64,000 bases of DNA, from positions 1 to 64,000 of the forward strand of contig NZ_AWFA01000034.1 of assembly GCF_000682675.1 (NCBI RefSeq), read 5' to 3'. Below, in pieces: positions 1 through 64,000 of the stretch; positions within the stretch are counted from its first letter, which is position 1; every line of letters starts with the position of its first letter. This stretch comes from Hyphomonas pacifica. GTDB lineage: Bacteria > Pseudomonadota > Alphaproteobacteria > Caulobacterales > Hyphomonadaceae. A program made the translations under genes and the position numbers. Under the pieces are notes generated by a model. The model did no database searches. It was not told where the DNA came from and saw only the letters and a program-made list of their open reading frames with translations.

Positions 1-940
1 GCTTCAGAAGGTTCGACGCATCCATCGCGCCGCCGGACGTAGCGCCTGCGCCGATGATGGTGTGAATCTCGTCAATGAACAGGATGGCTTTTTCCTGTTG
101 CTCCAATTCCTTCATCACGGATTTGAGGCGTTCCTCGAAGTCACCGCGATAGCGCGTACCGGCCAGCAGGGCGCCCATGTCGAGCGACCAGATGACGGCT
201 TCGTCCAGGATTTCAGGCGCCTCGCCGTCCACGATCTTCTTGGCGAGGCCTTCGGCAATCGCCGTCTTGCCCACACCCGGATCGCCAACGAGGATCGGGT
301 TGTTCTTGTTGCGGCGGCAGAGCACCTCGATGCAGCGATTGATTTCCAGTTCGCGGCCGATCAGCGGATCGATCTTGCCGGAGCGCGCCTTTTCATTGAG
401 GTCCACGCAATAGGCGTCGAGCGCCTCATGGCCCTGCTTGACGGGTTCTTCCTCTGAATGCTCCGCGCCGCGCGGGCTGGACGGACGGGACATGCCCGGC
501 TGCTTGGCCACGCCGTGAGAGATGAAGTTCACCGCGTCATAGCGGGTCATATCCTGCTCTTGCAGGAAGTAGGCAGCGTGGCTTTCACGCTCGGAGAAGA
601 TGGAAACCAGCACATTGGCGCCGGTCACTTCATCGCGGCCAGAGCTTTCGACGTGCAGGATGGCGCGCTGCACCACACGCTGGAAGGCAGCCGTGGGCTG
701 AACGCGGCCTTCGCCGTCATCCACAATCAGGCTGGACAATTCTTCGTCGATGTAGCGGCTGAGATCGGCGCTGAGCGCTTCAATATCCACTTTGCAGGCG
801 CCCATGACTTCTCGGGCATGCTCATCTTCCGTCAGCGCCAGGAGCAGGTGCTCCAGAGTTGCGTATTCATGATCACGCTCCGAGGCGAGCGTTAGGGCCT
901 TTTCCAGGGCGGTCTCTAAGGAGGGGGACAAGCGTGGCAA
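1..940 (-). CDS. clpA: ATP-dependent Clp protease ATP-binding subunit ClpA (partial, N-terminal part)
   Basis: This is the AAA+ unfoldase that feeds substrates to ClpP in the cytoplasm. Only the first ~313 of about 770 residues lie in the window; the gene runs off the left edge. Reading leftward from the start, the N-domain shows the ClpA hallmark HEYATLEHLLLAL, and the visible end reads PIIGAGATSGGAMDASNLLK, typical of the first AAA module. There is no ATG in frame near the N-terminus. I chose the TTG that begins MPRLSPSLE because GGAAGG lies 8 nt upstream and the length then matches the family. The adaptor gene clpS sits 27 nt upstream in the same direction, the usual order, so co-transcription is likely. 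Confidence 0.93.
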   Translation of the reverse strand, partial: MPRLSPSLETALEKALTLASERDHEYATLEHLLLALTEDEHAREVMGACKVDIEALSADLSRYIDEELSSLIVDDGEGRVQPTAAFQRVVQRAILHVESSGRDEVTGANVLVSIFSERESHAAYFLQEQDMTRYDAVNFISHGVAKQPGMSRPSSPRGAEHSEEEPVKQGHEALDAYCVDLNEKARSGKIDPLIGRELEINRCIEVLCRRNKNNPILVGDPGVGKTAIAEGLAKKIVDGEAPEILDEAVIWSLDMGALLAGTRYRGDFEERLKSVMKELEQQEKAILFIDEIHTIIGAGATSGGAMDASNLLK

Positions 941-967
941 GGGGTTGGCCTTCCGGGATGAGTGTTT

Positions 968-1351
968 CTAGTCGTCTTTCTCCATGACGCATTGGAGAGG
1001 GTGTTCATGGCGTTTGGCAAGGTCCAAAACCTGCGCGACCTTCGTTTCGGCCACTTCGTAGGTATAAACCCCGCACAGCCCCACGCCCTTTTGGTGAACG
1101 TGAAGCATGATCCGCGTCGCCTGCTCTGTGGACCGGTTGAAGAACCGCTCCAGAATGAAAACGACGAACTCCATCGGGGTGTAGTCATCATTCAGCAGAA
1201 GGACACGATAGAGCGACGGCTTCTTCGTCCGGGTTCTCGTCTGCGTCGCGAGGCCGAAATTGGAACCATCCTCATCCCCTGACTGACTGCCCCCCGGAGG
1301 GCCCTCGGGGCCCGGGTCATTTAACCAGATAGGATGAAGAGTGCCGCTCAT
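968..1351 (-). CDS. clpS: ATP-dependent Clp protease adaptor ClpS
   Basis: ClpS binds the ClpA N-domain and delivers N-degron substrates. The protein has 127 residues. A disordered Pro/Gly-rich leader of about 45 residues comes before the conserved core: [17 protein letters not shown] (the NDDYT signature, with acidic residues that bind the substrate alpha-amine), then [19 protein letters not shown], then a C-terminal helix ending CVMEKDD. The leader is longer than in E. coli (106 aa), which is common in alphaproteobacteria. It lies directly upstream of clpA on the same strand. Confidence 0.96.
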
Positions 1352-1422
1352 ATGTCTTAAGATATACGTTCCTGCTGGACTTTGAAGAGTTGATGTCTGC
1401 CAATTACACAGGCTGCCTGAAT

Positions 1423-1824
1423 TTAAGGCAAGGCAAGTGTATCAAGAATCTCCCGAATACGCTTTTCATTCACTCCGAAATCAGAGCGCCCGACCCGCGA
1501 CCGGGAATAGATAGCGAGCGTGGCTTTGCCGGAGCCCTCCGGGCCTGCCAGGACTGCGATATCAACGTCATCCTTGAAACGCAGGATCTTCGAAATAGCG
1601 ATGAAATGCATCCGCCGGGATGCCGGATCTGCGGCCTGCAATTCCCACCTTTTATGGCCCGCGACCACACCCTCGGCGCGGGCAAACAATTCCTCAGCTG
1701 TGCAGGAAAAAAGCGGCGCCTCGCCGTCTGGTGAGGCATGATCGACAAAGCCGGGCGGGGCGACGAGCCAGGTGTTTGGCGTCTTCGGACGCTTGAGGGT
1801 GGAGAAGTCCAGAAAATCGCTCAT
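1423..1824 (-). CDS. DUF1499 domain-containing protein
   Basis: A 133-residue protein carrying one DUF1499 domain. The visible family features are [10 protein letters not shown] near residue 16, a central [10 protein letters not shown] strand, and the C-terminal signature [20 protein letters not shown]. It has no signal peptide or membrane helix, so it is probably cytosolic. The open frame extends 21 codons further upstream, but that extension is low-complexity and the start beginning MSDFLDF fits the family. The function of DUF1499 is not established. A second, membrane-anchored DUF1499 protein is encoded near 55.2-56.1 kb. clpS follows 71 nt downstream on the same strand. Confidence 0.85.
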
Positions 1825-1904
1825 GTTACAAATGTATACGGACTCGCGGCCTGCGCCAGCCCCTGATCCAGCGTCAACACGGACCAAAAAGAAGAGACTG
1901 TCCT

Positions 1905-1935
1905 AAAAAGAAGAAACCGGGCCAATCAGGCCCGG
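1905..1935 (-). terminator. Rho-independent terminator of the phasin gene
   Basis: Read on the minus strand, CCGGGCC, a five-base loop and GGCCCGG form a perfect 7-bp stem followed directly by TTTCTTCTTTTT. It lies about 75 nt past the phasin stop codon and upstream of the DUF1499 gene, so it should end the phasin transcript. Confidence 0.8.
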
Positions 1936-2008
1936 CTTCCACCAATCTACTCACTCTACCTCCACGCCGGGCCTCTGCCACGCCCGGACGGGATTTCGAG
2001 GGGCAAGC

Positions 2009-2440
2009 CTACTTGCCGGAAAATGCCATGAACGGCTTCGCCGCATTGCGCCATGCGCTCATGCAGATATCAGCCTGCTTGGTCATTTCAGAGGTGTAGG
2101 CGGAGAAGAAATTCTTCGCATAACCGGTCTGGATTTCCATCGCTTCGCGCGGGTCTTTCGCGCTGGTCAGCGATTGCGTGGCTTCCACACCCTGCTCCAG
2201 CGTGCGAGCGAAGAAATCCATGTTGCGGGCGCCGAGCGTGCGGAAAACTTCCGTGGAGCTGGCTGCCTGCTTGGCAAATGCCTTGAAACCGTCTTCGGCG
2301 AAGCCGCCGAACTTGCCAGCGTAATCCGTCATTTGCTCTACACCTTCATCAATCATTTTGCTCGCTGAATCCGCGACACGCGCTTCCGCCTTGGCGGTGG
2401 TCGCTTTTGTCTTCGGAGCGGCTTTCTTTGCTGTCGCCAT
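2009..2440 (-). CDS. Phasin family protein
   Basis: A 143-residue protein with an Ala/Lys-rich N-terminus (MATAKKAAPKTKATTAKAEA) followed by a long amphipathic helical region containing EDGFKAFAKQAASSTEV and AMEIQTGYAKNFFSAYTSEM. The second stretch is typical of the Phasin_2 family, which coats polyhydroxyalkanoate granules. I therefore call it a granule-associated or phasin-like structural protein. No PHA synthase is in the window, so a PHA role is inferred from the family. A TTGTGC-N3-GCACAA palindrome lies 67-81 nt upstream of the ATG, and a strong terminator follows the gene, so it is probably monocistronic. Confidence 0.85.
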   Translation of the reverse strand: MATAKKAAPKTKATTAKAEARVADSASKMIDEGVEQMTDYAGKFGGFAEDGFKAFAKQAASSTEVFRTLGARNMDFFARTLEQGVEATQSLTSAKDPREAMEIQTGYAKNFFSAYTSEMTKQADICMSAWRNAAKPFMAFSGK

Positions 2441-2506
2441 GGGATAGTCCTCTTCTAGCGTCGAGAGAGTACCCTAGCGTAAATTGTTCGCACATGCAAT
2501 GATTTT

Positions 2507-2521
2507 TTGTGCACCGCACAA
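2507..2521. promoter_or_regulatory. Palindrome upstream of the phasin gene, PhaR-like operator candidate
   Basis: Perfect inverted repeat TTGTGC-ACC-GCACAA in the phasin/dacC divergent intergenic region. Its core TGC-N3-GCA resembles the CTGC-N3-GCAG element reported for PhaR repressors that control phasin genes in alphaproteobacteria. That it is bound by PhaR is an inference from position and similarity. Confidence 0.4.
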
Positions 2522-2670
2522 TAAATTCCGGTCATGTTTCCGCACTCTCCCTTGCCAGCAGATTACGGATTTGTGAGGCTGGGCCCTGCGTTAAGGTGTG
2601 GTCAACAGATTTGACAGATTCTAGATTAAGACCGGGGCGTCCGGGGTTAACTCATTTGGGAGGAAACACG

Positions 2671-3825
2671 ATGCGGCGAGCATTTTCACCAGTTCTGAAG
2701 GCTATGGCTTTAACGGTGATGCTCTTCATGTCCGGTCTGGCTGTCCAGACTGCGGCAGCCGAGAAATATGCTTCCATTGTGATTGATGCCGACACACATG
2801 AAGTACTGCACGCCCGCAATGCGGACGAGCCACGCTATCCGGCCTCTCTCACCAAGGTGATGACGCTCTACATGCTGTTCGACGCCCTGAAGGCCGGAGA
2901 CGTGACGCTGGACGAGCGCCTGACCGTCTCACGCCATGCGGCCAGTCAGCCGCCTTCCAATCTGAAACTGCGCACCGGCTCCACGATCACCGTCCGCGAT
3001 GCCATCGGCGCGCTGGTCAACAAGTCTGCCAATGATGTCGCCGCCGTTGTGGGCGAGCGTCTGGGCGGCACGGAAAGCCGGTTCGCACAGCTGATGACGG
3101 TGAAGGCCGAATCCCTGGGTATGCAGAATACACGGTTCATGAATGCTTCCGGTCTGCCCGATACGCGCCAGCTGACGACCGCACGCGACCTGGCCATCCT
3201 GGCCGAGGCAATGCTGGAAAATCACGCTGACTATTACCACTATTTCTCCCAGCGCAGCTTCACCTGGGGCGGGCGCGACTACAAGAACCACAATGACCTG
3301 CTGGGCAAGGTCGACGGTGTGGACGGCATCAAGACCGGCTATACCCGCGCCTCCGGCTTCAATCTGATGGCCTCCGCCAAGCGCGACAATCGCCGCGTCA
3401 TCGCCATCATGCTGGGCGGCAACACATCCAAATCCCGCAACACCCATGTCGAGGATCTGGTCGAGGCCGCCTTTGAAACACTGAACGATCCGGCTGAGCA
3501 GCATGATCTGGTCTTTGCCAAGGTTGCCCTGCCGATCCACCCGAATGGTGCGGCCGAACCGATGCTGAACGGCAAGCCGCTGCGCGTGATCATTGCCGAA
3601 GGCGGCAGTGATGATGAGGCACCAGCCGAAACGCTGGTTACGGCGCAGGCTGTTGCCGCTGACAAAGCGGCAGCGCAGGAAGAGGCCGCCATTGTCGCCC
3701 GGGCTGAGCCGGAAATTGTCGAGCAGACCAAGATGGAAACCACCATCAATGTCGCTGAGCAACCAAAGACCCAAATGATGAGCGTGTCAGAATATGAAGC
3801 GCGCCAGATGGGCATCGTTCGATAA
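2671..3825 (+). CDS. D-alanyl-D-alanine carboxypeptidase (PBP5/6-type, S11 family)
   Basis: A periplasmic penicillin-binding protein that trims the terminal D-Ala of peptidoglycan pentapeptides. It has 384 residues with an N-terminal Sec signal (hydrophobic ALTVMLFMSGLAV, predicted cleavage after AAA near residue 30). All three catalytic motifs are present: SLTK at 59-62 (nucleophile Ser59), SAN at 119-121, and KTG at 221-223 inside DGIKTGYT. After the catalytic domain comes an Ala/Glu-rich tail of about 90 residues with no recognisable PBP5 C-terminal beta domain and no clear amphipathic anchor. I chose this ATG because GGGAGGAAACACG precedes it; the frame stays open further upstream but lacks a signal peptide there. 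kdsD lies 97 nt downstream and could be co-transcribed. Confidence 0.93.
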   Translation: MRRAFSPVLKAMALTVMLFMSGLAVQTAAAEKYASIVIDADTHEVLHARNADEPRYPASLTKVMTLYMLFDALKAGDVTLDERLTVSRHAASQPPSNLKLRTGSTITVRDAIGALVNKSANDVAAVVGERLGGTESRFAQLMTVKAESLGMQNTRFMNASGLPDTRQLTTARDLAILAEAMLENHADYYHYFSQRSFTWGGRDYKNHNDLLGKVDGVDGIKTGYTRASGFNLMASAKRDNRRVIAIMLGGNTSKSRNTHVEDLVEAAFETLNDPAEQHDLVFAKVALPIHPNGAAEPMLNGKPLRVIIAEGGSDDEAPAETLVTAQAVAADKAAAQEEAAIVARAEPEIVEQTKMETTINVAEQPKTQMMSVSEYEARQMGIVR

Positions 3826-3922
3826 GCAGCGCACATCTGCGGCAGATGCCGCTTCAGTTCAGGCCTTGCCAGGTCCGCGCCCCTGACCCAGAACGCTTTT
3901 AAGGCATCAGGAGCGACTCGAC

Positions 3923-4885
3923 GTGACCCGTGAAAGCGATCTCGACATAGCGCGCAATGTGATCCGCATTGAACGCGATGCGCTGGAACAACTGGAATCC
4001 GGACTGGATGAAACCATTCAGCAGGCCGCCGACCTCATCATGGCGACCGACCGCCATGTCATCGTCGCCGGCGTCGGCAAGTCAGGTCATATCGGCCAGA
4101 AAATGGCGGCGAGCCTTGCTTCGACCGGCACGCCGTCCTTCTTCCTGCACCCGACCGAAGCCAGCCATGGCGACCTTGGCATGATCGTCCCGGGCTCTGT
4201 GGTGATTGCGATCTCCTATTCCGGAGAGAGCCGTGAACTGGTGGATTTGCTGCGCTATTGCCGCGGCAATCAGATCCCCGTCATAGGCATGAGCCGCGCG
4301 CCGGACTCCACGCTGGGCCGCAATTGCGATGTGCTGCTGAAAATGCCGTCCGTGGCAGAGGCCTGCCCGAATGGCCTGGCACCGACCTCTTCCACCACCA
4401 TGGCGCTTGCGCTGGGCGATGCGCTGACCATTGTGCTGATGGCGCGCCGGGGATTCTCGCGTGAAGATTTTGGCTTCCGCCATCCGGGCGGCAAGCTGGG
4501 TCGGTCCCTGCAAAATGCCGGGGACTATGTCACCGGGCGCGCAGACGATTTGCCAAGCGTGAGCGATACGGCAGCCGTGGACACGGTGATCCTGGCGATT
4601 TCGGAAGGCCGCAAGGGCTGTGTCGCCGTGCTGGATGAGGCGGGCAAAATGGTCGGCATGGTGACCGATGGCGATTTGCGCCGGGCCATGCTGGCAGGCA
4701 AGTTGAGCGGCAATGCCACCTCCATCATGACCGCCAATCCACAGACCATCTCCCCGGAAGAGAGAATGTCTGTTGTCATCAAGCGGCTGACGGAGAAGCG
4801 CATTTCGAATGCGTTTGTCGTGGAAGACGGGCGCCCCATCGGCATCATCGACATGAAGGATCTTCTTGCCGAAGGATACGTCTGA
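3923..4885 (+). CDS. kdsD: D-arabinose 5-phosphate isomerase (KpsF/GutQ family)
   Basis: Interconverts ribulose-5-P and arabinose-5-P, the first committed step toward Kdo for lipopolysaccharide. It has 320 residues: a SIS domain (about 35-170) with VAGVGKSGHIGQKMAASLAS and ISYSGESRE, followed by the family's HPGGKLGR segment, then a pair of CBS domains (about 205-320) with GMVTDGDLRR and GIIDMKDLL. It starts with GTG, supported by AGGAG nine bases upstream. It follows the carboxypeptidase gene on the same strand, so two envelope functions are grouped. Confidence 0.95.
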   Translation: MTRESDLDIARNVIRIERDALEQLESGLDETIQQAADLIMATDRHVIVAGVGKSGHIGQKMAASLASTGTPSFFLHPTEASHGDLGMIVPGSVVIAISYSGESRELVDLLRYCRGNQIPVIGMSRAPDSTLGRNCDVLLKMPSVAEACPNGLAPTSSTTMALALGDALTIVLMARRGFSREDFGFRHPGGKLGRSLQNAGDYVTGRADDLPSVSDTAAVDTVILAISEGRKGCVAVLDEAGKMVGMVTDGDLRRAMLAGKLSGNATSIMTANPQTISPEERMSVVIKRLTEKRISNAFVVEDGRPIGIIDMKDLLAEGYV

Positions 4886-4906
4886 GGCGCCCGCGCTTCA
4901 GGGTGA

Positions 4907-5704
4907 TTATTTCACCAGTTCAAACTTCACGCTGACCTGAGCGGAATAGCCAATCTCACCGCCGGAAATCGGCGTGGACTTGGCGTCCATCGCTTCGCTC
5001 ATTACCATGCGGCCCATCTGCATCGGTTGCGGGGCATAGCCACCCGATTCAGAGATGCTGACGATCCGGCCAACACGCATGCCGGCGGCGTTCGCATAAA
5101 GCTGGGCGCGGGACATGGCATCCTTGATCGCATCCCGGCGGGCCTCATCCTGAGCATCGCTGGGATCTTCAAGGGCAAAAGAGAGCCCATTGAACGTGTT
5201 GCCACCGGCCGCGACCAAGCTGTCCAGCGTCTCGCCCAAATTGTCGAGATCGGAGACTTTCACCGTCAGCTGGTTGGAGGCAGTATACCCGCGCAGCACC
5301 TGTTTGCCGCTGCGACGTCCATTGCCGTCGGTTTCCTCAACATAGTCATATACCGGATTGAGCGAAAGGTTTGAGGTCTGCATGTCCTTTTCGGGAATGC
5401 CTGCCGCGGCGAGCGCCTCAAACATGCTGTTCATCGCTTTCGCCTGATCAGCCATGGCCTGCTGCGCCGTGTCGGCCTCGGCCTGAACGCCGGCATTGAT
5501 ATAGGCGATGTCGGGCGCCTGCTTCACGGTCGCTTCGGCAGAAATGTCGAGCGTTGTTTCAGGCTGGATGGAGTTGGGATGGTAGCTGCTGGTCATGGTT
5601 CCTGCACTTGCATTCTGGGCTGCTGGCATCTGAGCGCAGGCAGCCATTGTGCCGGCCAAGATAAGCGCGCTGGATGATATAAGCAGGTTTCGGGCAATAC
5701 GCAT
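4907..5704 (-). CDS. SIMPL domain (DUF541) lipoprotein
   Basis: A 265-residue secreted protein. The N-terminus MRIARNLLISSSALILAG runs into MAAC, which could serve as a weak lipobox, so it is either a lipoprotein or a Sec-exported periplasmic protein. The mature part is a SIMPL/DUF541 domain: TTLDISAEATVKQAPDIAYI at its start, the MNSMFEALAAAGIPEKDMQT helix, NPVYDY, and RRDAIKDAMSRAQLYANAAG near the C-terminus. The family is periplasmic and of poorly defined function. I chose the ATG with AGGAGCGAAC just upstream; the frame extends 16 codons further but without a signal peptide start. It lies downstream of galE on the same strand. Confidence 0.88.
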   Translation of the reverse strand: MRIARNLLISSSALILAGTMAACAQMPAAQNASAGTMTSSYHPNSIQPETTLDISAEATVKQAPDIAYINAGVQAEADTAQQAMADQAKAMNSMFEALAAAGIPEKDMQTSNLSLNPVYDYVEETDGNGRRSGKQVLRGYTASNQLTVKVSDLDNLGETLDSLVAAGGNTFNGLSFALEDPSDAQDEARRDAIKDAMSRAQLYANAAGMRVGRIVSISESGGYAPQPMQMGRMVMSEAMDAKSTPISGGEIGYSAQVSVKFELVK

Positions 5705-5770
5705 GTTCGCTCCTTGCGTTGACTTGATGATCCAGCCTTGCAGGAGAGACATGACGCACTCATGAACAAA

Positions 5771-6820
5771 TCAGGCCGGTTTTGTGTCCCCGTCTGGATA
5801 TCCGTTCGGGTTTTGACTTTGCCAGGCCCATTGGTCCCGGCACATATCGTCTAGCGTAAAACGTGTCTGCCACCCCAGAAGTTCCCGCGCATGGGTCGGG
5901 TCTGCCCAATAGGCTGGAAGGTCACCAGGCCGACGCGGGGCAAACTCCACCGGAATGTCGCGGCCGCTGGCCTTTTTGAAGGCCTTCACAACGTCCAGGA
6001 CCGAATAGCCATTGCCGGAGCCTAGATTGACCGTGAAACTGTCCGGAGACGCCATCAGCTTTTCCAGACCGGCAATATGCGCCTCAGCCAGATCCATGAC
6101 GTGGATATAGTCGCGCACGCCTGTGCCATCCGGCGTGTCATAATCATTGCCGAACACATTGACATGCGGGCGGCGGCCAACGGCCACTTGCGCCACATAG
6201 GGCATCAGATTGTTCGGAATGCCATTCGGATCTTCCCCGATCAGGCCGGACGGGTGCGCGCCAATCGGATTGAAATAGCGCAGGATGCCTGCATTCACAC
6301 CGGCGCCCGACGCGACGAGATCGTTCAGCATCAGCTCCACGGCATATTTCGTCATGCCATAGGGATTGGTCGGCGCCAGAGGATGGCTCTCTGTATAGGG
6401 CAGCGAAACCGGCGTGCCGTAAACGGTCGCGGAGGAGGAGAACACGATATGCTTCACCCCGGCCGCCTGCATCGCCGTGAGCAGGCTGAGCGAGCCCTGG
6501 ACGTTGACGCTGTAATAGTCGAGCGGCTTCTGTGTGGATTCGCCCACGGCCTTCAGGCCGGCAAAATGGATCACAGCGGCACATTCTTGCTCTCGCATGA
6601 TGGCCTCCATCCGCGCCGTGTCGCGAATGTCCGCCTCGATGACGGGCAAATCGTTCACGCCGGTAATCTGGCAGATGCGATCTATGGCAGCAGCGCAGGA
6701 ATTCGAAAAATCATCAACAATAACAGGTCTATACCCGCGTTTTACCAGCTCGACGCAGGTATGCGAGCCAATATAGCCTGCGCCGCCCGAAACAAGAATA
6801 GTTCCTGATCTGTCCTGCAT
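5771..6820 (-). CDS. galE: UDP-glucose 4-epimerase
   Basis: Interconverts UDP-glucose and UDP-galactose in the cytosol using bound NAD. It has 349 residues, the usual length. The Rossmann motif GGAGYIGSH is at about residues 12-20. VIHFAGLKAVGESTQKPLDYY and SSSATVYG follow, with the catalytic Tyr/Lys pair in NPYGMTKYAVE near 150, then ILRYFNPIGAHPSGLIGEDP and the substrate-binding APRRPGDLP near the C-terminus, all diagnostic of GalE. It provides UDP-Gal for the nearby polysaccharide locus or LPS. The SIMPL lipoprotein gene lies downstream on the same strand, about 65 nt away. Confidence 0.96.
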   Translation of the reverse strand: MQDRSGTILVSGGAGYIGSHTCVELVKRGYRPVIVDDFSNSCAAAIDRICQITGVNDLPVIEADIRDTARMEAIMREQECAAVIHFAGLKAVGESTQKPLDYYSVNVQGSLSLLTAMQAAGVKHIVFSSSATVYGTPVSLPYTESHPLAPTNPYGMTKYAVELMLNDLVASGAGVNAGILRYFNPIGAHPSGLIGEDPNGIPNNLMPYVAQVAVGRRPHVNVFGNDYDTPDGTGVRDYIHVMDLAEAHIAGLEKLMASPDSFTVNLGSGNGYSVLDVVKAFKKASGRDIPVEFAPRRPGDLPAYWADPTHARELLGWQTRFTLDDMCRDQWAWQSQNPNGYPDGDTKPA

Positions 6821-6963
6821 GTATCCTGGCCCTTATCTGTATTGGCGTGTTCCATCCCGGGAGATGGGGATACACTCCATGCAACAGGCCTACCATATTT
6901 CGTAAATCCCGGGCGCAGACAACGCATTGCCAAGGCGGAGAAGCTCGCTAAAACGGGCGGCTG

Positions 6964-7040
6964 GGGCCTGTAGCTCAGTTGGTTAGAGCGGACCGCTCAT
7001 AACGGTTTGGTCGCGGGTTCAAGTCCTGCCGGGCCCACCA
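6964..7040 (+). tRNA. tRNA with CAT anticodon, most likely tRNA-Ile2 (lysidine type)
   Basis: The 77-nt cloverleaf folds by eye. The acceptor stem GGGCCTG pairs with CGGGCCC (one G-U). The D stem is GCTC/GAGC. The anticodon stem GACCG/CGGTT closes the loop CTCATAA, giving anticodon CAT. The T arm is GCGGG-TTCAAGT-CCTGC, and a CCA end is encoded. CAT can be elongator Met, initiator Met, or Ile with C34 converted to lysidine by TilS. The CCGCTCATAACGG arm resembles tRNA-Ile2 more than tRNA-Met, and the paired first acceptor base excludes an initiator. The Ile call is inference. Confidence 0.85.
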
Positions 7041-7091
7041 TTCATTTCCGGTCGCCTTGAGCGTCACCGAAAAGCACGACTGCGACACTGG

Positions 7092-7217
7092 ATCCCGGCT
7101 CTGCGCTACGCTTGGCCGGGATGACAAATTCCGTCTCGCCCCACACACCAAGACTCATCCTGAGCGAAGTCGAAGGATGGCTGCACGCGCACAAACCTCC
7201 CCTCCCTGTCATCCCGG
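7092..7217. repeat. Cluster of short hairpin repeats downstream of the tRNA
   Basis: Three nested inverted repeats fill the tRNA-decarboxylase gap. First, ATCCCGGC (7092-7099) pairs with GCCGGGAT (7115-7122). Second, CCGGGATGACA (7116-7126) is matched by its complement TGTCATCCCGG (7207-7217), enclosing the third. Third, CATCCT (7156-7161) pairs with AGGATG (7174-7179) around GAGCGAAGTCGA. Both units look like the dispersed intergenic hairpin elements common in alphaproteobacteria. I found no second copy in the window. No gene is evident between the tRNA and the decarboxylase. Confidence 0.55.
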
Positions 7218-7311
7218 AAAATCCGCAATGGTTTATCCAGGACCCTGCGCAGGGATATAGCGGCTGACCCAACCGGATGGCCCCCGCCATGCCGGGCAAA
7301 CGTGCTGGCCG

Positions 7312-8265
7312 TTATGCCATCTCCGCAATCTCATTCCGGAAGTATTCAATTGTGGGCTTCAGCCCTTCGGCGAGGCGGATGCCCGGTTGCCAGCCCAGCG
7401 TGGTCTTGGCGCGGGTGATGTCCGGGCGGCGCTGGCGCGGATCATCCTGCGGCAGCGGCTTGTGAACGAGTTGGGATTTTGAGCCGGTCTGCTCGATTAT
7501 CTGCTCGGCCAGCTGACGAATGGTGAACTCCCCCGGATTGCCGAGATTGATCGGTCCGGTGACGTCATTTTCCGTGTTCATCAGGCGGATCAGCCCATCC
7601 ACAAGGTCAGACACATAGCAGAAGCTGCGCGTCTGCTCGCCATCGCCATAGAGGGTGATGTCTTCGCCGCGTAGCGCCTGGACTATGAAATTGGAAACAA
7701 CGCGGCCATCATTCGGATGCATGCGCGGGCCATAGGTGTTGAAGATGCGCGCGACCTTGATCTTCACATTGTGCTGGCGGTGATAGTCAAAGAACAGCGT
7801 CTCGGCGCAGCGCTTGCCCTCATCATAACAGGCACGGGGGCCAAGCGGGTTCACATTGCCCCAATAGTCTTCGGTCTGCGGGTGGATTTCCGGGTCGCCA
7901 TACACTTCAGACGTGGAGGCCTGCAGGATCTTCGCGCGGGTCCTCTTGGCCAGGCCCAGCATGTTGATCGCGCCGTGCACGCTGGTCTTGGTCGTCTGCA
8001 CGGGGTCAAACTGGTAGTGAATGGGGCTGGCCGGGCACGCCATATTGTAGATCTGGTCGACCTCGACAAACAGCGGCACGGTGATGTCGTGGCGCATTAC
8101 CTCAAATTTCGGATTGTCCAGAAGGTGGGCGACATTGCTGCGCCGGCCGGTGAAGAAATTGTCGACGCAGAGCACTTCCGCGCCGGTTTCCAGAAGCCGC
8201 TCGCACAGGAAGGAGCCGATAAAACCGGCACCGCCGGTGACAAGAATTCGCGGGACATAATGCAT
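7312..8265 (-). CDS. UDP-glucuronate decarboxylase (UDP-xylose synthase), SDR family
   Basis: Converts UDP-glucuronate to UDP-xylose with bound NAD. It has 317 residues. The Rossmann motif TGGAGFIGS is near residues 10-18, then [27 protein letters not shown], the [12 protein letters not shown] segment, the catalytic ACYDEGKR (Tyr/Lys), and the strongly diagnostic [18 protein letters not shown] and [19 protein letters not shown] of UDP-glucuronate decarboxylases. I chose the ATG beginning [12 protein letters not shown]; the open frame extends 22 codons upstream with no family similarity. It is divergent from the Tag-like gene and probably supplies pentose to surface glycans. Confidence 0.92.
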
Positions 8266-8357
8266 GGTCAAGCGATCTCCGCTTTTCCCTGCCCGGTCAA
8301 GGCTCTTGGACATTTCGCGGTGATGCGACAAGGTGATTTCCGGGAGGAAGCCGAGCC

Positions 8358-9029
8358 ATGAACACGATGGACCGCATCATCGGATTTGCTGCGAGCCATC
8401 ATGGCAGCCGCGACGCCGTGCTGGAAATGTCGCGCAATTCGCACGCCGTGAAGGATCTGGCCAAGGTGCCGGACGACCGATACCTGGCAACCATGACGCG
8501 GTGTGTGTTCAATGCCGGCTTCAACTGGAAAGTCATCGACACCAAATGGCCGGGCTTTGAAGCGGCCTTTGAGGGCTTCGACCCGCACAAGCTGGCCTTC
8601 TTTGGCGACGAGATGATGGGTCAGCTAGTGTCTGATGCACGCATCGTGCGTAATGGCCAGAAGATCAAGGCAACGCTGGAGAATGCCCGCTTTGTGGCAG
8701 AGACAGCGACTGAGCATGGCAGCTTTGGCAAATTCCTGAAGGCCTGGCCGCAGAATGACCAGGCAGGCCTGCTGGATTATCTGGGCAAGAAGGGCTCTCG
8801 CCTTGGCGGCGCTACAGGGCAGTATTTCCTGCGCTTTTCAGGGCATGATTCCTGGATCACATCCGGGGATGTCTGCCGCGCATTGATGCGTGAGGACGTG
8901 CTGGAGACGCCGGAAGCGAAGAGCAAATCCGCGATGAAGAAAGTGCAGGTAGCCTTCAATTACTGGCACAGCGACAGCGGCCTGCCCTATGCGCAGATCA
9001 GCCGCCTGCTGGCCCTCAGCGTGGGTTAG
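8358..9029 (+). CDS. DNA-3-methyladenine glycosylase I-like protein (Tag superfamily)
   Basis: A 223-residue cytosolic protein. The stretch [19 protein letters not shown], then [14 protein letters not shown] and [20 protein letters not shown] follows the order of the helix-hairpin-helix core of Tag (AGLSW...FDP...ARIIRH...KI.A...NA), which excises alkylated adenine. It lacks the N-terminal Cys and the C-terminal His/Cys that bind zinc in E. coli Tag. By ungapped eye alignment the active-site Glu position is also not a Glu. It may therefore be a divergent subfamily with altered activity. It converges with and overlaps the phenylalanine hydroxylase gene by four bases. Confidence 0.75.
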
Positions 9030-9883
9030 ACGGACGCCTTCTTTCGGAAGTAGCCCAGCGTGCCTTTGTTGAGCAGTGCATCTTCCGCAAGGGTCTCGTG
9101 AGCCTCAATGTCTGGCTGGTCTTTGACCTGTTGATAGACATTGCCAAAATCCTTGTAGCAAGCGTCCAGCAGCGCATCGAAACTGTCGATGACGAAATAG
9201 GTCTGCTGGAAATCGTCGATGACGTATTTTGTGCGCATGATGCGCTGCAGATCGAAGGCAACACGGTTCGGGCTGTCATCCTCCAGCGCGAAGACGGTTT
9301 CCTGCGGACTGGACAGAATGCCGGCGCCATAGATGCGCAGGCCGCCTGCCTCGCGGATCAGGCCGAACTCCACCGTGTACCAGTAGAGCCGCGCCAGATT
9401 GTGCAGCTGGCCCAGCTGCATGGCGCGCTGCCCGCCCTTGCCATAGGCCTCCATGAAGTCCGCAAACACAGGATTGGCCAGCAGCGGCACATGGCCGAAA
9501 ATGTCGTGGAAGATGTCCGGCTCCTGCAGATAGTCGAACTCTGCCTCCGGCCGGATAAAGGCGCCCGCCGGGAAGCGGCGATTGGCCAGATGGTCAAAGA
9601 AAATCTCGTCCGGCACCAGCTCTGCGACCGGCACGACGCGCCAGCCGGTGATCTTTTCCAGCTTGTCCGACAGCTCTCCCATATGCGGGATGCCGGAGGC
9701 TGAAAGCTCCAGCTCTTCCATCGCCTTCAGGGCCGTGGCACAGGCCCGGCCTTTGGCGACCTCGCGCTGGCGACGAAACAGGCGGTCCCACCTGTCGTGC
9801 TCCTCCGGGCTGTAGCTCTCCCACGCCTGATCAATCGTGAAATCAGCCGCGCGGGGTGCGTCATGATACCGGTTCTTTAGCAT
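9026..9883 (-). CDS. phhA: Phenylalanine-4-hydroxylase
   Basis: A non-haem iron, tetrahydropterin-dependent enzyme that makes tyrosine from phenylalanine. It has 285 residues, the bacterial length without a regulatory ACT domain. The iron ligands are visible: His126 and His131 in PDIFHDIFGHVPLL, and Glu172 in WYTVEFGL. AGAFIRPEAEFDYLQEPD and IYGAGILSSPQETVFAL are further family signatures. A perfect 10-bp inverted repeat lies 35-62 nt upstream of the ATG and probably controls it. No pterin carbinolamine dehydratase gene is nearby. Confidence 0.96.
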   Translation of the reverse strand: MLKNRYHDAPRAADFTIDQAWESYSPEEHDRWDRLFRRQREVAKGRACATALKAMEELELSASGIPHMGELSDKLEKITGWRVVPVAELVPDEIFFDHLANRRFPAGAFIRPEAEFDYLQEPDIFHDIFGHVPLLANPVFADFMEAYGKGGQRAMQLGQLHNLARLYWYTVEFGLIREAGGLRIYGAGILSSPQETVFALEDDSPNRVAFDLQRIMRTKYVIDDFQQTYFVIDSFDALLDACYKDFGNVYQQVKDQPDIEAHETLAEDALLNKGTLGYFRKKASV

Positions 9884-9917
9884 CCTGGCGCCTTTCCTCA
9901 GAGGGTATGGTCAAAAC

Positions 9918-9945
9918 AAATATAGTTTCATTTGCAACTATATTT
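9918..9945. promoter_or_regulatory. Perfect inverted repeat upstream of phhA, operator candidate
   Basis: AAATATAGTT, an 8-nt spacer and AACTATATTT form a perfect 10+10 bp palindrome. The inner AGTTGC-like symmetry (read on the minus strand) is of the kind bound by MarR- or Lrp-type regulators. Its distance from the phhA ATG suits a promoter-overlapping operator. No cognate regulator gene is adjacent. Confidence 0.55.
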
Positions 9946-10093
9946 TCTCCGGGATCACCTGTCAAATGAACGAGCAGGCCCTACGCCATGAAACAGCCAT
10001 ATAAAGTCAGACAAATGGTCGAAAGATGATGGGTTACCGGGTATGGGATGCAATCAATTTATCAGAACATCGGCAAATACAGATAAACCAAAG

Positions 10094-11155
10094 ATGCCAA
10101 AACCGACCTTCTCAGTCGTGATCGTGAACTATAATGGTGGCCACTATGTGCAGGATGCTCTGGATTCCCTGAGTCGCCAGACACGCCAGGATTTTGAAGT
10201 CATCCTGATAGACAATGCCTCCAGCGACGGCTCTGTCGACCATCTTGAAACGTCAGGCTTGCCTGGTTTCACCCTGCTCGCTGAAACAGAAAATCACGGC
10301 TATGCCCGCGGGTCGAATATCTGTGTTGCCCACGCGCGGGGCGACTGGATCGTCTGCCTGAATCCGGATGCCGTGGCAGACCCCTCCTATCTGGATGAGA
10401 TCGCCAGCGGAATTGCACGCCATCCTGGCGTGAACATGTTCGCCTCGGCACAATACAGCCTGGAATATCCTGATCTGCTGGACGGAGCCGGCGATGCCTA
10501 TCTGATCTTTGGCTTTCCCTGGCGGGGCGGCTTTGGGCGCCCGGCGCGCGAAATGCCGGATGAAGGCGAATGCTTCAGCCCTTGCGGTGCCGGTGCCATC
10601 TTCAACCGGGCGCTTTTTCTCGAAAAGGGCGGCTTCATCGAGGATTTCTTCTGTTTCTGCGAAGATGTCGAACTGGGCTTCCGGTTGCGTTTGGCGGGCG
10701 AAAGGTGCGTTTTCCTGCCGAAGGTCATCATCCATCATGTTGGCGGCGGCCTGTCCGGCCGCGACAGCGACTTCTCCACATATCATGGCAGCCGCAACAG
10801 GGTGTGGACCTATGCCCGCAACATGCCATCCCTGTTGTTCTGGCCCACAATCCCCGGACATCTAGCGCTCTCTGCCTATGTTCTGGGACACAGCATGTTC
10901 AACGGGCGCTTCCGGCACACCTGGCGCGGAATGCGTGATGGCCTGAAAGGCGCAACGCGCATGCGCAAGGCAGGCAAGAAAGACCGCGTGCAACGTATAC
11001 CTTTGTGGAGGCTGGCACGCAGCATGGCGTGGAACCCGTTCCGCATGAGCCGGCGGCGTGTACATGTCCGCCCGCTTCAAACGCAGCACGGTCCGGAAAA
11101 GCAGGCTACAGATAATTGCACGCCTGCCAAAAACCCAAACACCACGGTTAGCTGA
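10094..11155 (+). CDS. Glycosyltransferase family 2 (rhamnosyltransferase-like)
   Basis: A GT-A-fold inverting glycosyltransferase of about 353 residues. SVVIVNYNGG opens the nucleotide-binding domain, followed by VILIDNASSDGS, the metal-binding-type NPDAV, the acceptor-region FSPCGAGAIFNRALF, and CEDVELGFRLRLAG, where the ED pair is the usual catalytic base position. The C-terminal ~100 residues are basic with a hydrophobic patch (FWPTIPGHLALSAYVLG), suggesting membrane association. The frame is open for 17 more codons upstream. I chose the internal ATG since GT2 proteins normally begin about here, but neither start has a good ribosome-binding site. The next glycosyltransferase starts 3 nt after the stop, so the two form an operon. 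Confidence 0.88.
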   Translation: MPKPTFSVVIVNYNGGHYVQDALDSLSRQTRQDFEVILIDNASSDGSVDHLETSGLPGFTLLAETENHGYARGSNICVAHARGDWIVCLNPDAVADPSYLDEIASGIARHPGVNMFASAQYSLEYPDLLDGAGDAYLIFGFPWRGGFGRPAREMPDEGECFSPCGAGAIFNRALFLEKGGFIEDFFCFCEDVELGFRLRLAGERCVFLPKVIIHHVGGGLSGRDSDFSTYHGSRNRVWTYARNMPSLLFWPTIPGHLALSAYVLGHSMFNGRFRHTWRGMRDGLKGATRMRKAGKKDRVQRIPLWRLARSMAWNPFRMSRRRVHVRPLQTQHGPEKQATDNCTPAKNPNTTVS

Positions 11156-11158
11156 CGC

Positions 11159-12409
11159 ATGTTGTCTTTTGGACGTCTTTTACGCGCAGCGCGCGGATTC
11201 TGGAAAGCTTTGCCCCTGCCCCTCTGGATGCGCAAGGCTGTTGGCAAATATAGCTGGAAAACCATCGAGCAAGTCAGCTTCCTCCTCAGCCGGCGCAGCC
11301 CGAACTGGACAGAGGGCAAACTATACGTAGCCGGATTTTTCTCGGAATCCCACGGCATTGCCGCGTCAGCCATACGGTGCGCCAATGCACTGGAAGAGCT
11401 GGGTATGGATGTTGAGCGAATTGATCTTGGCCCGCCATCCGCGATGGCCCTGCTGAACAAGCCGCCCGCCCCGGAAAGCCTGACCGGCACATACATCATC
11501 CATGTGAATGCGCCGGAATTTTCCTTTGCACTCGCAAAGCTGGGCCTGACACACCGCTCACGAGCCAGAGTCATCGGTTACTGGGCCTGGGAACTGCCGA
11601 AAGCACCGAAAAGCTGGATCAAACGTAGCCGCCTCTGTCATGAAATCTGGGTGCCGGCGCAATTTGTGGCGGACGCCATGACAGAGGCCAGTTGCCCTGT
11701 TCATGTGGTGCCGCACCCCCTGCCAGCACTGGGAGGCCCAGCAGCGGCTGAAGCCCTAGCCTGCCCGATTGACGTGCCACAGGATGCATTTGTTGCCTTG
11801 TGCATGTTCGATATGCGCTCATCCCTGATGCGGAAAAATCCACTCGGCGCGATTGGAAGTTTTCGCAAGGCATTTTCCGGTGATGAAAATGCTATGCTGA
11901 TCATCAAGACACAGCACGGCCAGCAATACCCGGAATCTTCTGCCCGGCTTCACGCCGCCGCTGAAGGAGACCCGCGTATTCTGATTGTAAACGAGACCTG
12001 GTCACGCTCAGAGGTGGACGGACTGATCCAGCGGTGCGACGTCTTCCTGTCATTGCATCGTGCAGAAGGCTTTGGCCTGGTGATTGCCGAAACCATGCAA
12101 CGCGGCAAACCTGTACTCGCAACCGCCTGGTCAGGAAATCTGGACTTCATGGGTACGGACTATTTCGGTGCTGTTCCCGTCTCGATGATTGCCGTGCAGG
12201 ATCAGGACCGGATTTACGAAGGACAGGAATGGGCCGAGCCGGATCTCGATGTTGCCGGGCGCAAGCTGAAACAGCTATATGACGATCCGGACCTGACCAG
12301 AAAAACGGGCGAAGATGGCCGCCAACGCGTCACGTCCCGACTGAGTGCACAGGCTTACAGAAAATATGTGCAACAACGGCTCACCCCGGATCAGCCCAGA
12401 AAAGTGTAG
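11159..12409 (+). CDS. Glycosyltransferase family 4 (GT-B fold)
   Basis: A 416-residue GT-B glycosyltransferase. The N-terminal half shows VAGFFSESHGIAASAIRCANAL, where GTs bind the acceptor; IGYWAWELPKAPKSW resembles the WELP motif seen in several polysaccharide GT4 enzymes. The C-terminal half has CMFDMRSSLMRKNPLGAI and the retaining-GT E-x7-E motif in RAEGFGLVIAETMQRGKPV. Its N-terminal ~45 residues are basic and have no signal sequence. It is translated right after the GT2 gene and ends 19 bases inside the convergent DUF2793 gene. It probably adds one sugar to the polysaccharide exported by Wzm/Wzt. Confidence 0.88.
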   Translation: MLSFGRLLRAARGFWKALPLPLWMRKAVGKYSWKTIEQVSFLLSRRSPNWTEGKLYVAGFFSESHGIAASAIRCANALEELGMDVERIDLGPPSAMALLNKPPAPESLTGTYIIHVNAPEFSFALAKLGLTHRSRARVIGYWAWELPKAPKSWIKRSRLCHEIWVPAQFVADAMTEASCPVHVVPHPLPALGGPAAAEALACPIDVPQDAFVALCMFDMRSSLMRKNPLGAIGSFRKAFSGDENAMLIIKTQHGQQYPESSARLHAAAEGDPRILIVNETWSRSEVDGLIQRCDVFLSLHRAEGFGLVIAETMQRGKPVLATAWSGNLDFMGTDYFGAVPVSMIAVQDQDRIYEGQEWAEPDLDVAGRKLKQLYDDPDLTRKTGEDGRQRVTSRLSAQAYRKYVQQRLTPDQPRKV

Positions 12410-13341
12410 GAATAGGTTCTGGCATCGCCCGTCCGGTTCCTGATGTGCAAACCGGAACTGTCAACACCGAGGCTGGACCGGCTGACTTCGCCGACAAGCG
12501 CGCCGGGGGAAGACACACCCGCATTATGAAGGCCTGTTCCCGCTGTCAGAGTGATCAGACCTGGAGACGTCCCCACATCAAATACCAATATTCCGCTATG
12601 GTGTGCCTGCGGATAATCCGGGTCCACCACGGTCAGCATAAGGAACCCGCCGCTGCCGGGTGGAATGATCGTGGCCACATCCGCATCAGGAATGTCTATC
12701 AGGCCACTGCGCGCACCCGAAAAGCAAACCTGCTTTTCGCCCGGCGCAGCGCTGAAGCGAGACTGCCAACTGGACCCATCCTCGCTGGTGCGCAAGGCAA
12801 AGGCTCCGTCGGCCCCGAGGCTGAGTTCACTGCGGCCGGAATAATTCTGCTGAAACACCAGACTGGCAATATCCATAGACGCATTCTTGTTGATGACCAG
12901 TCGGTGGTCACCCCCATCATGAGTAAACAGCGATTGTGCAGACCGGACACTCAGGCGCCGTATATCATCTGGCGCAATGTTCACGCCAAAGCGGGCAGCC
13001 TCTTCGGCAGCACCGGCCCAGGCGCCCGCCTGGAACACAATCCGCTTCGCCTCGTCCATCACCCAGGCTTGCCACCCTGCCCCTGGCGTAACGAATATCC
13101 ACTCGCCCGCATACCAAGCGGCGATCTCCGTCTGCCGCCCGGCCCAGCCCCCTGTCGCCCCGTCAGGTATCAGATAGCGGTCCCCTTCCGTAGGCGTCAC
13201 ATCTGAAATGTCAGTCACCCGCGAGATGACCGACAGTTGCACCAATGCGTCTAGGCGCTCCAGGGATTCATTGATGGTTACATGTTTCTGCGCCTGGGAG
13301 GGTTGCAGATATGGCAGGCCAAGATGTGAGGAATGGTCCAT
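12391..13341 (-). CDS. DUF2793 domain protein (phage/GTA tail-fibre type)
   Basis: A 316-residue protein whose first ~105 residues match DUF2793: LGLPYLQPSQAQKHVTINES, then LDALVQLSVISR, GDRYLIPDGATGGWAGR, and WIFVTPGAGWQAWVMDE. The family is known mainly from tail-fibre-like proteins of rhodobacterial gene transfer agents and phages. The rest is beta-rich with many Gly/Ser/Asp turns (FALRTSEDGSSWQSRF, LMLTVVDPDYPQAHHSGIL), consistent with a surface or glycan-binding module. There is no signal peptide. AAGGACATCCCGA precedes the ATG. It follows a glycosyltransferase by 60 nt on the same strand, so it may be the last gene of that operon rather than a phage remnant; no other phage gene is near. 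Confidence 0.78.
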   Translation of the reverse strand: MDHSSHLGLPYLQPSQAQKHVTINESLERLDALVQLSVISRVTDISDVTPTEGDRYLIPDGATGGWAGRQTEIAAWYAGEWIFVTPGAGWQAWVMDEAKRIVFQAGAWAGAAEEAARFGVNIAPDDIRRLSVRSAQSLFTHDGGDHRLVINKNASMDIASLVFQQNYSGRSELSLGADGAFALRTSEDGSSWQSRFSAAPGEKQVCFSGARSGLIDIPDADVATIIPPGSGGFLMLTVVDPDYPQAHHSGILVFDVGTSPGLITLTAGTGLHNAGVSSPGALVGEVSRSSLGVDSSGLHIRNRTGDARTYSYTFLG

Positions 13342-13401
13342 TCGGGATGTCCTTTTTGCTTACCTGCGAACGGTAAGGCAACGACCATTCCGCCGAACAG
13401 T

Positions 13402-14913
13402 TCAGCCACTCTCCCCGTTCAGTGCAGCAATCAAATCCCGTGCGCGTGCGGACCAACTGGCCGTTTGCGCCTGCTGCATCAGCGTTTGACGCAAGGCGGT
13501 ATCCGCATCACCGGCAAAGCGCAGCACCGCATCCGCAAATCCGTCGGATTTGGCCTGCAACTCCACCCCCTCCATGCGGCCCCAGCCTTCATCAAGAAAC
13601 GGCGTGGACACGACCGGCAAACCGGCGGCCATGTACTCGTAAATCTTGACCGGATCGACCATACGCGTCAGGGCCGTGACCTTGAACGGGATGAGCGCAA
13701 CCGAGGCTTCGCATAGCCGTTTCATCGCTTCAGGATGGGGCATCTCGCCTTTCAGGATCACATTAGCAGGCAATGGTCCGGGTGGCAGGCTTTCGACCCG
13801 CCCAATGATTTCGAACTCTATGTCCGACAGGGTCTCTGCCGACTGCATCAGTAAGGGCCAGTCGAACCAGGACTCAATGGCGCCAAGATAGACGGCACGC
13901 CTTGCGCGCGGATGGCTTGCTTCTGCTTGCGACAAGGCCGCAGGGTCAAAGCCGTTTGGCACAAGAGCATTTCTCACGCCCGACAGGTCAGCCCGCTGAA
14001 GAAGGCCCACATGCGGACTGGTCACAAGATCTGCCTGCGCAATGAGCGCCTGTTCCTCGACCATGATATCCGCCCGGATATGATCAAAACTGCCATGGTC
14101 GTCCAGAAGATCATAGATCACACGGTTAGCTGCCAGCGCCCCTATAACCGGCTGCCATGCCGGAAAGAGGCACAAGACATCCGTATGTACCGCGCCCTTC
14201 AGAAGGGTATTTACCTGCTCCGCAATCTGATGGGCGGATGAAGCAGTCAGGCGGTCTTGCGCCATATCGAAGGCCCGCTCGAAAGGCACGGCTACGCCCG
14301 AGATTGCCTCCGCAAGGCTATACACAACAGGCAGATTGTTATCCGCATGATCCAGGCTGGCTGGCCCCAGATAGAGAACATGATCATAGGAAACCGAGAG
14401 GGCCTGCGACAGCTGCTGCTGGCGTTGGCGGCGAAACTCCCAGTCGATGGATGAAAGAACCAGCAGCACGCGCCTGCTCTTGCAGGGCTGTGTGCCCGGC
14501 CCGACAAACCGTATCTGTGACGCCAAACAGCCACCGGAACATTTCGGAGCGGGCATGGTCTGTACATGGCCCGCAAGAGACATGCGCCATGCTCCGCGCG
14601 AGCCAGGCTCGCTGACCGGGAATGGGATGTGAAACCTGTAGAGCGGACGCGTCTGCCATGCTGCCCGAAGGGCGCCATCCGGTTTCAGTCTGGCGTGCAC
14701 AGGCTCTGCCCAGGCACCAGATACAGACAAGGTCTCCTCAGGTGACAGCGCCTTTGAAGGGGCTACCCAGCCAATCAGACCTTCTGCATTGCACTGGTCA
14801 ATGTGGACCCAGAATGGCTTCCAAAGGGAAAGAAGATATCGCCGTGGCGCGCGATTCACAGGCCGGGCGTTTACGTTCTCATCCCTCGAATGGCCCAATC
14901 TGTTCCCCTTCAT
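13402..14913 (-). CDS. Glycosyltransferase with N-terminal beta-rich module
   Basis: About 503 residues. Residues ~25-120 form a beta-rich module that includes VHIDQCNAEGLIGWVAPS and a GAWRMSLAGHV strand, with a pattern like the N-terminus of the 671-residue glycosyltransferase at 20.0-22.0 kb. The rest is GT-B: RRVLLVLSSIDWEFRRQRQQ, VIYDLLDDHGSF, LVPNGFDPAALSQAE, and the C-terminal IYEYMAAGLPVVSTPF, with an E in the usual donor-binding position. The chosen ATG overlaps the end of wecB by 35 nt in another frame. The frame stays open another 44 codons inside wecB, but that part has no domain. It is co-directional with wecB and a GT4 gene. Confidence 0.82.
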   Translation of the reverse strand: MKGNRLGHSRDENVNARPVNRAPRRYLLSLWKPFWVHIDQCNAEGLIGWVAPSKALSPEETLSVSGAWAEPVHARLKPDGALRAAWQTRPLYRFHIPFPVSEPGSRGAWRMSLAGHVQTMPAPKCSGGCLASQIRFVGPGTQPCKSRRVLLVLSSIDWEFRRQRQQQLSQALSVSYDHVLYLGPASLDHADNNLPVVYSLAEAISGVAVPFERAFDMAQDRLTASSAHQIAEQVNTLLKGAVHTDVLCLFPAWQPVIGALAANRVIYDLLDDHGSFDHIRADIMVEEQALIAQADLVTSPHVGLLQRADLSGVRNALVPNGFDPAALSQAEASHPRARRAVYLGAIESWFDWPLLMQSAETLSDIEFEIIGRVESLPPGPLPANVILKGEMPHPEAMKRLCEASVALIPFKVTALTRMVDPVKIYEYMAAGLPVVSTPFLDEGWGRMEGVELQAKSDGFADAVLRFAGDADTALRQTLMQQAQTASWSARARDLIAALNGESG

Positions 14914-16012
14914 ATGTCTTGCCTGCATAGTTTGCCAGGACCTGAACGATCCGGTTACTTGCCAGGCCGTCTCCATATGGGGATGCCCCGCTGGCCATTG
15001 CAGCATACACGTCGGGATTGTCCAGCACCTCAAGAACGGTGTCACGCACCTTCTCGCGCTTCAGCCCCACCAACCGGGCGACACCAGACGAAACAGCCTC
15101 CGGCCGTTCCGTTTCTTCACGCAGAACCAGTACGGGCTTGCGCAGGAATGGAGCCTCTTCCTGTACACCCCCGGAATCGGTGACGATCAGGTCCGCCGCC
15201 TTCATGGCTGCCACAAAGTCAAAATAGGGCAGCGGGTCGATCAGCTGGATGCGGTCATGGTCACCCAGTAATTCCTGAGCGGTGCTGACAACATTCGGAT
15301 TGGGATGCACCGGATAAACGAGAAACACGTCCGGACGCGCGTCGATGACTTCGCGCAGGCCGGCAAAATACTGGCGCATCGGCTCGCCGAAATTTTCGCG
15401 ACGGTGGGATGTCATCAGGATGAGGCGCTTGCCTTCCGGCGCTGCGAATTGCGACGGGGCCACGCGGTCCATGTAATAAGCGAGATTGTCGATCACGGTA
15501 TTACCGGTCACAAAAAGCTTGTCTTCCGGCACCAGTTCGCGCCGCAGGGCATCAGCAGATGCGGGGGTTGGCGCAAAGTGGAAATCGGCCACCCTGCCCG
15601 TAATGACCCGGTTCAGTTCTTCGGGAAACGGATTGCGAATATCGCCGGTTCTGAGACCGGCTTCGACATGGCCAAATGGGATTCCATGATAGAAGGAACA
15701 GATCGAAGACACCATTACGGTGGTCGTATCCCCTTGCGACAGCACGATGTCAGGCTTGATCTCGTTCAGCGTTTTCTCCAGCGCCAGGAATGCCCGTCCG
15801 GTCAATGCCCCCAGGGTCTGGCCTGGCATCATCAGGTCAAGATCGTAATCCGGCACAATGTCGAATTGTCTGAGCGCTGTATCAACGAGATCGCGATGCT
15901 GTCCAGTCAGCAAAAGTGGTGCCTCACACCAGCTTTGTGCATTGAGCGCCCGCAATACCGGCGCCATCTTCACAGCCTCCGGCCGTGTACCCACGATACT
16001 GAGAATTTTCAT
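14879..16012 (-). CDS. wecB: UDP-N-acetylglucosamine 2-epimerase (non-hydrolysing)
   Basis: Makes UDP-ManNAc from UDP-GlcNAc. It has 377 residues, standard for the family. MKILSIVGTRPEAVKMAPV opens the protein. LLTGQHRDL, VLSQGDTTTVM, FGHVEAGLRTGDI, EELNRVITGRVADFHFAPT and MTSHRRENFG follow, then the C-terminal TDSGGVQEEAPFLRKPVLVLRE, all diagnostic. ATG was chosen where GAGGTTAGC precedes it; the frame stays open 26 more codons upstream but without family similarity. It lies between two glycosyltransferase genes on the same strand. No wecC (UDP-ManNAc dehydrogenase) is in the window, so ManNAc itself may be incorporated. Confidence 0.96.
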   Translation of the reverse strand: MKILSIVGTRPEAVKMAPVLRALNAQSWCEAPLLLTGQHRDLVDTALRQFDIVPDYDLDLMMPGQTLGALTGRAFLALEKTLNEIKPDIVLSQGDTTTVMVSSICSFYHGIPFGHVEAGLRTGDIRNPFPEELNRVITGRVADFHFAPTPASADALRRELVPEDKLFVTGNTVIDNLAYYMDRVAPSQFAAPEGKRLILMTSHRRENFGEPMRQYFAGLREVIDARPDVFLVYPVHPNPNVVSTAQELLGDHDRIQLIDPLPYFDFVAAMKAADLIVTDSGGVQEEAPFLRKPVLVLREETERPEAVSSGVARLVGLKREKVRDTVLEVLDNPDVYAAMASGASPYGDGLASNRIVQVLANYAGKTYEGEQIGPFEG

Positions 16013-16097
16013 GCTAACCTCGATAAATGCCGGAAGGAAAAGAATCGCCTCGCAAGCCGTTGAGTTAGCCGCCCACTCCCGACAGCGCAACCACGCC

Positions 16098-17423
16098 TTA
16101 AGCTTCCCGCTGCAGTTGACGCAATTTCTGCTCCGCGCGCCAGGTACGGTCGTTAAGATTACTACGGGAAACCTCCAAAAAGTCGATGTACAGGTCCTGA
16201 AACGCCAGCTTCCCGGGAGTTGGCCAGGCTAGGCGCCTCATCCTGCTGAGGAAGCCAGGATGGTTACTGATCGAAACATCTGCCGGGACCACATCTTCGT
16301 CCAGCAGAGTCAAAAGCCCCGAGATCGGAGAAGACACGAACGAAAGGTCTGGCACACCCCAAGTTTCAAGAATGCGCCGCTCATCTGCCCCGGCAACCAC
16401 GACATCTCTCAAACGGTAGGTCTCGGCCTCGCTATCCGTTATTCGCTCCAGCAGGGCGATAACATCATCTGTGCGCTCGCCAACGCCTCTGCCGCTGTAA
16501 TTGCGTGTCCGAAGGGTTTCAAAATCAGCTTTGGAGACCAGGAAAGGCAAAGCCTCCGGCCCCAAATGAACACACAATTTGTTTCCACTTGCAGCCTCAA
16601 GGAAAGCGCGGCCATTTGCGGCGACGATATCATAATCGCCGTGAAGTTCGGCAATGTCATGCCGCGCACCCAGGAACGTCACGCGATCCGGCGTCAGACC
16701 GTACATGCGCGCTGCTCTCTCCAGCCGTGCGCGGGCAGTCCCATCGCCGGCAATGTCCACGCCCCAGCCCTCATGAGCAGCCGCGGCCTTCAGCAAAGGC
16801 ATGATCGCCTTGACCCTTGGCCTGTCGAGACGGCTGACGACCAGGACGCGCTTTCGCGGCGGAAGACCTGTCGGCTTCTGCTGAAACACTCCCGTATTGA
16901 CGCCATTCATAACAACGGACACCCGCTGTAGAGGCGCCAGGGCCGCCGCCTCGACAACCTCCCTCACCTCTTCGGAAACGGCAACAATCTCTTCTGCCGC
17001 AGGCAATATAAACTGCCTCAGCACAAGCGTCCAAAGCGCTCCATAGCCCTGCTCCGCAAGGGAAAGAGGACCGTGAAGAAATACGCGGCGCGGGATGCCT
17101 TGCTTCTCGGCGGCGAGAACAGCCGGAAGTATGGAAGGAAACGGATGCGCCCAGACCTCTGTTACGCCGCGCTCTTGTATAATTTCGGAAAGTAGCTGAA
17201 CCATTTCCCTGAGGCGGTCGGGGGTCAATGCCTTGTCAAAAGGCACCTCGAAGACTGCATGGTCGTATGCAAGCCCCAGCTCGTGCACAGCGGCCTCTTG
17301 CGATGCCGTAGCAAGAATAATCTTATAGCCGCGCGATCGAAGATAACGCAGCTCACCAGCAATTCGCGTCTCCAACCCACCGTGGCTGAGATTCGCAACA
17401 CTGATGAGAATTGTTCTGTCCAT
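16098..17423 (-). CDS. Glycosyltransferase, GT-B fold (GT4-like)
   Basis: A 441-residue glycosyltransferase. ILISVANLSHGGLETRIAGE is the N-terminal Gly-rich loop of GT-B enzymes. VFLHGPLSLAEQGYGALW and VSVVMNGVNTGVFQQKP mark the interdomain region, and VLVVSRLDRPRVKAIMPLLKA, IAGDGTARARLERAA and VTFLGARHDIAELH form the nucleotide-binding domain. The E-x7-E region reads ANGRAFLEAASGNKL, where only the second E is clear. The last ~90 residues are an extra basic, helical tail. AGGAG lies upstream of the ATG. It is divergent from the Wzm gene and first of the operon GT-wecB-GT-DUF2793. Confidence 0.87.
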   Translation of the reverse strand: MDRTILISVANLSHGGLETRIAGELRYLRSRGYKIILATASQEAAVHELGLAYDHAVFEVPFDKALTPDRLREMVQLLSEIIQERGVTEVWAHPFPSILPAVLAAEKQGIPRRVFLHGPLSLAEQGYGALWTLVLRQFILPAAEEIVAVSEEVREVVEAAALAPLQRVSVVMNGVNTGVFQQKPTGLPPRKRVLVVSRLDRPRVKAIMPLLKAAAAHEGWGVDIAGDGTARARLERAARMYGLTPDRVTFLGARHDIAELHGDYDIVAANGRAFLEAASGNKLCVHLGPEALPFLVSKADFETLRTRNYSGRGVGERTDDVIALLERITDSEAETYRLRDVVVAGADERRILETWGVPDLSFVSSPISGLLTLLDEDVVPADVSISNHPGFLSRMRRLAWPTPGKLAFQDLYIDFLEVSRSNLNDRTWRAEQKLRQLQREA

Positions 17424-17499
17424 CAGGGAATTTCTCTCCTATTGAGGTATATCTTCGCGGATGTTTGGAACCCATACGGGCGTAAATAAAATCTGATTT

Positions 17500-18309
17500 A
17501 TGACGCAGAGTATAGTCACACCCAAAAGGTCAGCCTCGATATTCTCAGAGCTGACCAATGTAATAAACACCTGGCCCATCTGGTTTCTCATGGGCAATCA
17601 GGACATCAAACTTCGATACAAGCGCTCCATCATCGGCCCGTTCTGGATCAGCCTGACGCTGGCGGCATGGATTGCCGGTATTTCAATACTTTACGCCCAG
17701 ATCCTGAAGCAACCCTTTCTCGATTATCTCGTCTTCCTGTCATGCGGCCTGCTGGCCTGGAACATGATTTCTGCCGTGATCAGCGAAGGCAGTGTTTCAG
17801 TCATTGATAATTCATCGCACCTGATGAGTGCGCCAATGCCCCTCAGCATTTTTGCGGCACGCGTTGTTTATCGGAACATCATCGTATTCTTTCACAATAT
17901 GCTGGTTGTTGTCTGTGTCTTGATCTATGCAAAGGTACACATCACTTGGGCCATGCTGTTTCTGCCCGTTGGCTTGCTCATCAACTGCCTGATTTTATTC
18001 TTCTTTATCTCTGTAAGCGGACCATTGTGCGCGCGCTTCAGAGACCTTCAGCAAATTATCTCGAACCTCCTTCAGGTTTCGTTTTTCCTGACTCCCATCA
18101 TCTGGCAGACTGGCCAGATCGGAGGGCGGACGCTGGTCACGCACGCCAATCCCTTTTACCATATGATTGAGCTTATTCGGGCACCTCTCATGGGGTATAT
18201 CCCAAGCACAGATACACTGATCGCGTCAGGGGTCATGCTGATTGGCGGCCTTATCGCGGCACTAATTGTCTGGCGCTATAGTCGTAAACGCGTAATCTTT
18301 TGGCTCTAG
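17500..18309 (+). CDS. Polysaccharide ABC exporter permease (Wzm-like, ABC-2 type)
   Basis: A 269-residue inner-membrane protein with about six hydrophobic helices and the ABC-2 membrane signature. It opens with DIKLRYKRSIIGPFWISLTL, the cytosolic interface helix plus TM1 found in Wzm/KpsM/TagG permeases, and keeps FFLTPIIWQTG and ANPFYHMIELIRAPLMG near the C-terminus. It would form the pore that moves a lipid-linked polysaccharide across the inner membrane together with the ATPase encoded 9 nt downstream. There is no clear Shine-Dalgarno before the ATG, and the upstream AT-rich 76-nt gap is a divergent promoter region. Confidence 0.92.
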   Translation: MTQSIVTPKRSASIFSELTNVINTWPIWFLMGNQDIKLRYKRSIIGPFWISLTLAAWIAGISILYAQILKQPFLDYLVFLSCGLLAWNMISAVISEGSVSVIDNSSHLMSAPMPLSIFAARVVYRNIIVFFHNMLVVVCVLIYAKVHITWAMLFLPVGLLINCLILFFFISVSGPLCARFRDLQQIISNLLQVSFFLTPIIWQTGQIGGRTLVTHANPFYHMIELIRAPLMGYIPSTDTLIASGVMLIGGLIAALIVWRYSRKRVIFWL

Positions 18310-18318
18310 GTAGACCTC

Positions 18319-19512
18319 ATGACGTTTCTCAACGTTCAGAATGTTAGCTTCTCCTATCCGATCTTCAATGCGAAGAGCCGGTCCATAAAGAGCGCTGTTC
18401 TGGCGGGAGGCGCGGGTGGGCGCCGCGCTGAAGGCCCAGGGTCCATTGAGCTGGTGCACGCCCTGAATGACATTAATCTTGATCTGAAGTCCGGAGACCG
18501 GCTCGGCCTGATTGGTCATAATGGTGCGGGCAAATCGACTCTGCTGCGTCTCATGGCGAACATTGCCCAGCCGACGACTGGCAGCATCGAATCAAGCGGG
18601 CGTATCATCCCCTTGATCAGCCGCGGACTAGGCATCAACCCCGAGCTCACTGGTCGCCAGAATATTGAACTTCCCCTCCGCCTTTTCGGGGCGACGAACA
18701 GCGAAGTCGAAGAAGCCCATAATACCGTTCCGGAGTTCACCGAGCTCGGCGAGTTCCTGGACCTGCCCGTACGCACATATTCCGATGGCATGCGGGCGCG
18801 CCTGTCATTCGCGATCTGCACCGCATTGCGTGGAGACATTCTCGTGCTGGATGAATGGCTGGGGGCTGGCGACGCAGGCTTTGTCCGCAAGGCCAGCGAA
18901 CGCCTGAAGCATATGGTGGAACAGTCCGGCATCGTTGTGCTGGCCAGCCATACAACATCCATTCTGCAACAGAACTGCAACAAGTTGGCCTGGATGCGCA
19001 AAGGCGAGATCGTCGCCGTGGGCGATCCAAAGGACGTGTCAGAAGCCTATGCGGCGGAAATGCGGCGTCACGGCCAGGCCGGAACCATGCAAAAACCGAG
19101 CGGAGAAGCAGAAGCAGCCAAAGCGCGGCAAGCCTATATTGACGATCAGGTCCGCCAAATGGATCAGGCCTGGTTCGCACAGAATTTCTCAGAGGCGCGC
19201 CGTATTGCAGAAGAACTTTATGCCAGGGAGAATGTTGCACGCGCGGCATACCGCCTGGGCACAATTCACTTCTACGGTCGAGGGGCGCCCATAAACATGG
19301 CGGTAGCCTTGCCCTATTTCCGGCACCCATCCCTAACGGATGATGCCTGGAGCATTTATCATCAAGGCCTGATTCTGGCAGACAAATCCTTCCCTGCCCG
19401 AGATGAAGCCATCGCTCATAATCTTATTGAAATTGCGATGACAAAGGGCGTGCGCGAAGCCGCCACTACCCTGCAATCTCTGAAAGTCAAACAGCAGGCG
19501 CTCAGCGCATAG
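18319..19512 (+). CDS. Polysaccharide ABC exporter ATPase (Wzt-like) with Sel1-like C-terminal extension
   Basis: A 397-residue ATPase partner of the Wzm permease. Walker A is GHNGAGKST (66-74). IPLISRGLGINPELTGRQNI is the Wzt/TagH-type segment, YSDGMRARLSF replaces the LSGGQ signature, Walker B is ILVLDEWLGAGD, and the H-loop is LASHTTS. Residues from about 270 are not the usual jelly-roll carbohydrate-binding domain of Wzt. They are helical: ARAAYRLGTIHFYGRGAPIN and AWSIYHQGLIL read as Sel1/TPR-like repeats. The tail may bind a partner protein instead of the glycan, which is inference. AGGTAGACCTC precedes the ATG. Confidence 0.9.
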   Translation: MTFLNVQNVSFSYPIFNAKSRSIKSAVLAGGAGGRRAEGPGSIELVHALNDINLDLKSGDRLGLIGHNGAGKSTLLRLMANIAQPTTGSIESSGRIIPLISRGLGINPELTGRQNIELPLRLFGATNSEVEEAHNTVPEFTELGEFLDLPVRTYSDGMRARLSFAICTALRGDILVLDEWLGAGDAGFVRKASERLKHMVEQSGIVVLASHTTSILQQNCNKLAWMRKGEIVAVGDPKDVSEAYAAEMRRHGQAGTMQKPSGEAEAAKARQAYIDDQVRQMDQAWFAQNFSEARRIAEELYARENVARAAYRLGTIHFYGRGAPINMAVALPYFRHPSLTDDAWSIYHQGLILADKSFPARDEAIAHNLIEIAMTKGVREAATTLQSLKVKQQALSA

Positions 19513-19542
19513 TAGCCTGCGCCGACGCCTGCCTGGAAATGA

Positions 19543-20016
19543 CTAGAGCTCGTCTGAATTCTGCGAAGCATAATATGCTTCGATACGATCCCTTATGGTG
19601 GTGACAAGCTTCTGCTCTACCTTCTCAAGCATACGGCGCAGAATGCCCGGCAGGCCATCTAGAACCGGGGACATTGAGATCACAGTCTTACCTGCCAATC
19701 CTTTTTCCGCCGCCCCTTCGAGAGACACCGGAGCCACTTTCGCAACAGTCCCCCGGCCTGAAAATTCCAGCCGCTCGCCATCTTTGCGACTCTCCACAAC
19801 AAATTCAAACGGCAATACACCGATCGTTGCGTAGATCTTGCCTTCTACGCGACTACGGGTGCCCTCCCCCTCCTGGCCTGGCTCGGTCTCATAAACATCA
19901 AAGACTGCCTTGGGTACGGTTGCTGTCCAGGCATCCTGCGAATGCAGATAAACTTCGAGCGTTTCGACAGGAACGACAGACTCCGTTACCCTCAAATTCG
20001 ATTTTGAATTATTCAT
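19543..20016 (-). CDS. Small protein, possible START/SRPBCC-like fold, function unknown
   Basis: 157 residues, no signal peptide or membrane helix. I do not recognise a named family with confidence. The pattern of beta strands (VEGKIYATIGVLPFEFVVES, RLEFSGRGTVAKVAPVSL, AGKTVISMSPVLDGLPG) followed by a long C-terminal helix (RRMLEKVEQKLVTTIRDRIE) looks like an SRPBCC/START helix-grip fold, as in CoxG-type proteins that bind hydrophobic ligands. It is the last gene of the pyruvyl transferase-glycosyltransferase operon, 13 nt after the glycosyltransferase stop, and converges on wzt. A role with lipid-linked sugar intermediates is speculation. Confidence 0.6.
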   Translation of the reverse strand: MNNSKSNLRVTESVVPVETLEVYLHSQDAWTATVPKAVFDVYETEPGQEGEGTRSRVEGKIYATIGVLPFEFVVESRKDGERLEFSGRGTVAKVAPVSLEGAAEKGLAGKTVISMSPVLDGLPGILRRMLEKVEQKLVTTIRDRIEAYYASQNSDEL

Positions 20017-20029
20017 TATACGCCCTTAA

Positions 20030-22045
20030 TTATTGATATTCCACGCCGTCCAGCGAAACGACAAGGTTTCGTTTCATCTTCCGCTGCATGACATAGGCAT
20101 CCTCGACCATAAATGTCAGCCCATTCCAGTAACGGCGGATATCCGCACGAATACCGCGCAGGCGCAGCGTAACGACCTTGTCGCGAACAAAATCCCCTTT
20201 GAAAAGGATATCGCAAGGCTGCTGAAGACGGGAGCCATCAAAACTGCAGCATAGTTTCCCATCAACCAGCACATCCACAACCGAAACTCTTGGCGGAGGC
20301 GGCGCAGAACAATTGATGCGAAGAGACAAGACCCAATCGATATCCGTTGGTATCTCGCACTGTGCCATATCAACGGAAAGGCTCTTATAGTCCCCCGGAC
20401 GGGCAACCATGGGAAGCGGAATGACTTCCATGCCATTTTCGGTCTGTGCGATCTCGTAGAGCGCCTCTGATGTCCGCTCGCGCTCAAGCGAGCCCACTCC
20501 GGCACTCATATAGGAGTACGGAACACGACTACGGTTTGCATAATGATATCTGAGGTGCGCAACATGTTCAAAGGCATCGAGCATAGTCCGTGCACGCTCC
20601 TGCCAGCTGGCGGCATGAGCATGCTTCAAAACAGCCTTTTTGTAAGCCGCATCATCCTTTTTCGCCAAGGCTGCATCCAGCGCCTCAGAGAAAGATTGCA
20701 CATCACTGGCAGAGAAGACTTCCTTGTAGGCAACACACTCTCTCATATCGCTGTTGACCAGAACCGGCTTACGCGCCGCGAAATACTCGAAAAGCTTTAG
20801 TGGCGACGTCGTCTTTGCAATGTCACCCTCCTTGAAGGGGATCCATGCTACATCGAAAGAATTCAACAGTGTCGGGACGGTTGGATACGGGAAAGGTCCC
20901 GGCCAGACGAGATTATCCGCCTCAGGAAGAGTAATGGAATCCGTGTATTTCGGTCCGACCATGACAAATGTCAGATCCGGCCGATGCCGCGCCAAGTCTG
21001 CAATCAACTCATAGTCCAGCCAATCGGCCAGCGCCCCGACATATCCAATAACAGGTTTGTTGCCATGCGCCTTGCGGATCTCATCAATGACCGGGTTCGT
21101 CTCCTTGCAGCCAATGAAACGTTCGATCTCCACACCGTTCGGTGACATGGCCACCATATCAGATGGGAAGCGGGCCCTCATTTCATCGTACAGCAGACCC
21201 GCTGTAGGAATGACGACATCGACAATTGAAGGCGCCAGCCATGCGAACGTTACCTTCGCCGCGTCTGCCCCCTCCTTGCCGGAAATTGCCTCATCAATAT
21301 GATCTACATATTCATAGACAATATAGTGTCCGGCCTCTCGCCAGGCAGAGATACGCTCTTTGGAAAAATACCAAGCGGTACTGTAGAGGTCGATAAAGCT
21401 CGGCGGGCCATCCACGATGTACTGCTCAAACAATGCAGGCTGTTTGCACAGATACAAATTGTCACGAATCTGAAGAACTTCATCTCCCTCATCATACATG
21501 TAAGATGGAGAAAAGTAGATGACCATAGCCCCCAACTCCGCCATTGCGGCGGCGATATGCTGTGGCCTCTGAAAAAGGGGAAGGTTCCAATCCACAAAGG
21601 GCGGCACGATGAAAATGGGCTGACGTTTGTCAAACGCGTCATGCGCCTTGTGCAAAATGCTTTGCATGTTCATGAGACGCGGCTGATCCGCACGGTAAAG
21701 CACTTTCGGGAACTGGAAGGTTTTCTTTGCCTGCTCCCCTTGCGACTTTGACGAGAACGCACCAGGCTCCACTGCCTGACCATCAAAATCAAAGTCATGT
21801 CCGGCGACTCTGACTGTGAGACGCGCCTGAGAGCTGATCGTCTGCGGAATTTCTACAGCAAAGCCGATATGAAGCGCGGCATATTCCTCATCCACATCCT
21901 CCCGTACGAATTCCGGCTCAGCGGCCATGACCAATTCGTCATCGGCGAATACTTCAATGACCAGTACATCATCCGGGTTGAATACATTTACCAGCCAACC
22001 GCTGACATAATTGCGCTCAAACTTGTCAATAGCCCCCAAGAGCAT
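20030..22045 (-). CDS. Large multi-domain glycosyltransferase with N- and C-terminal beta modules
   Basis: 671 residues. Residues ~1-95 form a beta-rich module starting GAIDKFERNYVSGWLVNVF, ending with HIGFAVEIPQ and LTVRVAGHDFDF. Residues ~110-500 are a GT-B glycosyltransferase of the TuaH-like kind: FIVPPFVDWNLPLFQRPQHI, SPNGVEIERF, KPVIGYVGALADWLDYELIA, WIPFKEGDIAKTTSPLKLFE and YFAARKPVLV. Residues ~530-671 form another beta-rich domain with VSVVDVLVDGKLCCSF and VVTLRLRGIRADIRRYW, possibly carbohydrate-binding. GGGAAATCGCT precedes the ATG. It is 32 nt downstream of the pyruvyl transferase gene. Its size and modules suggest action on a long glycan, which is inference. Confidence 0.85.
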   Translation of the reverse strand: MLLGAIDKFERNYVSGWLVNVFNPDDVLVIEVFADDELVMAAEPEFVREDVDEEYAALHIGFAVEIPQTISSQARLTVRVAGHDFDFDGQAVEPGAFSSKSQGEQAKKTFQFPKVLYRADQPRLMNMQSILHKAHDAFDKRQPIFIVPPFVDWNLPLFQRPQHIAAAMAELGAMVIYFSPSYMYDEGDEVLQIRDNLYLCKQPALFEQYIVDGPPSFIDLYSTAWYFSKERISAWREAGHYIVYEYVDHIDEAISGKEGADAAKVTFAWLAPSIVDVVIPTAGLLYDEMRARFPSDMVAMSPNGVEIERFIGCKETNPVIDEIRKAHGNKPVIGYVGALADWLDYELIADLARHRPDLTFVMVGPKYTDSITLPEADNLVWPGPFPYPTVPTLLNSFDVAWIPFKEGDIAKTTSPLKLFEYFAARKPVLVNSDMRECVAYKEVFSASDVQSFSEALDAALAKKDDAAYKKAVLKHAHAASWQERARTMLDAFEHVAHLRYHYANRSRVPYSYMSAGVGSLERERTSEALYEIAQTENGMEVIPLPMVARPGDYKSLSVDMAQCEIPTDIDWVLSLRINCSAPPPPRVSVVDVLVDGKLCCSFDGSRLQQPCDILFKGDFVRDKVVTLRLRGIRADIRRYWNGLTFMVEDAYVMQRKMKRNLVVSLDGVEYQ

Positions 22046-22077
22046 AGCGATTTCCCATCTTCTCTATAGCAACTTAA

Positions 22078-23064
22078 TCAAACGTACTGGAGAACAGCAT
22101 CACGAAGCATCTGCACCTCCTGCTTCGCCACAGCGCGTAGCTCTTCAACCCCGTGCCGGTCAACGCCTGACATTCCAAGGTAAAATAGTTCGGGCAATCT
22201 GGCATCCCCGGCGACCGACAGAAAGGCAGCTCTGCCTATACGCTGATAGAAATGGACGAATTTGTCCGCCCTGCTCAGCGTAACGGTTGGTACCCCTGAC
22301 ATATGCCCAACCACACAACCATGAAACTTCATGCTGAGCAGCATCTGGCAGGTCTGAATCTCTCGCGTCAGCTCCTCTATCGTCCGCGTCACGGTGATTG
22401 ATCTTGGCGTGAACGTATGCTCGTGCGCCTCCGCTATATCCTCTTCAGAGGTGGGGGCTGTTCCCAGAGGGATGTGTTTGATGGTCCATCCGTCATCCAC
22501 AGCCTTCTGCAGAAACGCGTTGATATGGACCGGATCAATGTTCTGATAAGCACGCGTAATCAGACCGAGTACCTTGTTCTGCGGCGCATGGAATGGAAAG
22601 TCCATGGCGCAGACAATGTCTATACCCGGATAGACATCTATCTTTGGTCTCAAATGCTCTTGCATCCATTTTGCGCTGGCCTCGCTGCGCGCATGTATGA
22701 ACTTCACATTTTCATGCTGCAGGAAACGCGACATCTCCAGGCAGACTTCCTCCTTCCAGCCGCCCCATCTGGGCACTTCCACGCCAATGACGAAGACGGG
22801 CTTGGCCAGGTATTCCTCTTTCCAGTAGAGGGGGCTGAGCGACCAAGGTATAACAAGATCCCCCCCGCCGATGATAATCGCATCGAATTTATCTACACGT
22901 TCGGCCACGGACCCAGAAAAATAGGGTGCTTCAGTCATGTCGTGCATGACGTCCACCTCAATATCCTCGTCCCCGGCGAACAAGTCGGTCAGAACCTCCC
23001 GGAACAACTCGTCGCCATAGTTACCCCACTTGAAATACCCAACAAGGCCAATACGCTTTGTCAC
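22078..23064 (-). CDS. Polysaccharide pyruvyl transferase family protein
   Basis: A 328-residue cytosolic enzyme of the CsaB/WcaK family, which places pyruvate ketals on sugars or performs related transfers. Visible features are the N-terminal GYFKWGNYGDELF loop (the family's G-N-x-GDE element), FDAIIIGGGDLVIPW, HARSEASAKWM, and the C-terminal LLSMKFHGCVVGHMSGVPT, equivalent to the conserved RxH-x6-A-x-x-GVP segment with Lys in place of Arg. It starts the operon with the 671-residue glycosyltransferase. It suggests the exported polymer is acidic through pyruvylation, as the family implies. Confidence 0.9.
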   Translation of the reverse strand: MTKRIGLVGYFKWGNYGDELFREVLTDLFAGDEDIEVDVMHDMTEAPYFSGSVAERVDKFDAIIIGGGDLVIPWSLSPLYWKEEYLAKPVFVIGVEVPRWGGWKEEVCLEMSRFLQHENVKFIHARSEASAKWMQEHLRPKIDVYPGIDIVCAMDFPFHAPQNKVLGLITRAYQNIDPVHINAFLQKAVDDGWTIKHIPLGTAPTSEEDIAEAHEHTFTPRSITVTRTIEELTREIQTCQMLLSMKFHGCVVGHMSGVPTVTLSRADKFVHFYQRIGRAAFLSVAGDARLPELFYLGMSGVDRHGVEELRAVAKQEVQMLRDAVLQYV

Positions 23065-23463
23065 ATAAACTCCTAACTGCTTGCATTCTCTGATCTGTAT
23101 TCGAGTTAACCTAGCGTGGAACCGGGCCGGTGTTCATCTAAATTTCCCGATAAAAAGCAGCCTGCGGGCGGCTCTACACACGTCAATTTACCTTGCTAAA
23201 GCTGCATCAGAGAAACGGGTTAAAAGCTTGTCCAAAGCTTTCCACCCGAACGACGATTTTGAGGGATCGTCCTAAAGCAAGGACACGTGTGAAGCAACCT
23301 GCCGAGCCCGGCATCGGGACAGGCTCAAACACGGGTAGCACATAGATTCCAAGGCGCACCCATTTCCCTGAAACACACGACCTGCAACAGATAGTAACCA
23401 CGCGTGATTTGCCGCCAGATTGGCACCCCTCTATCGAGGCGCAACAGAATAAAGGAACCTACC
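23065..23463. other. Intergenic region between the pyruvyl transferase and DegT genes
   Basis: About 400 nt between divergent genes. It should hold promoters in both directions, but I found no convincing -35/-10 pair, no perfect palindrome over 7 bp and no RNA family. Short frames here have no ribosome-binding site or recognisable product. The last 10 nt contain AAAGGAACCTACC, the ribosome-binding site of the aminotransferase gene. Confidence 0.4.
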
Positions 23464-24624
23464 ATGTCCCTCCCCTTCATTGATCTACAGACACAACGCA
23501 AACGCATTGAGGGGGAAATTAACACTGCAATTCAGAGTGTTGTGGAAAGCGGCCGGTATGTGCTCGGGCCAGAAGTCACCGAGCTTGAAAAACAACTGGC
23601 GGAGTGGTGCGGCGCATCGCACTCTGTCAGCTGCGCGAATGGCACCGACGCGCTCGCCCTGGCACTGATGGCGTGGGAACTGAAGCCCGGCGACGCCGTT
23701 TTCTGCCCCTCCTTCACCTTCGTTGCCACGGCGCAAGTCGTGCCATGGCTTGGCGCCGCACCGGTCTTTGTGGATATCCTGCCGGAAACCTACAACATGG
23801 ACCCGGCCCATCTGCGCAAACAGATCGAAGCGGTGAAGACCGAAGGCAAGCTGACCCCGAAAGTCGTGATCGCTGTGGACCTGTTTGGCCAGCCGGCCAA
23901 CTATCCCGAGATCAAGGCGATCTGTGACGAGTTCGGCCTGAAGCTGCTGGCTGACACAGCGCAGGGTTATGGCTCCACGCTGAATGGCAAACACCCGTCC
24001 GACTGGGCCGATATCGCAACGACCAGCTTCTTCCCGGCCAAACCGCTAGGCTGCTATGGCGATGGCGGCGCGATTATCACCAATGATGCGGCCCTAGCAG
24101 AACTTATCGAATCGCTGCGTGTCTATGGCAAGGTGACGCCTACTGATGCCGCAGAACGCAACTTCCATCATGACCCCAAATATCTGTCGCTACGCGTCGG
24201 TATGAATTCCCGTCTCGATACGATTCAGGCCGCCGTCCTGCTGGAGAAACTGAAGATCTTCGCCGATGAGATCGACAAGCGGCAGGTGGTGGCAGACCGC
24301 TATGCCGAGGGCCTCAAGGGCCACGTAAAGCGCGTACCGACTGTCATTGAGGGCGGTCGGAGCGTCTGGGCGCAATATGTCATCGAACATGAGAACCGAG
24401 ACGGTCTGCAGGCGCACCTCTCCAGCCAGGGCGTCCCAACGGCCGTCTACTATCCCGTGCCAATCCACGAACAGGATTTTTGCGCCGCCTACAAACCGCC
24501 TGCGGGCACCCTGCCCGTCACCGAGGCTGCCAGCAAGCACGTCATCGCTCTGCCGATGCACCCCTATCTGGAAGAAGCAGATCAGGCGACAATCATCGAC
24601 GCCGTGCGCGCATTTAACGGGTAA
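23464..24624 (+). CDS. DegT/DnrJ/EryC1/StrS family sugar aminotransferase
   Basis: A PLP enzyme that transaminates a keto-sugar nucleotide. It has 386 residues. FIDLQTQRKRIEGEIN at the N-terminus, NGTDALALAL (phosphate-binding turn), DTAQGYGS with Asp164 for the pyridine nitrogen, and SFFPAKPLGCYGDGGA with the Schiff-base Lys193 place it near WbpE/WlbC-like 3-aminotransferases, which make 2,3-diamino sugars. The precise substrate cannot be read. Start chosen with AAAGGAACCTACC upstream. No matching oxidase or acetyltransferase gene is adjacent, so the partner enzymes must lie elsewhere. Confidence 0.92.
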   Translation: MSLPFIDLQTQRKRIEGEINTAIQSVVESGRYVLGPEVTELEKQLAEWCGASHSVSCANGTDALALALMAWELKPGDAVFCPSFTFVATAQVVPWLGAAPVFVDILPETYNMDPAHLRKQIEAVKTEGKLTPKVVIAVDLFGQPANYPEIKAICDEFGLKLLADTAQGYGSTLNGKHPSDWADIATTSFFPAKPLGCYGDGGAIITNDAALAELIESLRVYGKVTPTDAAERNFHHDPKYLSLRVGMNSRLDTIQAAVLLEKLKIFADEIDKRQVVADRYAEGLKGHVKRVPTVIEGGRSVWAQYVIEHENRDGLQAHLSSQGVPTAVYYPVPIHEQDFCAAYKPPAGTLPVTEAASKHVIALPMHPYLEEADQATIIDAVRAFNG

Positions 24625-24676
24625 GCCCCCTAGGGCTTCCAGCCCTTTCTCAAGAGTATCCGCAGCTCGACTACAG

Positions 24677-24705
24677 GGTAACGCGCACTTCGCGCGTTGC
24701 CTTTT
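24677..24705 (+). terminator. Hairpin with T-run downstream of the aminotransferase gene
   Basis: GGTAACGCGC, loop ACTTC and GCGCGTTGCC form a 10-bp stem with one G-U pair, followed by TTTT. It lies 52 nt after the aminotransferase stop and 49 nt before the ahcY ATG. The simplest reading is a terminator for the upstream gene. An attenuator in the ahcY leader is possible, but I could not fit a known SAM or SAH riboswitch. Confidence 0.6.
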
Positions 24706-24753
24706 GCTGCCTGTCATGTTACCCGCCATACAAACGTATAAAGGATTATTGAT

Positions 24754-26148
24754 ATGGCTAAAAGCTATCACGTAGCCGATATTTCCCTCGCCGATTATGG
24801 CCGCAAGGAAATTGCCATTGCCGAGACGGAAATGCCGGGCCTGATGGCCGCACGCGAAGAGTACGGCCCTTCGCAGCCTCTCAAGGGCGCGAAGATCGCC
24901 GGTTCGCTGCACATGACCATCCAGACCGCAGTTCTGATCCAGACGCTGGAAGCCCTCGGCGCAGACGTTCAGTGGGTCTCCTGCAACATCTACTCGACCC
25001 AGGACCACGCCGCTGCCGCAATCGCCGACAATGGCACGCCGGTCTGGGCCTATAAGGGTGAAACCCTGACCGAGTATTGGGACTACACAGACCGCCTGTT
25101 CCACTGGCATGACGGCACCGGCCCGAACCTGATCCTGGATGATGGCGGCGATGCCTCGCTCTACCTCGTTCTCGGAGAGAAGGCTGAAGCCGACCCTTCC
25201 ATTCTGGACAACCCGAAATCGGAAGAAGAAACTGCGCTCTACGCACAGATCAAGAAGCGCATCCAGGAATCCCCAGGCTGGTTCGCCAAGACAAAGGCCG
25301 GTATAAAAGGCGTGTCTGAAGAAACGACGACCGGTGTGAACCGCCTCTACCAGATGGAAAAGCGCGGCGAGCTGCCCTTCCCAGCCATTAACGTCAACGA
25401 CTCGGTCACAAAATCCAAATTCGACAACAAGTATGGCTGCAAGGAATCCCTAGTCGATGCGATCCGTCGCGGCACGGACGTCATGATGGCCGGCAAGAAG
25501 GCTTTCGTTGCAGGCTATGGCGATGTCGGCAAAGGCTCTGCAGCCTCGCTGTCTGGTTCCGGTGCCCGCGTATCTGTCTCAGAAGTTGATCCGATCTGCG
25601 CCCTGCAGGCCGCTATGGATGGCTTCGAAGTGATAACAATGGATGACGCCGCGCCGAAATTCGACATCTTCGTCACGGCGACCGGCAACAAAGACATCAT
25701 TACCGTCGACCATATGCGCGCAATGAAAGACATGGCAATCGTCTGCAATATCGGCCATTTCGACAACGAAATTCAGGTCGAAGGCCTGCGCAATTTCGAA
25801 TGGACGAATATCAAGCCGCAAGTTGACATGATCACCTTCCCGGATGGCAAGCGCATCATTCTTCTCTCGGAAGGCCGCCTGGTGAACCTTGGCAATGCGA
25901 CAGGCCACCCATCTTTCGTGATGTCAGCCTCCTTCACCAATCAGACGCTAGCACAGATTGAGCTGCATACGCGCGGCGATCAGTATGAGAACAAGGTCTA
26001 CACCTTGCCGAAGCATCTGGATGAGAAAGTAGCCATGCTGCACCTCAACAAGCTGGGAGTTCAGCTGACTGAACTGTCCGGCGAACAAGCCGACTATATC
26101 GGAGTCGACCAGACTGGCCCGTTCAAGCCAGAGCATTATCGCTACTAG
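24754..26148 (+). CDS. ahcY: Adenosylhomocysteinase
   Basis: Hydrolyses S-adenosylhomocysteine to homocysteine and adenosine, removing the product inhibitor of methyltransferases. It has 464 residues including the family's central insertion. [20 protein letters not shown] near the N-terminus, [14 protein letters not shown], the NAD-binding [30 protein letters not shown], and the C-terminal end FKPEHYRY are all diagnostic; the terminal Lys-Tyr region that reaches the neighbouring NAD site is intact apart from a final RY in place of RY/KY variants. First gene of an ahcY-purU-metK cluster. Confidence 0.97.
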
Positions 26149-26165
26149 AAGGCAGGGCCCGACTT

Positions 26166-27020
26166 TTGGCACGCGAACATATCCTCACCCTCTCCTGCCC
26201 CGACCGGGTTGGCCTTGTGGCCAGCCTGGCCAAACTTATGGAACGACATGGGTGCTTTATTGCGTCCTCGCGGACTTTCGGCGACCCTGAAAGCAGCCAC
26301 TTCTTTGCGCGTCTGGTGTTCCATGCCCCTGATGAGTCCACCCCGGATGGCCTTGAGGCCGAACTCCACAACCTGGGTGACGAACTTCAGGCGGATTGGG
26401 CAATTCATTCGAGTGATAAGAGAATCAAGGCGCTTCTTCTGGTCTCAAAATCAGACCATTGCGCCAACACGCTGTTATACGGGGCGCGGCGCAGGGAATT
26501 GCCGATTGACGTTGTGGGCATCGTCTCCAACAACGAAACGCTGAGAGACAATTTCGCGCACTGGAACCTGCCTTGGTTCCATGTTCCGGTAACTAAGGAT
26601 ACGAAGCCGGAGGCCGAAGCCCGGCTTTTCGAAATCATCAATGAGACTGGTGCAGAGCTTGTCGTCCTGGCCCGCTATATGCAGGTCCTCAGCGATGAAG
26701 CATGCCGCCGCCTGGAAGGCCGATGCATCAACATCCACCATTCCTTCCTGCCAGGGTTCAAAGGCGCGAAGCCTTATCATCAAGCCCATGCACGTGGCGT
26801 GAAAGTGATCGGCGCGACGGCACATTACGTCACAGGTGATCTGGACGAGGGCCCGATCATTGCTCAGGTTACGGAAGTCATCGACCATACTTATAGCCCT
26901 GCCGACATGATCGAGACAGGGCGCCACCTTGAGGGCAATGCCCTGCTGCGCGCCGTCAAGGCACATGCGGAGCACCGCATATTTGTAAATTCCGGCAGAA
27001 CGGTCGTTTTCGCCAGGTAA
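26166..27020 (+). CDS. purU: Formyltetrahydrofolate deformylase
   Basis: Hydrolyses 10-formyl-THF to formate and THF, balancing one-carbon pools. It has 284 residues. An N-terminal ACT domain (ILTLSCPDRVGLVASLAKLM) is followed by a formyltransferase-type catalytic domain with VGIVSNNETLRD, the CINIHHSFLPGFKGAKPYHQ signature and GATAHYVTGDLDEGPII, where Asp and His act in catalysis. It starts with TTG behind AAGGCAGGG; no ATG is near. It begins 17 nt after ahcY and ends 30 nt before metK, so the three genes are probably co-transcribed. Confidence 0.94.
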   Translation: MAREHILTLSCPDRVGLVASLAKLMERHGCFIASSRTFGDPESSHFFARLVFHAPDESTPDGLEAELHNLGDELQADWAIHSSDKRIKALLLVSKSDHCANTLLYGARRRELPIDVVGIVSNNETLRDNFAHWNLPWFHVPVTKDTKPEAEARLFEIINETGAELVVLARYMQVLSDEACRRLEGRCINIHHSFLPGFKGAKPYHQAHARGVKVIGATAHYVTGDLDEGPIIAQVTEVIDHTYSPADMIETGRHLEGNALLRAVKAHAEHRIFVNSGRTVVFAR

Positions 27021-27050
27021 AAATAATAAGTACAAAGAAAGTCAGCACTC

Positions 27051-28232
27051 ATGAAACTTTCCAGCCACGAATTTACCAGCGAGAGCGTCTCCGAAGGCCA
27101 CCCGGATAAAGTATCCGATCAGATTTCGGATGCAATCGTGGATCTGTTCCTATCGCGGGACCCCAGCGCCAAAGTTGCCGTTGAAACCCTGACAACTACA
27201 AACCGCGTTGTTCTGGCTGGCGAAGTGCGCACCAACAATGGCACCGATATTTCACATGAGGAAATGGAACAGGTCGCCCGCGATGTGGTCAAACGCATTG
27301 GCTACGAACAAGACGGGTTTCACTGGAAAAACATGAGCATAGAGAACTATGTTCACGGACAGTCCGCAGAAATCGCCCAAGGCGTTGAAGAGGGCCAGGG
27401 CCTATACGGGGAAGAAGGCGCAGGCGACCAAGGCATCATGTTCGGCTATGCGACGAACGAAACACCAGAGCTGATGCCGGCCACACTTGTCTACTCGCAC
27501 CAGATCCTGCAGCGTCTTGCAGAACTGCGCCATGACGGCACCCACCCGGAACTGGAACCTGATGCAAAAAGTCAAGTCACGCTACAATATGAAGGCTCTC
27601 AGCCCGTAGGCGTCAACGCGCTTGTTGTGTCCCACCAACACAAGGATAGCGCCTCTCTGGAGCAACTGCGCGAGATTATCCGCCCTGTGATCAAGGAAAT
27701 TTTACCCGAAGGCTGGTTCCCGGAAGAAAACAAATTCTACGTGAACCCGACAGGTCGCTTTGTAATTGGTGGACCGGATGGCGATGCAGGCCTCACAGGC
27801 CGCAAGATCATTGTCGACACTTATGGCGGCGCAGCCCCCCATGGCGGCGGCGCCTTTTCCGGCAAAGACCCTTCCAAAGTTGACCGGTCTGCCGCTTATG
27901 CCACGCGCTATCTGGCAAAGAACATTGTTGCGGCTGGCCTCGCCGACCGCTGCACGATCCAGGTCAGCTATGCAATTGGAGTTGCACAACCTCTGTCAAT
28001 TTATGTCGATACCCATGGTACGGGCAATGCGGACGAAAACCGCATCGCCCAAGCCCTGCGTGATCTGTTCGATCTTTCCCCTAAGGGCATCCGCACGCAC
28101 CTCAAGCTGAACCAGCCGATTTACGGCCCGTCTGCTGCCTATGGCCATTTCGGGCGGACACCAACAGAGAATGGCGGCTTCAGCTGGGAGAAGACGGATC
28201 TCGTGAGCGAGTTGTCGCGCTTGGTGAACTAA
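27051..28232 (+). CDS. metK: S-adenosylmethionine synthase
   Basis: Makes SAM from methionine and ATP. It has 393 residues. [20 protein letters not shown] at the N-terminus, the [15 protein letters not shown] signature, [27 protein letters not shown], and the P-loop-like [19 protein letters not shown] are all intact. Ends with a short DLVSEL tail. Only 30 nt separate it from purU, too little for a SAM riboswitch. With ahcY it completes the activated-methyl part of the cycle; methionine synthase is not in the window. Confidence 0.97.
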
Positions 28233-28242
28233 ACCCCGCAAC

Positions 28243-28620
28243 CTAGAACGTCGTCATGATTTCTTTTACGGATGCCACGATTTTGCCATGGCATTCTATT
28301 TTCACCTGTTCTGGCATTGGTGCACTTTTTTGCTGATACGCCGCTGTTCCGGGAACAGAGGGCCCGCCCGGCGACAGGAACAGACGCAAGACGCCTTCCT
28401 CAGCAGACACGACCGGGCTGAGCATCCATGACTGATCGTCGGCAACACGCACAAGAACGTGTAGCTTTGCCGGTCGACCACCTGCCCCCGGCATACGGTT
28501 TACCCAAGCCGAGACATCTGTAACCTCCGGACACGGCGCAGAGGCATCAGATACCGCGGAGCAGGATACGAGCATGACGGACGTCACCAAGGACAAGGCG
28601 GCGCACACGGGCCTCACCAT
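28243..28620 (-). CDS. Small putative lipoprotein, function unknown
   Basis: About 125 residues. The N-terminus VCAALSLVTSVMLVSC ends in a lipobox-like LVSC, so it is probably an outer- or inner-membrane lipoprotein. The mature part has scattered beta strands (LHVLVRVADDQSWMLSPVV, VLRLFLSPGG) and ends VASVKEIMTTF; two cysteines (near APCPEV and IECHG) may form a disulphide. I do not recognise a family. The start overlaps the end of the autotransporter gene by 7 nt, so translation is probably coupled. An upstream in-frame ATG 21 bases earlier is possible. Confidence 0.65.
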   Translation of the reverse strand: MVRPVCAALSLVTSVMLVSCSAVSDASAPCPEVTDVSAWVNRMPGAGGRPAKLHVLVRVADDQSWMLSPVVSAEEGVLRLFLSPGGPSVPGTAAYQQKSAPMPEQVKIECHGKIVASVKEIMTTF

Positions 28621-31109
28621 GGCCTCGACAGACGCAACCATAGCGCCCCCTGCTCTTGCGCCCCGTCGATATGGTTCGGCGAGGTAGACATTACCGCAGC
28701 CGCCTCCCCAGACCAGAAATTTATCAGCCCAAATGCATAGCGCGTTTCGAAATCCACCTGTCGACCACTGGGGCTAAGATCGGCATTGATATAATCACGC
28801 AGCAGATCGCCATTCAGATCCACTCCTATGGGTGCATTAAGGCGGAGAGAGCCCGTCTCCGCTCGCCGAGGTTGCGCCATGACAAAGTGCAGCCGTCCCT
28901 GCCCGACAAGACGGCTAACACCCAGAGACCAACGACTGGTCCAGACGCCTTGCGCATCAAGTCCCGGCAGTTCAACGCTTGCCAATTCGAACCCGGAGGA
29001 AATGGTCCAGGCTTCACCTGTCAGCATTGCACCTTCCATGGAGTAAGCCGTCATCCTGGTCTGATCTTCTTCACCAAAGCGCCGCTGAAGCGAGCCGCCA
29101 AGCGACGTTTCTTCATCCTTCACGAAGGAGGCCCCGGCCCGGATAGACCACGTATGGGCATCTCGTCCAACCATGAAACCGGATTGGGAACGCCCCTCCT
29201 GTTCCGCCGAAAAGATGTCCATCACAAGATCATCCCCGAACACGTGGCTGTATTTTGCCCAGGTTCCCGAGGTAGAAAACGCGTTGCCCATACCGGGTTC
29301 GTTCAGCAAGGAGATATCTGGCGCGAGGTGGGTGAGAGACCCGCCCTTGCCCAGCTCTACCTGGCTTTCCCCAAAACTGTAGCGCATCTGGAACGTGTAT
29401 TGCGGGTCTTCCTGATACGGTGCCGTCGGATCATCCCAGACGCGAGCCTGTGTCCAGTTCAGGCTGACATTCCCCGCCCGAACCGAGCGGCTTTCGCCAT
29501 TGGCCCAGTCCGCTCGTGCACCGAAATCCGTCAGACGCGACCCAAGAGCATCCTTTGGAATGCGCGCCGTAATGGCACTGGCATTCACACGAAAGCCTCG
29601 CTCATATTTGTCCTGGAAAGTGAGCCCGTCAAAGGCCCCGGAATTGGAGGCCCAATCCCCAAACGCTCCACCACTTGGTGCGAAGACCTCGGCCAGGCTG
29701 ACTCTCTCAATCCCAAAATCAAGGTTCTGCTGCCCTTGCGGCTTGAAGGCCTCTTCAAGATTTAGCAGGCCGACACCGGAGACATCATCGACCCCCTCCC
29801 CTGCAATCTCACCCGTAATAGGATCAGGAGAAGTTTCGACATAGTCTGTAGCCGTATCAAGAAGGATCTGGAGCGCCACTTCAGGTTTCGACCTAAAATT
29901 GGGAAACGCATCCAGCAACAAGGCGAGCGAACCAGCAACATAGGGAGCAGCAAAGGATGTGCCGGAGATTCGATAATAGTCGCCCTCATCATCCGTATCA
30001 TTGCAATTGTCTGTAACCTCCTGCGAACAGCTAGGAGAATCCGGAAAAATGACATCATCATCAAGTCCGGTGGAGATGACATCTTCACCTGGGGCGAGGA
30101 TATAATAACGCTTTGCCGAAGCCCCTGCGCGATTGGAGAAATCGGACATCCGACCAGAAGGGTCTACAGAGCCTACCGCAACCACCCGGCCCTGTGAAGA
30201 AGCCTGGCCTGCTATATAGGCCGGCTCTGTCGGCGTGCTTCCAACAGCATCTGTCGGGTTGCCATTCTCATCTGTGCCAGCTGGTTCGGCTTCATTGCCG
30301 GCCGAGATAACGACGAGGACACCTGCGGCCACTGCAGCACGCACAGCATTCTCCAAAGTCGGATCATTATCAACTTCCCCGCCCAGGGACATGTTGATGA
30401 TGCTCGCTCCCCGATCAACAGCGTACTGAATAGCACGCGCTAGATCTCCATCAGAGAAGACACAGTCTTCATCTTCGCCACTACGCCCGCAACTGCCCGG
30501 TGAATCCGCACGAATTCCGAGTATTGAGGATTCATAGGCTGCACCTTGAATTCCATTGGAAATATTATCATCCGCACTCGATCGGTAATCATCTTGTCGG
30601 CGCGCGGCGATCACACCACTTACAAGCGTGCCATGTCCCTCCGCATCAACATCACCAGGCTGGCGCGTGATCGTGGTACGGTTGCCATTGTTGTCAAAGC
30701 CCCGGCAGGCCGTATCGGCACAAACATCATACATGCCAACAACAGCGCCTTGGAGATCAGGATGGTCTGACAGAACACCCGTATCAATTACGGCGATCGT
30801 AATGTCCTTGCCTGTTGCGCCAATGGCGTAGGCAGAGGAAGCCCCGATGAGCGGCAAACCAATGGTCGCATTGTATTCACGTGTCTCAAATGCGGACGGG
30901 TTCGCAATCTGCTCCGGGAATGGATTTGATGTCGGCGGGAGCGGTGGTGGTGGTGGAGGGGGCGGCAACGGGGTAACGGCAGCACTGGAACCGCCACCTC
31001 CTCCCCCTGCACATGCGGTCAGCGCAAATACCGAAACACCCAGCATTACAGCTGTGCACAGTGAACGGGAGCGATGCTTGCGAGGTGTCTCAAAAATGGG
31101 CAGATACAT
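28614..31109 (-). CDS. Subtilisin-like autotransporter serine protease (S8 family), lipoprotein signal
   Basis: About 831 residues. The signal peptide (LCTAVMLGVSVFALTAC) ends in a lipobox LTAC, followed by a Gly6 and then a poly-Pro linker. The S8 catalytic triad is visible: Asp in ITIAVIDTGV, His in AEGHGTLVSGVIAAR and Ser in SGTSFAAPYVAGSLAL, plus the oxyanion Asn region VVISAGNEAEP. From about residue 480 the protein is beta-rich (VSLNWTQARVW, YTFQMRYSFGES) and ends in LWLRLSRPW, as an outer-membrane barrel does. Start chosen with AGGAAACATGC upstream; an ATG six codons earlier is also possible. It would be displayed or released at the cell surface. Confidence 0.86.
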   Translation of the reverse strand: MYLPIFETPRKHRSRSLCTAVMLGVSVFALTACAGGGGGGSSAAVTPLPPPPPPPPLPPTSNPFPEQIANPSAFETREYNATIGLPLIGASSAYAIGATGKDITIAVIDTGVLSDHPDLQGAVVGMYDVCADTACRGFDNNGNRTTITRQPGDVDAEGHGTLVSGVIAARRQDDYRSSADDNISNGIQGAAYESSILGIRADSPGSCGRSGEDEDCVFSDGDLARAIQYAVDRGASIINMSLGGEVDNDPTLENAVRAAVAAGVLVVISAGNEAEPAGTDENGNPTDAVGSTPTEPAYIAGQASSQGRVVAVGSVDPSGRMSDFSNRAGASAKRYYILAPGEDVISTGLDDDVIFPDSPSCSQEVTDNCNDTDDEGDYYRISGTSFAAPYVAGSLALLLDAFPNFRSKPEVALQILLDTATDYVETSPDPITGEIAGEGVDDVSGVGLLNLEEAFKPQGQQNLDFGIERVSLAEVFAPSGGAFGDWASNSGAFDGLTFQDKYERGFRVNASAITARIPKDALGSRLTDFGARADWANGESRSVRAGNVSLNWTQARVWDDPTAPYQEDPQYTFQMRYSFGESQVELGKGGSLTHLAPDISLLNEPGMGNAFSTSGTWAKYSHVFGDDLVMDIFSAEQEGRSQSGFMVGRDAHTWSIRAGASFVKDEETSLGGSLQRRFGEEDQTRMTAYSMEGAMLTGEAWTISSGFELASVELPGLDAQGVWTSRWSLGVSRLVGQGRLHFVMAQPRRAETGSLRLNAPIGVDLNGDLLRDYINADLSPSGRQVDFETRYAFGLINFWSGEAAAVMSTSPNHIDGAQEQGALWLRLSRPW

Positions 31110-31213
31110 GCATGTTTCCTGTCTCATCGGCACTGTTTCTACACGTGCCTTATCTCTGGAAACTATAACTCCACAACAAAGATCAAGTAGTGGCAATTAT
31201 TTAGAGCAGCATA

Positions 31214-32140
31214 TCACGAAAACTCCACCCGCTCCTGAGAGAAGTAGAAAAGAGACCGTATCTCATCATCAATCGCGTCGCCGCGTACTTCCAGCAAGCG
31301 ATGCATTGCATGTTTTCGGTCCTTAAGAGCATGTTCGAAATCAGCCTCGATGAGGTGATCCACGCCTGTGCGAACCATCGCATCCCGTACTTCCATATAC
31401 AGGGTCAAAGACCCGCCGAGGAACATGGATTCATATGCAATCTTGCTGGCAATCTTGTCGTGTATATCGGTGTACTGGAACTGTCGCTCCATAACGGATT
31501 TGCGCTTGCAGATAAAATCAATCTCGTGCCGATACTCAGGGTGACGCATATAATAATTTTTCAGTGCAGTCATCTCCGTATCGATCCGTTCCTGCACCTC
31601 TTCAGGTAACGCTTCGCTCAAAATAATGATGATATCGATATCAGAACCTTTAACCATCTCCCCTGTCGCCATGTGCTCACGTGGTTCATTATGGGCAAGA
31701 TAGTACGCCAGGTCTCCGGCGATGAAGGCACATAGCTGGCTGCGGATTTCGCGTCCCAACGTGACGAATACCTGCTTCATGACCGACTGCGCGACAGACA
31801 GTTTCTCACGGCTGATTTCACGGTGCATGTTTGAGAGGGTTCCCTGCCGTTCAATCATCTTATCCCGCTGGCCTGGCAGGCCAAACAAAGTGAAGGAGAG
31901 GAAATCCCGCAAGATGGAAGGACTTAGCCGGACCTGGTCCTCGCGCCGAATATCAAAGCGCAGATAATAGCTGGCAAAGTGGGAGACATGCAGCTTCCGG
32001 CTCTGATAGCAGGCTTGCCAAAGAGCCAGTTGAGGGACATCGCGCATATCTTCAGCCAGTTCCTTGCCGAGACGCGGCCCTTTCTCCAACAGAGTGGCTT
32101 CAATACGTGCCTCGATGTGCTTCAGATCATATTTAGGCAA
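31214..32140 (-). CDS. Uncharacterised nucleotidyltransferase-fold protein
   Basis: 308 residues, no signal or membrane segment. I do not recognise a named family. The middle carries the hallmarks of a minimal polymerase-beta-type nucleotidyltransferase: KGSDIDIIIIL gives the G-S plus Asp167/Asp169 pair, and YRHEIDFICKR supplies the third carboxylate, Asp208, on a following strand. The N-terminal ~130 residues are helical and basic (LRFDIRREDQVRLSPSILRD) and the C-terminal ~90 are helical. It lies 37 nt after rmlA on the same strand, as the last gene of the glmS-rmlCBDA run. Substrate unknown: a sugar phosphate, tRNA, protein or small molecule are all possible. Confidence 0.7.
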   Translation of the reverse strand: MPKYDLKHIEARIEATLLEKGPRLGKELAEDMRDVPQLALWQACYQSRKLHVSHFASYYLRFDIRREDQVRLSPSILRDFLSFTLFGLPGQRDKMIERQGTLSNMHREISREKLSVAQSVMKQVFVTLGREIRSQLCAFIAGDLAYYLAHNEPREHMATGEMVKGSDIDIIIILSEALPEEVQERIDTEMTALKNYYMRHPEYRHEIDFICKRKSVMERQFQYTDIHDKIASKIAYESMFLGGSLTLYMEVRDAMVRTGVDHLIEADFEHALKDRKHAMHRLLEVRGDAIDDEIRSLFYFSQERVEFS

Positions 32141-32177
32141 TCGTTTATCCCCTTACTGACCATATTTACGCGCACGA

Positions 32178-33041
32178 CTATCTGCCCAACAGGCTGAGGA
32201 GATAATCCTGATACTCGTTCTGAAACTCATCAGCCAGTGCACGTAAATCGTCCGCCTCAATCAGCTCTTTACGCCACGCTACTTCTTCGAGACAGGCGAT
32301 TTTCAATCCTTGGCGCTTCTCCACCGTTTGAACAAACTGCGAGGCCTCCAGCATACTGTCGAAAGTTCCGGCATCCAGCCAGGTTGTGCCCCTTTGCAAA
32401 CGCACAACAGATAATTGGCCACGCTTGAAATAGGCCTCATTCACACTTGTGATTTCCAGCTCTCCTCGGGCGGATGGCTTAACCTTTTCAGCTACCTCCA
32501 CAACATCAGGCCCATAGAAATAGAGCCCGGGAACAGCCCAATCACTTCGGGGCTGGCGGGGCTTTTCTTCCAGAGACAAGGGACGCCCCTCATCATCCAG
32601 CTCCACGATGCCAAAACGTTCGGGATCCTTTACCTTATAGGCCAAAACCGCAGCGCCCTCTGTCAGCTTTGCCAGATCCTGCAATTGACCGGATAGACCT
32701 GCGCCATAGAAAATATTGTCCCCCAGCGCCAGGGCGCAGGGCTGGCCATCAATGAAATCTCGTCCGATCAAGAAAGCCTCTGCCAGTCCGTTCGGTTTAT
32801 CCTGAACCGCATAGGAAATGTGAACGCCCCATTTGGAGCCGTCACCCAAAAGGCCTTGATAAGCCCCCCGATGCTCTGGATTGCAGATGATCAGAATTTC
32901 CTTGATCCCGGCCAGCATCAGCGTGGAGACCGGATAATAAATCAACGGCTTATCATAGATCGCCAACAGATGTTTCGAGATACCGCGAGTAACAGGATAG
33001 AGGCGGCTGCCCGCGCCCCCCGCAAGAATGATGCCTTTCAT
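32178..33041 (-). CDS. rmlA: Glucose-1-phosphate thymidylyltransferase
   Basis: First step of dTDP-L-rhamnose synthesis: dTTP + glucose-1-P to dTDP-glucose. It has 287 residues. [20 protein letters not shown] carries the nucleotide-binding loop and the catalytic Arg; [27 protein letters not shown] with the metal-binding Asp, [20 protein letters not shown] and [20 protein letters not shown] complete the family signatures. It overlaps rmlD by 4 nt, so the two are translationally coupled. Confidence 0.97.
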
Positions 33042-33922
33042 GACGCTTTCATCTCCTCCGTCAAGATCTGGACGGTTTCATCGAGGCCCTCTTCCCAGTC
33101 TGGCAATTCAACCCCAAACACGCGTGTCGTGTCAGACATGTCCAAACGGGCGTTCAATGGCCGGCATGCCGGAGTGGGATAATCTTTGGTCGGAATGGCT
33201 CTGACCTGAGCAACAGGGCCACCGTGACTTAGGCTTGACTGATATATCAGTTCCGCCATGGTCGCACGGTCTGTTTCCCCGGCACCGGCCAGGTGATAGA
33301 CGCCCCAGGCATTATGTCCGGATACAGACACCCGCTCAGCAATTTGTAGTAGCCCACGCGCTAGGGCTGGCGCGTGTGTCGGACAACCATACTGATCATT
33401 CACGACAGACACCTCTTTGCGCGTTTCAGCCAAGCGCAGCATGGTGGTAACAAAATTGCTGCCATAGTGGGAAAAGATCCACGAAACCCGCACGATCAGA
33501 GACCGGGCAGCAGTGGCACGCACGGCAAGTTCACCGTCAAGCTTGCTCTGTCCATACACACAAAGCGGTCGGACGGCATCCTGGGGCGTATAGGGCGAGG
33601 TCTTTTCCCCGTCAAATACACAATCTGTAGACAAATGAATAAGGGGAATCCCCCGCGTATCACACAACCGGGCCAGGGTTTCAGGACCAGATACATTTAA
33701 GGCCCGACATAGCTCTGGTTCCGTCTCCGCTTTGTCAACAGCTGTGTAGGCCCCGGCATTTATGACCAGTTTGGGCAGATGCCGGTCGAGCGCAGCTCCC
33801 AGCGCCTTCGTATCCTGCAGGTCGGCTTCGGCATGACCCGCGCAGTGCACATCCGCACCGCCCTCCTGTGCGAGAGCTTGCGCGAGCTGTCCGGATTTTC
33901 CGATAACCAGATACCGCGCCAT
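33038..33922 (-). CDS. rmlD: dTDP-4-dehydrorhamnose reductase
   Basis: Last step of dTDP-L-rhamnose synthesis, NAD(P)H-dependent. It has 294 residues. It begins [20 protein letters not shown], a GxxGxxG variant. [20 protein letters not shown] is the strongest signature, followed by [18 protein letters not shown], the catalytic [11 protein letters not shown] (Tyr/Lys), and ISWIFS-like [20 protein letters not shown]. It is tucked between rmlB (1 nt overlap) and rmlA (4 nt overlap). Confidence 0.96.
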
Positions 33923-34968
33923 TATGCCTTCCCCAGCCGCTCACCGACATAGACACTTTGCTGGACAGGCTTCCACCAGCCTTCATTGCCGAGATACCAA
34001 TCAATTGTTTCCGTAAGGCCGGTCTCAAAATCCCTGGATGGAGCCCAGCCCAGAGAGCTGCTGATCTTGCTTGCATCAATCGCATAGCGGAAATCATGTC
34101 CGGGCCGATCCGTAACGAACTCGATCAGGCGCTTGTGGGGGGCACCCTCAGGGCGACGATCATCCATGATCTCGCAAATCGTGTTCACGATATCAATATT
34201 TGTTCGCTCTGCACCGCCACCGACACAATAGGTCTCTCCCGGTACACCATTCTGCGCCATCATCAAAAGCGCGCGGGCATGGTCTTCAGCATGTAACCAA
34301 TCACGCACATTCACGCCGCGGCCATAGACAGGCAGCTTTTCACCCGCAAGACATTTCAGAATCATCAGAGGGATGAGCTTTTCGGGAAACTGTCGCGGCC
34401 CATAATTGTTTGAGCAATTCGAAACGATAACAGGTAATCCGAATGTATGAAACCAGGCGCGCGCCAGATGGTCTGATCCCGCCTTGCTGGCCGAATAGGG
34501 AGATGATGGAGCATACGGCGTGGTCTCGCAAAATGCACCCTCCTCCCCTAAAGATCCGAAGACTTCGTCTGTGGAGATATGAATGAAGCGGAAGGCCCGT
34601 TTGTCCTCACCAGGCAACCTGGCGTGAAATGCCCGGGCGCCCTCCAGCATGGAATATGTACCAGAAACATTTGTGGCAATAAACGCGCCCGGCCCATCAA
34701 TTGACCGGTCCACATGCGTTTCTGCGGCCAAATGAAAGATCGCCTTGGGGGCTGCGTCCCAAACAAGCTCTTTCATACGATCCGCACGGGTGATGTCTTC
34801 GACAACCAGCTCCACTCGGCCAGCCTTTTCCAAGTCTCCCAGCGAAGCCCGGTTCCCGGCATAGGTCAGCTTGTCGATGACGACGATCTTGTCATCACTT
34901 GCTTCTGCCAAATGGTGGCAAAGCGCCGACCCAATGAATCCTGCGCCGCCTGTGACGAGCCAGGTCAT
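33922..34968 (-). CDS. rmlB: dTDP-glucose 4,6-dehydratase
   Basis: Second step: dTDP-glucose to dTDP-4-keto-6-deoxyglucose. It has 348 residues. Rossmann motif [38 protein letters not shown], the STDEVFGSL catalytic loop with the Asp-Glu pair, YSASKAGSDHLARAW with the Tyr/Lys pair, and NCSNNYGPRQFPEKLIPLMI are diagnostic. VRDWLHAEDHARALL and DRPGHDFRYAIDASKI follow. It overlaps rmlC by 4 nt and rmlD by 1 nt. Confidence 0.97.
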   Translation of the reverse strand: MTWLVTGGAGFIGSALCHHLAEASDDKIVVIDKLTYAGNRASLGDLEKAGRVELVVEDITRADRMKELVWDAAPKAIFHLAAETHVDRSIDGPGAFIATNVSGTYSMLEGARAFHARLPGEDKRAFRFIHISTDEVFGSLGEEGAFCETTPYAPSSPYSASKAGSDHLARAWFHTFGLPVIVSNCSNNYGPRQFPEKLIPLMILKCLAGEKLPVYGRGVNVRDWLHAEDHARALLMMAQNGVPGETYCVGGGAERTNIDIVNTICEIMDDRRPEGAPHKRLIEFVTDRPGHDFRYAIDASKISSSLGWAPSRDFETGLTETIDWYLGNEGWWKPVQQSVYVGERLGKA

Positions 34969-35546
34969 AATGTGCCACCTACAAGCTCTGGCACCTCTAC
35001 CAACTCAGCCAGGCGCGGCAACACCTTATCCTTGTCCGACAAAATGCGCCGAGCGGGATCTACAGGCCAATCTATACCAATGTCCGGATCGTCATGCGCA
35101 ATACCCCGCTCGTGGATTGGCGCATAGTAAGCATCCGTCTTGTAGGCAACTTCGCATGTTTCTTCGAGGGTACAGAAGGCATGCGCAAAACCGCGCGGAA
35201 TATAGAGTTGCGCCCCGTTTGCCGCGCTCAGCTCCACAGACGTCGCCCTGCCGAAGCGCGGTGATCCTTTGCGGATATCTACAGCGACATCCAGAATACG
35301 TCCCTTCAGGCACCGCACCAGTTTTGCCTGCGCGTTGGGCGTAATCTGGAAATGAAAGCCGCGTATAGTTCCCTTCTCAGCGGACCAGGAGTGATTGTCC
35401 TGCACAAAGGGCTCTGTGATGCCAGCCTCAGCAAAGACATCCGCCCGAAATGTTTCGGCAAACCAGCCACGATCATCTCCAAATCGCTTTGGTTGCACGT
35501 GAATTACTTCTGGCAGGACGCCGTCCGGTTTGAAATCAAATGGCAT
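34965..35546 (-). CDS. rmlC: dTDP-4-dehydrorhamnose 3,5-epimerase
   Basis: Third step of dTDP-L-rhamnose synthesis. It has 193 residues of cupin fold. FGDDRGWFAETFRADVFAEA, FVQDNHSWSAEKGTIRGFHF (catalytic His in RGFHF), LVRCLKGRILDVAVDIRKGS, and LYIPRGFAHAFCTLEE are the usual blocks. The last ~50 residues carry the ERGIAHDDPDIGIDWP loop. It starts the compact rmlCBDA run and follows glmS by 69 nt on the same strand. Confidence 0.96.
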   Translation of the reverse strand: MPFDFKPDGVLPEVIHVQPKRFGDDRGWFAETFRADVFAEAGITEPFVQDNHSWSAEKGTIRGFHFQITPNAQAKLVRCLKGRILDVAVDIRKGSPRFGRATSVELSAANGAQLYIPRGFAHAFCTLEETCEVAYKTDAYYAPIHERGIAHDDPDIGIDWPVDPARRILSDKDKVLPRLAELVEVPELVGGTL

Positions 35547-35615
35547 GAAGGCCCGTCCGTCACAGGTGTTGCAAGTCCCGGCCTATAGCATGAACCGGTC
35601 TGACAGCAATTATTG

Positions 35616-37442
35616 CTACTCCACAGTTACGGACTTGGCCAGATTTCGCGGCTGATCAACATCTGTGCCTTTGGCAACCGCCACATGGTAGGCCAGCAGC
35701 TGTAGTGGAATGGCTGCCAGAATCGGCAGGCTGATATCATCGCCTTCTGGCATCAAAATGATATGGTCTGCGCGGTTTCCGGCCATCTGAATGCCCGCCT
35801 CATCAGAGATCAGGATGACGCGCGCCCCGCGCGCGCGGATTTCCTCGACATTGGAGATTGTCTTCTCGAACAGCTCATCCTTGGGCGCCACGACGACAAC
35901 GGGTAGATCTTTTTCAATCAGCGCGATCGGTCCGTGTTTCAGCTCGCCTGCCGCATAGCCTTCGGCATGGATATAGGACACTTCCTTCAGCTTCAGGGCG
36001 CCTTCCATTGCAAGTGGATAGTAACGTCCGCGGCCTAAGAATAGGACATCCTTGCTCTGTGTCAGGGTCTGCGCAATCTCGCGAATCTGATCCTGAGACT
36101 TGAGGGCTTCAGTTATCTTGCGAGGCAGGGCCAACAGCGTCTTCACGGCATTGGCCTCATCCCCCGGCAGAAGATGGCCACGCACCTTGGCGGCACTGAG
36201 GGCCAGAACGGCCAGCACAGAGAGCTGAGCCGTAAAGGCCTTGGTGGAGGCAACCCCGATTTCAGGGCCCGCATGCGTCGGCACAATGGCCTCGGCTTCC
36301 CGGGCGATCGAGCTTTCCGGCACATTCACCACAGCGACAGCCTGTGTCCCGTTCTGACGGCAATACCGCAACGCGGCCAATGTATCTGCCGTCTCGCCCG
36401 ACTGGCTGACGAACATGGCAGGGCCCGTCTGGGGCAGAACCGGCTCACGATAACGGAACTCGGACGCAATGTCGGTCTCGAAAGCAAGACGCGCTTTCTG
36501 CTCAAACCAGTATTTCGCTGTATGGGCGGCATAATAAGCCGTGCCGCAGGCGATCGCGACCGCACGGTCCGCCTTGGTGAACATCTTGTGGGCAACATCA
36601 TCCAGATTCAGCGTCTGGGCCGCCTGGTCGATATAGGGAAGGATTGACCGCGCAAGGGATTCCGGTTGCTCGTGAATCTCTTTCAGCATGAAATGGTCAT
36701 ACTCTCCACGCTCGATCAGAGCATCATTGACAGCAGATTTCACACAAGGCCGGTTAACGCGCTCGCCTTCAGAATTGCGGATGTCTGTTGTCTCCCGTGT
36801 CAGGATCACCCAATCCCCCTCTTCCAGATAGGTGACATCACGGGTCAACGGTGCCAGAGCGATGGCGTCGGAGCCAAGATACATCTCTCCATTCCCATAA
36901 CCCAGCACAAGTGGGCTGCCTTTGCGGGCACCAATCAACAGGTCCGGATCATCGGAAAAGATCGCCGCAATCGCGAAAGCGCCGGACAGCTCTTTCAGCG
37001 CCGCTTCAAACGCATCTACTGTGTCCATGCCGTCATCCATATTCTGGGCAATCAGCTGGGCGATAACTTCACTATCTGTTTCAGATTCGAACTGGCGCCC
37101 CTTGGCCTGAAGGCGCTCACGCAGCTCCCGAAAATTCTCGATGATGCCATTATGCACAATCGCGACATTTCCAGACATGTGCGGGTGGGCATTCACCTCA
37201 TTCGGCTGGCCATGGGTTGCCCAGCGTGTATGGGCGATACCGGTCAGCCCCTCCAGAGGCTCGTCCGCAATGGCGGCCTGCAGGTTGATGATTTTGCCCT
37301 TGGCCCGGCGGCGCTCCAGGCGGCCATGGTCAACAACGGCCACGCCGGCACTGTCATAACCCCGGTACTCAAGCCGTCTCAATCCGTCCAACAGACGCGA
37401 AGGAACCGGCTCTTTACCAGCGATCGCAACAATTCCGCACAT
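35616..37442 (-). CDS. glmS: Glutamine--fructose-6-phosphate aminotransferase (isomerizing)
   Basis: Makes glucosamine-6-P, the entry to UDP-GlcNAc for peptidoglycan, LPS and the WecB product. It has 608 residues. MCGIVAIAGKEP exposes the N-terminal nucleophile Cys after Met removal; GIAHTRWATHG and NGIIENFRELR complete the glutaminase domain. Two SIS domains follow, with ACGTAYYAAHTAKYWFE, SQSGETADTLAALRYCR and FLGRGRYYPLAMEGALKLKE, ending DVDQPRNLAKSVTVE. I see no glmS-ribozyme-like structure upstream. Its position before the rml genes links it to surface sugar supply. Confidence 0.97.
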   Translation of the reverse strand: MCGIVAIAGKEPVPSRLLDGLRRLEYRGYDSAGVAVVDHGRLERRRAKGKIINLQAAIADEPLEGLTGIAHTRWATHGQPNEVNAHPHMSGNVAIVHNGIIENFRELRERLQAKGRQFESETDSEVIAQLIAQNMDDGMDTVDAFEAALKELSGAFAIAAIFSDDPDLLIGARKGSPLVLGYGNGEMYLGSDAIALAPLTRDVTYLEEGDWVILTRETTDIRNSEGERVNRPCVKSAVNDALIERGEYDHFMLKEIHEQPESLARSILPYIDQAAQTLNLDDVAHKMFTKADRAVAIACGTAYYAAHTAKYWFEQKARLAFETDIASEFRYREPVLPQTGPAMFVSQSGETADTLAALRYCRQNGTQAVAVVNVPESSIAREAEAIVPTHAGPEIGVASTKAFTAQLSVLAVLALSAAKVRGHLLPGDEANAVKTLLALPRKITEALKSQDQIREIAQTLTQSKDVLFLGRGRYYPLAMEGALKLKEVSYIHAEGYAAGELKHGPIALIEKDLPVVVVAPKDELFEKTISNVEEIRARGARVILISDEAGIQMAGNRADHIILMPEGDDISLPILAAIPLQLLAYHVAVAKGTDVDQPRNLAKSVTVE

Positions 37443-37681
37443 ACTCTACCTCCATGAATCACCGGCACAGATAGACCCGCAGAATCGGGCAGACTAATGA
37501 CACTTTATGTATGATTACAACAATGCGCGCCGACGTGCCCAAAGTGGCGTCAATCTTGCAGAGTTTAGCAGGTCTGAACCGTGAAGTTATCAAGACAACT
37601 TAGATTGCCGCCCACAAAGCCTTTTATACGCTAGCAAAAAACAGTACCTGACCAGCGCACGCCGCAAGGAAGAAAGACGTT

Positions 37682-38587
37682 TTGACCACGACACTTACCC
37701 ACCTCGACCGCCTTGAAGCAGAAAGCCTGCACATCATGCGGGAAGTTGCTGCCGAATGTGAAAATCCGGTGATGCTCTATTCTGTCGGCAAAGATTCAGC
37801 CGTCATGCTGCATTTGGCGATGAAAGCTTTCTATCCCTCACGGCCTCCCTTCCCGCTGATGCATGTCGATACGACATGGAAATTTCGCGAGATGATCGAG
37901 TTCCGTGATCGCAAGGCAAAGGAAATGGGCTTTGACCTGTTGGTCCACATCAATGAAGAAGGTGTGCGCCATGGTGTAGGCCCGTTCAGCCATGGCTCTG
38001 CGGTCCATACCGATGTGATGAAGACCCAGGCCCTGAAGCAGGCACTCGACAAGTACAAATTCGATGCCGCCTTTGGCGGGGCCCGCCGCGACGAGGAAAA
38101 ATCCCGTGCCAAGGAACGCATCTTCTCGTTCCGCTCGGCTGAACATCGCTGGGACCCGAAACGCCAGCGGCCAGAGCCATGGAACGTCTACAACACCCGC
38201 ATCAATCAGGGCGAAAGCGTCCGCGTCTTCCCGCTGTCCAACTGGACCGAGCTCGACATCTGGCAGTACATCCGCCGCGAGAATATCGAGATTGTTCCGC
38301 TCTATTTCGCTGCGCCGCGCCCGGTTGTGAACTGGAACGGCGTCGACATCATGGTTGATGATGACCGGATGCCCGAAGACCTGGCCAAGACCGCTGTCAC
38401 CAAATCCGTCCGCTTCCGCACGCTCGGCTGCTACCCCCTGACCGGCGCGGTCGAGAGCACGGCTGACACGCTGGAGGCGATCATCCAGGAAATGCTGCTG
38501 ACGACGACATCCGAACGTCAGGGGCGCGTCATTGATGTGGACCAGTCCGCATCAATGGAGAAGAAAAAGCAGGAGGGCTATTTCTAA
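37682..38587 (+). CDS. cysD: Sulfate adenylyltransferase subunit 2
   Basis: Catalytic subunit of ATP sulfurylase: ATP + sulfate to APS. It has 301 residues. [20 protein letters not shown] is the PP-loop, then [39 protein letters not shown], and [20 protein letters not shown]; it ends [11 protein letters not shown] as usual. It starts with TTG supported by AAGGAAGAAAGACGT. It overlaps cysN by one base (TAATG), so translation is coupled. The 239-nt gap upstream holds the promoter; I saw no clear CysB-like repeat. Confidence 0.96.
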
Positions 38588-40494
38588 TGCGCCTCAATGA
38601 CGACCTCATCGCCACCGACATTGCCGCCTATCTGGAAAAGCATGAGCACAAATCCCTTTTGCGCTTCATCACCTGTGGCTCAGTTGATGACGGCAAATCC
38701 ACGCTGATTGGCCGCCTGCTGTACGATTCCAAGATGATCTTCGAGGATCAGTTGGCATCGCTGGAAAGCGACTCCAAGAAAGTCGGCACACAAGGCGAGA
38801 ATATTGACTTCGCCCTGCTTGTGGACGGCCTCGCAGCAGAACGCGAACAAGGCATCACGATTGATGTTGCCTATCGCTTCTTCGCCACCGACAAACGCAA
38901 ATTCATTGTGGCCGACACACCCGGACACGAGCAATATACCCGCAATATGGCGACTGGCGCATCAACGGCCGATGTCGCCATTCTGATGGTCGACGCGCGC
39001 AAGGGCATCCTGACCCAGACGCGCCGCCACAGCTTCATCACCACCCTGCTAGGCATCCGCAAGCTTGTCGTGGCCGTCAACAAGATGGACCTCGTTGGTT
39101 ATAGCGAGCAGGTCTACGAAGACATTATCGAAGACTTCTATGCATTCGCCGATGAGCTGGCGACGGATCTGGAGATCCAGCCCATTCCGATGTCAGCTCT
39201 GGAAGGCGTGAACATCACCAGTCGCTCGAATGAGACAGACTGGTATGAAGGCCCCAGCCTGATGGAATATCTGGAAACCGTTCCGGTTGGTGACAAACGT
39301 CTGAACGCGCCTTTCCGCATGCCTGTGCAATGGGTAAACCGCCCAAATCTCGATTTCCGCGGCTTTTCCGGCCAGATCACGGCCGGCACGATCAAAACGG
39401 GCGACCGGGTGAAATCCATGCCATCCGGCAAGCAGTCCACCATCGACCGGATCGTGACCGCCACCGGCGACCTTGAACAAGGCATTGCGGGGCAATCTGT
39501 TACGCTGACTCTGGCAGATGAAATCGACTGCTCGCGCGGCGATGTGATCGTCTCGGCTGATGACCCGACCGAAGTATCGGATCAGTTCCAGGCACGTATC
39601 CTTTGGATGAGCGAGTCTCCGCTGCTGCCGGGCCGCCGCTATCTTCTGAAGATCGGCTCCAAGACCGTGACTGCGACCGTGAACGCCCCGAAATACGGGA
39701 TCGATGTCAACACACTGTCCGATGTGCCTGCCAAGACACTTGAACTCAACCAGATCGGCGTGACCACGCTGTCTCTGGATCAGGCCATTCCGTATGATCC
39801 CTATGATGTAAACCGCGAGATGGGCGGCTTCATTCTGATTGACCGGATGACGAATGATACGGTCGGCCTCGGCCTGATCGACTTTGCCCTGCGCCGCGCC
39901 TCCAATATTCACTGGCAGGCCATGGACATGGACCGCGCAACTCTGGCTGAACAAAAAGGCCAGAAACCGGCTGTGTTGTGGTTCACCGGCCTATCCGGCT
40001 CCGGCAAGTCCACCATCGCCAACGCTCTGCAGAAGCTGCTGTTTGCTCAAGGCAAGCACACTTTCACGCTGGATGGCGATAATGTGCGTCACGGCCTGAA
40101 CCGTGACCTTGGCTTCACCGATGCAGACCGTGTGGAAAACATTCGCCGCGTGGCAAATGTGGCGCGCCTCATGACCGATGCTGGCTTGATCACGCTCGTT
40201 TCCTTCATCTCCCCCTTCCGGTCAGAGCGCCAGATGGCGCGGAATCTGATGGCCGAAGGCGAGTTCATCGAAGTCTATGTCGACACGCCTATTGAAGTGG
40301 CGGAAAAACGCGACGTCAAAGGTCTTTACAAAAAGGCCCGCGCTGGCGAGATCAAGAACTTCACCGGCATCGACAGCCCGTATGAACCACCGAAGGATCC
40401 GGAAATTACGATTGATACAGTCAATCATACCGCCGAAGAGGCCGCCCAGAGCATTATGGACTACCTCAAGGAAAAGGGTATGCTGGACATCTGA
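38587..40494 (+). CDS. cysNC: Bifunctional sulfate adenylyltransferase subunit 1 / adenylylsulfate kinase
   Basis: A 635-residue fusion. Residues ~1-440 are CysN, the GTPase that drives APS formation: P-loop [57 protein letters not shown] and [13 protein letters not shown]. Residues ~455-635 are CysC, APS kinase: [39 protein letters not shown], and [16 protein letters not shown]. The product is PAPS, used for sulfate assimilation or sulfated glycans. Such fusions are common in proteobacteria. Confidence 0.97.
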
Positions 40495-40612
40495 TCCAGC
40501 TCTGACCTCACATCGATCTGCTGCATTGAGCCCTTCCCCGACGTAGCGGGTCGATCTGCTTCCCCCGACGCTGTAAATCTCTTTCAGACAAGAATTTGAG
40601 GGAGAGACAGAA

Positions 40613-42127
40613 ATGGCAAAAGGCGACATGCCTGTGGTGGTTGGCGTTGGACAAAGCCTAAGCCAGTGGGACGGAACTCAAGGCGCTGCTGACGCCCCAT
40701 CCCCCCTCTCCCTGATGGTCGACGCTTCTAAAGCCGCACTGGCAGACAGTGGCGTCGCAGACCTTGCTAGAGCCATCAATACGATCGCGGTTGTCCGCAT
40801 CTTTGAGGACTCTGTTGGTGGCGCACCCCATCCTCATGGACACAACACGAATTTGCCAGGCACGCTCGCGCGCGACATAGGCGCAGCGCCACAGACGCTG
40901 ATCTATGAGACCGTTGGTGGCCAGAGTCCCCAGGCGCTGGTCAATGAAATGGCCGCGAAGATCCATGCGGGCGATATCGACTGCGCCCTCATTTCGGGGT
41001 CCGAAGCAAACCGCGCCTCCAAAGGGGCCCGCCGCAATGGTGTCGAGATTAACTGGGCCGATGATGCAGACGCAAACTATGAAGATCGCGGGCTCGGCCC
41101 GATGATGCTATCACGCGAAGAGATCAAGCACGGCATTGTGGCGCCAGCCTATTTCTATGCCCTGTTTGAAAATGCCATTGCCGCCCGTGAAGGCGAAAGC
41201 CGCAGCCAGCATCGCACCTCAATGGCAAAGCTGTTCCAGCCCTTCACGAAGGTTGCCGCTGGAAACCCCTATTCTCAGTTCCCTGATGAACACTCCGTCG
41301 AATTTCTTTCCACACCGTCCAAAGCGAACTACGAATATGCAGACCCGTTCCTGAAATGGTTCATTGCGCAGGACGCGGTGAACCAGGGCGCCGCGGCCAT
41401 CCTGATGAGCGAGTCAAAGGCAGATGCACTGGGCATTCCAGCAGACAAACGCGTCTACATCCATGGCGCAGGCGAAGCGGCGGATGACCTGATTTCTCTC
41501 CGCCCACGCCTCGACGGATCATGGGCCATGGAGAAAGCCATCAGCCGCGCATTGCACCAAGCGAATAAGACAACCGCAGACATCAAGCATTTCGACCTTT
41601 ATTCCTGTTTCCCTTGCGCAGTGTTCTCTTCCACAGCAGCCCTTGGCATTGACTGGAAGAACGATCTGCGGCCGCTGACCCTGACGGGCGGCCTGCCCTT
41701 CTTTGGTGGACCGGGAAACAATTACTCCCTGCACGGCATTGCGGAGATGGCGAAAACCCTGCGCGAAGATACCGACAGCTACGGTCTTGTGCTGGCTAAT
41801 GGCGGCTGGATGACCAAGGAAGCCGTTGGCATATATTCCATGCAGAAGCCGATCCACTTCATCCCCGCCGAGCCCTATGCAACGCCGACCGAGCAAGTTG
41901 AACTCTGCAAGGAAGATTGCGAAGGCACGCTGGAAACCTTCACGGTGACGCATGGCAAGGAAGGCCCGAACAAGGGCATCGCCTTCATTCGGCTGGAAGA
42001 TAGCCGCCGCGCGCTGGCCAATGCCTCCCCTGCTGCGCTGGGCGTCCTTCGGGAGGATGCCTCCCCTGTTGGCCGCAAGGTGAGTGTGAAGGTCGAAGGT
42101 GAAAAGGGTATTTTCGACTTCGCCTGA
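40613..42127 (+). CDS. Thiolase-superfamily protein (acetyl-CoA acetyltransferase-like), catalytic Cys replaced
   Basis: 504 residues with the thiolase layout: VVVGVGQSLSQWDG at the start, ISGSEANRASKGARRNGVEI, the central LKWFIAQDAVNQGAAAILM, DLYSCFPCAVFSSTAALGI, GGPGNNYSLHGIAEM and ANGGWMTKEAVGIYS. At the position where thiolases carry NRxCGSGxQA this protein reads TVGGQSPQA, so the acyl-accepting Cys is a Gly. It belongs to the long thiolase-like group seen next to lipid genes in actinobacteria and alphaproteobacteria. Activity cannot be inferred; a role in fatty-acid or sterol side-chain breakdown is only a possibility. GAGGGAGAGACAGAA precedes the ATG. Confidence 0.8.
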   Translation: MAKGDMPVVVGVGQSLSQWDGTQGAADAPSPLSLMVDASKAALADSGVADLARAINTIAVVRIFEDSVGGAPHPHGHNTNLPGTLARDIGAAPQTLIYETVGGQSPQALVNEMAAKIHAGDIDCALISGSEANRASKGARRNGVEINWADDADANYEDRGLGPMMLSREEIKHGIVAPAYFYALFENAIAAREGESRSQHRTSMAKLFQPFTKVAAGNPYSQFPDEHSVEFLSTPSKANYEYADPFLKWFIAQDAVNQGAAAILMSESKADALGIPADKRVYIHGAGEAADDLISLRPRLDGSWAMEKAISRALHQANKTTADIKHFDLYSCFPCAVFSSTAALGIDWKNDLRPLTLTGGLPFFGGPGNNYSLHGIAEMAKTLREDTDSYGLVLANGGWMTKEAVGIYSMQKPIHFIPAEPYATPTEQVELCKEDCEGTLETFTVTHGKEGPNKGIAFIRLEDSRRALANASPAALGVLREDASPVGRKVSVKVEGEKGIFDFA

Positions 42128-42133
42128 TGCGAG

Positions 42134-43354
42134 CTAGAGCAGAATAGGCGCGAGCACAAAAGGCAAGATGCACAGGCCAAGCGCCACCCAGCGCGTCTTG
42201 CCCATAGCCCGCCATCCGTCCCGTATGCCCCGACGCCAGCCAGGACTTGCCCGCTCACTCTTGACGATCCGTAGGCTGTAGATTGCCACGCCAGTCAGGG
42301 ACAATCCTGTCATGGCAAGGCCGAAGATGAACCAGATGGTCTTGGTCCAATAGCCAGCAAATGTTCCGAAATGCAGCGGATCTGCCGCCTCGGATATCCG
42401 CTGGTGCAGGTTCAAGCTACGCGGATCAATGCCGCCCAGTACGGTGCCTGTTGCGCCATCCACCCAGACGGAATCCACCCGCGGCCTTACCAATATGGCG
42501 CGTCCCGTATGCCCCTGCACCATGAAGGCTGGGTATTTTTCGCGGGGCCAGATGATGGCCTTCACCTGAAACTCCGGCATGTCTCGTTGAGCCGCAGCAA
42601 TACCCTTGTCGAGGGCACCCGCCAGGTCCTCTGTAGTCTGCGCACTACCTGCCGGCTGAATCTGAGGACGATCTGGAAGAGGTGCCCCCCCGCCCCAGAC
42701 TTCAATGAGATACCAAAAGCCCGTGCCAATCAGCAGAAGAATGAACCACATGGACCAAAGCCCGGCCAACCGGTGCACATCGCCCACCATGGCGCGCAGG
42801 GTTCGTCCTTTCGGCCAGCGCAGGAAACCGCGCCACCAATTCTTGTAGACAACAAAGGATGTGACGAGGGAAACAAGCAACAGGACTGCGGCCATGGCCA
42901 CAATGGAAACGCCCCACTTGACGGGCAACATCAAATGGCGATGCGTATTGCGCAGGAAACGCTGAAAGCCCAGCCAGCCACCCGTACCAGTGACATTCCC
43001 CGTACCAGGGTGCACGTAGACATGATGTGGCGTCGCCTTGCCTGGAGAGTTCACCACAACGTCAATCGCGGCGGCCTTGTTGATGGGGGCATCAATCCTG
43101 ATAATCTCCGCCTCAGGATCAAATGCCATGACGGCCGCACTGACGCTTCCCCAGCTGACGGGCTGGGTCACCTCACCCGGACTCACCCACATGGCAGGCC
43201 GCGATAGCCAGTCAAGTTCGTAGGAAAAGACGGCGAGCGTTCCCGTCAGGAACACAAAAGACAGAAACAAAGAGACCTGCAGGCCCGCCCATTGGTGTAT
43301 CTTCCACCAGAGGCGGGCCTTGGGTTTCTTTCGTCGGCGTGGGCCTGTTACCAT
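42134..43354 (-). CDS. PepSY-associated TM helix protein (iron uptake associated)
   Basis: A 406-residue inner-membrane protein. The start RRRKKPKARLWWKIHQWAGL followed by the first TM (LSFVFLTGTLAVFSYELDWL) is characteristic of the PepSY_TM family. A periplasmic region (~55-140) is followed by HRHLMLPVKWGVSIVAMAAV, then GDVHRLAGLWSMWFILLLIG, and two more TMs near the C-terminus. The family often sits beside TonB siderophore receptors and is thought to act in siderophore iron reduction or uptake. It overlaps the receptor stop by 7 nt (ATGGTAA), so it is translationally coupled and probably Fur-controlled. Confidence 0.87.
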   Translation of the reverse strand: MVTGPRRRKKPKARLWWKIHQWAGLQVSLFLSFVFLTGTLAVFSYELDWLSRPAMWVSPGEVTQPVSWGSVSAAVMAFDPEAEIIRIDAPINKAAAIDVVVNSPGKATPHHVYVHPGTGNVTGTGGWLGFQRFLRNTHRHLMLPVKWGVSIVAMAAVLLLVSLVTSFVVYKNWWRGFLRWPKGRTLRAMVGDVHRLAGLWSMWFILLLIGTGFWYLIEVWGGGAPLPDRPQIQPAGSAQTTEDLAGALDKGIAAAQRDMPEFQVKAIIWPREKYPAFMVQGHTGRAILVRPRVDSVWVDGATGTVLGGIDPRSLNLHQRISEAADPLHFGTFAGYWTKTIWFIFGLAMTGLSLTGVAIYSLRIVKSERASPGWRRGIRDGWRAMGKTRWVALGLCILPFVLAPILL

Positions 43355-45492
43355 TTACGGGTGACTTCAAGGAACACAGAGCGCGGATCACCTGGGAAGT
43401 GCCCAGTCCGGTCAATAAAGCCGCTGGACGCATAGGTCTCATCGAACAGATTGTCGACACGCAACAGGGCTTTCCAGTCCTCAATCTCGTAGATGATCGA
43501 GGCATCAAACACCATGTAAGGGCGCACTTTCTGCCCGCTGCGGCTGACGCGCACATCAACATAGTCGCCACCAAAGGCAAAAGCCGTGTTCCAAGCGGGC
43601 ACCTGATATCGTGTCCAGAAACCCAGCGTATTCTCAGGTGCATTCGGGAATTTGTCGCCGACATTGGCATCGATACTGGTCAGGCCGTTCGACTTCGTAA
43701 TGCGCGCATCATTATAGGCATAGGACACGGTGCCCACCCAGTTCTCTGTAATGTCAGCCGTGATGTCCGCTTCGAAGCCATCGCTGGTCACTTCACCAAA
43801 GGCCAGCAGGTCATCCACGTCATCTGCATCCACATCCCCGCGCGGGTCAGCCTGCAAGACATTGTTTTTGACGATGCGATAGATGGAGGCAGATGACTGA
43901 ACCCGGCCATTCATCAACTCGGTCTTGATGCCCCCTTCGACGATCTCGCCTTCGGTCGGCTCAAACGGCCCGCCTGCCAGCGGCGTCTGGGCACTTATGT
44001 CCTGAGGCTCAAAGCTGCTCGCCCATTGGCCAAACAGGGAAACATCCTCCCGCACGCGATAGACCAGCCCTGCACGCCAGGTCACGGCGTCATCTTCATA
44101 GCCGTCACCCCCGACACGATCTTCATCCTCGAATGTGTCATGACGCACGCCGACGACGGCAACCACAGGCCCCAAGGTTGCTTCATTGAGGGCATAGAAG
44201 CCGTAACGTGTCTGCACCGAATCCGTAACACGTGCCGGAAGGTCATTATATGTGGACGGATCCGTCTCGCCATAGGTCGGGTTTTCCAGGCTGAGAGGAG
44301 ATGGCAAACCGGAAGTTACGTTTTTCTTCCCGCGAATGGTCATCCCTGAGAAATAGGAATCATTGCGATACCAGTCCGCGCCGACCAGCACACGATTGTC
44401 GATTGCCCCGAACTGGCGAGACCAGACGGCATTAGTGCCCATGGAGACACCTTCATTGCGGCGCTTCTGATCACGGAATTCGCGAATGGACATGTCCACC
44501 TCACCATCGCCATTCGAATCAAACAGGCCGCGCGGCTCATGATACTGCTGCCGCTCGGTGCCATCCATGTAGCGGATACCTGCATCCAGAGTGAGGCCCT
44601 CCATTGGCTCGGCATACAATTTTGCCTGGAGAACATTTGAGGCAAGGTCGAGGAAGTCCGTCGGCTCGTTATGATTCCAGCGGCGGTCCGCAATGAAGTT
44701 CCCCAAATCATCCGTAGGCACACCGCGCAGACGGTTACCGTTCAGCTTCTGCTCATAGCGTGTGGCCTGCACCACCAGATCCGCCAGGCCGAGATCAAAG
44801 CTGATACCCGCATCATAAATGTCTGTCTCAGAGCCGGTATTCCAACGCGGCCCGTGCTGGTCTTCATAGAAAACGCCCAGCCGACCGGCCGTACCATCCA
44901 TGGGCAACGCACCCGTCACTTCAAAAGATGCGCCCTTGCGCCCTTCCGTGCCGTAGACGGCTGAAACATTCGCCGCAAAGTCCCTGCTCGGCGTCTTGGT
45001 GATATAATTGAACAGGCCGCCCGGTGCACCGGCACCATACAACATGCCTGCCGGGCCCTTCAGGAACTCGACGCGTCCCACATTGAACAGCTGGGGCACG
45101 GAGAACCCGGCATAGGGATCACCGCGCAATCCGTCGAAAAAGTTCTCTTCCTGGCGAAAACCGCGCGCTGTCACGCCAGCATAGCTGTACACGGTCACAC
45201 CTGAAATGTTGCGATAGAGATCCTGCGCATCCCGCGCGCCCTGGTCTTCAATCAGCTGGGAATTGATTACTGTGATCGCCTGCGTGGACAGGAGCGGCTC
45301 AGTCGGCAGCTTACCCGAACTTGTCTCCTGCACGCGGTAAAGCTCTTGCGCCCGGGAAGTCACGATCACTGTGTCCTGGCGCAGCTCTTTCCCCTCGTCC
45401 TGCTCTACAATTTGCGCCTGTGAAACCAGAGCAGAAGCGGCAGCACCGGCAAGAACTAGGCCGAGGCGCGGAACGGATAGTCGCTGAATCAT
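43348..45492 (-). CDS. TonB-dependent siderophore receptor
   Basis: A 714-residue outer-membrane receptor. The signal peptide (LGLVLAGAAASALVSQAQ) is followed by a TonB-box-like region (DTVIVTSR), then the plug domain (~55-190) with AITVINSQLIEDQGARDAQD and VEFLKGPAGMLYGAGAPGGL, and a 22-strand-type barrel containing many short beta segments such as YGFYALNEATLGPVVAVVGV. It ends SVFLEVTRKW with the terminal aromatic typical of the family. Two Fur-like boxes lie 49-85 nt upstream of the ATG. A siderophore cannot be named. Confidence 0.92.
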   Translation of the reverse strand: MIQRLSVPRLGLVLAGAAASALVSQAQIVEQDEGKELRQDTVIVTSRAQELYRVQETSSGKLPTEPLLSTQAITVINSQLIEDQGARDAQDLYRNISGVTVYSYAGVTARGFRQEENFFDGLRGDPYAGFSVPQLFNVGRVEFLKGPAGMLYGAGAPGGLFNYITKTPSRDFAANVSAVYGTEGRKGASFEVTGALPMDGTAGRLGVFYEDQHGPRWNTGSETDIYDAGISFDLGLADLVVQATRYEQKLNGNRLRGVPTDDLGNFIADRRWNHNEPTDFLDLASNVLQAKLYAEPMEGLTLDAGIRYMDGTERQQYHEPRGLFDSNGDGEVDMSIREFRDQKRRNEGVSMGTNAVWSRQFGAIDNRVLVGADWYRNDSYFSGMTIRGKKNVTSGLPSPLSLENPTYGETDPSTYNDLPARVTDSVQTRYGFYALNEATLGPVVAVVGVRHDTFEDEDRVGGDGYEDDAVTWRAGLVYRVREDVSLFGQWASSFEPQDISAQTPLAGGPFEPTEGEIVEGGIKTELMNGRVQSSASIYRIVKNNVLQADPRGDVDADDVDDLLAFGEVTSDGFEADITADITENWVGTVSYAYNDARITKSNGLTSIDANVGDKFPNAPENTLGFWTRYQVPAWNTAFAFGGDYVDVRVSRSGQKVRPYMVFDASIIYEIEDWKALLRVDNLFDETYASSGFIDRTGHFPGDPRSVFLEVTRKW

Positions 45493-45540
45493 GATGCTTC
45501 CCAGTGTTCGATAGATGGATCAGCGCCCGCCTACCAGCTC

Positions 45541-45577
45541 TGAGAATAATTCGCAATAACCCTGCGAATGATTTTCA
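45541..45577. promoter_or_regulatory. Two Fur-box-like 7-1-7 sites upstream of the siderophore receptor
   Basis: TGAGAATAATTCGCA and TGCGAATGATTTTCA, 22 bp apart start to start. Each matches the 7-1-7 Fur consensus (TGAnAATnATTnnCA) with one internal mismatch between half-sites. They lie just upstream of the receptor ATG on the minus strand, where iron-repressed promoters carry them. Confidence 0.75.
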
Positions 45578-45669
45578 CATTCATCATGTATCGCGCCCGA
45601 TGCCTGTGCTTGAGCAAAGGCTGCGAAGCAGTGCTTGCCCCTCCCCGTGACATGCCGCAATCTGGAGGC

Positions 45670-46680
45670 ATGACGAGACATTTTCACCGGATAGGCGTGA
45701 TCGGCGGCGGCGCATGGGGCACAGCAATTGCCCAGATGCTGACCCGTGACACACAGGACGTAATGATCTGGTGCCGCGAAGAAGAGGTCGCGGACGCGAT
45801 CAATGCGCGGCATGAGAATACCGTTTTCCTGCCCGGTGTACCACTGAACCCATCTCTAAAGGCCACCAGCGACCTGACTGAACTGCACCTGATGGATGCG
45901 CTGTTCTCCGTTGCCCCGGCTCAACATACCCGCGCAACCCTGCGCACCCTGAAAGGCCATATTCGCTGTGACACGCCAGTCGTGCTCTGTTCCAAGGGGA
46001 TTGAGCTGTCGAGCGCGGAATTCATGACGCAGGTTCTGGCGGATGAATTGCCGGAGGCCATTCCGGCAGTGATGTCAGGCCCTAGCTTTGCGATTGATGT
46101 GGCGCGCGGCCTGCCTACAGCTGTGACCTTCGCCATTGAGGATGAAAGCCTCGGGACGGATCTGATCGCAGCGATATCCACACCCACCTTCCGCCCATAT
46201 CTGGCGCATGATCTACTAGGGGCCGAGATTGGCGGCGCGGTGAAGAATGTGCTGGCCATTGCCTGCGGTATCGCGCTCGGCAAGGGCCTCGGTCGATCCG
46301 CTCATGCTGCCCTCATCGCACGCGGCAGCGCGGAGATGACCCGGCTGGCCCTCGCACTCGGTGCAGACCGGGAGACAATGGCTGGCCTCTCCGGGCTCGG
46401 CGACCTTGTGCTCACCTGCTCCTCGGAGACGAGCCGCAATATGAGCTGCGGTATGGCGCTCGGCAAAGGTGAAACGCTGGAAGCCATTCTCGGCGCGCGC
46501 AACGCGGTAACCGAGGGGGTCGCCACTGCGCCTGTCCTGAAAAAGCTCGCCGCCAGCAAGAATGTCGACATGCCCATTTGCGATGCGGTGGCCGATGTGA
46601 TCCAAGGCGCGATCAATGTGGATGAAGCCATTCATCGCCTGTTGATGCGTCCTAACCGGGCTGAGAGTGTCATGGCCTGA
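45670..46680 (+). CDS. gpsA: Glycerol-3-phosphate dehydrogenase [NAD(P)+]
   Basis: Makes sn-glycerol-3-P from dihydroxyacetone phosphate for phospholipid synthesis. It has 336 residues. HRIGVIGGGAWGTAIAQMLT is the dinucleotide-binding motif. LFSVAPAQHTRATLRTLKGH, VLCSKGIELSSAEFM, AVMSGPSFAIDVARGLPTAV and the catalytic-Lys region GAEIGGAVKNVLAIACGIAL follow, ending GDLVLTCSSETSRN. GGAGGC lies just before the chosen ATG. The frame is open 34 codons further upstream without similarity. It is followed after 2 nt by an FAD oxidoreductase gene. Confidence 0.95.
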   Translation: MTRHFHRIGVIGGGAWGTAIAQMLTRDTQDVMIWCREEEVADAINARHENTVFLPGVPLNPSLKATSDLTELHLMDALFSVAPAQHTRATLRTLKGHIRCDTPVVLCSKGIELSSAEFMTQVLADELPEAIPAVMSGPSFAIDVARGLPTAVTFAIEDESLGTDLIAAISTPTFRPYLAHDLLGAEIGGAVKNVLAIACGIALGKGLGRSAHAALIARGSAEMTRLALALGADRETMAGLSGLGDLVLTCSSETSRNMSCGMALGKGETLEAILGARNAVTEGVATAPVLKKLAASKNVDMPICDAVADVIQGAINVDEAIHRLLMRPNRAESVMA

Positions 46681-46682
46681 TC

Positions 46683-47804
46683 ATGCTCGAAGCCGATGTC
46701 GTGGTAATCGGTGCGGGGGTGGTTGGTCTAGCCTGTGCTGCCGAACTCGCCCGACGCGGACGCGATGTCGTCGTCCTCGAACAGGCACGGGCCATCGGAA
46801 CTGGCATTTCGTCTCGCAACAGCGAAGTTATCCATGCTGGCCTCTATTACCCCACCGGCTCGCTGAAGCACACATTGTGCGTAGAAGGACGATACCGGCT
46901 CTATGAGTGGCTGGAAAGCCGAAATGTCGCCCATCGCAAATGCGGCAAGCTGGTTGTCGCAACCAGTGAAGAAGACCTCCCTGTCCTGTCAGCTATAGAG
47001 ATGCAGGCCAAGGCCAATGGCGTGGAGGACATAGTCCATCTCACGCGCCAGAGCGCGACTGCACTTGAGCCATCCCTAACCTGCAAGGCAGCGCTTCACT
47101 CGGCAGAAACAGGTATTCTGGATACGCATGGTTACATGTTGTCCCTGCAAGGCGCACTGGAAGACCATGGCGGCATCATCGCCTTTGGCTCGCCCGTCTC
47201 AGGCGGCAGACTCTTGTCGGATGGGCACATAGCTCTCTCCTTGGGAGGAACTGATCCACAGACGCTGCGAGCGAGCACAATCATAAATGCGGCGGGGCTC
47301 TACGCCGTGCCGCTTGCTCGCGCCATTGAAGGTTTCCCACCAGAGGCCCTGCCCGAAATGATCCTGGCCAAAGGCAGCTATTTCAGCTGCCAAGTCCCAC
47401 CTGCTTTTGAGCGCCTGATCTATCCGGTGCCGATAGATGGCGGCCTCGGTGTGCACCTGACGCTGGATCTTGGGGGCCAGATGCGGTTCGGGCCGGACGT
47501 CGAATGGCTGGATCAGAATGATCCCTGCACGGTTGATTACAGTGTGGCGCCAGATCGCGCGACTTCATTTTATTCAGCAATCCGCAAATACTGGCCGGGC
47601 CTGCCTGATGATAGTCTCACGCCTGCTTATTCCGGCTGCCGCCCCAAACTCTCCCATACAGGCGAGCCCACAGCAGATTTCCGCATAGACGGCCCGGCGC
47701 AACATGGCTTGCCCGGCCTGATCAATCTATTCGGGATCGAATCTCCCGGCCTGACCGCCAGCCTGGCAATTGCCGATCACGCTTCCGATATGACTGAAGC
47801 CTGA
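46683..47804 (+). CDS. FAD-dependent oxidoreductase, L-2-hydroxyglutarate dehydrogenase-like
   Basis: 373 residues of the DAO family. VVVIGAGVVGLACAAELARR is the FAD-binding motif. NSEVIHAGLYYPTGSLKHTL is shared with L-2-hydroxyglutarate dehydrogenases (LhgO/L2HGDH). Further signatures are ETGILDTHGYMLSLQGALED and INAAGLYAVPLARAIEGFPP. The C-terminal GLYI/SGCRPKLSHTGEP block and IESPGLTASLAIADH are typical. No membrane helix. The 2-nt gap to gpsA suggests one transcript. Substrate is inferred from similarity only; 2-hydroxy acids in general are possible. Confidence 0.85.
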   Translation: MLEADVVVIGAGVVGLACAAELARRGRDVVVLEQARAIGTGISSRNSEVIHAGLYYPTGSLKHTLCVEGRYRLYEWLESRNVAHRKCGKLVVATSEEDLPVLSAIEMQAKANGVEDIVHLTRQSATALEPSLTCKAALHSAETGILDTHGYMLSLQGALEDHGGIIAFGSPVSGGRLLSDGHIALSLGGTDPQTLRASTIINAAGLYAVPLARAIEGFPPEALPEMILAKGSYFSCQVPPAFERLIYPVPIDGGLGVHLTLDLGGQMRFGPDVEWLDQNDPCTVDYSVAPDRATSFYSAIRKYWPGLPDDSLTPAYSGCRPKLSHTGEPTADFRIDGPAQHGLPGLINLFGIESPGLTASLAIADHASDMTEA

Positions 47805-47818
47805 AATCACGAGTGGTC

Positions 47819-48718
47819 TCAGGCAAGTTCGAAGTGTGAGCGCACGGTTGGGTTCTCGTCAGGGCAACGTACTGTCCCCGCCTTGATCAGAGCAATCATA
47901 TGCCCCAGCACAGACATGGCGGCCGCAGGATGCAGGCGCGTATCAACATCCGCATACATTACTTTCACCATCTCAGGGATCGCGGTCTCACCAAAACGCA
48001 GCTGCTCCAGAATGGCAGCCTCACGGGCTCGTCGGTGACTGGCATATTCTGTGATGAACGTATCGACAAAGGCCTGCCCTTTCACCGGGCTGCCATGGGT
48101 CGGCCAGAGCGTTTCGAACTTCATGGCCTGTATCTTGTCCAGGCTGTTCATATAATCTGCCATGTCCCCGTCCGGCGGCGCGACAACTGTCGTCGACCAG
48201 CCCATGATATGGTCACCGGAGAAACAGGCATTCTCCTCACGAAGACCAAAACAAAGATGATTGCAGGTATGGCCCGGTGTCTCAATCACATCCAGGGTCC
48301 AGCCCGGTCCGGAAATCACGTCACCGTCGCCAACTTTCACATCAGGCATAAAGCCCAGATCGTCCGCACTGCCGAGTTCGCCCTTGGCGGTCGGGATACC
48401 GCAATTCTTCGCATAGGTCTTGCAGGCCGCCCATTCGGCCAGCGGGTGCGCCAGCGGGGAATGGTCTGAATGGCCATGGCTGACCAGAACATGCGTAACC
48501 GTTTCGCCTTCGAGGACTTTTTTCAGGACTTCGAAATGTTCGGCGTCCTCAGGCCCCGGGTCAAGCACGGCCACCTCTCCATGCCCGATAATATAGACGC
48601 CTGTGCCGACATAGGTGAACGGGCCCGGATTATTGGCAATGACACGCCGTATCAGAGGGGAGACCTGCTCCACCACACCATACTCAAATTCGATCTCGCG
48701 GACGTAAGGTATGGCCAT
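47819..48718 (-). CDS. MBL-fold metallo-hydrolase (LACTB2-like)
   Basis: 299 residues with the metallo-beta-lactamase fold. The metal motif reads HVLVSHGHSDHSPLAHPLAE. IIGHGEVAVLDPGPEDAEHF precedes it, and ETPGHTCNHLCFG and FSGDHIMGWSTTVVAPPDGD supply the other metal ligands. The C-terminal winged-helix-like part matches the LACTB2-type group, which are endoribonuclease-like or thioesterase-like hydrolases. It converges with the FAD oxidoreductase gene; its own start has no partner gene upstream. Confidence 0.88.
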   Translation of the reverse strand: MAIPYVREIEFEYGVVEQVSPLIRRVIANNPGPFTYVGTGVYIIGHGEVAVLDPGPEDAEHFEVLKKVLEGETVTHVLVSHGHSDHSPLAHPLAEWAACKTYAKNCGIPTAKGELGSADDLGFMPDVKVGDGDVISGPGWTLDVIETPGHTCNHLCFGLREENACFSGDHIMGWSTTVVAPPDGDMADYMNSLDKIQAMKFETLWPTHGSPVKGQAFVDTFITEYASHRRAREAAILEQLRFGETAIPEMVKVMYADVDTRLHPAAAMSVLGHMIALIKAGTVRCPDENPTVRSHFELA

Positions 48719-48763
48719 GGGCGTCTAAATCTCTTGCAGCGTCATCATAACGTGCCGGAGGAA

Positions 48764-49702
48764 TCAACGCTTCTTCGGTGCAAAGGCGACGGCAAAGGCC
48801 TGCGCCATACGGCGCGTTGCGCGGAGCTTGGAGCCAAGCTTCAGGGCCACAGGCGGGCCCATATCCGTCTTGTTTGCATCGACGATGTAGATTCGTCCGG
48901 TTGTCCGATCACGTAAGACGTCTACGCCACCCCAGTCCAGACCGATTTCGGCAGCAAAGCGCTCAATGACCTCAATTTCGTCGGCCGTATAGCAATTACG
49001 AGGCTCATCGAGCAAAACTTCGACATTCTCGTTCAGGAAGCGACGCTCCAGCGGCCGACGCTTGCGGAACACGACGACCGGCGAGCCATTCACTATGCAA
49101 CACCGCAGATCCTCGACCAGTCCACCATCAATCTCATTGTCAACAAGGCGCTGATAGGTCTTGCCAGGCAAAGGTGCATCAAGCGGGCCTTCCAGGATGC
49201 GGCCATCATGCGCGGCGTTGAGCTCGGATTTTTCGACCATGCGACCGGCATGGGTTGTCGGGTCGACGCTCAGCGAATAACCGGACGCGCGCTCGAAAGC
49301 AGCAGCGACGGTGGACTTTGAGATGTCATCGCAGCTGAAATTCACCAGGATGGCACCGTCTCTTACGGGAGGCGTGGAATTGTCCGTTTCGGTAGAATCG
49401 TCAAACTGCATGACAATGTCCGCCGTGGCGACATCATCAATCAGCTTGGCGCCGGAGACATGCATCACCGGCCAAATGAAATACCAAGGCCGCGGCTTGT
49501 CAGGATAGAAGGCAATCGTAGGGCGCTTATGCCCGGTAAGGCGCCGCCAAGTGCGCCAGGTTTGCGCAAAGAAGTAGAAGCAAAACCAGGTAAAGACGTC
49601 ATGCAGTAAGGAAAATGTCAGAGGGATGCGATGCCCCGTCTTTTTTACAAGCACGGCCCGATCGTCATACTTGAAATCGGTGATCCACAGACGATCGCTC
49701 AT
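48764..49702 (-). CDS. ATP-grasp-like protein of unknown substrate
   Basis: A 312-residue cytosolic protein. The C-terminal half resembles an ATP-grasp ligase: LVDNEIDGGLVEDLRCCIVN, VVFRKRRPLERRFL, AAEIGLDWGGVDVLRDRTTG, and IYIVDANKTDMGPPV, where Asp-Ala-Asn in place of a E/N pair would sit at the Mg-ATP site. The N-terminal ~130 residues (PRPWYFIWPVMHVSGAKLID, ADIVMQFDDSTETDN) look like a donor domain I cannot name. AGGAG is 10 nt upstream of the chosen ATG; the frame is open 25 codons earlier. It might add an amino acid or similar group to an unknown acceptor. Confidence 0.65.
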   Translation of the reverse strand: MSDRLWITDFKYDDRAVLVKKTGHRIPLTFSLLHDVFTWFCFYFFAQTWRTWRRLTGHKRPTIAFYPDKPRPWYFIWPVMHVSGAKLIDDVATADIVMQFDDSTETDNSTPPVRDGAILVNFSCDDISKSTVAAAFERASGYSLSVDPTTHAGRMVEKSELNAAHDGRILEGPLDAPLPGKTYQRLVDNEIDGGLVEDLRCCIVNGSPVVVFRKRRPLERRFLNENVEVLLDEPRNCYTADEIEVIERFAAEIGLDWGGVDVLRDRTTGRIYIVDANKTDMGPPVALKLGSKLRATRRMAQAFAVAFAPKKR

Positions 49703-49841
49703 CTTAATCCACTCCTGTTGCGCCAAAGGCGTTACACCCGCGCTCTCCCGCAATTCGCTTGGCACGGTGCCGAACACCTGACAACACTCTTAATGCGGCA
49801 ACAGTGTGAAGAATTGCTCACAATAGCGTATCTGGCAACCC

Positions 49842-50252
49842 CTATAGCAGGCTTTCAAGGCTCGACAGATCATATCCGGCATCTGCAGCCGCATCGATGA
49901 TTTCGCGGGCGGTTCCCTGACCGGCATGTGTCAGCGCCCAAGCCGTGATACAGCGCGTGCCGGTGCGGCAATAGGCCAGGACAGGCTGAGGCGCCTCATT
50001 CAGGATATTGCTCATACGCTCAACGATTTCAGGAGTCGGCGCGCCAGAGAAAGGCAAAGCGGCAAATGCGAGCCCCAGTGATTCGGCTTTTGCACGAATT
50101 GGGCCCATTCGGGGCTGGTCCACGCCTCCTTCTCCATCAGGCCTGTTGACGACAATCGTCTTGAATCCGGCCGCAGCAATCTCTGCAACATCATCCTCTG
50201 AAATCTGGGGAGCAACGGCAAAAGCGTCCGTCACGCGGCGAATATCAGCCAT
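49842..50252 (-). CDS. TIGR01244/DUF442-family phosphatase-like protein (BLH-type)
   Basis: 136 residues. VTDAFAVAPQISEDDVAEIA, GFKTIVVNRPDGEG and PVLAYCRTGTRCITAWAL make up the family, which is a protein tyrosine phosphatase-like fold with the C-x5-R loop as CRTGTR. The family is often fused to or near metallo-beta-lactamase sulfur dioxygenases. No such fusion here. Activity (phosphatase or sulfur transferase) is not certain. Confidence 0.86.
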   Translation of the reverse strand: MADIRRVTDAFAVAPQISEDDVAEIAAAGFKTIVVNRPDGEGGVDQPRMGPIRAKAESLGLAFAALPFSGAPTPEIVERMSNILNEAPQPVLAYCRTGTRCITAWALTHAGQGTAREIIDAAADAGYDLSSLESLL

Positions 50253-50386
50253 ATTGAAAAATCCCTGCCTGAGTCTGCCGTCTTGATCGGCTGTATCTAC
50301 AAGCTAAGGATTGTGATGCGGTCTGCCAAGCTTTGGTGTCGGTCGCGTCGGGAATTCCTTTCAACAGCAATGGAATAGCAGATAAC

Positions 50387-51358
50387 GTGTCGACACTGCA
50401 GAGAGCCTTTAGCCGCATTCCTTGGGCCTACACATTCAGGCGGCTGCTGATAGCAATCCCGACAATGCTGGCTATCATTACCATGGCCTTCTTCATGATG
50501 CGCGCTGCGCCAGGCGGGCCTTTCGACGGAGAGCGCAAGCTGCCTCCTGCCACGGAAGCAGCCGTGGCCGCCAAATTCGGCTTCGACAAACCCCTGCACG
50601 AGCAATACCTGAATTATGTCGGCGGCGTGCTCACGGGCGATTTCGGCCCCTCCTACAAAACCCTCGGCAAGAGTGTGAATGATCTCATCGCCGACGGCCT
50701 GCCCCTGTCGCTCAGCATCGGTATTCTGGCGATGGTATTAGGGATCACTGTGGGCACGTTCCTGGGTGTTTTTGCCGGGCTCAGGCAAAATACAGCGGCA
50801 GACTACAGTGTTATGGGGATCGCTATGGCCGGCATCTCCATCCCCACCTTTGTGACAGGACCGATTCTGATTCTGATCTTTGCCCTTGGCGCAGGCATCT
50901 TTGCCGTAGGCGGTCTTGGCACCTATCCAAATATCGGCATGAGCTGGCACAATATGACGTTGCCGGTCATCACACTGGCCCTGCCCCAAATCGCGATCAT
51001 CTCACGCCTGATGCGCGCCTCCATTATTGAGACGATGCGCTCAAACCACATTCGTACCGCCCGCTCCAAGGGCCTGTCAGAACGCCAGGTGATCGCGCGC
51101 CATGCGCTGCCGGCCGCTTTGCTGCCTCTGATTTCCTATGCTGGCCCGGCCATGGCTCGGGTCATGACCGGTTCTGTTGTGATCGAGAAGATCTTCGGTC
51201 TGCCAGGGCTCGGTTCCTATTTTGTCGATGGCGCGCTGAACCGCGACTATACCCTCGTGATGGGTGCCATCATTGTTTATGCGGGTTTCATCGTCATTCT
51301 GAACCTAATTGCCGACATTCTCTACGCAATGCTCGATCCGAAAGTGAAATACGACTGA
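50387..51358 (+). CDS. Peptide-type ABC transporter permease (OppB-like)
   Basis: About 323 residues with six TM segments. RRLLIAIPTMLAIITMAFFM is the N-terminal TM typical of OppB/DppB; GPFDGERKLPP, FGFDKPLHEQYLNYVGGVLT, the EAA-like loop RTARSKGLSERQVIARHALP, and IEKIFGLPGLGSYFVDGALN complete the family. The start is uncertain: this GTG gives the usual short cytosolic leader, while TTG and GTG codons 51-54 nt earlier keep the frame open. Partner of the OppC-like gene that starts in its stop codon. No substrate-binding protein or ATPase genes are adjacent. Confidence 0.9.
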   Translation: MSTLQRAFSRIPWAYTFRRLLIAIPTMLAIITMAFFMMRAAPGGPFDGERKLPPATEAAVAAKFGFDKPLHEQYLNYVGGVLTGDFGPSYKTLGKSVNDLIADGLPLSLSIGILAMVLGITVGTFLGVFAGLRQNTAADYSVMGIAMAGISIPTFVTGPILILIFALGAGIFAVGGLGTYPNIGMSWHNMTLPVITLALPQIAIISRLMRASIIETMRSNHIRTARSKGLSERQVIARHALPAALLPLISYAGPAMARVMTGSVVIEKIFGLPGLGSYFVDGALNRDYTLVMGAIIVYAGFIVILNLIADILYAMLDPKVKYD

Positions 51359-52269
51359 TGACAGACGTGGACCCCCTTCTCGACCCGACGGGTCGCATCG
51401 AGCCAGTTGAAAAGGCAATTGTGGGTGGACGTTCCCTCTGGGAGGACGCGCGCGGCCGCCTTCTACGCAATCGCGCCGCCGTGATTTCCATGTGGATTCT
51501 AGGTGTTCTGGTGATGATTGCCGTGTTTGGTCCCATGGTCTGGGTACACGATTACCGCACGATCTCTGATCTGCGTATGATCACCCCCACACTGGATGGC
51601 ATGCATCCTTTGGGCACAGATTTGCAGGGGCGTGACCTTCTGGCGCGTTTGATGATCGGTCTACGAATATCCCTGATGGTCGGCATTGTTGCGACCGCAG
51701 TCAGTCTCATCATTGGCGTCAGCTGGGGTGCCACAGCCGGTTATCTTGGTGGACGCATCGACAATTTCATGATGCGCATCGTTGATGTGCTCTACGCTCT
51801 GCCCTTCATCTTCTTTGTGATCCTGCTGCTCACAGTGTTCGAGCGCAACATTGTGCTGATCTTTGCGGCCATCGGCGCCATCGAATGGCTCACCATGGCG
51901 CGGATCGTGCGGGGTCAGACGCTTGCCATCAAAGGCAAGGAATTCATCGAGGCAGCCCGCGCCTCCGGCGTGAACCGCCGCGACATCATCATACGCCACA
52001 TCCTGCCGAACGTGATCGGCCCGGTGGCAGTCTATGTCACTCTGACCATTCCTGTGGTCATTCTGGCGGAGAGCTTCCTATCCTTCCTCGGTCTCGGCGT
52101 GAATGAACCGCTCACCTCGCTGGGCGTGCTGATCTCTGACGGCGCAGACCGGATGGGAGAGAAGCCCTGGATGCTGCTTGCGCCTGCCCTCACCATGGCC
52201 GTCACGCTTTTGTGCCTGAATTTCATCGGTGACGGCCTGCGGGATGCGCTGGATCCGAAAGACCGGTAA
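51358..52269 (+). CDS. Peptide-type ABC transporter permease (OppC-like)
   Basis: 303 residues, overlapping oppB by one base (TGATG). An N-terminal cytosolic segment is followed by the first TM, then HPLGTDLQGRDLLARLMIGL, six TMs overall, and the EAA loop AARASGVNRRDIIIRHILPN. FLGLGVNEPLTSLGVLISDG is the OppC signature. The pair would form a heterodimeric channel for peptides or nickel-like substrates, but the ATPase and binding protein must be encoded elsewhere. Confidence 0.92.
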   Translation: MTDVDPLLDPTGRIEPVEKAIVGGRSLWEDARGRLLRNRAAVISMWILGVLVMIAVFGPMVWVHDYRTISDLRMITPTLDGMHPLGTDLQGRDLLARLMIGLRISLMVGIVATAVSLIIGVSWGATAGYLGGRIDNFMMRIVDVLYALPFIFFVILLLTVFERNIVLIFAAIGAIEWLTMARIVRGQTLAIKGKEFIEAARASGVNRRDIIIRHILPNVIGPVAVYVTLTIPVVILAESFLSFLGLGVNEPLTSLGVLISDGADRMGEKPWMLLAPALTMAVTLLCLNFIGDGLRDALDPKDR

Positions 52270-52389
52270 GCCTAAGCCACAGGCAGTCCATATTCATGCG
52301 AGACGATTGCATCGCACTCGATATTCTCTTAACCGGGAAGAACTGCTTCTGGCCGCAGTATAAGAACGATGTAGGGGACCAGGAAAATC

Positions 52390-53832
52390 ATGAGTGAGGC
52401 GATAGACAGGAAAATTGTGCCGGTGCTGCTATGCGGCGGCGCAGGAACACGCCTCTGGCCTCTCTCCCGCAAGAGCTTCCCGAAACAATTTGTTCCTTTC
52501 ACGGGGGGGGAAACCCTTTTTCAGTCTTCGGCCAGGCGTCTCAGTGGCGATGTCTTCGATGCTCCGCTTGTTCTAACGAACGAAGACTTTCGCTTCGTAG
52601 TCCAAGAGCAATTGAGTGTTTACCGAATACAAAATCAGGGCATCCTGATTGAACCTGAAGCTCGCAATACAGCTCCGGCAATCTTGGCGGCGGCCCTGCA
52701 TTTGGCAAAAACACGCCCGGATGCCCTTATGCTGGTTGCACCATCTGATCATGTTATTCCCGATGCCCTCGCCTTTCATAAGGCTGTGGCAGCTGGCTGT
52801 AAGGCTGCAGCGAAAGGGGACCTTGTCACCTTCGGGATCAAACCGACCTATGCCGAAACAGGGTACGGGTATCTGGAATTAAGCTCTGTTCCGGTGGCTG
52901 GTGACCTCTCTCCCATCCGTTTGAACCGCTTCATTGAAAAGCCTGATGCCGACAAAGCAGAGAGACTGGTCGCTGCCGGTAATCATATGTGGAATGCAGG
53001 CATCTTCCTGTTCAGCGTGCAGGCCATTCTTGAGGCCTACCGCCAACATGCCCCGCATATGGTGCCCCTGGTTCAAGCCTCTGTTGATGAGGCAAAGCGC
53101 GATCTGGATTTTCTGCGTCTGCAACAGGAAGCCTGGTCGCAAGCCGAAGCCACCTCCATCGACTATGCCATTATGGAACGGGCCGATAATATAAGCGTCA
53201 TTCCCTTCTCTGCCGGATGGTCGGACCTCGGGGGATGGGACGCAGTCCTGCGTGAGTCCGGCCTGGATGAAAACGGTGTGGCCGTCAGCGGTCACGCAAC
53301 AGCCCTCGATTGCTCTGACACATTGCTGAGGTCAGAAGACGAGGGGCTGGAACTTGTGGGAATCGGTCTGAAGAACGTCATCGCGGTTGCTATGCCAGAT
53401 GCCGTTCTGGTGGCAGATGCTTCACGCGCCCAAGATGTCAAACTTGCTGTTGCAGAACTGAAAAGAAAAGGCGCGCAGCAGGCAGAGAAATTTCCTCGCG
53501 ATCACCGTCCCTGGGGCTCCTTCGAATGTATCGCTTCAGGAGACCGCTTTCAGGTCAAACGCATTTTTGTAAAGCCGGGCGAGTCCTTGTCGCTGCAATC
53601 GCATCGTCATCGTGCAGAGCACTGGATCGTTGTCGCAGGCACGGCCAGAGTCACCATCGGTGAAGATGTCAAACTCGTTGCAGAAAACCAGTCGGTCTAC
53701 ATTCCTATCGGAACGATTCACCGTCTTGAAAACCCGGGGGAAGACCCCGTCATCCTGATCGAGGTGCAAACTGGCAGCTATCTCGGCGAAGATGATATTG
53801 TGCGATATGAAGACAAATATGCCCGGAATTGA
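52390..53832 (+). CDS. manC: Mannose-1-phosphate guanylyltransferase / mannose-6-phosphate isomerase
   Basis: A 480-residue bifunctional enzyme that makes GDP-mannose. The N-terminal nucleotidyltransferase begins IVPVLLCGGAGTRLWPLSRK with the usual FPKQF and IEPEARNTAPAILAAALHLA, then YGYLELSS and RFIEKPDADKA. The C-terminal cupin (~370-480) has DHRPWGSFECIASGDRFQVK and SLSLQSHRHRAEHWIVVAGT, the phosphomannose isomerase type II signature. A run of eight G lies near codons 38-40. AGGAAAATC precedes the ATG. It supplies GDP-mannose to surface glycans. Confidence 0.95.
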   Translation: MSEAIDRKIVPVLLCGGAGTRLWPLSRKSFPKQFVPFTGGETLFQSSARRLSGDVFDAPLVLTNEDFRFVVQEQLSVYRIQNQGILIEPEARNTAPAILAAALHLAKTRPDALMLVAPSDHVIPDALAFHKAVAAGCKAAAKGDLVTFGIKPTYAETGYGYLELSSVPVAGDLSPIRLNRFIEKPDADKAERLVAAGNHMWNAGIFLFSVQAILEAYRQHAPHMVPLVQASVDEAKRDLDFLRLQQEAWSQAEATSIDYAIMERADNISVIPFSAGWSDLGGWDAVLRESGLDENGVAVSGHATALDCSDTLLRSEDEGLELVGIGLKNVIAVAMPDAVLVADASRAQDVKLAVAELKRKGAQQAEKFPRDHRPWGSFECIASGDRFQVKRIFVKPGESLSLQSHRHRAEHWIVVAGTARVTIGEDVKLVAENQSVYIPIGTIHRLENPGEDPVILIEVQTGSYLGEDDIVRYEDKYARN

Positions 53833-53973
53833 TTTTCCCGACGCAATTAGGCCGCATCTGACTGCTTTTAAATGAAAATGCTGCGCTTGATTGCGCCTTC
53901 GCGCCTTGCGCAAACCTGTTCGCAGTAACTATCTGCAATAAATACGATATTCGAGAAAAGAGGACGCGCGCGG

Positions 53974-55206
53974 TTGGAGCTGTTCGTATTTTTTTGCAGC
54001 CTGATCATCTTCGGCGGCTTCGCCATGATGCCCCTCGCCCGCCGTGCCGGGGCCCCGTTTCTCCTCATTGCACTGATCATCGGCATGTTTCTGGGTGAAG
54101 ATGGACCTGGTGGCATTCTGTTCAGTAATTTCAAATTGGCATTTGACCTTGGCAGTATCGCCCTGGCCGTAATCCTGTTTGCAGGTGGACTGGAAGCCAA
54201 TCGCGCTATTTTCCGCAATGCTGGCGCACCGGCCACTAGCCTGGCAACAATCGGCGTGCTGATTACAGCAGCTATCACCGGAATTGCCAGCTGCCTGCTG
54301 CTGGATGTGCCGTGGTTGGTTGGTTTGCTTCTAGGGGCGACAGTTGCTTCGACAGATGCCGCCGCCACCTTCCTGCTTGTTCAGCAAAGTGGCATCGCCC
54401 TGCGTCAACGTTTGAAAGATGCCCTGCTTCTGGAATCCGGCCTGAATGATCCGATGGCGATCTTTCTGACCGTCTCTCTCACCACCCTGGTCGCATCTAC
54501 GCAGCAGGATGTCACCGGAGACCTTATGTCGCTCAGCATCTTCCTGCTTCAGCAGGCGGGTATTGGTCTTGTCGGCGGAATTCTCGGTGGCCGATTGTTG
54601 GCGTTTATCCTGGACAGGCTGTTTCTGCCGCTGGGGACCTATCCTGTCATGTCGTTGACCGGGGCGCTGATCATCTTTGCAGGCGTCAGCCTGCTGGGGG
54701 GCAGCGGCTTCCTGGCAGCCTATCTTGCGGGTTTTACGCTGAAGGCGCGTCTGCACCGACCGATAGACCGCATCATGGATTTCAATGAAGCCTTTCAATG
54801 GCTATGCCAGATGGTGCTTTTCCTGATGCTCGGCCTGCTGGTCACGCCAAGCGCCCTGATGCATGGCTTTTGGCCTGCCCTCGGATGCGCCGCCGTGTTG
54901 ATGCTCGTGGCCAGGCCTATCGCTGTCTTCACGAGTGTCGGCTGGATGGGCTTCAGCCTGAAGGAAAACATATTCCTCAGCTGGGTCGGGCTCCGCGGCG
55001 CGGTGCCGGTTCTGCTCGCCATCTATCCAGTCATTTCACCTGGGCCAATCTCGGTCGGGTTCTTTAATGTGGTCTTCGTGATTGTTGCGGTGTCACTCAC
55101 CGTACAGGGCTGGACCATCGCACCGGCGGCACGTTTGCTCGGCCTGCAACCGGAAAAGAAATCCGCCACTGAAAACCCAGTCTCTGCCGAAACGACGCCT
55201 GCCTAG
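53974..55206 (+). CDS. Cation/proton antiporter, CPA1/CvrA-like, short form
   Basis: A 410-residue inner-membrane antiporter with about 12 TM helices. FVFFCSLIIFGGFAMMPLAR at the N-terminus, GLLLGATVASTDAAATFLLV, KDALLLESGLNDPMAIFLTV (the ESGxNDP motif of CPA antiporters), and WVGLRGAVPVLLAIYPVISP all match K+/H+ antiporters of the CvrA/NhaP2 type. It stops after the membrane domain; the TrkA_C domain of standard CvrA proteins (about 570-600 aa) is absent. It starts with TTG behind GAGG. Probably protects against osmotic or pH stress. Confidence 0.85.
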   Translation: MELFVFFCSLIIFGGFAMMPLARRAGAPFLLIALIIGMFLGEDGPGGILFSNFKLAFDLGSIALAVILFAGGLEANRAIFRNAGAPATSLATIGVLITAAITGIASCLLLDVPWLVGLLLGATVASTDAAATFLLVQQSGIALRQRLKDALLLESGLNDPMAIFLTVSLTTLVASTQQDVTGDLMSLSIFLLQQAGIGLVGGILGGRLLAFILDRLFLPLGTYPVMSLTGALIIFAGVSLLGGSGFLAAYLAGFTLKARLHRPIDRIMDFNEAFQWLCQMVLFLMLGLLVTPSALMHGFWPALGCAAVLMLVARPIAVFTSVGWMGFSLKENIFLSWVGLRGAVPVLLAIYPVISPGPISVGFFNVVFVIVAVSLTVQGWTIAPAARLLGLQPEKKSATENPVSAETTPA

Positions 55207-56075
55207 TGCAGGGCAACTTCAATATCATCCAGCAGATTACGCACGCGCTTTGCGTTGGCACCGAGGTCTGACAGGCCAACGCGGCTGGTAGAGCGAACAT
55301 CTATACGTGTGCCCCCTGCTTCCATCGCAAGCACGCGGATCATCACATCGTCCTTGAAACCGAACCAGAAGCTGGTCTCGGTTGCTTCGATCCTGCCTTC
55401 GGCAGCATCTGCCGACACGATCTTCCAGCCGCGATCTTTCACCAGTTCCACAATTGTGGCGAACGCGTCCGGCTGTGCGACGGGCGCTTCGTAAGTGTCG
55501 AGCTTTGGATAGGGAGCGACTTTAGGAGAATCCTGCTCTTCCGGACGGAACTCTGCTTCTTCCTGCAGTTCCGAAACAAGGCGTCCTGGTGTGCCAGGCC
55601 AGCGGCCTTCTGCCGCCTCCGGCACCACAGGCGCATCCTCAATCGGGTTCATAGCGCCATCGGCTTTACGTTCAGCCACCAATCTCTCGCTTGGCTGGAT
55701 CGGATCAGACCAGTCCGTCTGCACATCATGGATTGGTGGAAGGCGTGTCGCCTGCCCGCCAAAGGCCGCCACACGACCAAAGCTCAGCCCCGCAACCAGA
55801 AGAGCCGCTAAAGACAGGATGAAAGCGCGCTTACGGGGCGCCTTGATCAGGGCCAGCACCATGGCAACGACAGACACGCCGAGTGCCAGGAAGATCAGCT
55901 TCAGACCCCAGTTCAGGGTCATGGTGCCAAGGCCGAACTGCCAGCTCCAGGCGCCAAACCGCGCGCCCACCGCAGCGATGACAAACCAGAGAACGGCAAA
56001 AATCGAAAGGCCCAGAGAAACTTTCGCCACGATGGCGCGCCACCCGGCATCCTGTGCTTTATCCACTGAACTCAT
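55203..56075 (-). CDS. Membrane-anchored DUF1499 domain protein
   Basis: About 290 residues. The N-terminal third has three or four TM segments (VSLGLSIFAVLWFVIAAVGA, LKLIFLALGVSVVAMVLALI, AFILSLAALLVAGLSFGRVA). The C-terminal third is a DUF1499 domain with SFWFGFKDDVMIRVL and VRSTSRVGLSDLGANAKRVR. A Pro/Glu-rich linker lies between. GGAAGGCAGACGCC precedes the chosen ATG. It overlaps the antiporter gene by four bases at their convergent ends. A cytosolic single-domain DUF1499 protein is encoded near 1.4-1.8 kb. Function unknown. Confidence 0.82.
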   Translation of the reverse strand: MSSVDKAQDAGWRAIVAKVSLGLSIFAVLWFVIAAVGARFGAWSWQFGLGTMTLNWGLKLIFLALGVSVVAMVLALIKAPRKRAFILSLAALLVAGLSFGRVAAFGGQATRLPPIHDVQTDWSDPIQPSERLVAERKADGAMNPIEDAPVVPEAAEGRWPGTPGRLVSELQEEAEFRPEEQDSPKVAPYPKLDTYEAPVAQPDAFATIVELVKDRGWKIVSADAAEGRIEATETSFWFGFKDDVMIRVLAMEAGGTRIDVRSTSRVGLSDLGANAKRVRNLLDDIEVALH

Positions 56076-56222
56076 GGCGTCTGCCTTCCCTTCATACCCT
56101 TTGAGGGAAAGACATAGGCCAGTCGCTCGGGTTGGACCAGTCCTGAGCCTCACAAATCGCCGGAACATGAGGACTGACCGGGCGTTTTACAAAATCTGCG
56201 CAAGAATGGGAGGTTTCCAGCC

Positions 56223-56744
56223 ATGGAAAAAGGATCCTACGGCCGTTTCGGCCTGATGATTTTGACGTCAGCCATCGTGATGTTCGGCTTGATGTATCTG
56301 AACACTTACGCTGTCTCACATGTCCACTGGAGCGAAACGCGCTTTTACATGACCCTTATCATGGCGGCGGCCATGGCGGTGATCATGTTGTCTTTCATGC
56401 TGAACATGTATCGCAGCACCCGGCTGAATTGGGCGATTTATGTAGGTAGCGTCATGCTGTTTGCCGCGGCGCTGGCGCTTGTGCGGAGTCAGGCAACGGT
56501 CAGCGACAAATCGTATATGAAAGCAATGATCCCTCATCACTCCATTGCCATTCTCACAAGTGAGCGAGCAAATATTCAAGACCAGCGTGTACGCGAACTG
56601 GCTGACGGCATCATCCGCACCCAGCGCAAGGAAATTTCTGAAATGGAGTGGCTGATTGCCGACATCGCCAAAAATGGAAAGGCGACAACCCCCGAAGAAG
56701 CTGCCGCCCGTCCTGTGCCTGATTTCAGCGGTAAGAAGGACTAG
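56223..56744 (+). CDS. DUF305 membrane protein
   Basis: 173 residues. Three TM helices (GLMILTSAIVMFGLMYLNTY, FYMTLIMAAAMAVIMLSFML, YVGSVMLFAAALALVR) are followed by a DUF305/ferritin-like segment with MKAMIPHHSIAILTSERANI and IIRTQRKEISEMEWLIADI. The HH pair and downstream E/M residues are the family's presumed metal ligands, often copper. The soluble part is short compared with stand-alone DUF305 proteins. It ends 6 nt from the convergent acyl-CoA ligase gene. Confidence 0.87.
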   Translation: MEKGSYGRFGLMILTSAIVMFGLMYLNTYAVSHVHWSETRFYMTLIMAAAMAVIMLSFMLNMYRSTRLNWAIYVGSVMLFAAALALVRSQATVSDKSYMKAMIPHHSIAILTSERANIQDQRVRELADGIIRTQRKEISEMEWLIADIAKNGKATTPEEAAARPVPDFSGKKD

Positions 56745-56750
56745 GCCGCC

Positions 56751-58379
56751 TTACGCCGTTGGCAGTTTGTAGTCCTTGAACTGCTCGCGCAGCGCCAGCT
56801 TGTTGATCTTGCCCGTGGCGCCAAGCGGAATTTCGCTGACGAAGACAACATCATCCGGCGTCCACCATTTCGCGATCTTGCCGTCCAGCTGAGCCAGCAC
56901 TTCTTCCTTGGTGGGAGCCTCCCCCTGCGCCGGCTGAACCACAAGCAGCGGACGCTCGTCCCACTTCGGGTGATAGATGCCAATCGCGGCGGCGTTCGCC
57001 ACTTTCGGGTGCCCCACCGCAATATTCTCAATGTCGATGGAAGAGATCCACTCCCCGCCAGACTTGATCACGTCTTTCGCGCGATCAGTGATCGTCATGG
57101 TGCCATACTCGTCAATGTGCGCTACATCGCCGGTATCAAAGAAGCCATTATCGTCCAGCACATTGCCGCCAACTCCCTTGAAATACCCAGCAGCAATCGC
57201 GGGGCCGCGAACCATCAGGCGACCGCTCGTCTCGCCATCATTCGGCAGGTCACTGCCTTCATCGTCAACGATTTTCAGCTCCACACCGAATGGCGGACGT
57301 CCCTGCTTCAGTTTCTGCTCCAGACGCTCTTCAATCGGCGCAGTCACCATATGTGGCGGCAGTGTGCCCAGCGTACCCAGTGGCGAAGTCTCGGTCATGC
57401 CCCAGGCATGGACTACGTCCACTTCATAATCTTCCTCAAATGCGCGGAGGATTTTCTCCGGCACGGCAGAGCCGCCAATCACCACTTTGTTCAGATGCGG
57501 CAGTTTCAGATTGTTCTCCTGCAGGTGGTTGAGCAGCATCAACCAGACAGTCGGCACGGCGGCGGTGATGGTAACCTTTTCGGTGTCCAGCAGCTCATAA
57601 ATGGAGGCACCATCCATTTGCGCGCCAGGCATCACCATGTTTGCGCCTGTTGCCGGGCAAGACAGGGCCAGTCCCCAGGCATTGGCGTGGAACATCGGCA
57701 CCACCGGCAGCACGACATCATTCGCGCCCATTCCGATGGCATCTTTCTGCATCGTGATCATTGTATGGAGCACATTGGAGCGATGGGAATACAGCACGCC
57801 CTTCGGGTTGCCTGTCGTTCCGGATGTGTAACAAAGGCCACAGGCCGTCTCTTCCGGGAAGTCGCCCCAGCGGCACTCGTCAGAGCGGCCATCAATCCAG
57901 ATATCGAACGGGATCGCGCCAAGAGAATTCTCAGGCATCGTGTCGGCATCAGCATAGATGACGAACGTCTTTACTGTTTCCAGATGGTCTTTGATCGCCT
58001 CGACAATGGGAAGGAATGTCTTGTCAAAGATCAGCACCTTGTCTTCGGCGTGATTGGCAATCCAGGCGATCTGCTCCGGGTGCAGCCGCGGATTGATTGT
58101 ATGAAGCACAGCGCCAATGCCCATTGCGCCATACCAGGAGGCCATATGACGCTCAGAGTTCCAGCCCAGTGTCGCGACCCGGTCGCTCATGCCAATGCCA
58201 TGATCCTTCAGGGCATTGGAGACCTGTTTGGACATGGTGAACAGCTCGGCATAAGTCGTTCTGGAAATATTTCCTTCCACACGACGTGTAATGATCTCGC
58301 GCGTCGGATTGATCCGATTGGCGTGCTCAAGAATCTTGTTAACCGTCAGTGGCCAATCCTGCATGATGCCCAGCATCAC
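56751..58379 (-). CDS. Acyl-CoA synthetase (AMP-binding, AlkK-like medium/long-chain fatty acid CoA ligase)
   Basis: Activates a fatty acid with ATP and CoA. It has 542 residues. The N-terminus [20 protein letters not shown] is typical of the AlkK-like group. The AMP-binding signature [19 protein letters not shown] is near the middle, followed by [40 protein letters not shown] and the A8-like [20 protein letters not shown]. The C-terminus retains [15 protein letters not shown] with the catalytic Lys. Two adjacent Met codons make the exact start ambiguous by one or four codons. Confidence 0.92.
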
Positions 58380-58477
58380 TGTCCTCCCGTAGACAAAATG
58401 ATCTCAGGCAATAAGAGCCTGAATTAGAACCGGTTTATTCGCGCCACTGCTGCAGTGCAAGAACAGGAGCTGCTTGT

Positions 58478-59413
58478 ATGAAACTTTTTGCAATCCCACT
58501 CACGGCACTTATGCTGCTGGTAGGCTGCAATCCCGCAGAAACAACACTTGGCACTGCAAGCACAGAGCGCGCGCAGGTCCGCCGCATGCCCCTGCCCGCC
58601 TATTTTGATTGTCTACGGGAGAATAAGGGCATTGTGATTGCCGCCCATCGCGGTGGTCCCGCCCGGGGCTACCCCGAAAACGCGATTGAGACGATGCAAT
58701 ATAATTTCGATCATGGGGTTCGCGTTTTCGAGATTGACATCGCTGAAACACGCGACGGCGTGTTGACCCTCATGCATGATGACCGTCTGAACCGCACTAG
58801 CACAGGGCGCGGCTATGTCTCCGATATCAGCTGGAGTGACATGTCCGGCCTCAAACTGGTAGACAATGATGGCCAGCGCACAGATTTTTCCCCACCCAAG
58901 CTGACCGACGCCCTGCTCTGGGCAACGGAAACAGGCGCCATTCTGGAACTGGACCGTAAGAAAACGACCAGCTTTCGCAACATTGCCGAGGCGGTATATG
59001 CTGCCGATGCAGAAGAGAATATGATCTTCATCTCCTACACAGATGATGAAGCCGCCGAGATCGCGTCAATAGATCCCGAATTCATGATGACCGCTTCGGT
59101 ACGTGGAGGACGCGATATCGCCGCGCTTGAAGCTCGCGGCGTTGATCCCGAGCATCTGATCGGCTGGACGGGCACGGACCGGCCAGATGAAGCCGCATGG
59201 CACCGCAACGCCCTCAATGAGGTGGAATCCGCCTTCGGCACCCTCGGCCGCGCCGGCGAGCGGCTGGACGACCAGTACATGGCAGACGGCAATGGCTCGG
59301 AATATCAGGACCTCGCCGATATGGGTCTCGTTATGCTGGCTACAGACCGCCCGCTCGACGCCGCCGAGGCGATGACGTCTGACGATGTTGGTCGCTCGGC
59401 TTGCGAACATTGA
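58478..59413 (+). CDS. Glycerophosphodiester phosphodiesterase family lipoprotein
   Basis: 311 residues. The signal peptide FAIPLTALMLLVGC ends in a lipobox LVGC. The GDPD motifs are IVIAAHRGGPARGYPENAIE, VFEIDIAETRDGVLTLMHDD and ILELDRKKTT, covering the HRG, ExD and HD catalytic residues. The end DMGLVMLATDRPLDAAEAM carries the family's terminal strand. It would cleave glycerophosphodiesters in the periplasm, releasing glycerol-3-P. CAGGAGCTGCTTGT precedes the ATG. A weak 7-bp hairpin (CAGCCGC...GCGGCTG) follows, ending near 59514. Confidence 0.88.
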   Translation: MKLFAIPLTALMLLVGCNPAETTLGTASTERAQVRRMPLPAYFDCLRENKGIVIAAHRGGPARGYPENAIETMQYNFDHGVRVFEIDIAETRDGVLTLMHDDRLNRTSTGRGYVSDISWSDMSGLKLVDNDGQRTDFSPPKLTDALLWATETGAILELDRKKTTSFRNIAEAVYAADAEENMIFISYTDDEAAEIASIDPEFMMTASVRGGRDIAALEARGVDPEHLIGWTGTDRPDEAAWHRNALNEVESAFGTLGRAGERLDDQYMADGNGSEYQDLADMGLVMLATDRPLDAAEAMTSDDVGRSACEH

Positions 59414-59613
59414 CCCTTGCCACATTCAGACCTATTTAACGCGCAGGTTTGAGCCACCTGCCGCTCGCCGGGATGTCCCGTCGGTGAAGCGCTCACAGCC
59501 GCCTCAAGCGGCTGTTCAACAAGGATGCTGACGCTTTCACCACAGCGGTCCAGCGGCAAGGCGAGCCCCGCAGAACAAGACCGCGATTGGATGAAGACGA
59601 AAGGATCCTCACC

Positions 59614-60063
59614 ATGTCGCTACACATCATGACACGTGACGGGGCCAAAGCCCGCGCAAGACAATTGCGCGCAGAGGCCGCCGCTGCCGGGACCTCCCTG
59701 TCGCACTCAAAAGCCTTGGAGCGAGTCGCGGTCGAACTCGGCTATCGGGACTGGAACACCGCTTCGGCGCGCCTCTCGAACAGACCGGAGGCGCCTTGCC
59801 AATTAGGCGACCGGGTCAGCGGGCTATATCTCAAGCAAACTTTTGAAGGGCGCGTCCATGCCATTCGCGAGCTGGCAGGCGGCATGGGCTATGAAGTGAC
59901 CCTGCACTTCGACACACCTGTCGACGTTGTGGAGTTTGACAGCTTCTCGGCCCTGCGCCAGCGCGTGACAGCCACAGTGGACGCAAATGGCGTCTCATGG
60001 GCAAAAACCAGTGACGGACAGTCACATCTTGTCCTGCAGGATGTGCTGAATGGCATTGTTTGA
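59614..60063 (+). CDS. Glyoxalase-superfamily-like protein (N-terminal SHSKALE motif)
   Basis: 149 residues. The N-terminal part reads AKARARQLRAEAAAAGTSLS, then HSKALERVAVELGYRDWNTA; this helical motif begins a family annotated as glyoxalase superfamily protein. The C-terminal half (ASARLS to end) is a beta-rich unit with GDRVSGLYLKQTFEGRVHAI and GYEVTLHFDTPVDVVEFDSF. AAAGGATCCTCACC precedes the ATG. The metal-binding residues of true glyoxalases are not clear, so enzymatic activity is doubtful. Confidence 0.7.
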   Translation: MSLHIMTRDGAKARARQLRAEAAAAGTSLSHSKALERVAVELGYRDWNTASARLSNRPEAPCQLGDRVSGLYLKQTFEGRVHAIRELAGGMGYEVTLHFDTPVDVVEFDSFSALRQRVTATVDANGVSWAKTSDGQSHLVLQDVLNGIV

Positions 60064-60087
60064 GGCAGGCGCTTTAAGATGTCAGGA

Positions 60088-60747
60088 TCAGGGGTAGAGT
60101 CTGCCCTTGGTCCAGCCTTCCCCGTCCCGCCTGAATTTCAGGCGATCATGCATACGGAAGGCCTGATCCTGCCAGAACTCAATCTCTGCCGGTGTCACAC
60201 GGAAGCCGCCCCAGAACTCAGGGCGCGGGATATCCGGCCCATCACCATAGATTTCTGACAGCTCGGCGACGCGCTGTTCAAACTCTGCGCGGTCTTCCAG
60301 AGGGCGGGACTGGTCAGAGGCTATTGCACTAATCCGGCTCTGGGCTGCGCGCGTCGCGAAATACGCGTCCGCTTCTGCCTCGGTCACCTGTTCCACAGTT
60401 CCACGTATCCTCACCTGGCGGCGCAAACTCTTCCAGTGAAAGCCGAGGGCAGCCTTGGCCGTTGTATCCAGTTGCTGGCCCTTGGCGCTTTCCAGATTGG
60501 TAAAGAACACAAAGCCTGAAGGCGTTACTTCCTTCAGCAAGACGATACGTACATCGGGCATTCCGGATGCATCCACCGTGGCAAGTGACATCGCATTGGA
60601 ATCATTCAGTTCCTTTTCACGCGCCTCGGCCATCCAGACCTGAAACAGGGCGATCGGGTCGTCTGTATCAGGGATCAGGGGCTTTCCTGTCGGGTCTGTC
60701 GCATACTCTGCGGCACTCGGGCTAGGCGGTATGACAGATGAACTCAT
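60088..60747 (-). CDS. pdxH: Pyridoxamine 5'-phosphate oxidase
   Basis: FMN enzyme that completes PLP synthesis. It has 219 residues. [80 protein letters not shown], and the C-terminal [20 protein letters not shown] then [10 protein letters not shown] are the family's FMN- and PLP-binding blocks. AGGAGATCATCCGG lies upstream of the ATG. Divergent from aroC. Confidence 0.96.
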
Positions 60748-60943
60748 CCGGATGATCTCCTGCTTGCAAACATGGCTGACCTATCAGGTCCCTGTCGCCC
60801 CTGACATACGTGCCTGTCCTGACTCCGTCCACTGCATGCAAGAATATTCCAGCGGCCCTGGTCCCCGGTGAAAACTGCAATCTTAAGAAAGCCAGGAAAG
60901 TCAGGGCTGTTCAAAGCGCGGCATTTGCGCTTGAAGGCATGTC

Positions 60944-62038
60944 ATGTCGCATAACACATTCGGTCATCTCTTCCGCGTCACCACTTGGGGTGAAAGTCAT
61001 GGGCCCGCGCTCGGCTGTGTTGTCGATGGCTGCCCCCCCGGCTTGCCTCTCGACGCAGCCTTCATCCAGCAATTCCTGGATAAGCGCCGCCCCGGCACAT
61101 CCCGCTTCGTCACACAGAGGCAGGAACCCGATCAGGTGAAGATTCTATCCGGTGTGTTCGAGGATGACCGCACGGATGGCCCAGTCACTACCGGCACACC
61201 CATCTCGCTTCTGATTGAAAACACTGATCAGCGCTCGAAAGATTACCGCGAAATCCGCGACCGGTATCGCCCCGGCCATGCCGACTACACCTATGATCAG
61301 AAATATGGTGTCCGCGACTATCGCGGCGGCGGGCGTTCCTCTGCGCGGGAAACGGCTGCGCGGGTAGCGGCTGGCGCTGTAGCGCGCCAGGTTCTTGGTA
61401 AAAACATCCAGATTCGCGGCGCCGTGGTTCAGATCGGCCCGCACGCTGTTGACCGCGCACGTCTTGACTGGAGCACAACGGAATCAAACCCATTCTGGTG
61501 CCCAGACCCGGACATGGTGCGCGTCTGGGAAGAGTTTCTCGACACGACGCGCAAGGCTGGAAGCTCTATCGGCGCCATTGTCGAGATCCAGGCGAGCGGC
61601 CTTCCGGCAGGCTGGGGTGCGCCCATCTACGGAAAGCTGGATTCGGAACTTGCCGGTGCCATGATGGGAATCAATGCTGCCAAAGGCGTTGAAATCGGCG
61701 CAGGCTTTGCCGTCGCCGCCATGTCTGGCGAGGAGAATGCAGACCGGATGCGGATGGGCGAAGATGGCAACCCCGTCTTTGGTGCCAACAATAATGGCGG
61801 TGTTGCCGGCGGTCTTTCGACCGGCCAGCCGCTGGTCGTGCGAGTGGCCATCAAGCCGACTTCTTCAATTTTGACACCAGTCGAGAGCATCAACCGAAAT
61901 GGCGAGGAAGTGGACGTGCGCACGATTGGGCGGCATGATCCATGTGTGGGCATTCGCGCGGTGCCTGTGGCGGAAGCCATGATGGCTTGCGTGCTGGCAG
62001 ATGCGAAGCTGAGGCACAGGGGGCAAACCGGTCGATGA
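60944..62038 (+). CDS. aroC: Chorismate synthase
   Basis: Last step of the shikimate pathway, needing reduced FMN. It has 364 residues. [60 protein letters not shown], and [20 protein letters not shown] are the signature blocks with the conserved His and Arg residues; [20 protein letters not shown] closes the domain. GAAGG lies 7 nt upstream of the ATG. An imperfect hairpin (CCGAACC...GGTTCGG) follows between aroC and the next gene, with no T-run. Confidence 0.96.
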
Positions 62039-62131
62039 GCAAGACTGTGGGTGTCACAGTATCTTCACATACCTGCTATCGGCAACTCAGACCGAACCTG
62101 CTAACGGGGTTCGGAATTGAAGGAATAGCGG

Positions 62132-63196
62132 GTGACTGGCATGGGTGGCGTTGAGATTTTCGGGGTCATAGGCTTCGCACTGGCGTCTTACGCCGTGGTC
62201 GCAAATGACTCGATCCAGACCCTCGGGACATTTCTATCATCAAACTCCAAGCGCCCCTGGTGGATGCTCTGGCTGTTTGCCAGCGCTATTCTGCTGGTCG
62301 TTGTCTTCTATGGTTACTTCCACGGTCAGGGCGATGTCGCCTATGACCGCCTGGACAAGCTGTCCATCCTTCCCGGAGAGGGTGACCGCAGCGGCCTGTT
62401 GATGCCGAATATCCAGTGGTGGCATGCCCTGCCCCCTCTGGTCCTGTTGATGCTTACGCGCTTCGGCATCCCGGTTTCCACCACCTTCCTCGTGCTGACC
62501 CTGTTTGCCCTGTCCGGTGGCTCATCTAGTGACGGCATTCTGGAAAAGATGATCATCAAGTCCGCCATGGGCTATGTGGTTGCCTTTGGCTGCGGCATTG
62601 CACTGTGGGTCATCATCTCCCGCACGTTCGAACGTTGGGTCTATCATACGCGGGACGAGATGCCCTGGCCTTACTGGGTGACCTTCCAGTGGCTGACGAC
62701 AACCTTCCTCTGGTCGCAATGGCTGATGCAGGATCTGGCAAACATCTTCGTTTACCTGCCGCGCGAAGTCACCATTGTTAACGGTGAGACGCATGTCAGT
62801 TTTGCATTCGGCTATGTCATCTTCGGCGCCCTCCTGCTGATTGCTATTCAGGCGTATATCTTCGCCACGAAAGGCGGTCAGATTCAGCGGATCGTTGAAC
62901 GCAAGATCAACACCGTGGACGTGCGTGCCGCCACGATCGTAGACCTGATCTACGGGATCATTCTTTTTATCTTCAAGGAAGTCAGCAATGTGCCCATGAG
63001 CACGACGTGGGTATTCCTGGGCCTGCTGGCTGGCCGCGAACTAGCGATTTCCTATGTAGCGCACCTGCGCGAAAAGAATGAGGCCGTGAAAGACGTTCTC
63101 GGCGATGCCGGACGTGCCTTCCTCGGCCTCATTATTTCGATAATCCTAGCTTTTGCCATGCCGCTGCTCGGCACGGGGAAACTACCCAGTTTCTAG
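62132..63196 (+). CDS. PiT-like membrane protein (inorganic phosphate transporter superfamily), divergent
   Basis: A 354-residue membrane protein with about nine TM segments in two similar halves. Near the N-terminus YAVVANDSIQTLGTFLSS and later RFGIPVSTTFLVLTLFALSG resemble the PiT (PHO4) halves, AND-x-x-x-x-G and VPVSTT. The second half repeats the pattern less exactly: SNVPMSTTWVFLGLLAGREL. The canonical GANDVANAFG is degraded (ANDSIQTLGT). It may transport phosphate or another solute, or have lost function. It starts with GTG behind AAGGA. A Pho box lies about 210 nt beyond its stop, upstream of the convergent small gene. Confidence 0.7.
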   Translation: MTGMGGVEIFGVIGFALASYAVVANDSIQTLGTFLSSNSKRPWWMLWLFASAILLVVVFYGYFHGQGDVAYDRLDKLSILPGEGDRSGLLMPNIQWWHALPPLVLLMLTRFGIPVSTTFLVLTLFALSGGSSSDGILEKMIIKSAMGYVVAFGCGIALWVIISRTFERWVYHTRDEMPWPYWVTFQWLTTTFLWSQWLMQDLANIFVYLPREVTIVNGETHVSFAFGYVIFGALLLIAIQAYIFATKGGQIQRIVERKINTVDVRAATIVDLIYGIILFIFKEVSNVPMSTTWVFLGLLAGRELAISYVAHLREKNEAVKDVLGDAGRAFLGLIISIILAFAMPLLGTGKLPSF

Positions 63197-63207
63197 ACTT
63201 ACGCGGC

Positions 63208-63378
63208 TTATGCGAAAATATTGACGATCGGGTCGAGCGCGATTGAAAGGCTCACACCGACAACGCCAGCCAAAACCAACATTGTTCCCCTCAACACACT
63301 GAGGACGGCGTCATTGTTCGCCAGATCCCTGTGCGCCAGCCAGGAAACATGATTATCATTGTGATCTAGGACAGCCAT
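63208..63378 (-). CDS. 56-residue single-TM membrane peptide behind a Pho box
   Basis: A short peptide starting at an ATG preceded by a near-perfect AGGAGG with five to six bases of spacing. About 29 residues of polar N-terminus (MAVLDHNDNHVSWLAHRDLA) precede one hydrophobic helix (RGTMLVLAGVVGVSLSIALD) and a short tail. I do not recognise a family. The frame is open 26 codons further upstream through the promoter region, where the extra part has no domain. It lies just downstream of four 11-bp Pho-box repeats, so I infer induction by phosphate starvation. It converges with the PiT-like gene 11 nt away. Confidence 0.65.
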   Translation of the reverse strand: MAVLDHNDNHVSWLAHRDLANNDAVLSVLRGTMLVLAGVVGVSLSIALDPIVNIFA

Positions 63379-63408
63379 GATAGCCTCCTTCCTTTCCTGG
63401 TGAAAATT

Positions 63409-63452
63409 ACTGTCATACGACTGTAATCTAACTGTCATATTACTGTCATGTT
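63409..63452. promoter_or_regulatory. Pho box: four 11-bp direct repeats
   Basis: ACTGTCAT or ACTGTAAT recurs with exactly 11-bp period at 63409, 63420, 63431 and 63442; three copies are identical. This is the geometry of a PhoB binding site (CTGTCAT repeats). It ends about 20 bases upstream of the small gene's Shine-Dalgarno. The repeats read CTGTCAT on the plus strand, opposite to that gene; plus-strand transcription would enter a gene-free stretch of about 90 nt before the end of the convergent methyltransferase gene. Confidence 0.85.
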
Positions 63453-63538
63453 CCACGCTTGCAAATCAATTTTTTTTCATCGGGGATTAACCCTAATGGC
63501 CAGGGCCACACAAATCTCTGAAAAATAAGGATTTATAC

Positions 63539-64000
63539 CTATTTTCGGAAGGTGCTGACTTTTGTCAGAAATGCCAGCGCCTGTCTTTCAGGCAGAAGCA
63601 TTGCAGATTCGCACGCCTTTGCGGCGTCCCAGGAGAGGTATTCCGCATAGTACGGCTCATGGAAGCCGTGCGGGAAATATTCCAGCAACCCATCCATATC
63701 CGGATAATCGCCAAACTGGACACTATCAGCCAGAATGAATAGTCCGCCGGGCTTCAGAATGCGCGCCACTTCCGCCAGAATCTTCGGTCGCACATCCACC
63801 GGCAATTCGTGAAACAGGAAGATCGAGACAACCATGTCGAGGCTATCGTCCTTCAAAGGCATCGCCTCTGCAGCCTCATGCAGGATATTCACATGCGGCC
63901 AGCGGTTAAGCCGCTCCCGCGCCGCCTCGGTATAGCTCGGCGACAAGTCTAGACCCGACGCCCTGAGACGCGGATAGACCTGCATGACCTGCGACAGGAA
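63539..64000 (-). CDS. Class I SAM-dependent methyltransferase (partial, C-terminal part)
   Basis: The visible 154 residues run off the right edge, so the N-terminal GxGxG SAM-binding loop is outside. ASGLDLSPSYTEAARERLNR is motif post-I with the acidic residue that binds the SAM ribose; EAAEAMPLKDDSLDMVVSIF, then LFHELPVDVRPKILAEVARI and LKPGGLFILADSVQ follow the usual methyltransferase order. The C-terminal third (GFHEPYYAEYLSWDAAKACE) is a substrate-specific segment. Substrate unknown. Confidence 0.9.
   Translation of the reverse strand, partial: FLSQVMQVYPRLRASGLDLSPSYTEAARERLNRWPHVNILHEAAEAMPLKDDSLDMVVSIFLFHELPVDVRPKILAEVARILKPGGLFILADSVQFGDYPDMDGLLEYFPHGFHEPYYAEYLSWDAAKACESAMLLPERQALAFLTKVSTFRK

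Follow-up and report, generated by a model that had tools for sequence, protein, structure and literature searches.

A reversed Pho-type array over the predicted promoter of a small membrane protein gene convergent with a PiT-fold transporter gene in Hyphomonas pacifica

Near one end of a contig of Hyphomonas pacifica (assembly GCF_000682675.1, contig NZ_AWFA01000034.1), four Pho-box-like repeats stand in front of a small gene that converges on the gene of a PiT-like membrane protein, and the repeats face away from the small gene. The locus thus raises the questions of which regulator reads the repeats, which transcript is controlled and in which sense, and what the small protein may have to do with the transporter. 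The window referred to below is the whole stretch of DNA analysed, 64,000 nucleotides in length (positions 1 to 64,000 of the contig).

The small membrane protein gene and its transporter neighbour

Judged by its conservation, the 56-residue frame on the minus strand (63208–63378; ATG at 63378, coding positions 63211–63378, stop codon ending at 63208) is a true gene. Profile searches of 105 genomes of the family gave convincing copies in 12, all within the genus (42 genomes) and with one credible copy each; at the threshold of E 0.05 the search returned 21 of the 105 genomes, and the nine besides these 12 were dropped, together with a second row in genome G037, as matches with E values of 0.01–0.035 lying inside frames of 150–890 amino acids. 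The median dN/dS is 0.11 (28 pairs from eight close genomes), and residues M1, L4, D5, A37, G38, G41, I46, A47, D49, N53, F55 and A56 are common to the 11 peptide sequences compared (11 of the 12, one of two identical ones being omitted). The structure model is a single helix covering residues 2–55, with a mean pLDDT of 79.9. The single-transmembrane peptide proposed in the preliminary description is thereby borne out as a conserved single-helix gene, as is its near-consensus Shine-Dalgarno sequence, which reads AAGGAGG at 63390–63384 on the minus strand; its standing as an orphan also holds, since the comparison with small-protein families in Pfam and NCBIfam gave none up to an E value of 1. 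An 82-residue version with a GTG start, in which the peptide frame runs through the repeats, was rejected because some relatives carry a stop codon in the extension, with open frames of 60, 64 and 75 amino acids.

Some features of the predicted messenger can be noted separately. Third positions in codons 1–18 (window 63325–63378) are unusually invariant, with 9 of 15 there and 3 of 20 in the remaining codons (Fisher p 0.011), and a CCAGGAA in the leader, which can pair with TTCCTGG in codons 11–14, is present in the eight close genomes; translation control is a possible reading of the two observations. Structure in the leader RNA was rejected, as the 11 sequences fold no better than their shuffles (z from −0.6 to +1.0). 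Terminator-like sites were sought on the minus strand in 62000–64000, the 11 nucleotides at 63197–63207 included, and none was found, so that the peptide transcript may run antisense into the transporter gene.

The transporter gene lies on the plus strand at 62132–63196 (354 amino acids, start probably the ATG at 62141), and its frame ends 11 nt from the stop codon of the convergent peptide gene, in agreement with the earlier claim of a convergent PiT-like gene at that distance. According to its predicted model (pLDDT 75.9), the protein has a PiT fold: the comparison with 6l85, a sodium-dependent phosphate transporter, gives Z 22.3 and an rmsd of 3.9 over 312 aligned residues, with the next structure at Z 6.5, and Foldseek returns a probability of 1.00, E 1.2e-3 and a TM score of 0.55. 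The Pfam PHO4 cut-off is not reached by the window protein (11.6 bits against 33.7), although 12 of 30 relatives match the family at E 0.1 or better, the best at 1.8e-5. A sequence search against solved structures gave 0 matches up to E 1, and for this reason the PiT identity comes down to the fold comparison and the weak Pfam matches only. The closest named relatives belong to Hyphomonas, among them H. beringensis with 96% identity. PiT-like relatives bearing the motifs NDSIQTLGTF and QDLANIF (L066–L107) occur in Microcystis, Gastranaerophilales, Verrucomicrobiota, Flavobacteriaceae and Algoriphagus records, and since the window protein falls under the PHO4 cut-off, this PiT-like branch may go unannotated.

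The peptide and the transporter are tightly linked. The transporter is found in 17 of the 42 genomes of the genus, all 12 peptide genomes are among these 17, and by their coordinates the two genes are convergent neighbours in 12/12, which answers the earlier question of their co-occurrence in the affirmative. In four other loci (L034, L037, L038 and L054) the end of the transporter gene aligns straight into the class I methyltransferase gene that is the further neighbour in the window (63539–64000, minus strand, running on to L011:4606) and counts as mere context, and the peptide and the repeats are both missing, as the frames of L034 and L037 also show. In the transporter tree (16 genus rows and six others, with G033 left out) one gain or one loss suffices, with support 79/83, so that the linkage alone could be plain inheritance.

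The repeat array and the Pho boxes of the genus

The array occupies 63409–63449 and is written on the plus strand, reversed with respect to the peptide gene, as ACTGTCAT (63409–63416), ACTGTAAT (63420–63427), ACTGTCAT (63431–63438) and ACTGTCAT (63442–63449), in exact 11-bp steps and with a single change in one unit. It has the form of a Pho box, that is, of CTGTCAT-type direct repeats with a period of 11. The analysis takes the hexamers of sigma-70 promoters, the Pho-box consensus of E. coli and the signature of PiT proteins as background. When the 42 genomes of the genus were searched with a three-unit pattern (TGTMAY-N5-TGTMAY-N5-TGTMAY, one mismatch allowed), 53 matches were obtained in 26 genomes, against 0 in all 42 for the same pattern written backwards as a control, and in the window's own genome the pattern matches the array (two overlapping matches) and one other place, C41:10764. 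Invariant columns among the eight close genomes number 33 of 43 in the array stretch, as against 15 of 29 in the remaining leader and 14 of 62 in the spacer on the far side of the promoter.

A yardstick for the regulator came from the genus's pstC genes, 30 loci being taken from 40 matches. In 30/30 a box such as TGTCAC-ATAAC-TGTCGC lies 59–64 nt before pstC, on the gene's strand, with at least 10 of 12 positions, a level attained on the other strand in 4/30 loci and in 1.7% of letter shuffles; a TA follows the box at a gap of exactly 10 nt in 30/30, the only gap between 4 and 19 for which this holds. The pstS boxes are weaker, reaching 10/12 in 13 of 30 loci (2 of 30 on the other strand; the set includes one truncated locus, L129), and the matrix was therefore built from pstC, with 15 distinct boxes. 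Among the 127,964 positions scanned on both strands of the window, the array takes rank 1 (63432, 19.5 bits) as well as ranks 3 and 5, and rank 2 (62051, 14.0 bits) falls before the transporter gene; when one strand was letter-shuffled 20 times, the maxima averaged 12.8 bits and the highest was 18.1. The strong PhoB-type site with an exact 11-bp period, as first described, is thus upheld, and the repeats persist in related genomes, 11 of 12 orthologous arrays scoring at least 11.9 with the pstC matrix, with the exception of G026 (4.8), which keeps the peptide–transporter pair and has a good site at neither gene. One unit has been lost in the deep branch (G035, G041 and G004). On these sequence comparisons PhoB is most likely the regulator, and its binding to the array is inferred.

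Orientation of the array and the sense of control

The core promoter predicted for the peptide gene, on the minus strand, comprises a −10 element TAATAT at 63437–63442, which overlaps two units of the array, and a −35 element TTGCAA at 63459–63464, with a spacer of 16; an A-rich stretch upstream of the −35 (63468–63478) is UP-like, the name being inferential, and in the stretch formed by the two upstream elements 16 of 23 columns are invariant among the eight close genomes. With spacings of 15–19 allowed in the search, a sigma-70-like promoter directed toward the peptide, TTGnnn-N16/17-TAnnnT, its −10 falling right on the first unit of the array, was found in 12/12 peptide genomes, two of which are identical in sequence here. 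Transcription would start at about 63430, and the array would then cover approximately −19 to +22, which is the position of an operator. PhoB either activates or represses depending on the position of its site, according to PMC10294691. In terms of these two classes, the array lies over the core promoter, as predicted, in the manner of repressing sites, and it does not have the arrangement of activating ones, with the box on the gene's strand and the −10 ten nucleotides behind it, as it is reversed.

In the preliminary description the peptide was proposed to be induced by PhoB at low phosphate, and the array does adjoin the peptide gene, just as the four loci without the peptide are also without the array. 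Induction is nevertheless improbable, given that the array is oriented opposite to the pstC boxes (30/30), that it sits over the −10 and the start in 12/12 genomes, and that on the peptide's strand the best pstC-matrix score is just 1.3–7.6. The observation that the array faces away from the gene, then counted as a weakness, was itself correct, and with this promoter geometry it reads as a sign of repression rather than as a flaw in a case for induction. A plus-strand RNA had also been suggested; activated from the array, it would be antisense to the 3′ end of the methyltransferase gene and would suit the orientation of the repeats; in 8 of 12 genomes TATTAC or TATTAG stands 10 nt behind units 1–2, where a weak plus-strand promoter is possible. 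Such an RNA is still less probable than induction. A TA at 10 nt, present at pstC in 30/30, is found in 0 of 12 genomes after the last unit, in 0 after the third, in 8 (all in the close group) after the second and in 1 after the first, conservation beyond the −35 is low (the 14 of 62 columns given above), Rfam gives no match up to E 1 in 62000–64000, and no plus-strand frame of at least 120 amino acids begins there before L011:4316. As the main reading it was rejected on the conservation, the Rfam result and the missing TA behind the last unit. Repression of the peptide gene by PhoB, taken alone, is the likely reading of the promoter geometry.

A similar arrangement recurs in the genus. The other three-unit array of the window's own genome (C41:10764) precedes the gene of a secreted protein with a CAP domain, a type also called SCP/PR1 (L245:1964–2791, array at 2764–2791; PF00188, on tests of L245 and L246). 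Of 19 rows of this gene, 18 have a reversed array with a promoter, TTGAC[AG]-N17/18-TAnnnT, ending at its first unit, and in one row the spacing is 15; the 19 rows are L245, L246, L248 and 16 loci among L218–L239, with genome G005 counted twice, and five similar array places (G012, G003, G037, G016 and G019) are left out of them. This geometry makes the CAP-domain gene a probable second case of repression by PhoB in the genus, although in several genomes another gene starts about 145–157 nt off on the other side of the array, which might serve that gene instead. In G007 the gene of a phosphate-selective porin has a forward Pho array in front of it, followed after 10 nt by TTTAAT (L247:2404–2431, porin 2504–3673; PF07396, tested for L247 only). 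The orientations met are, in summary, forward at pstC and the porin, and reversed over the promoters of the peptide and CAP genes. By look, a forward array also precedes a phosphate-selective porin in L240 (G018), and TGTCAY-N5-TGTCAT in activating orientation is seen at L014:5483–5500 and L013:4872–4889, upstream of genes of large proteins resembling TonB receptors, likewise named by look.

Possible control of the transporter and relation to known systems

The transporter gene has a Pho-type site on its own strand, TGTCAC-N5-CTTCAC at 62052–62068, which is the second-ranked site of the window. The site is half degenerate, its second unit containing TTCAC, and scores no higher than the chance maxima for 64 kb, so that its place and its conservation carry the weight: it is kept as [TC]GTCAC-N6-TTCA in 16/16 loci of the genus. 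Within 200 nt of the transporter gene the best site scores 8.2–14.0 in 11 of the 12 peptide genomes, the exception being G026, whose array is poor too, and 3.9–4.5 in 4/4 peptide-less ones; by way of comparison, among 640 one-strand segments of the window, each of 200 nt, a level of 7 bits is attained by 12 and one of 9 bits by five. These site counts omit G033, in which the transporter gene is divided between two contigs and has an internal stop in one of its pieces. In G035, G041 and G004 the top-scoring site lies a single step of 11 nt further upstream than the aligned one, with TGTCAC in common. TATCGG at 62077–62082, a possible −10 element of the transporter, is present in 12/12 peptide-bearing genomes and 0/4 peptide-less ones; as it begins 8 nt behind the site, and not 10, the site may act in either sense. 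Outside the genus, 13 loci gave two sites at 10/12, one on each strand and in no consistent place, and the transporter site thus looks genus-specific.

As both genes have Pho-type sites, they probably answer to a common signal, and opposite responses would be the simplest arrangement. On this view PhoB would use the array as an operator that covers the peptide's core promoter in reversed orientation. With ample phosphate PhoB would be unphosphorylated and the peptide promoter active, and the 56-residue single-helix protein would reside in the inner membrane, where it would bind and restrain the PiT-fold transporter; at low phosphate PhoB~P would fill the four units and exclude RNA polymerase, and the peptide would disappear. 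Repression by PhoB~P at low phosphate together with a peptide that probably restrains the transporter when phosphate is ample is, as a whole, a tentative account, judged slightly short of probable. Control of the transporter in the opposite sense is held with about the same reserve, and binding and inhibition of the transporter by the peptide, which is drawn from the linkage and the co-varying sites, with somewhat more. Rather doubtful, in turn, is the wider proposal that PhoB opens the transporter gene while removing its small-protein brake and that the reversed array is a distinct, recurring class of operator. The E. coli pitB gene is without PhoB control (PMC10294691), and PhoB control of PiT genes is therefore not general.

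Other readings concern either the regulator or the peptide. The array might be the operator of another OmpR-type protein, chiefly CenR, a rival to be taken seriously, as its sites (TGA-N8-TGA) have the same period of 11: the minus strand of the array reads TGA-N8-TGA, and in Rhodobacter the sites at which CenR represses cover the promoter, with reversed orientation in two out of three, and one CenR-activated target is an SCP/PR1-domain gene (PMC9275681). Compared with published sites, the flanking letters mostly differ, many of these sites being TGACGCA..GTGA or similar (PMC9275681) against TGACAGTnnn here; moreover, the genus's own pstC matrix fits the array better than any other place in the 64 kb, and the CAP arrays share the spacer ATAAC with the pstC boxes, so that CenR is, like induction, an improbable choice. 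Less remote, and still unlikely, is a structural or stabilising role of the peptide as a partner of the transporter, with PhoB control as proposed or with both genes in the same sense. The strict linkage and the small single-helix form of the protein would agree with this role, and some small proteins do stabilise transporters, as in the pairs MgtS–MgtA and MgtU–MgtB (PMC10710835). Against it, the peptide is dispensable, being missing from 5 of the 17 transporter genomes (one of them G033, with its split gene), and a reversed operator predicts its loss just when a Pho-regulated transporter is needed. That the peptide is a hydrophobic peptide of the type I toxin kind, under the control of an antisense RNA, is the least credible reading: its shortness, its one predicted helix and its convergent neighbour are compatible with a toxin, while it has a predicted promoter of its own with a PhoB-type operator, is linked to one transporter, is under purifying selection and occurs in the 12 genomes as a single credible copy each.

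With repression by PhoB as the preferred reading, the locus can be set against known systems. MgtS of E. coli is thought to inhibit PitA, a PiT-family symporter (PMC10710835), and it was the sole small-protein regulator of a PiT protein found in the papers searched. In the best reading, both cases pair a short membrane protein with a PiT-fold transporter, a likeness by description and not by sequence comparison, in which binding is, for the Hyphomonas peptide, a proposal; MgtS differs in having 31 amino acids and responding to a lack of magnesium, as against 56 amino acids, a convergent gene and a PhoB-type operator. The array shares its 11-bp direct repeats and the genus consensus with the PhoB operator at pstC, and differs from it in having four units, reversed, over the −10 and the start, whereas the pstC box replaces the −35. 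In S. meliloti the repression reportedly concerns the transporter locus itself, and in Hyphomonas the reversed site lies on a separate small gene. PhoB-mediated repression was proposed for the S. meliloti pit-like gene, likewise an alphaproteobacterial PiT gene under phosphate control (Bardin 1998, as cited in PMC3616915). DUF1127 small proteins act on PhoR (PMC12501420) and are also small alphaproteobacterial proteins in phosphate control; the peptide differs in its membrane helix, its other neighbour and the lack of a DUF1127 match in Pfam up to E 1. The CenR operators of Rhodobacter (PMC9275681) have OmpR-type 11-bp repeats as well, and their promoter-covering sites, some reversed, repress; the difference lies in the half-site letters.

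The literature on Hyphomonas and PhoB contained nothing on such a pair in its titles and abstract beginnings, and in a search on small membrane proteins and phosphate transport the nearest idea was that of DUF1127 and PhoR. What appears to be new is the pairing of a small protein with a transporter together with a PhoB operator whose predicted position is a repressing one. Regulation of Pit transporters is described as varying between species (PMC4415409). If the account is true, the locus would provide a second, unrelated pair of a small protein and a PiT transporter, in marine alphaproteobacteria and with a readable regulatory code, and the throttling of PiT transporters by dedicated small proteins would become a directly testable question. 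Beyond this pair, the reversed arrays suggest a sequence rule by which PhoB-repressed genes may be told from PhoB-activated ones in the genus.
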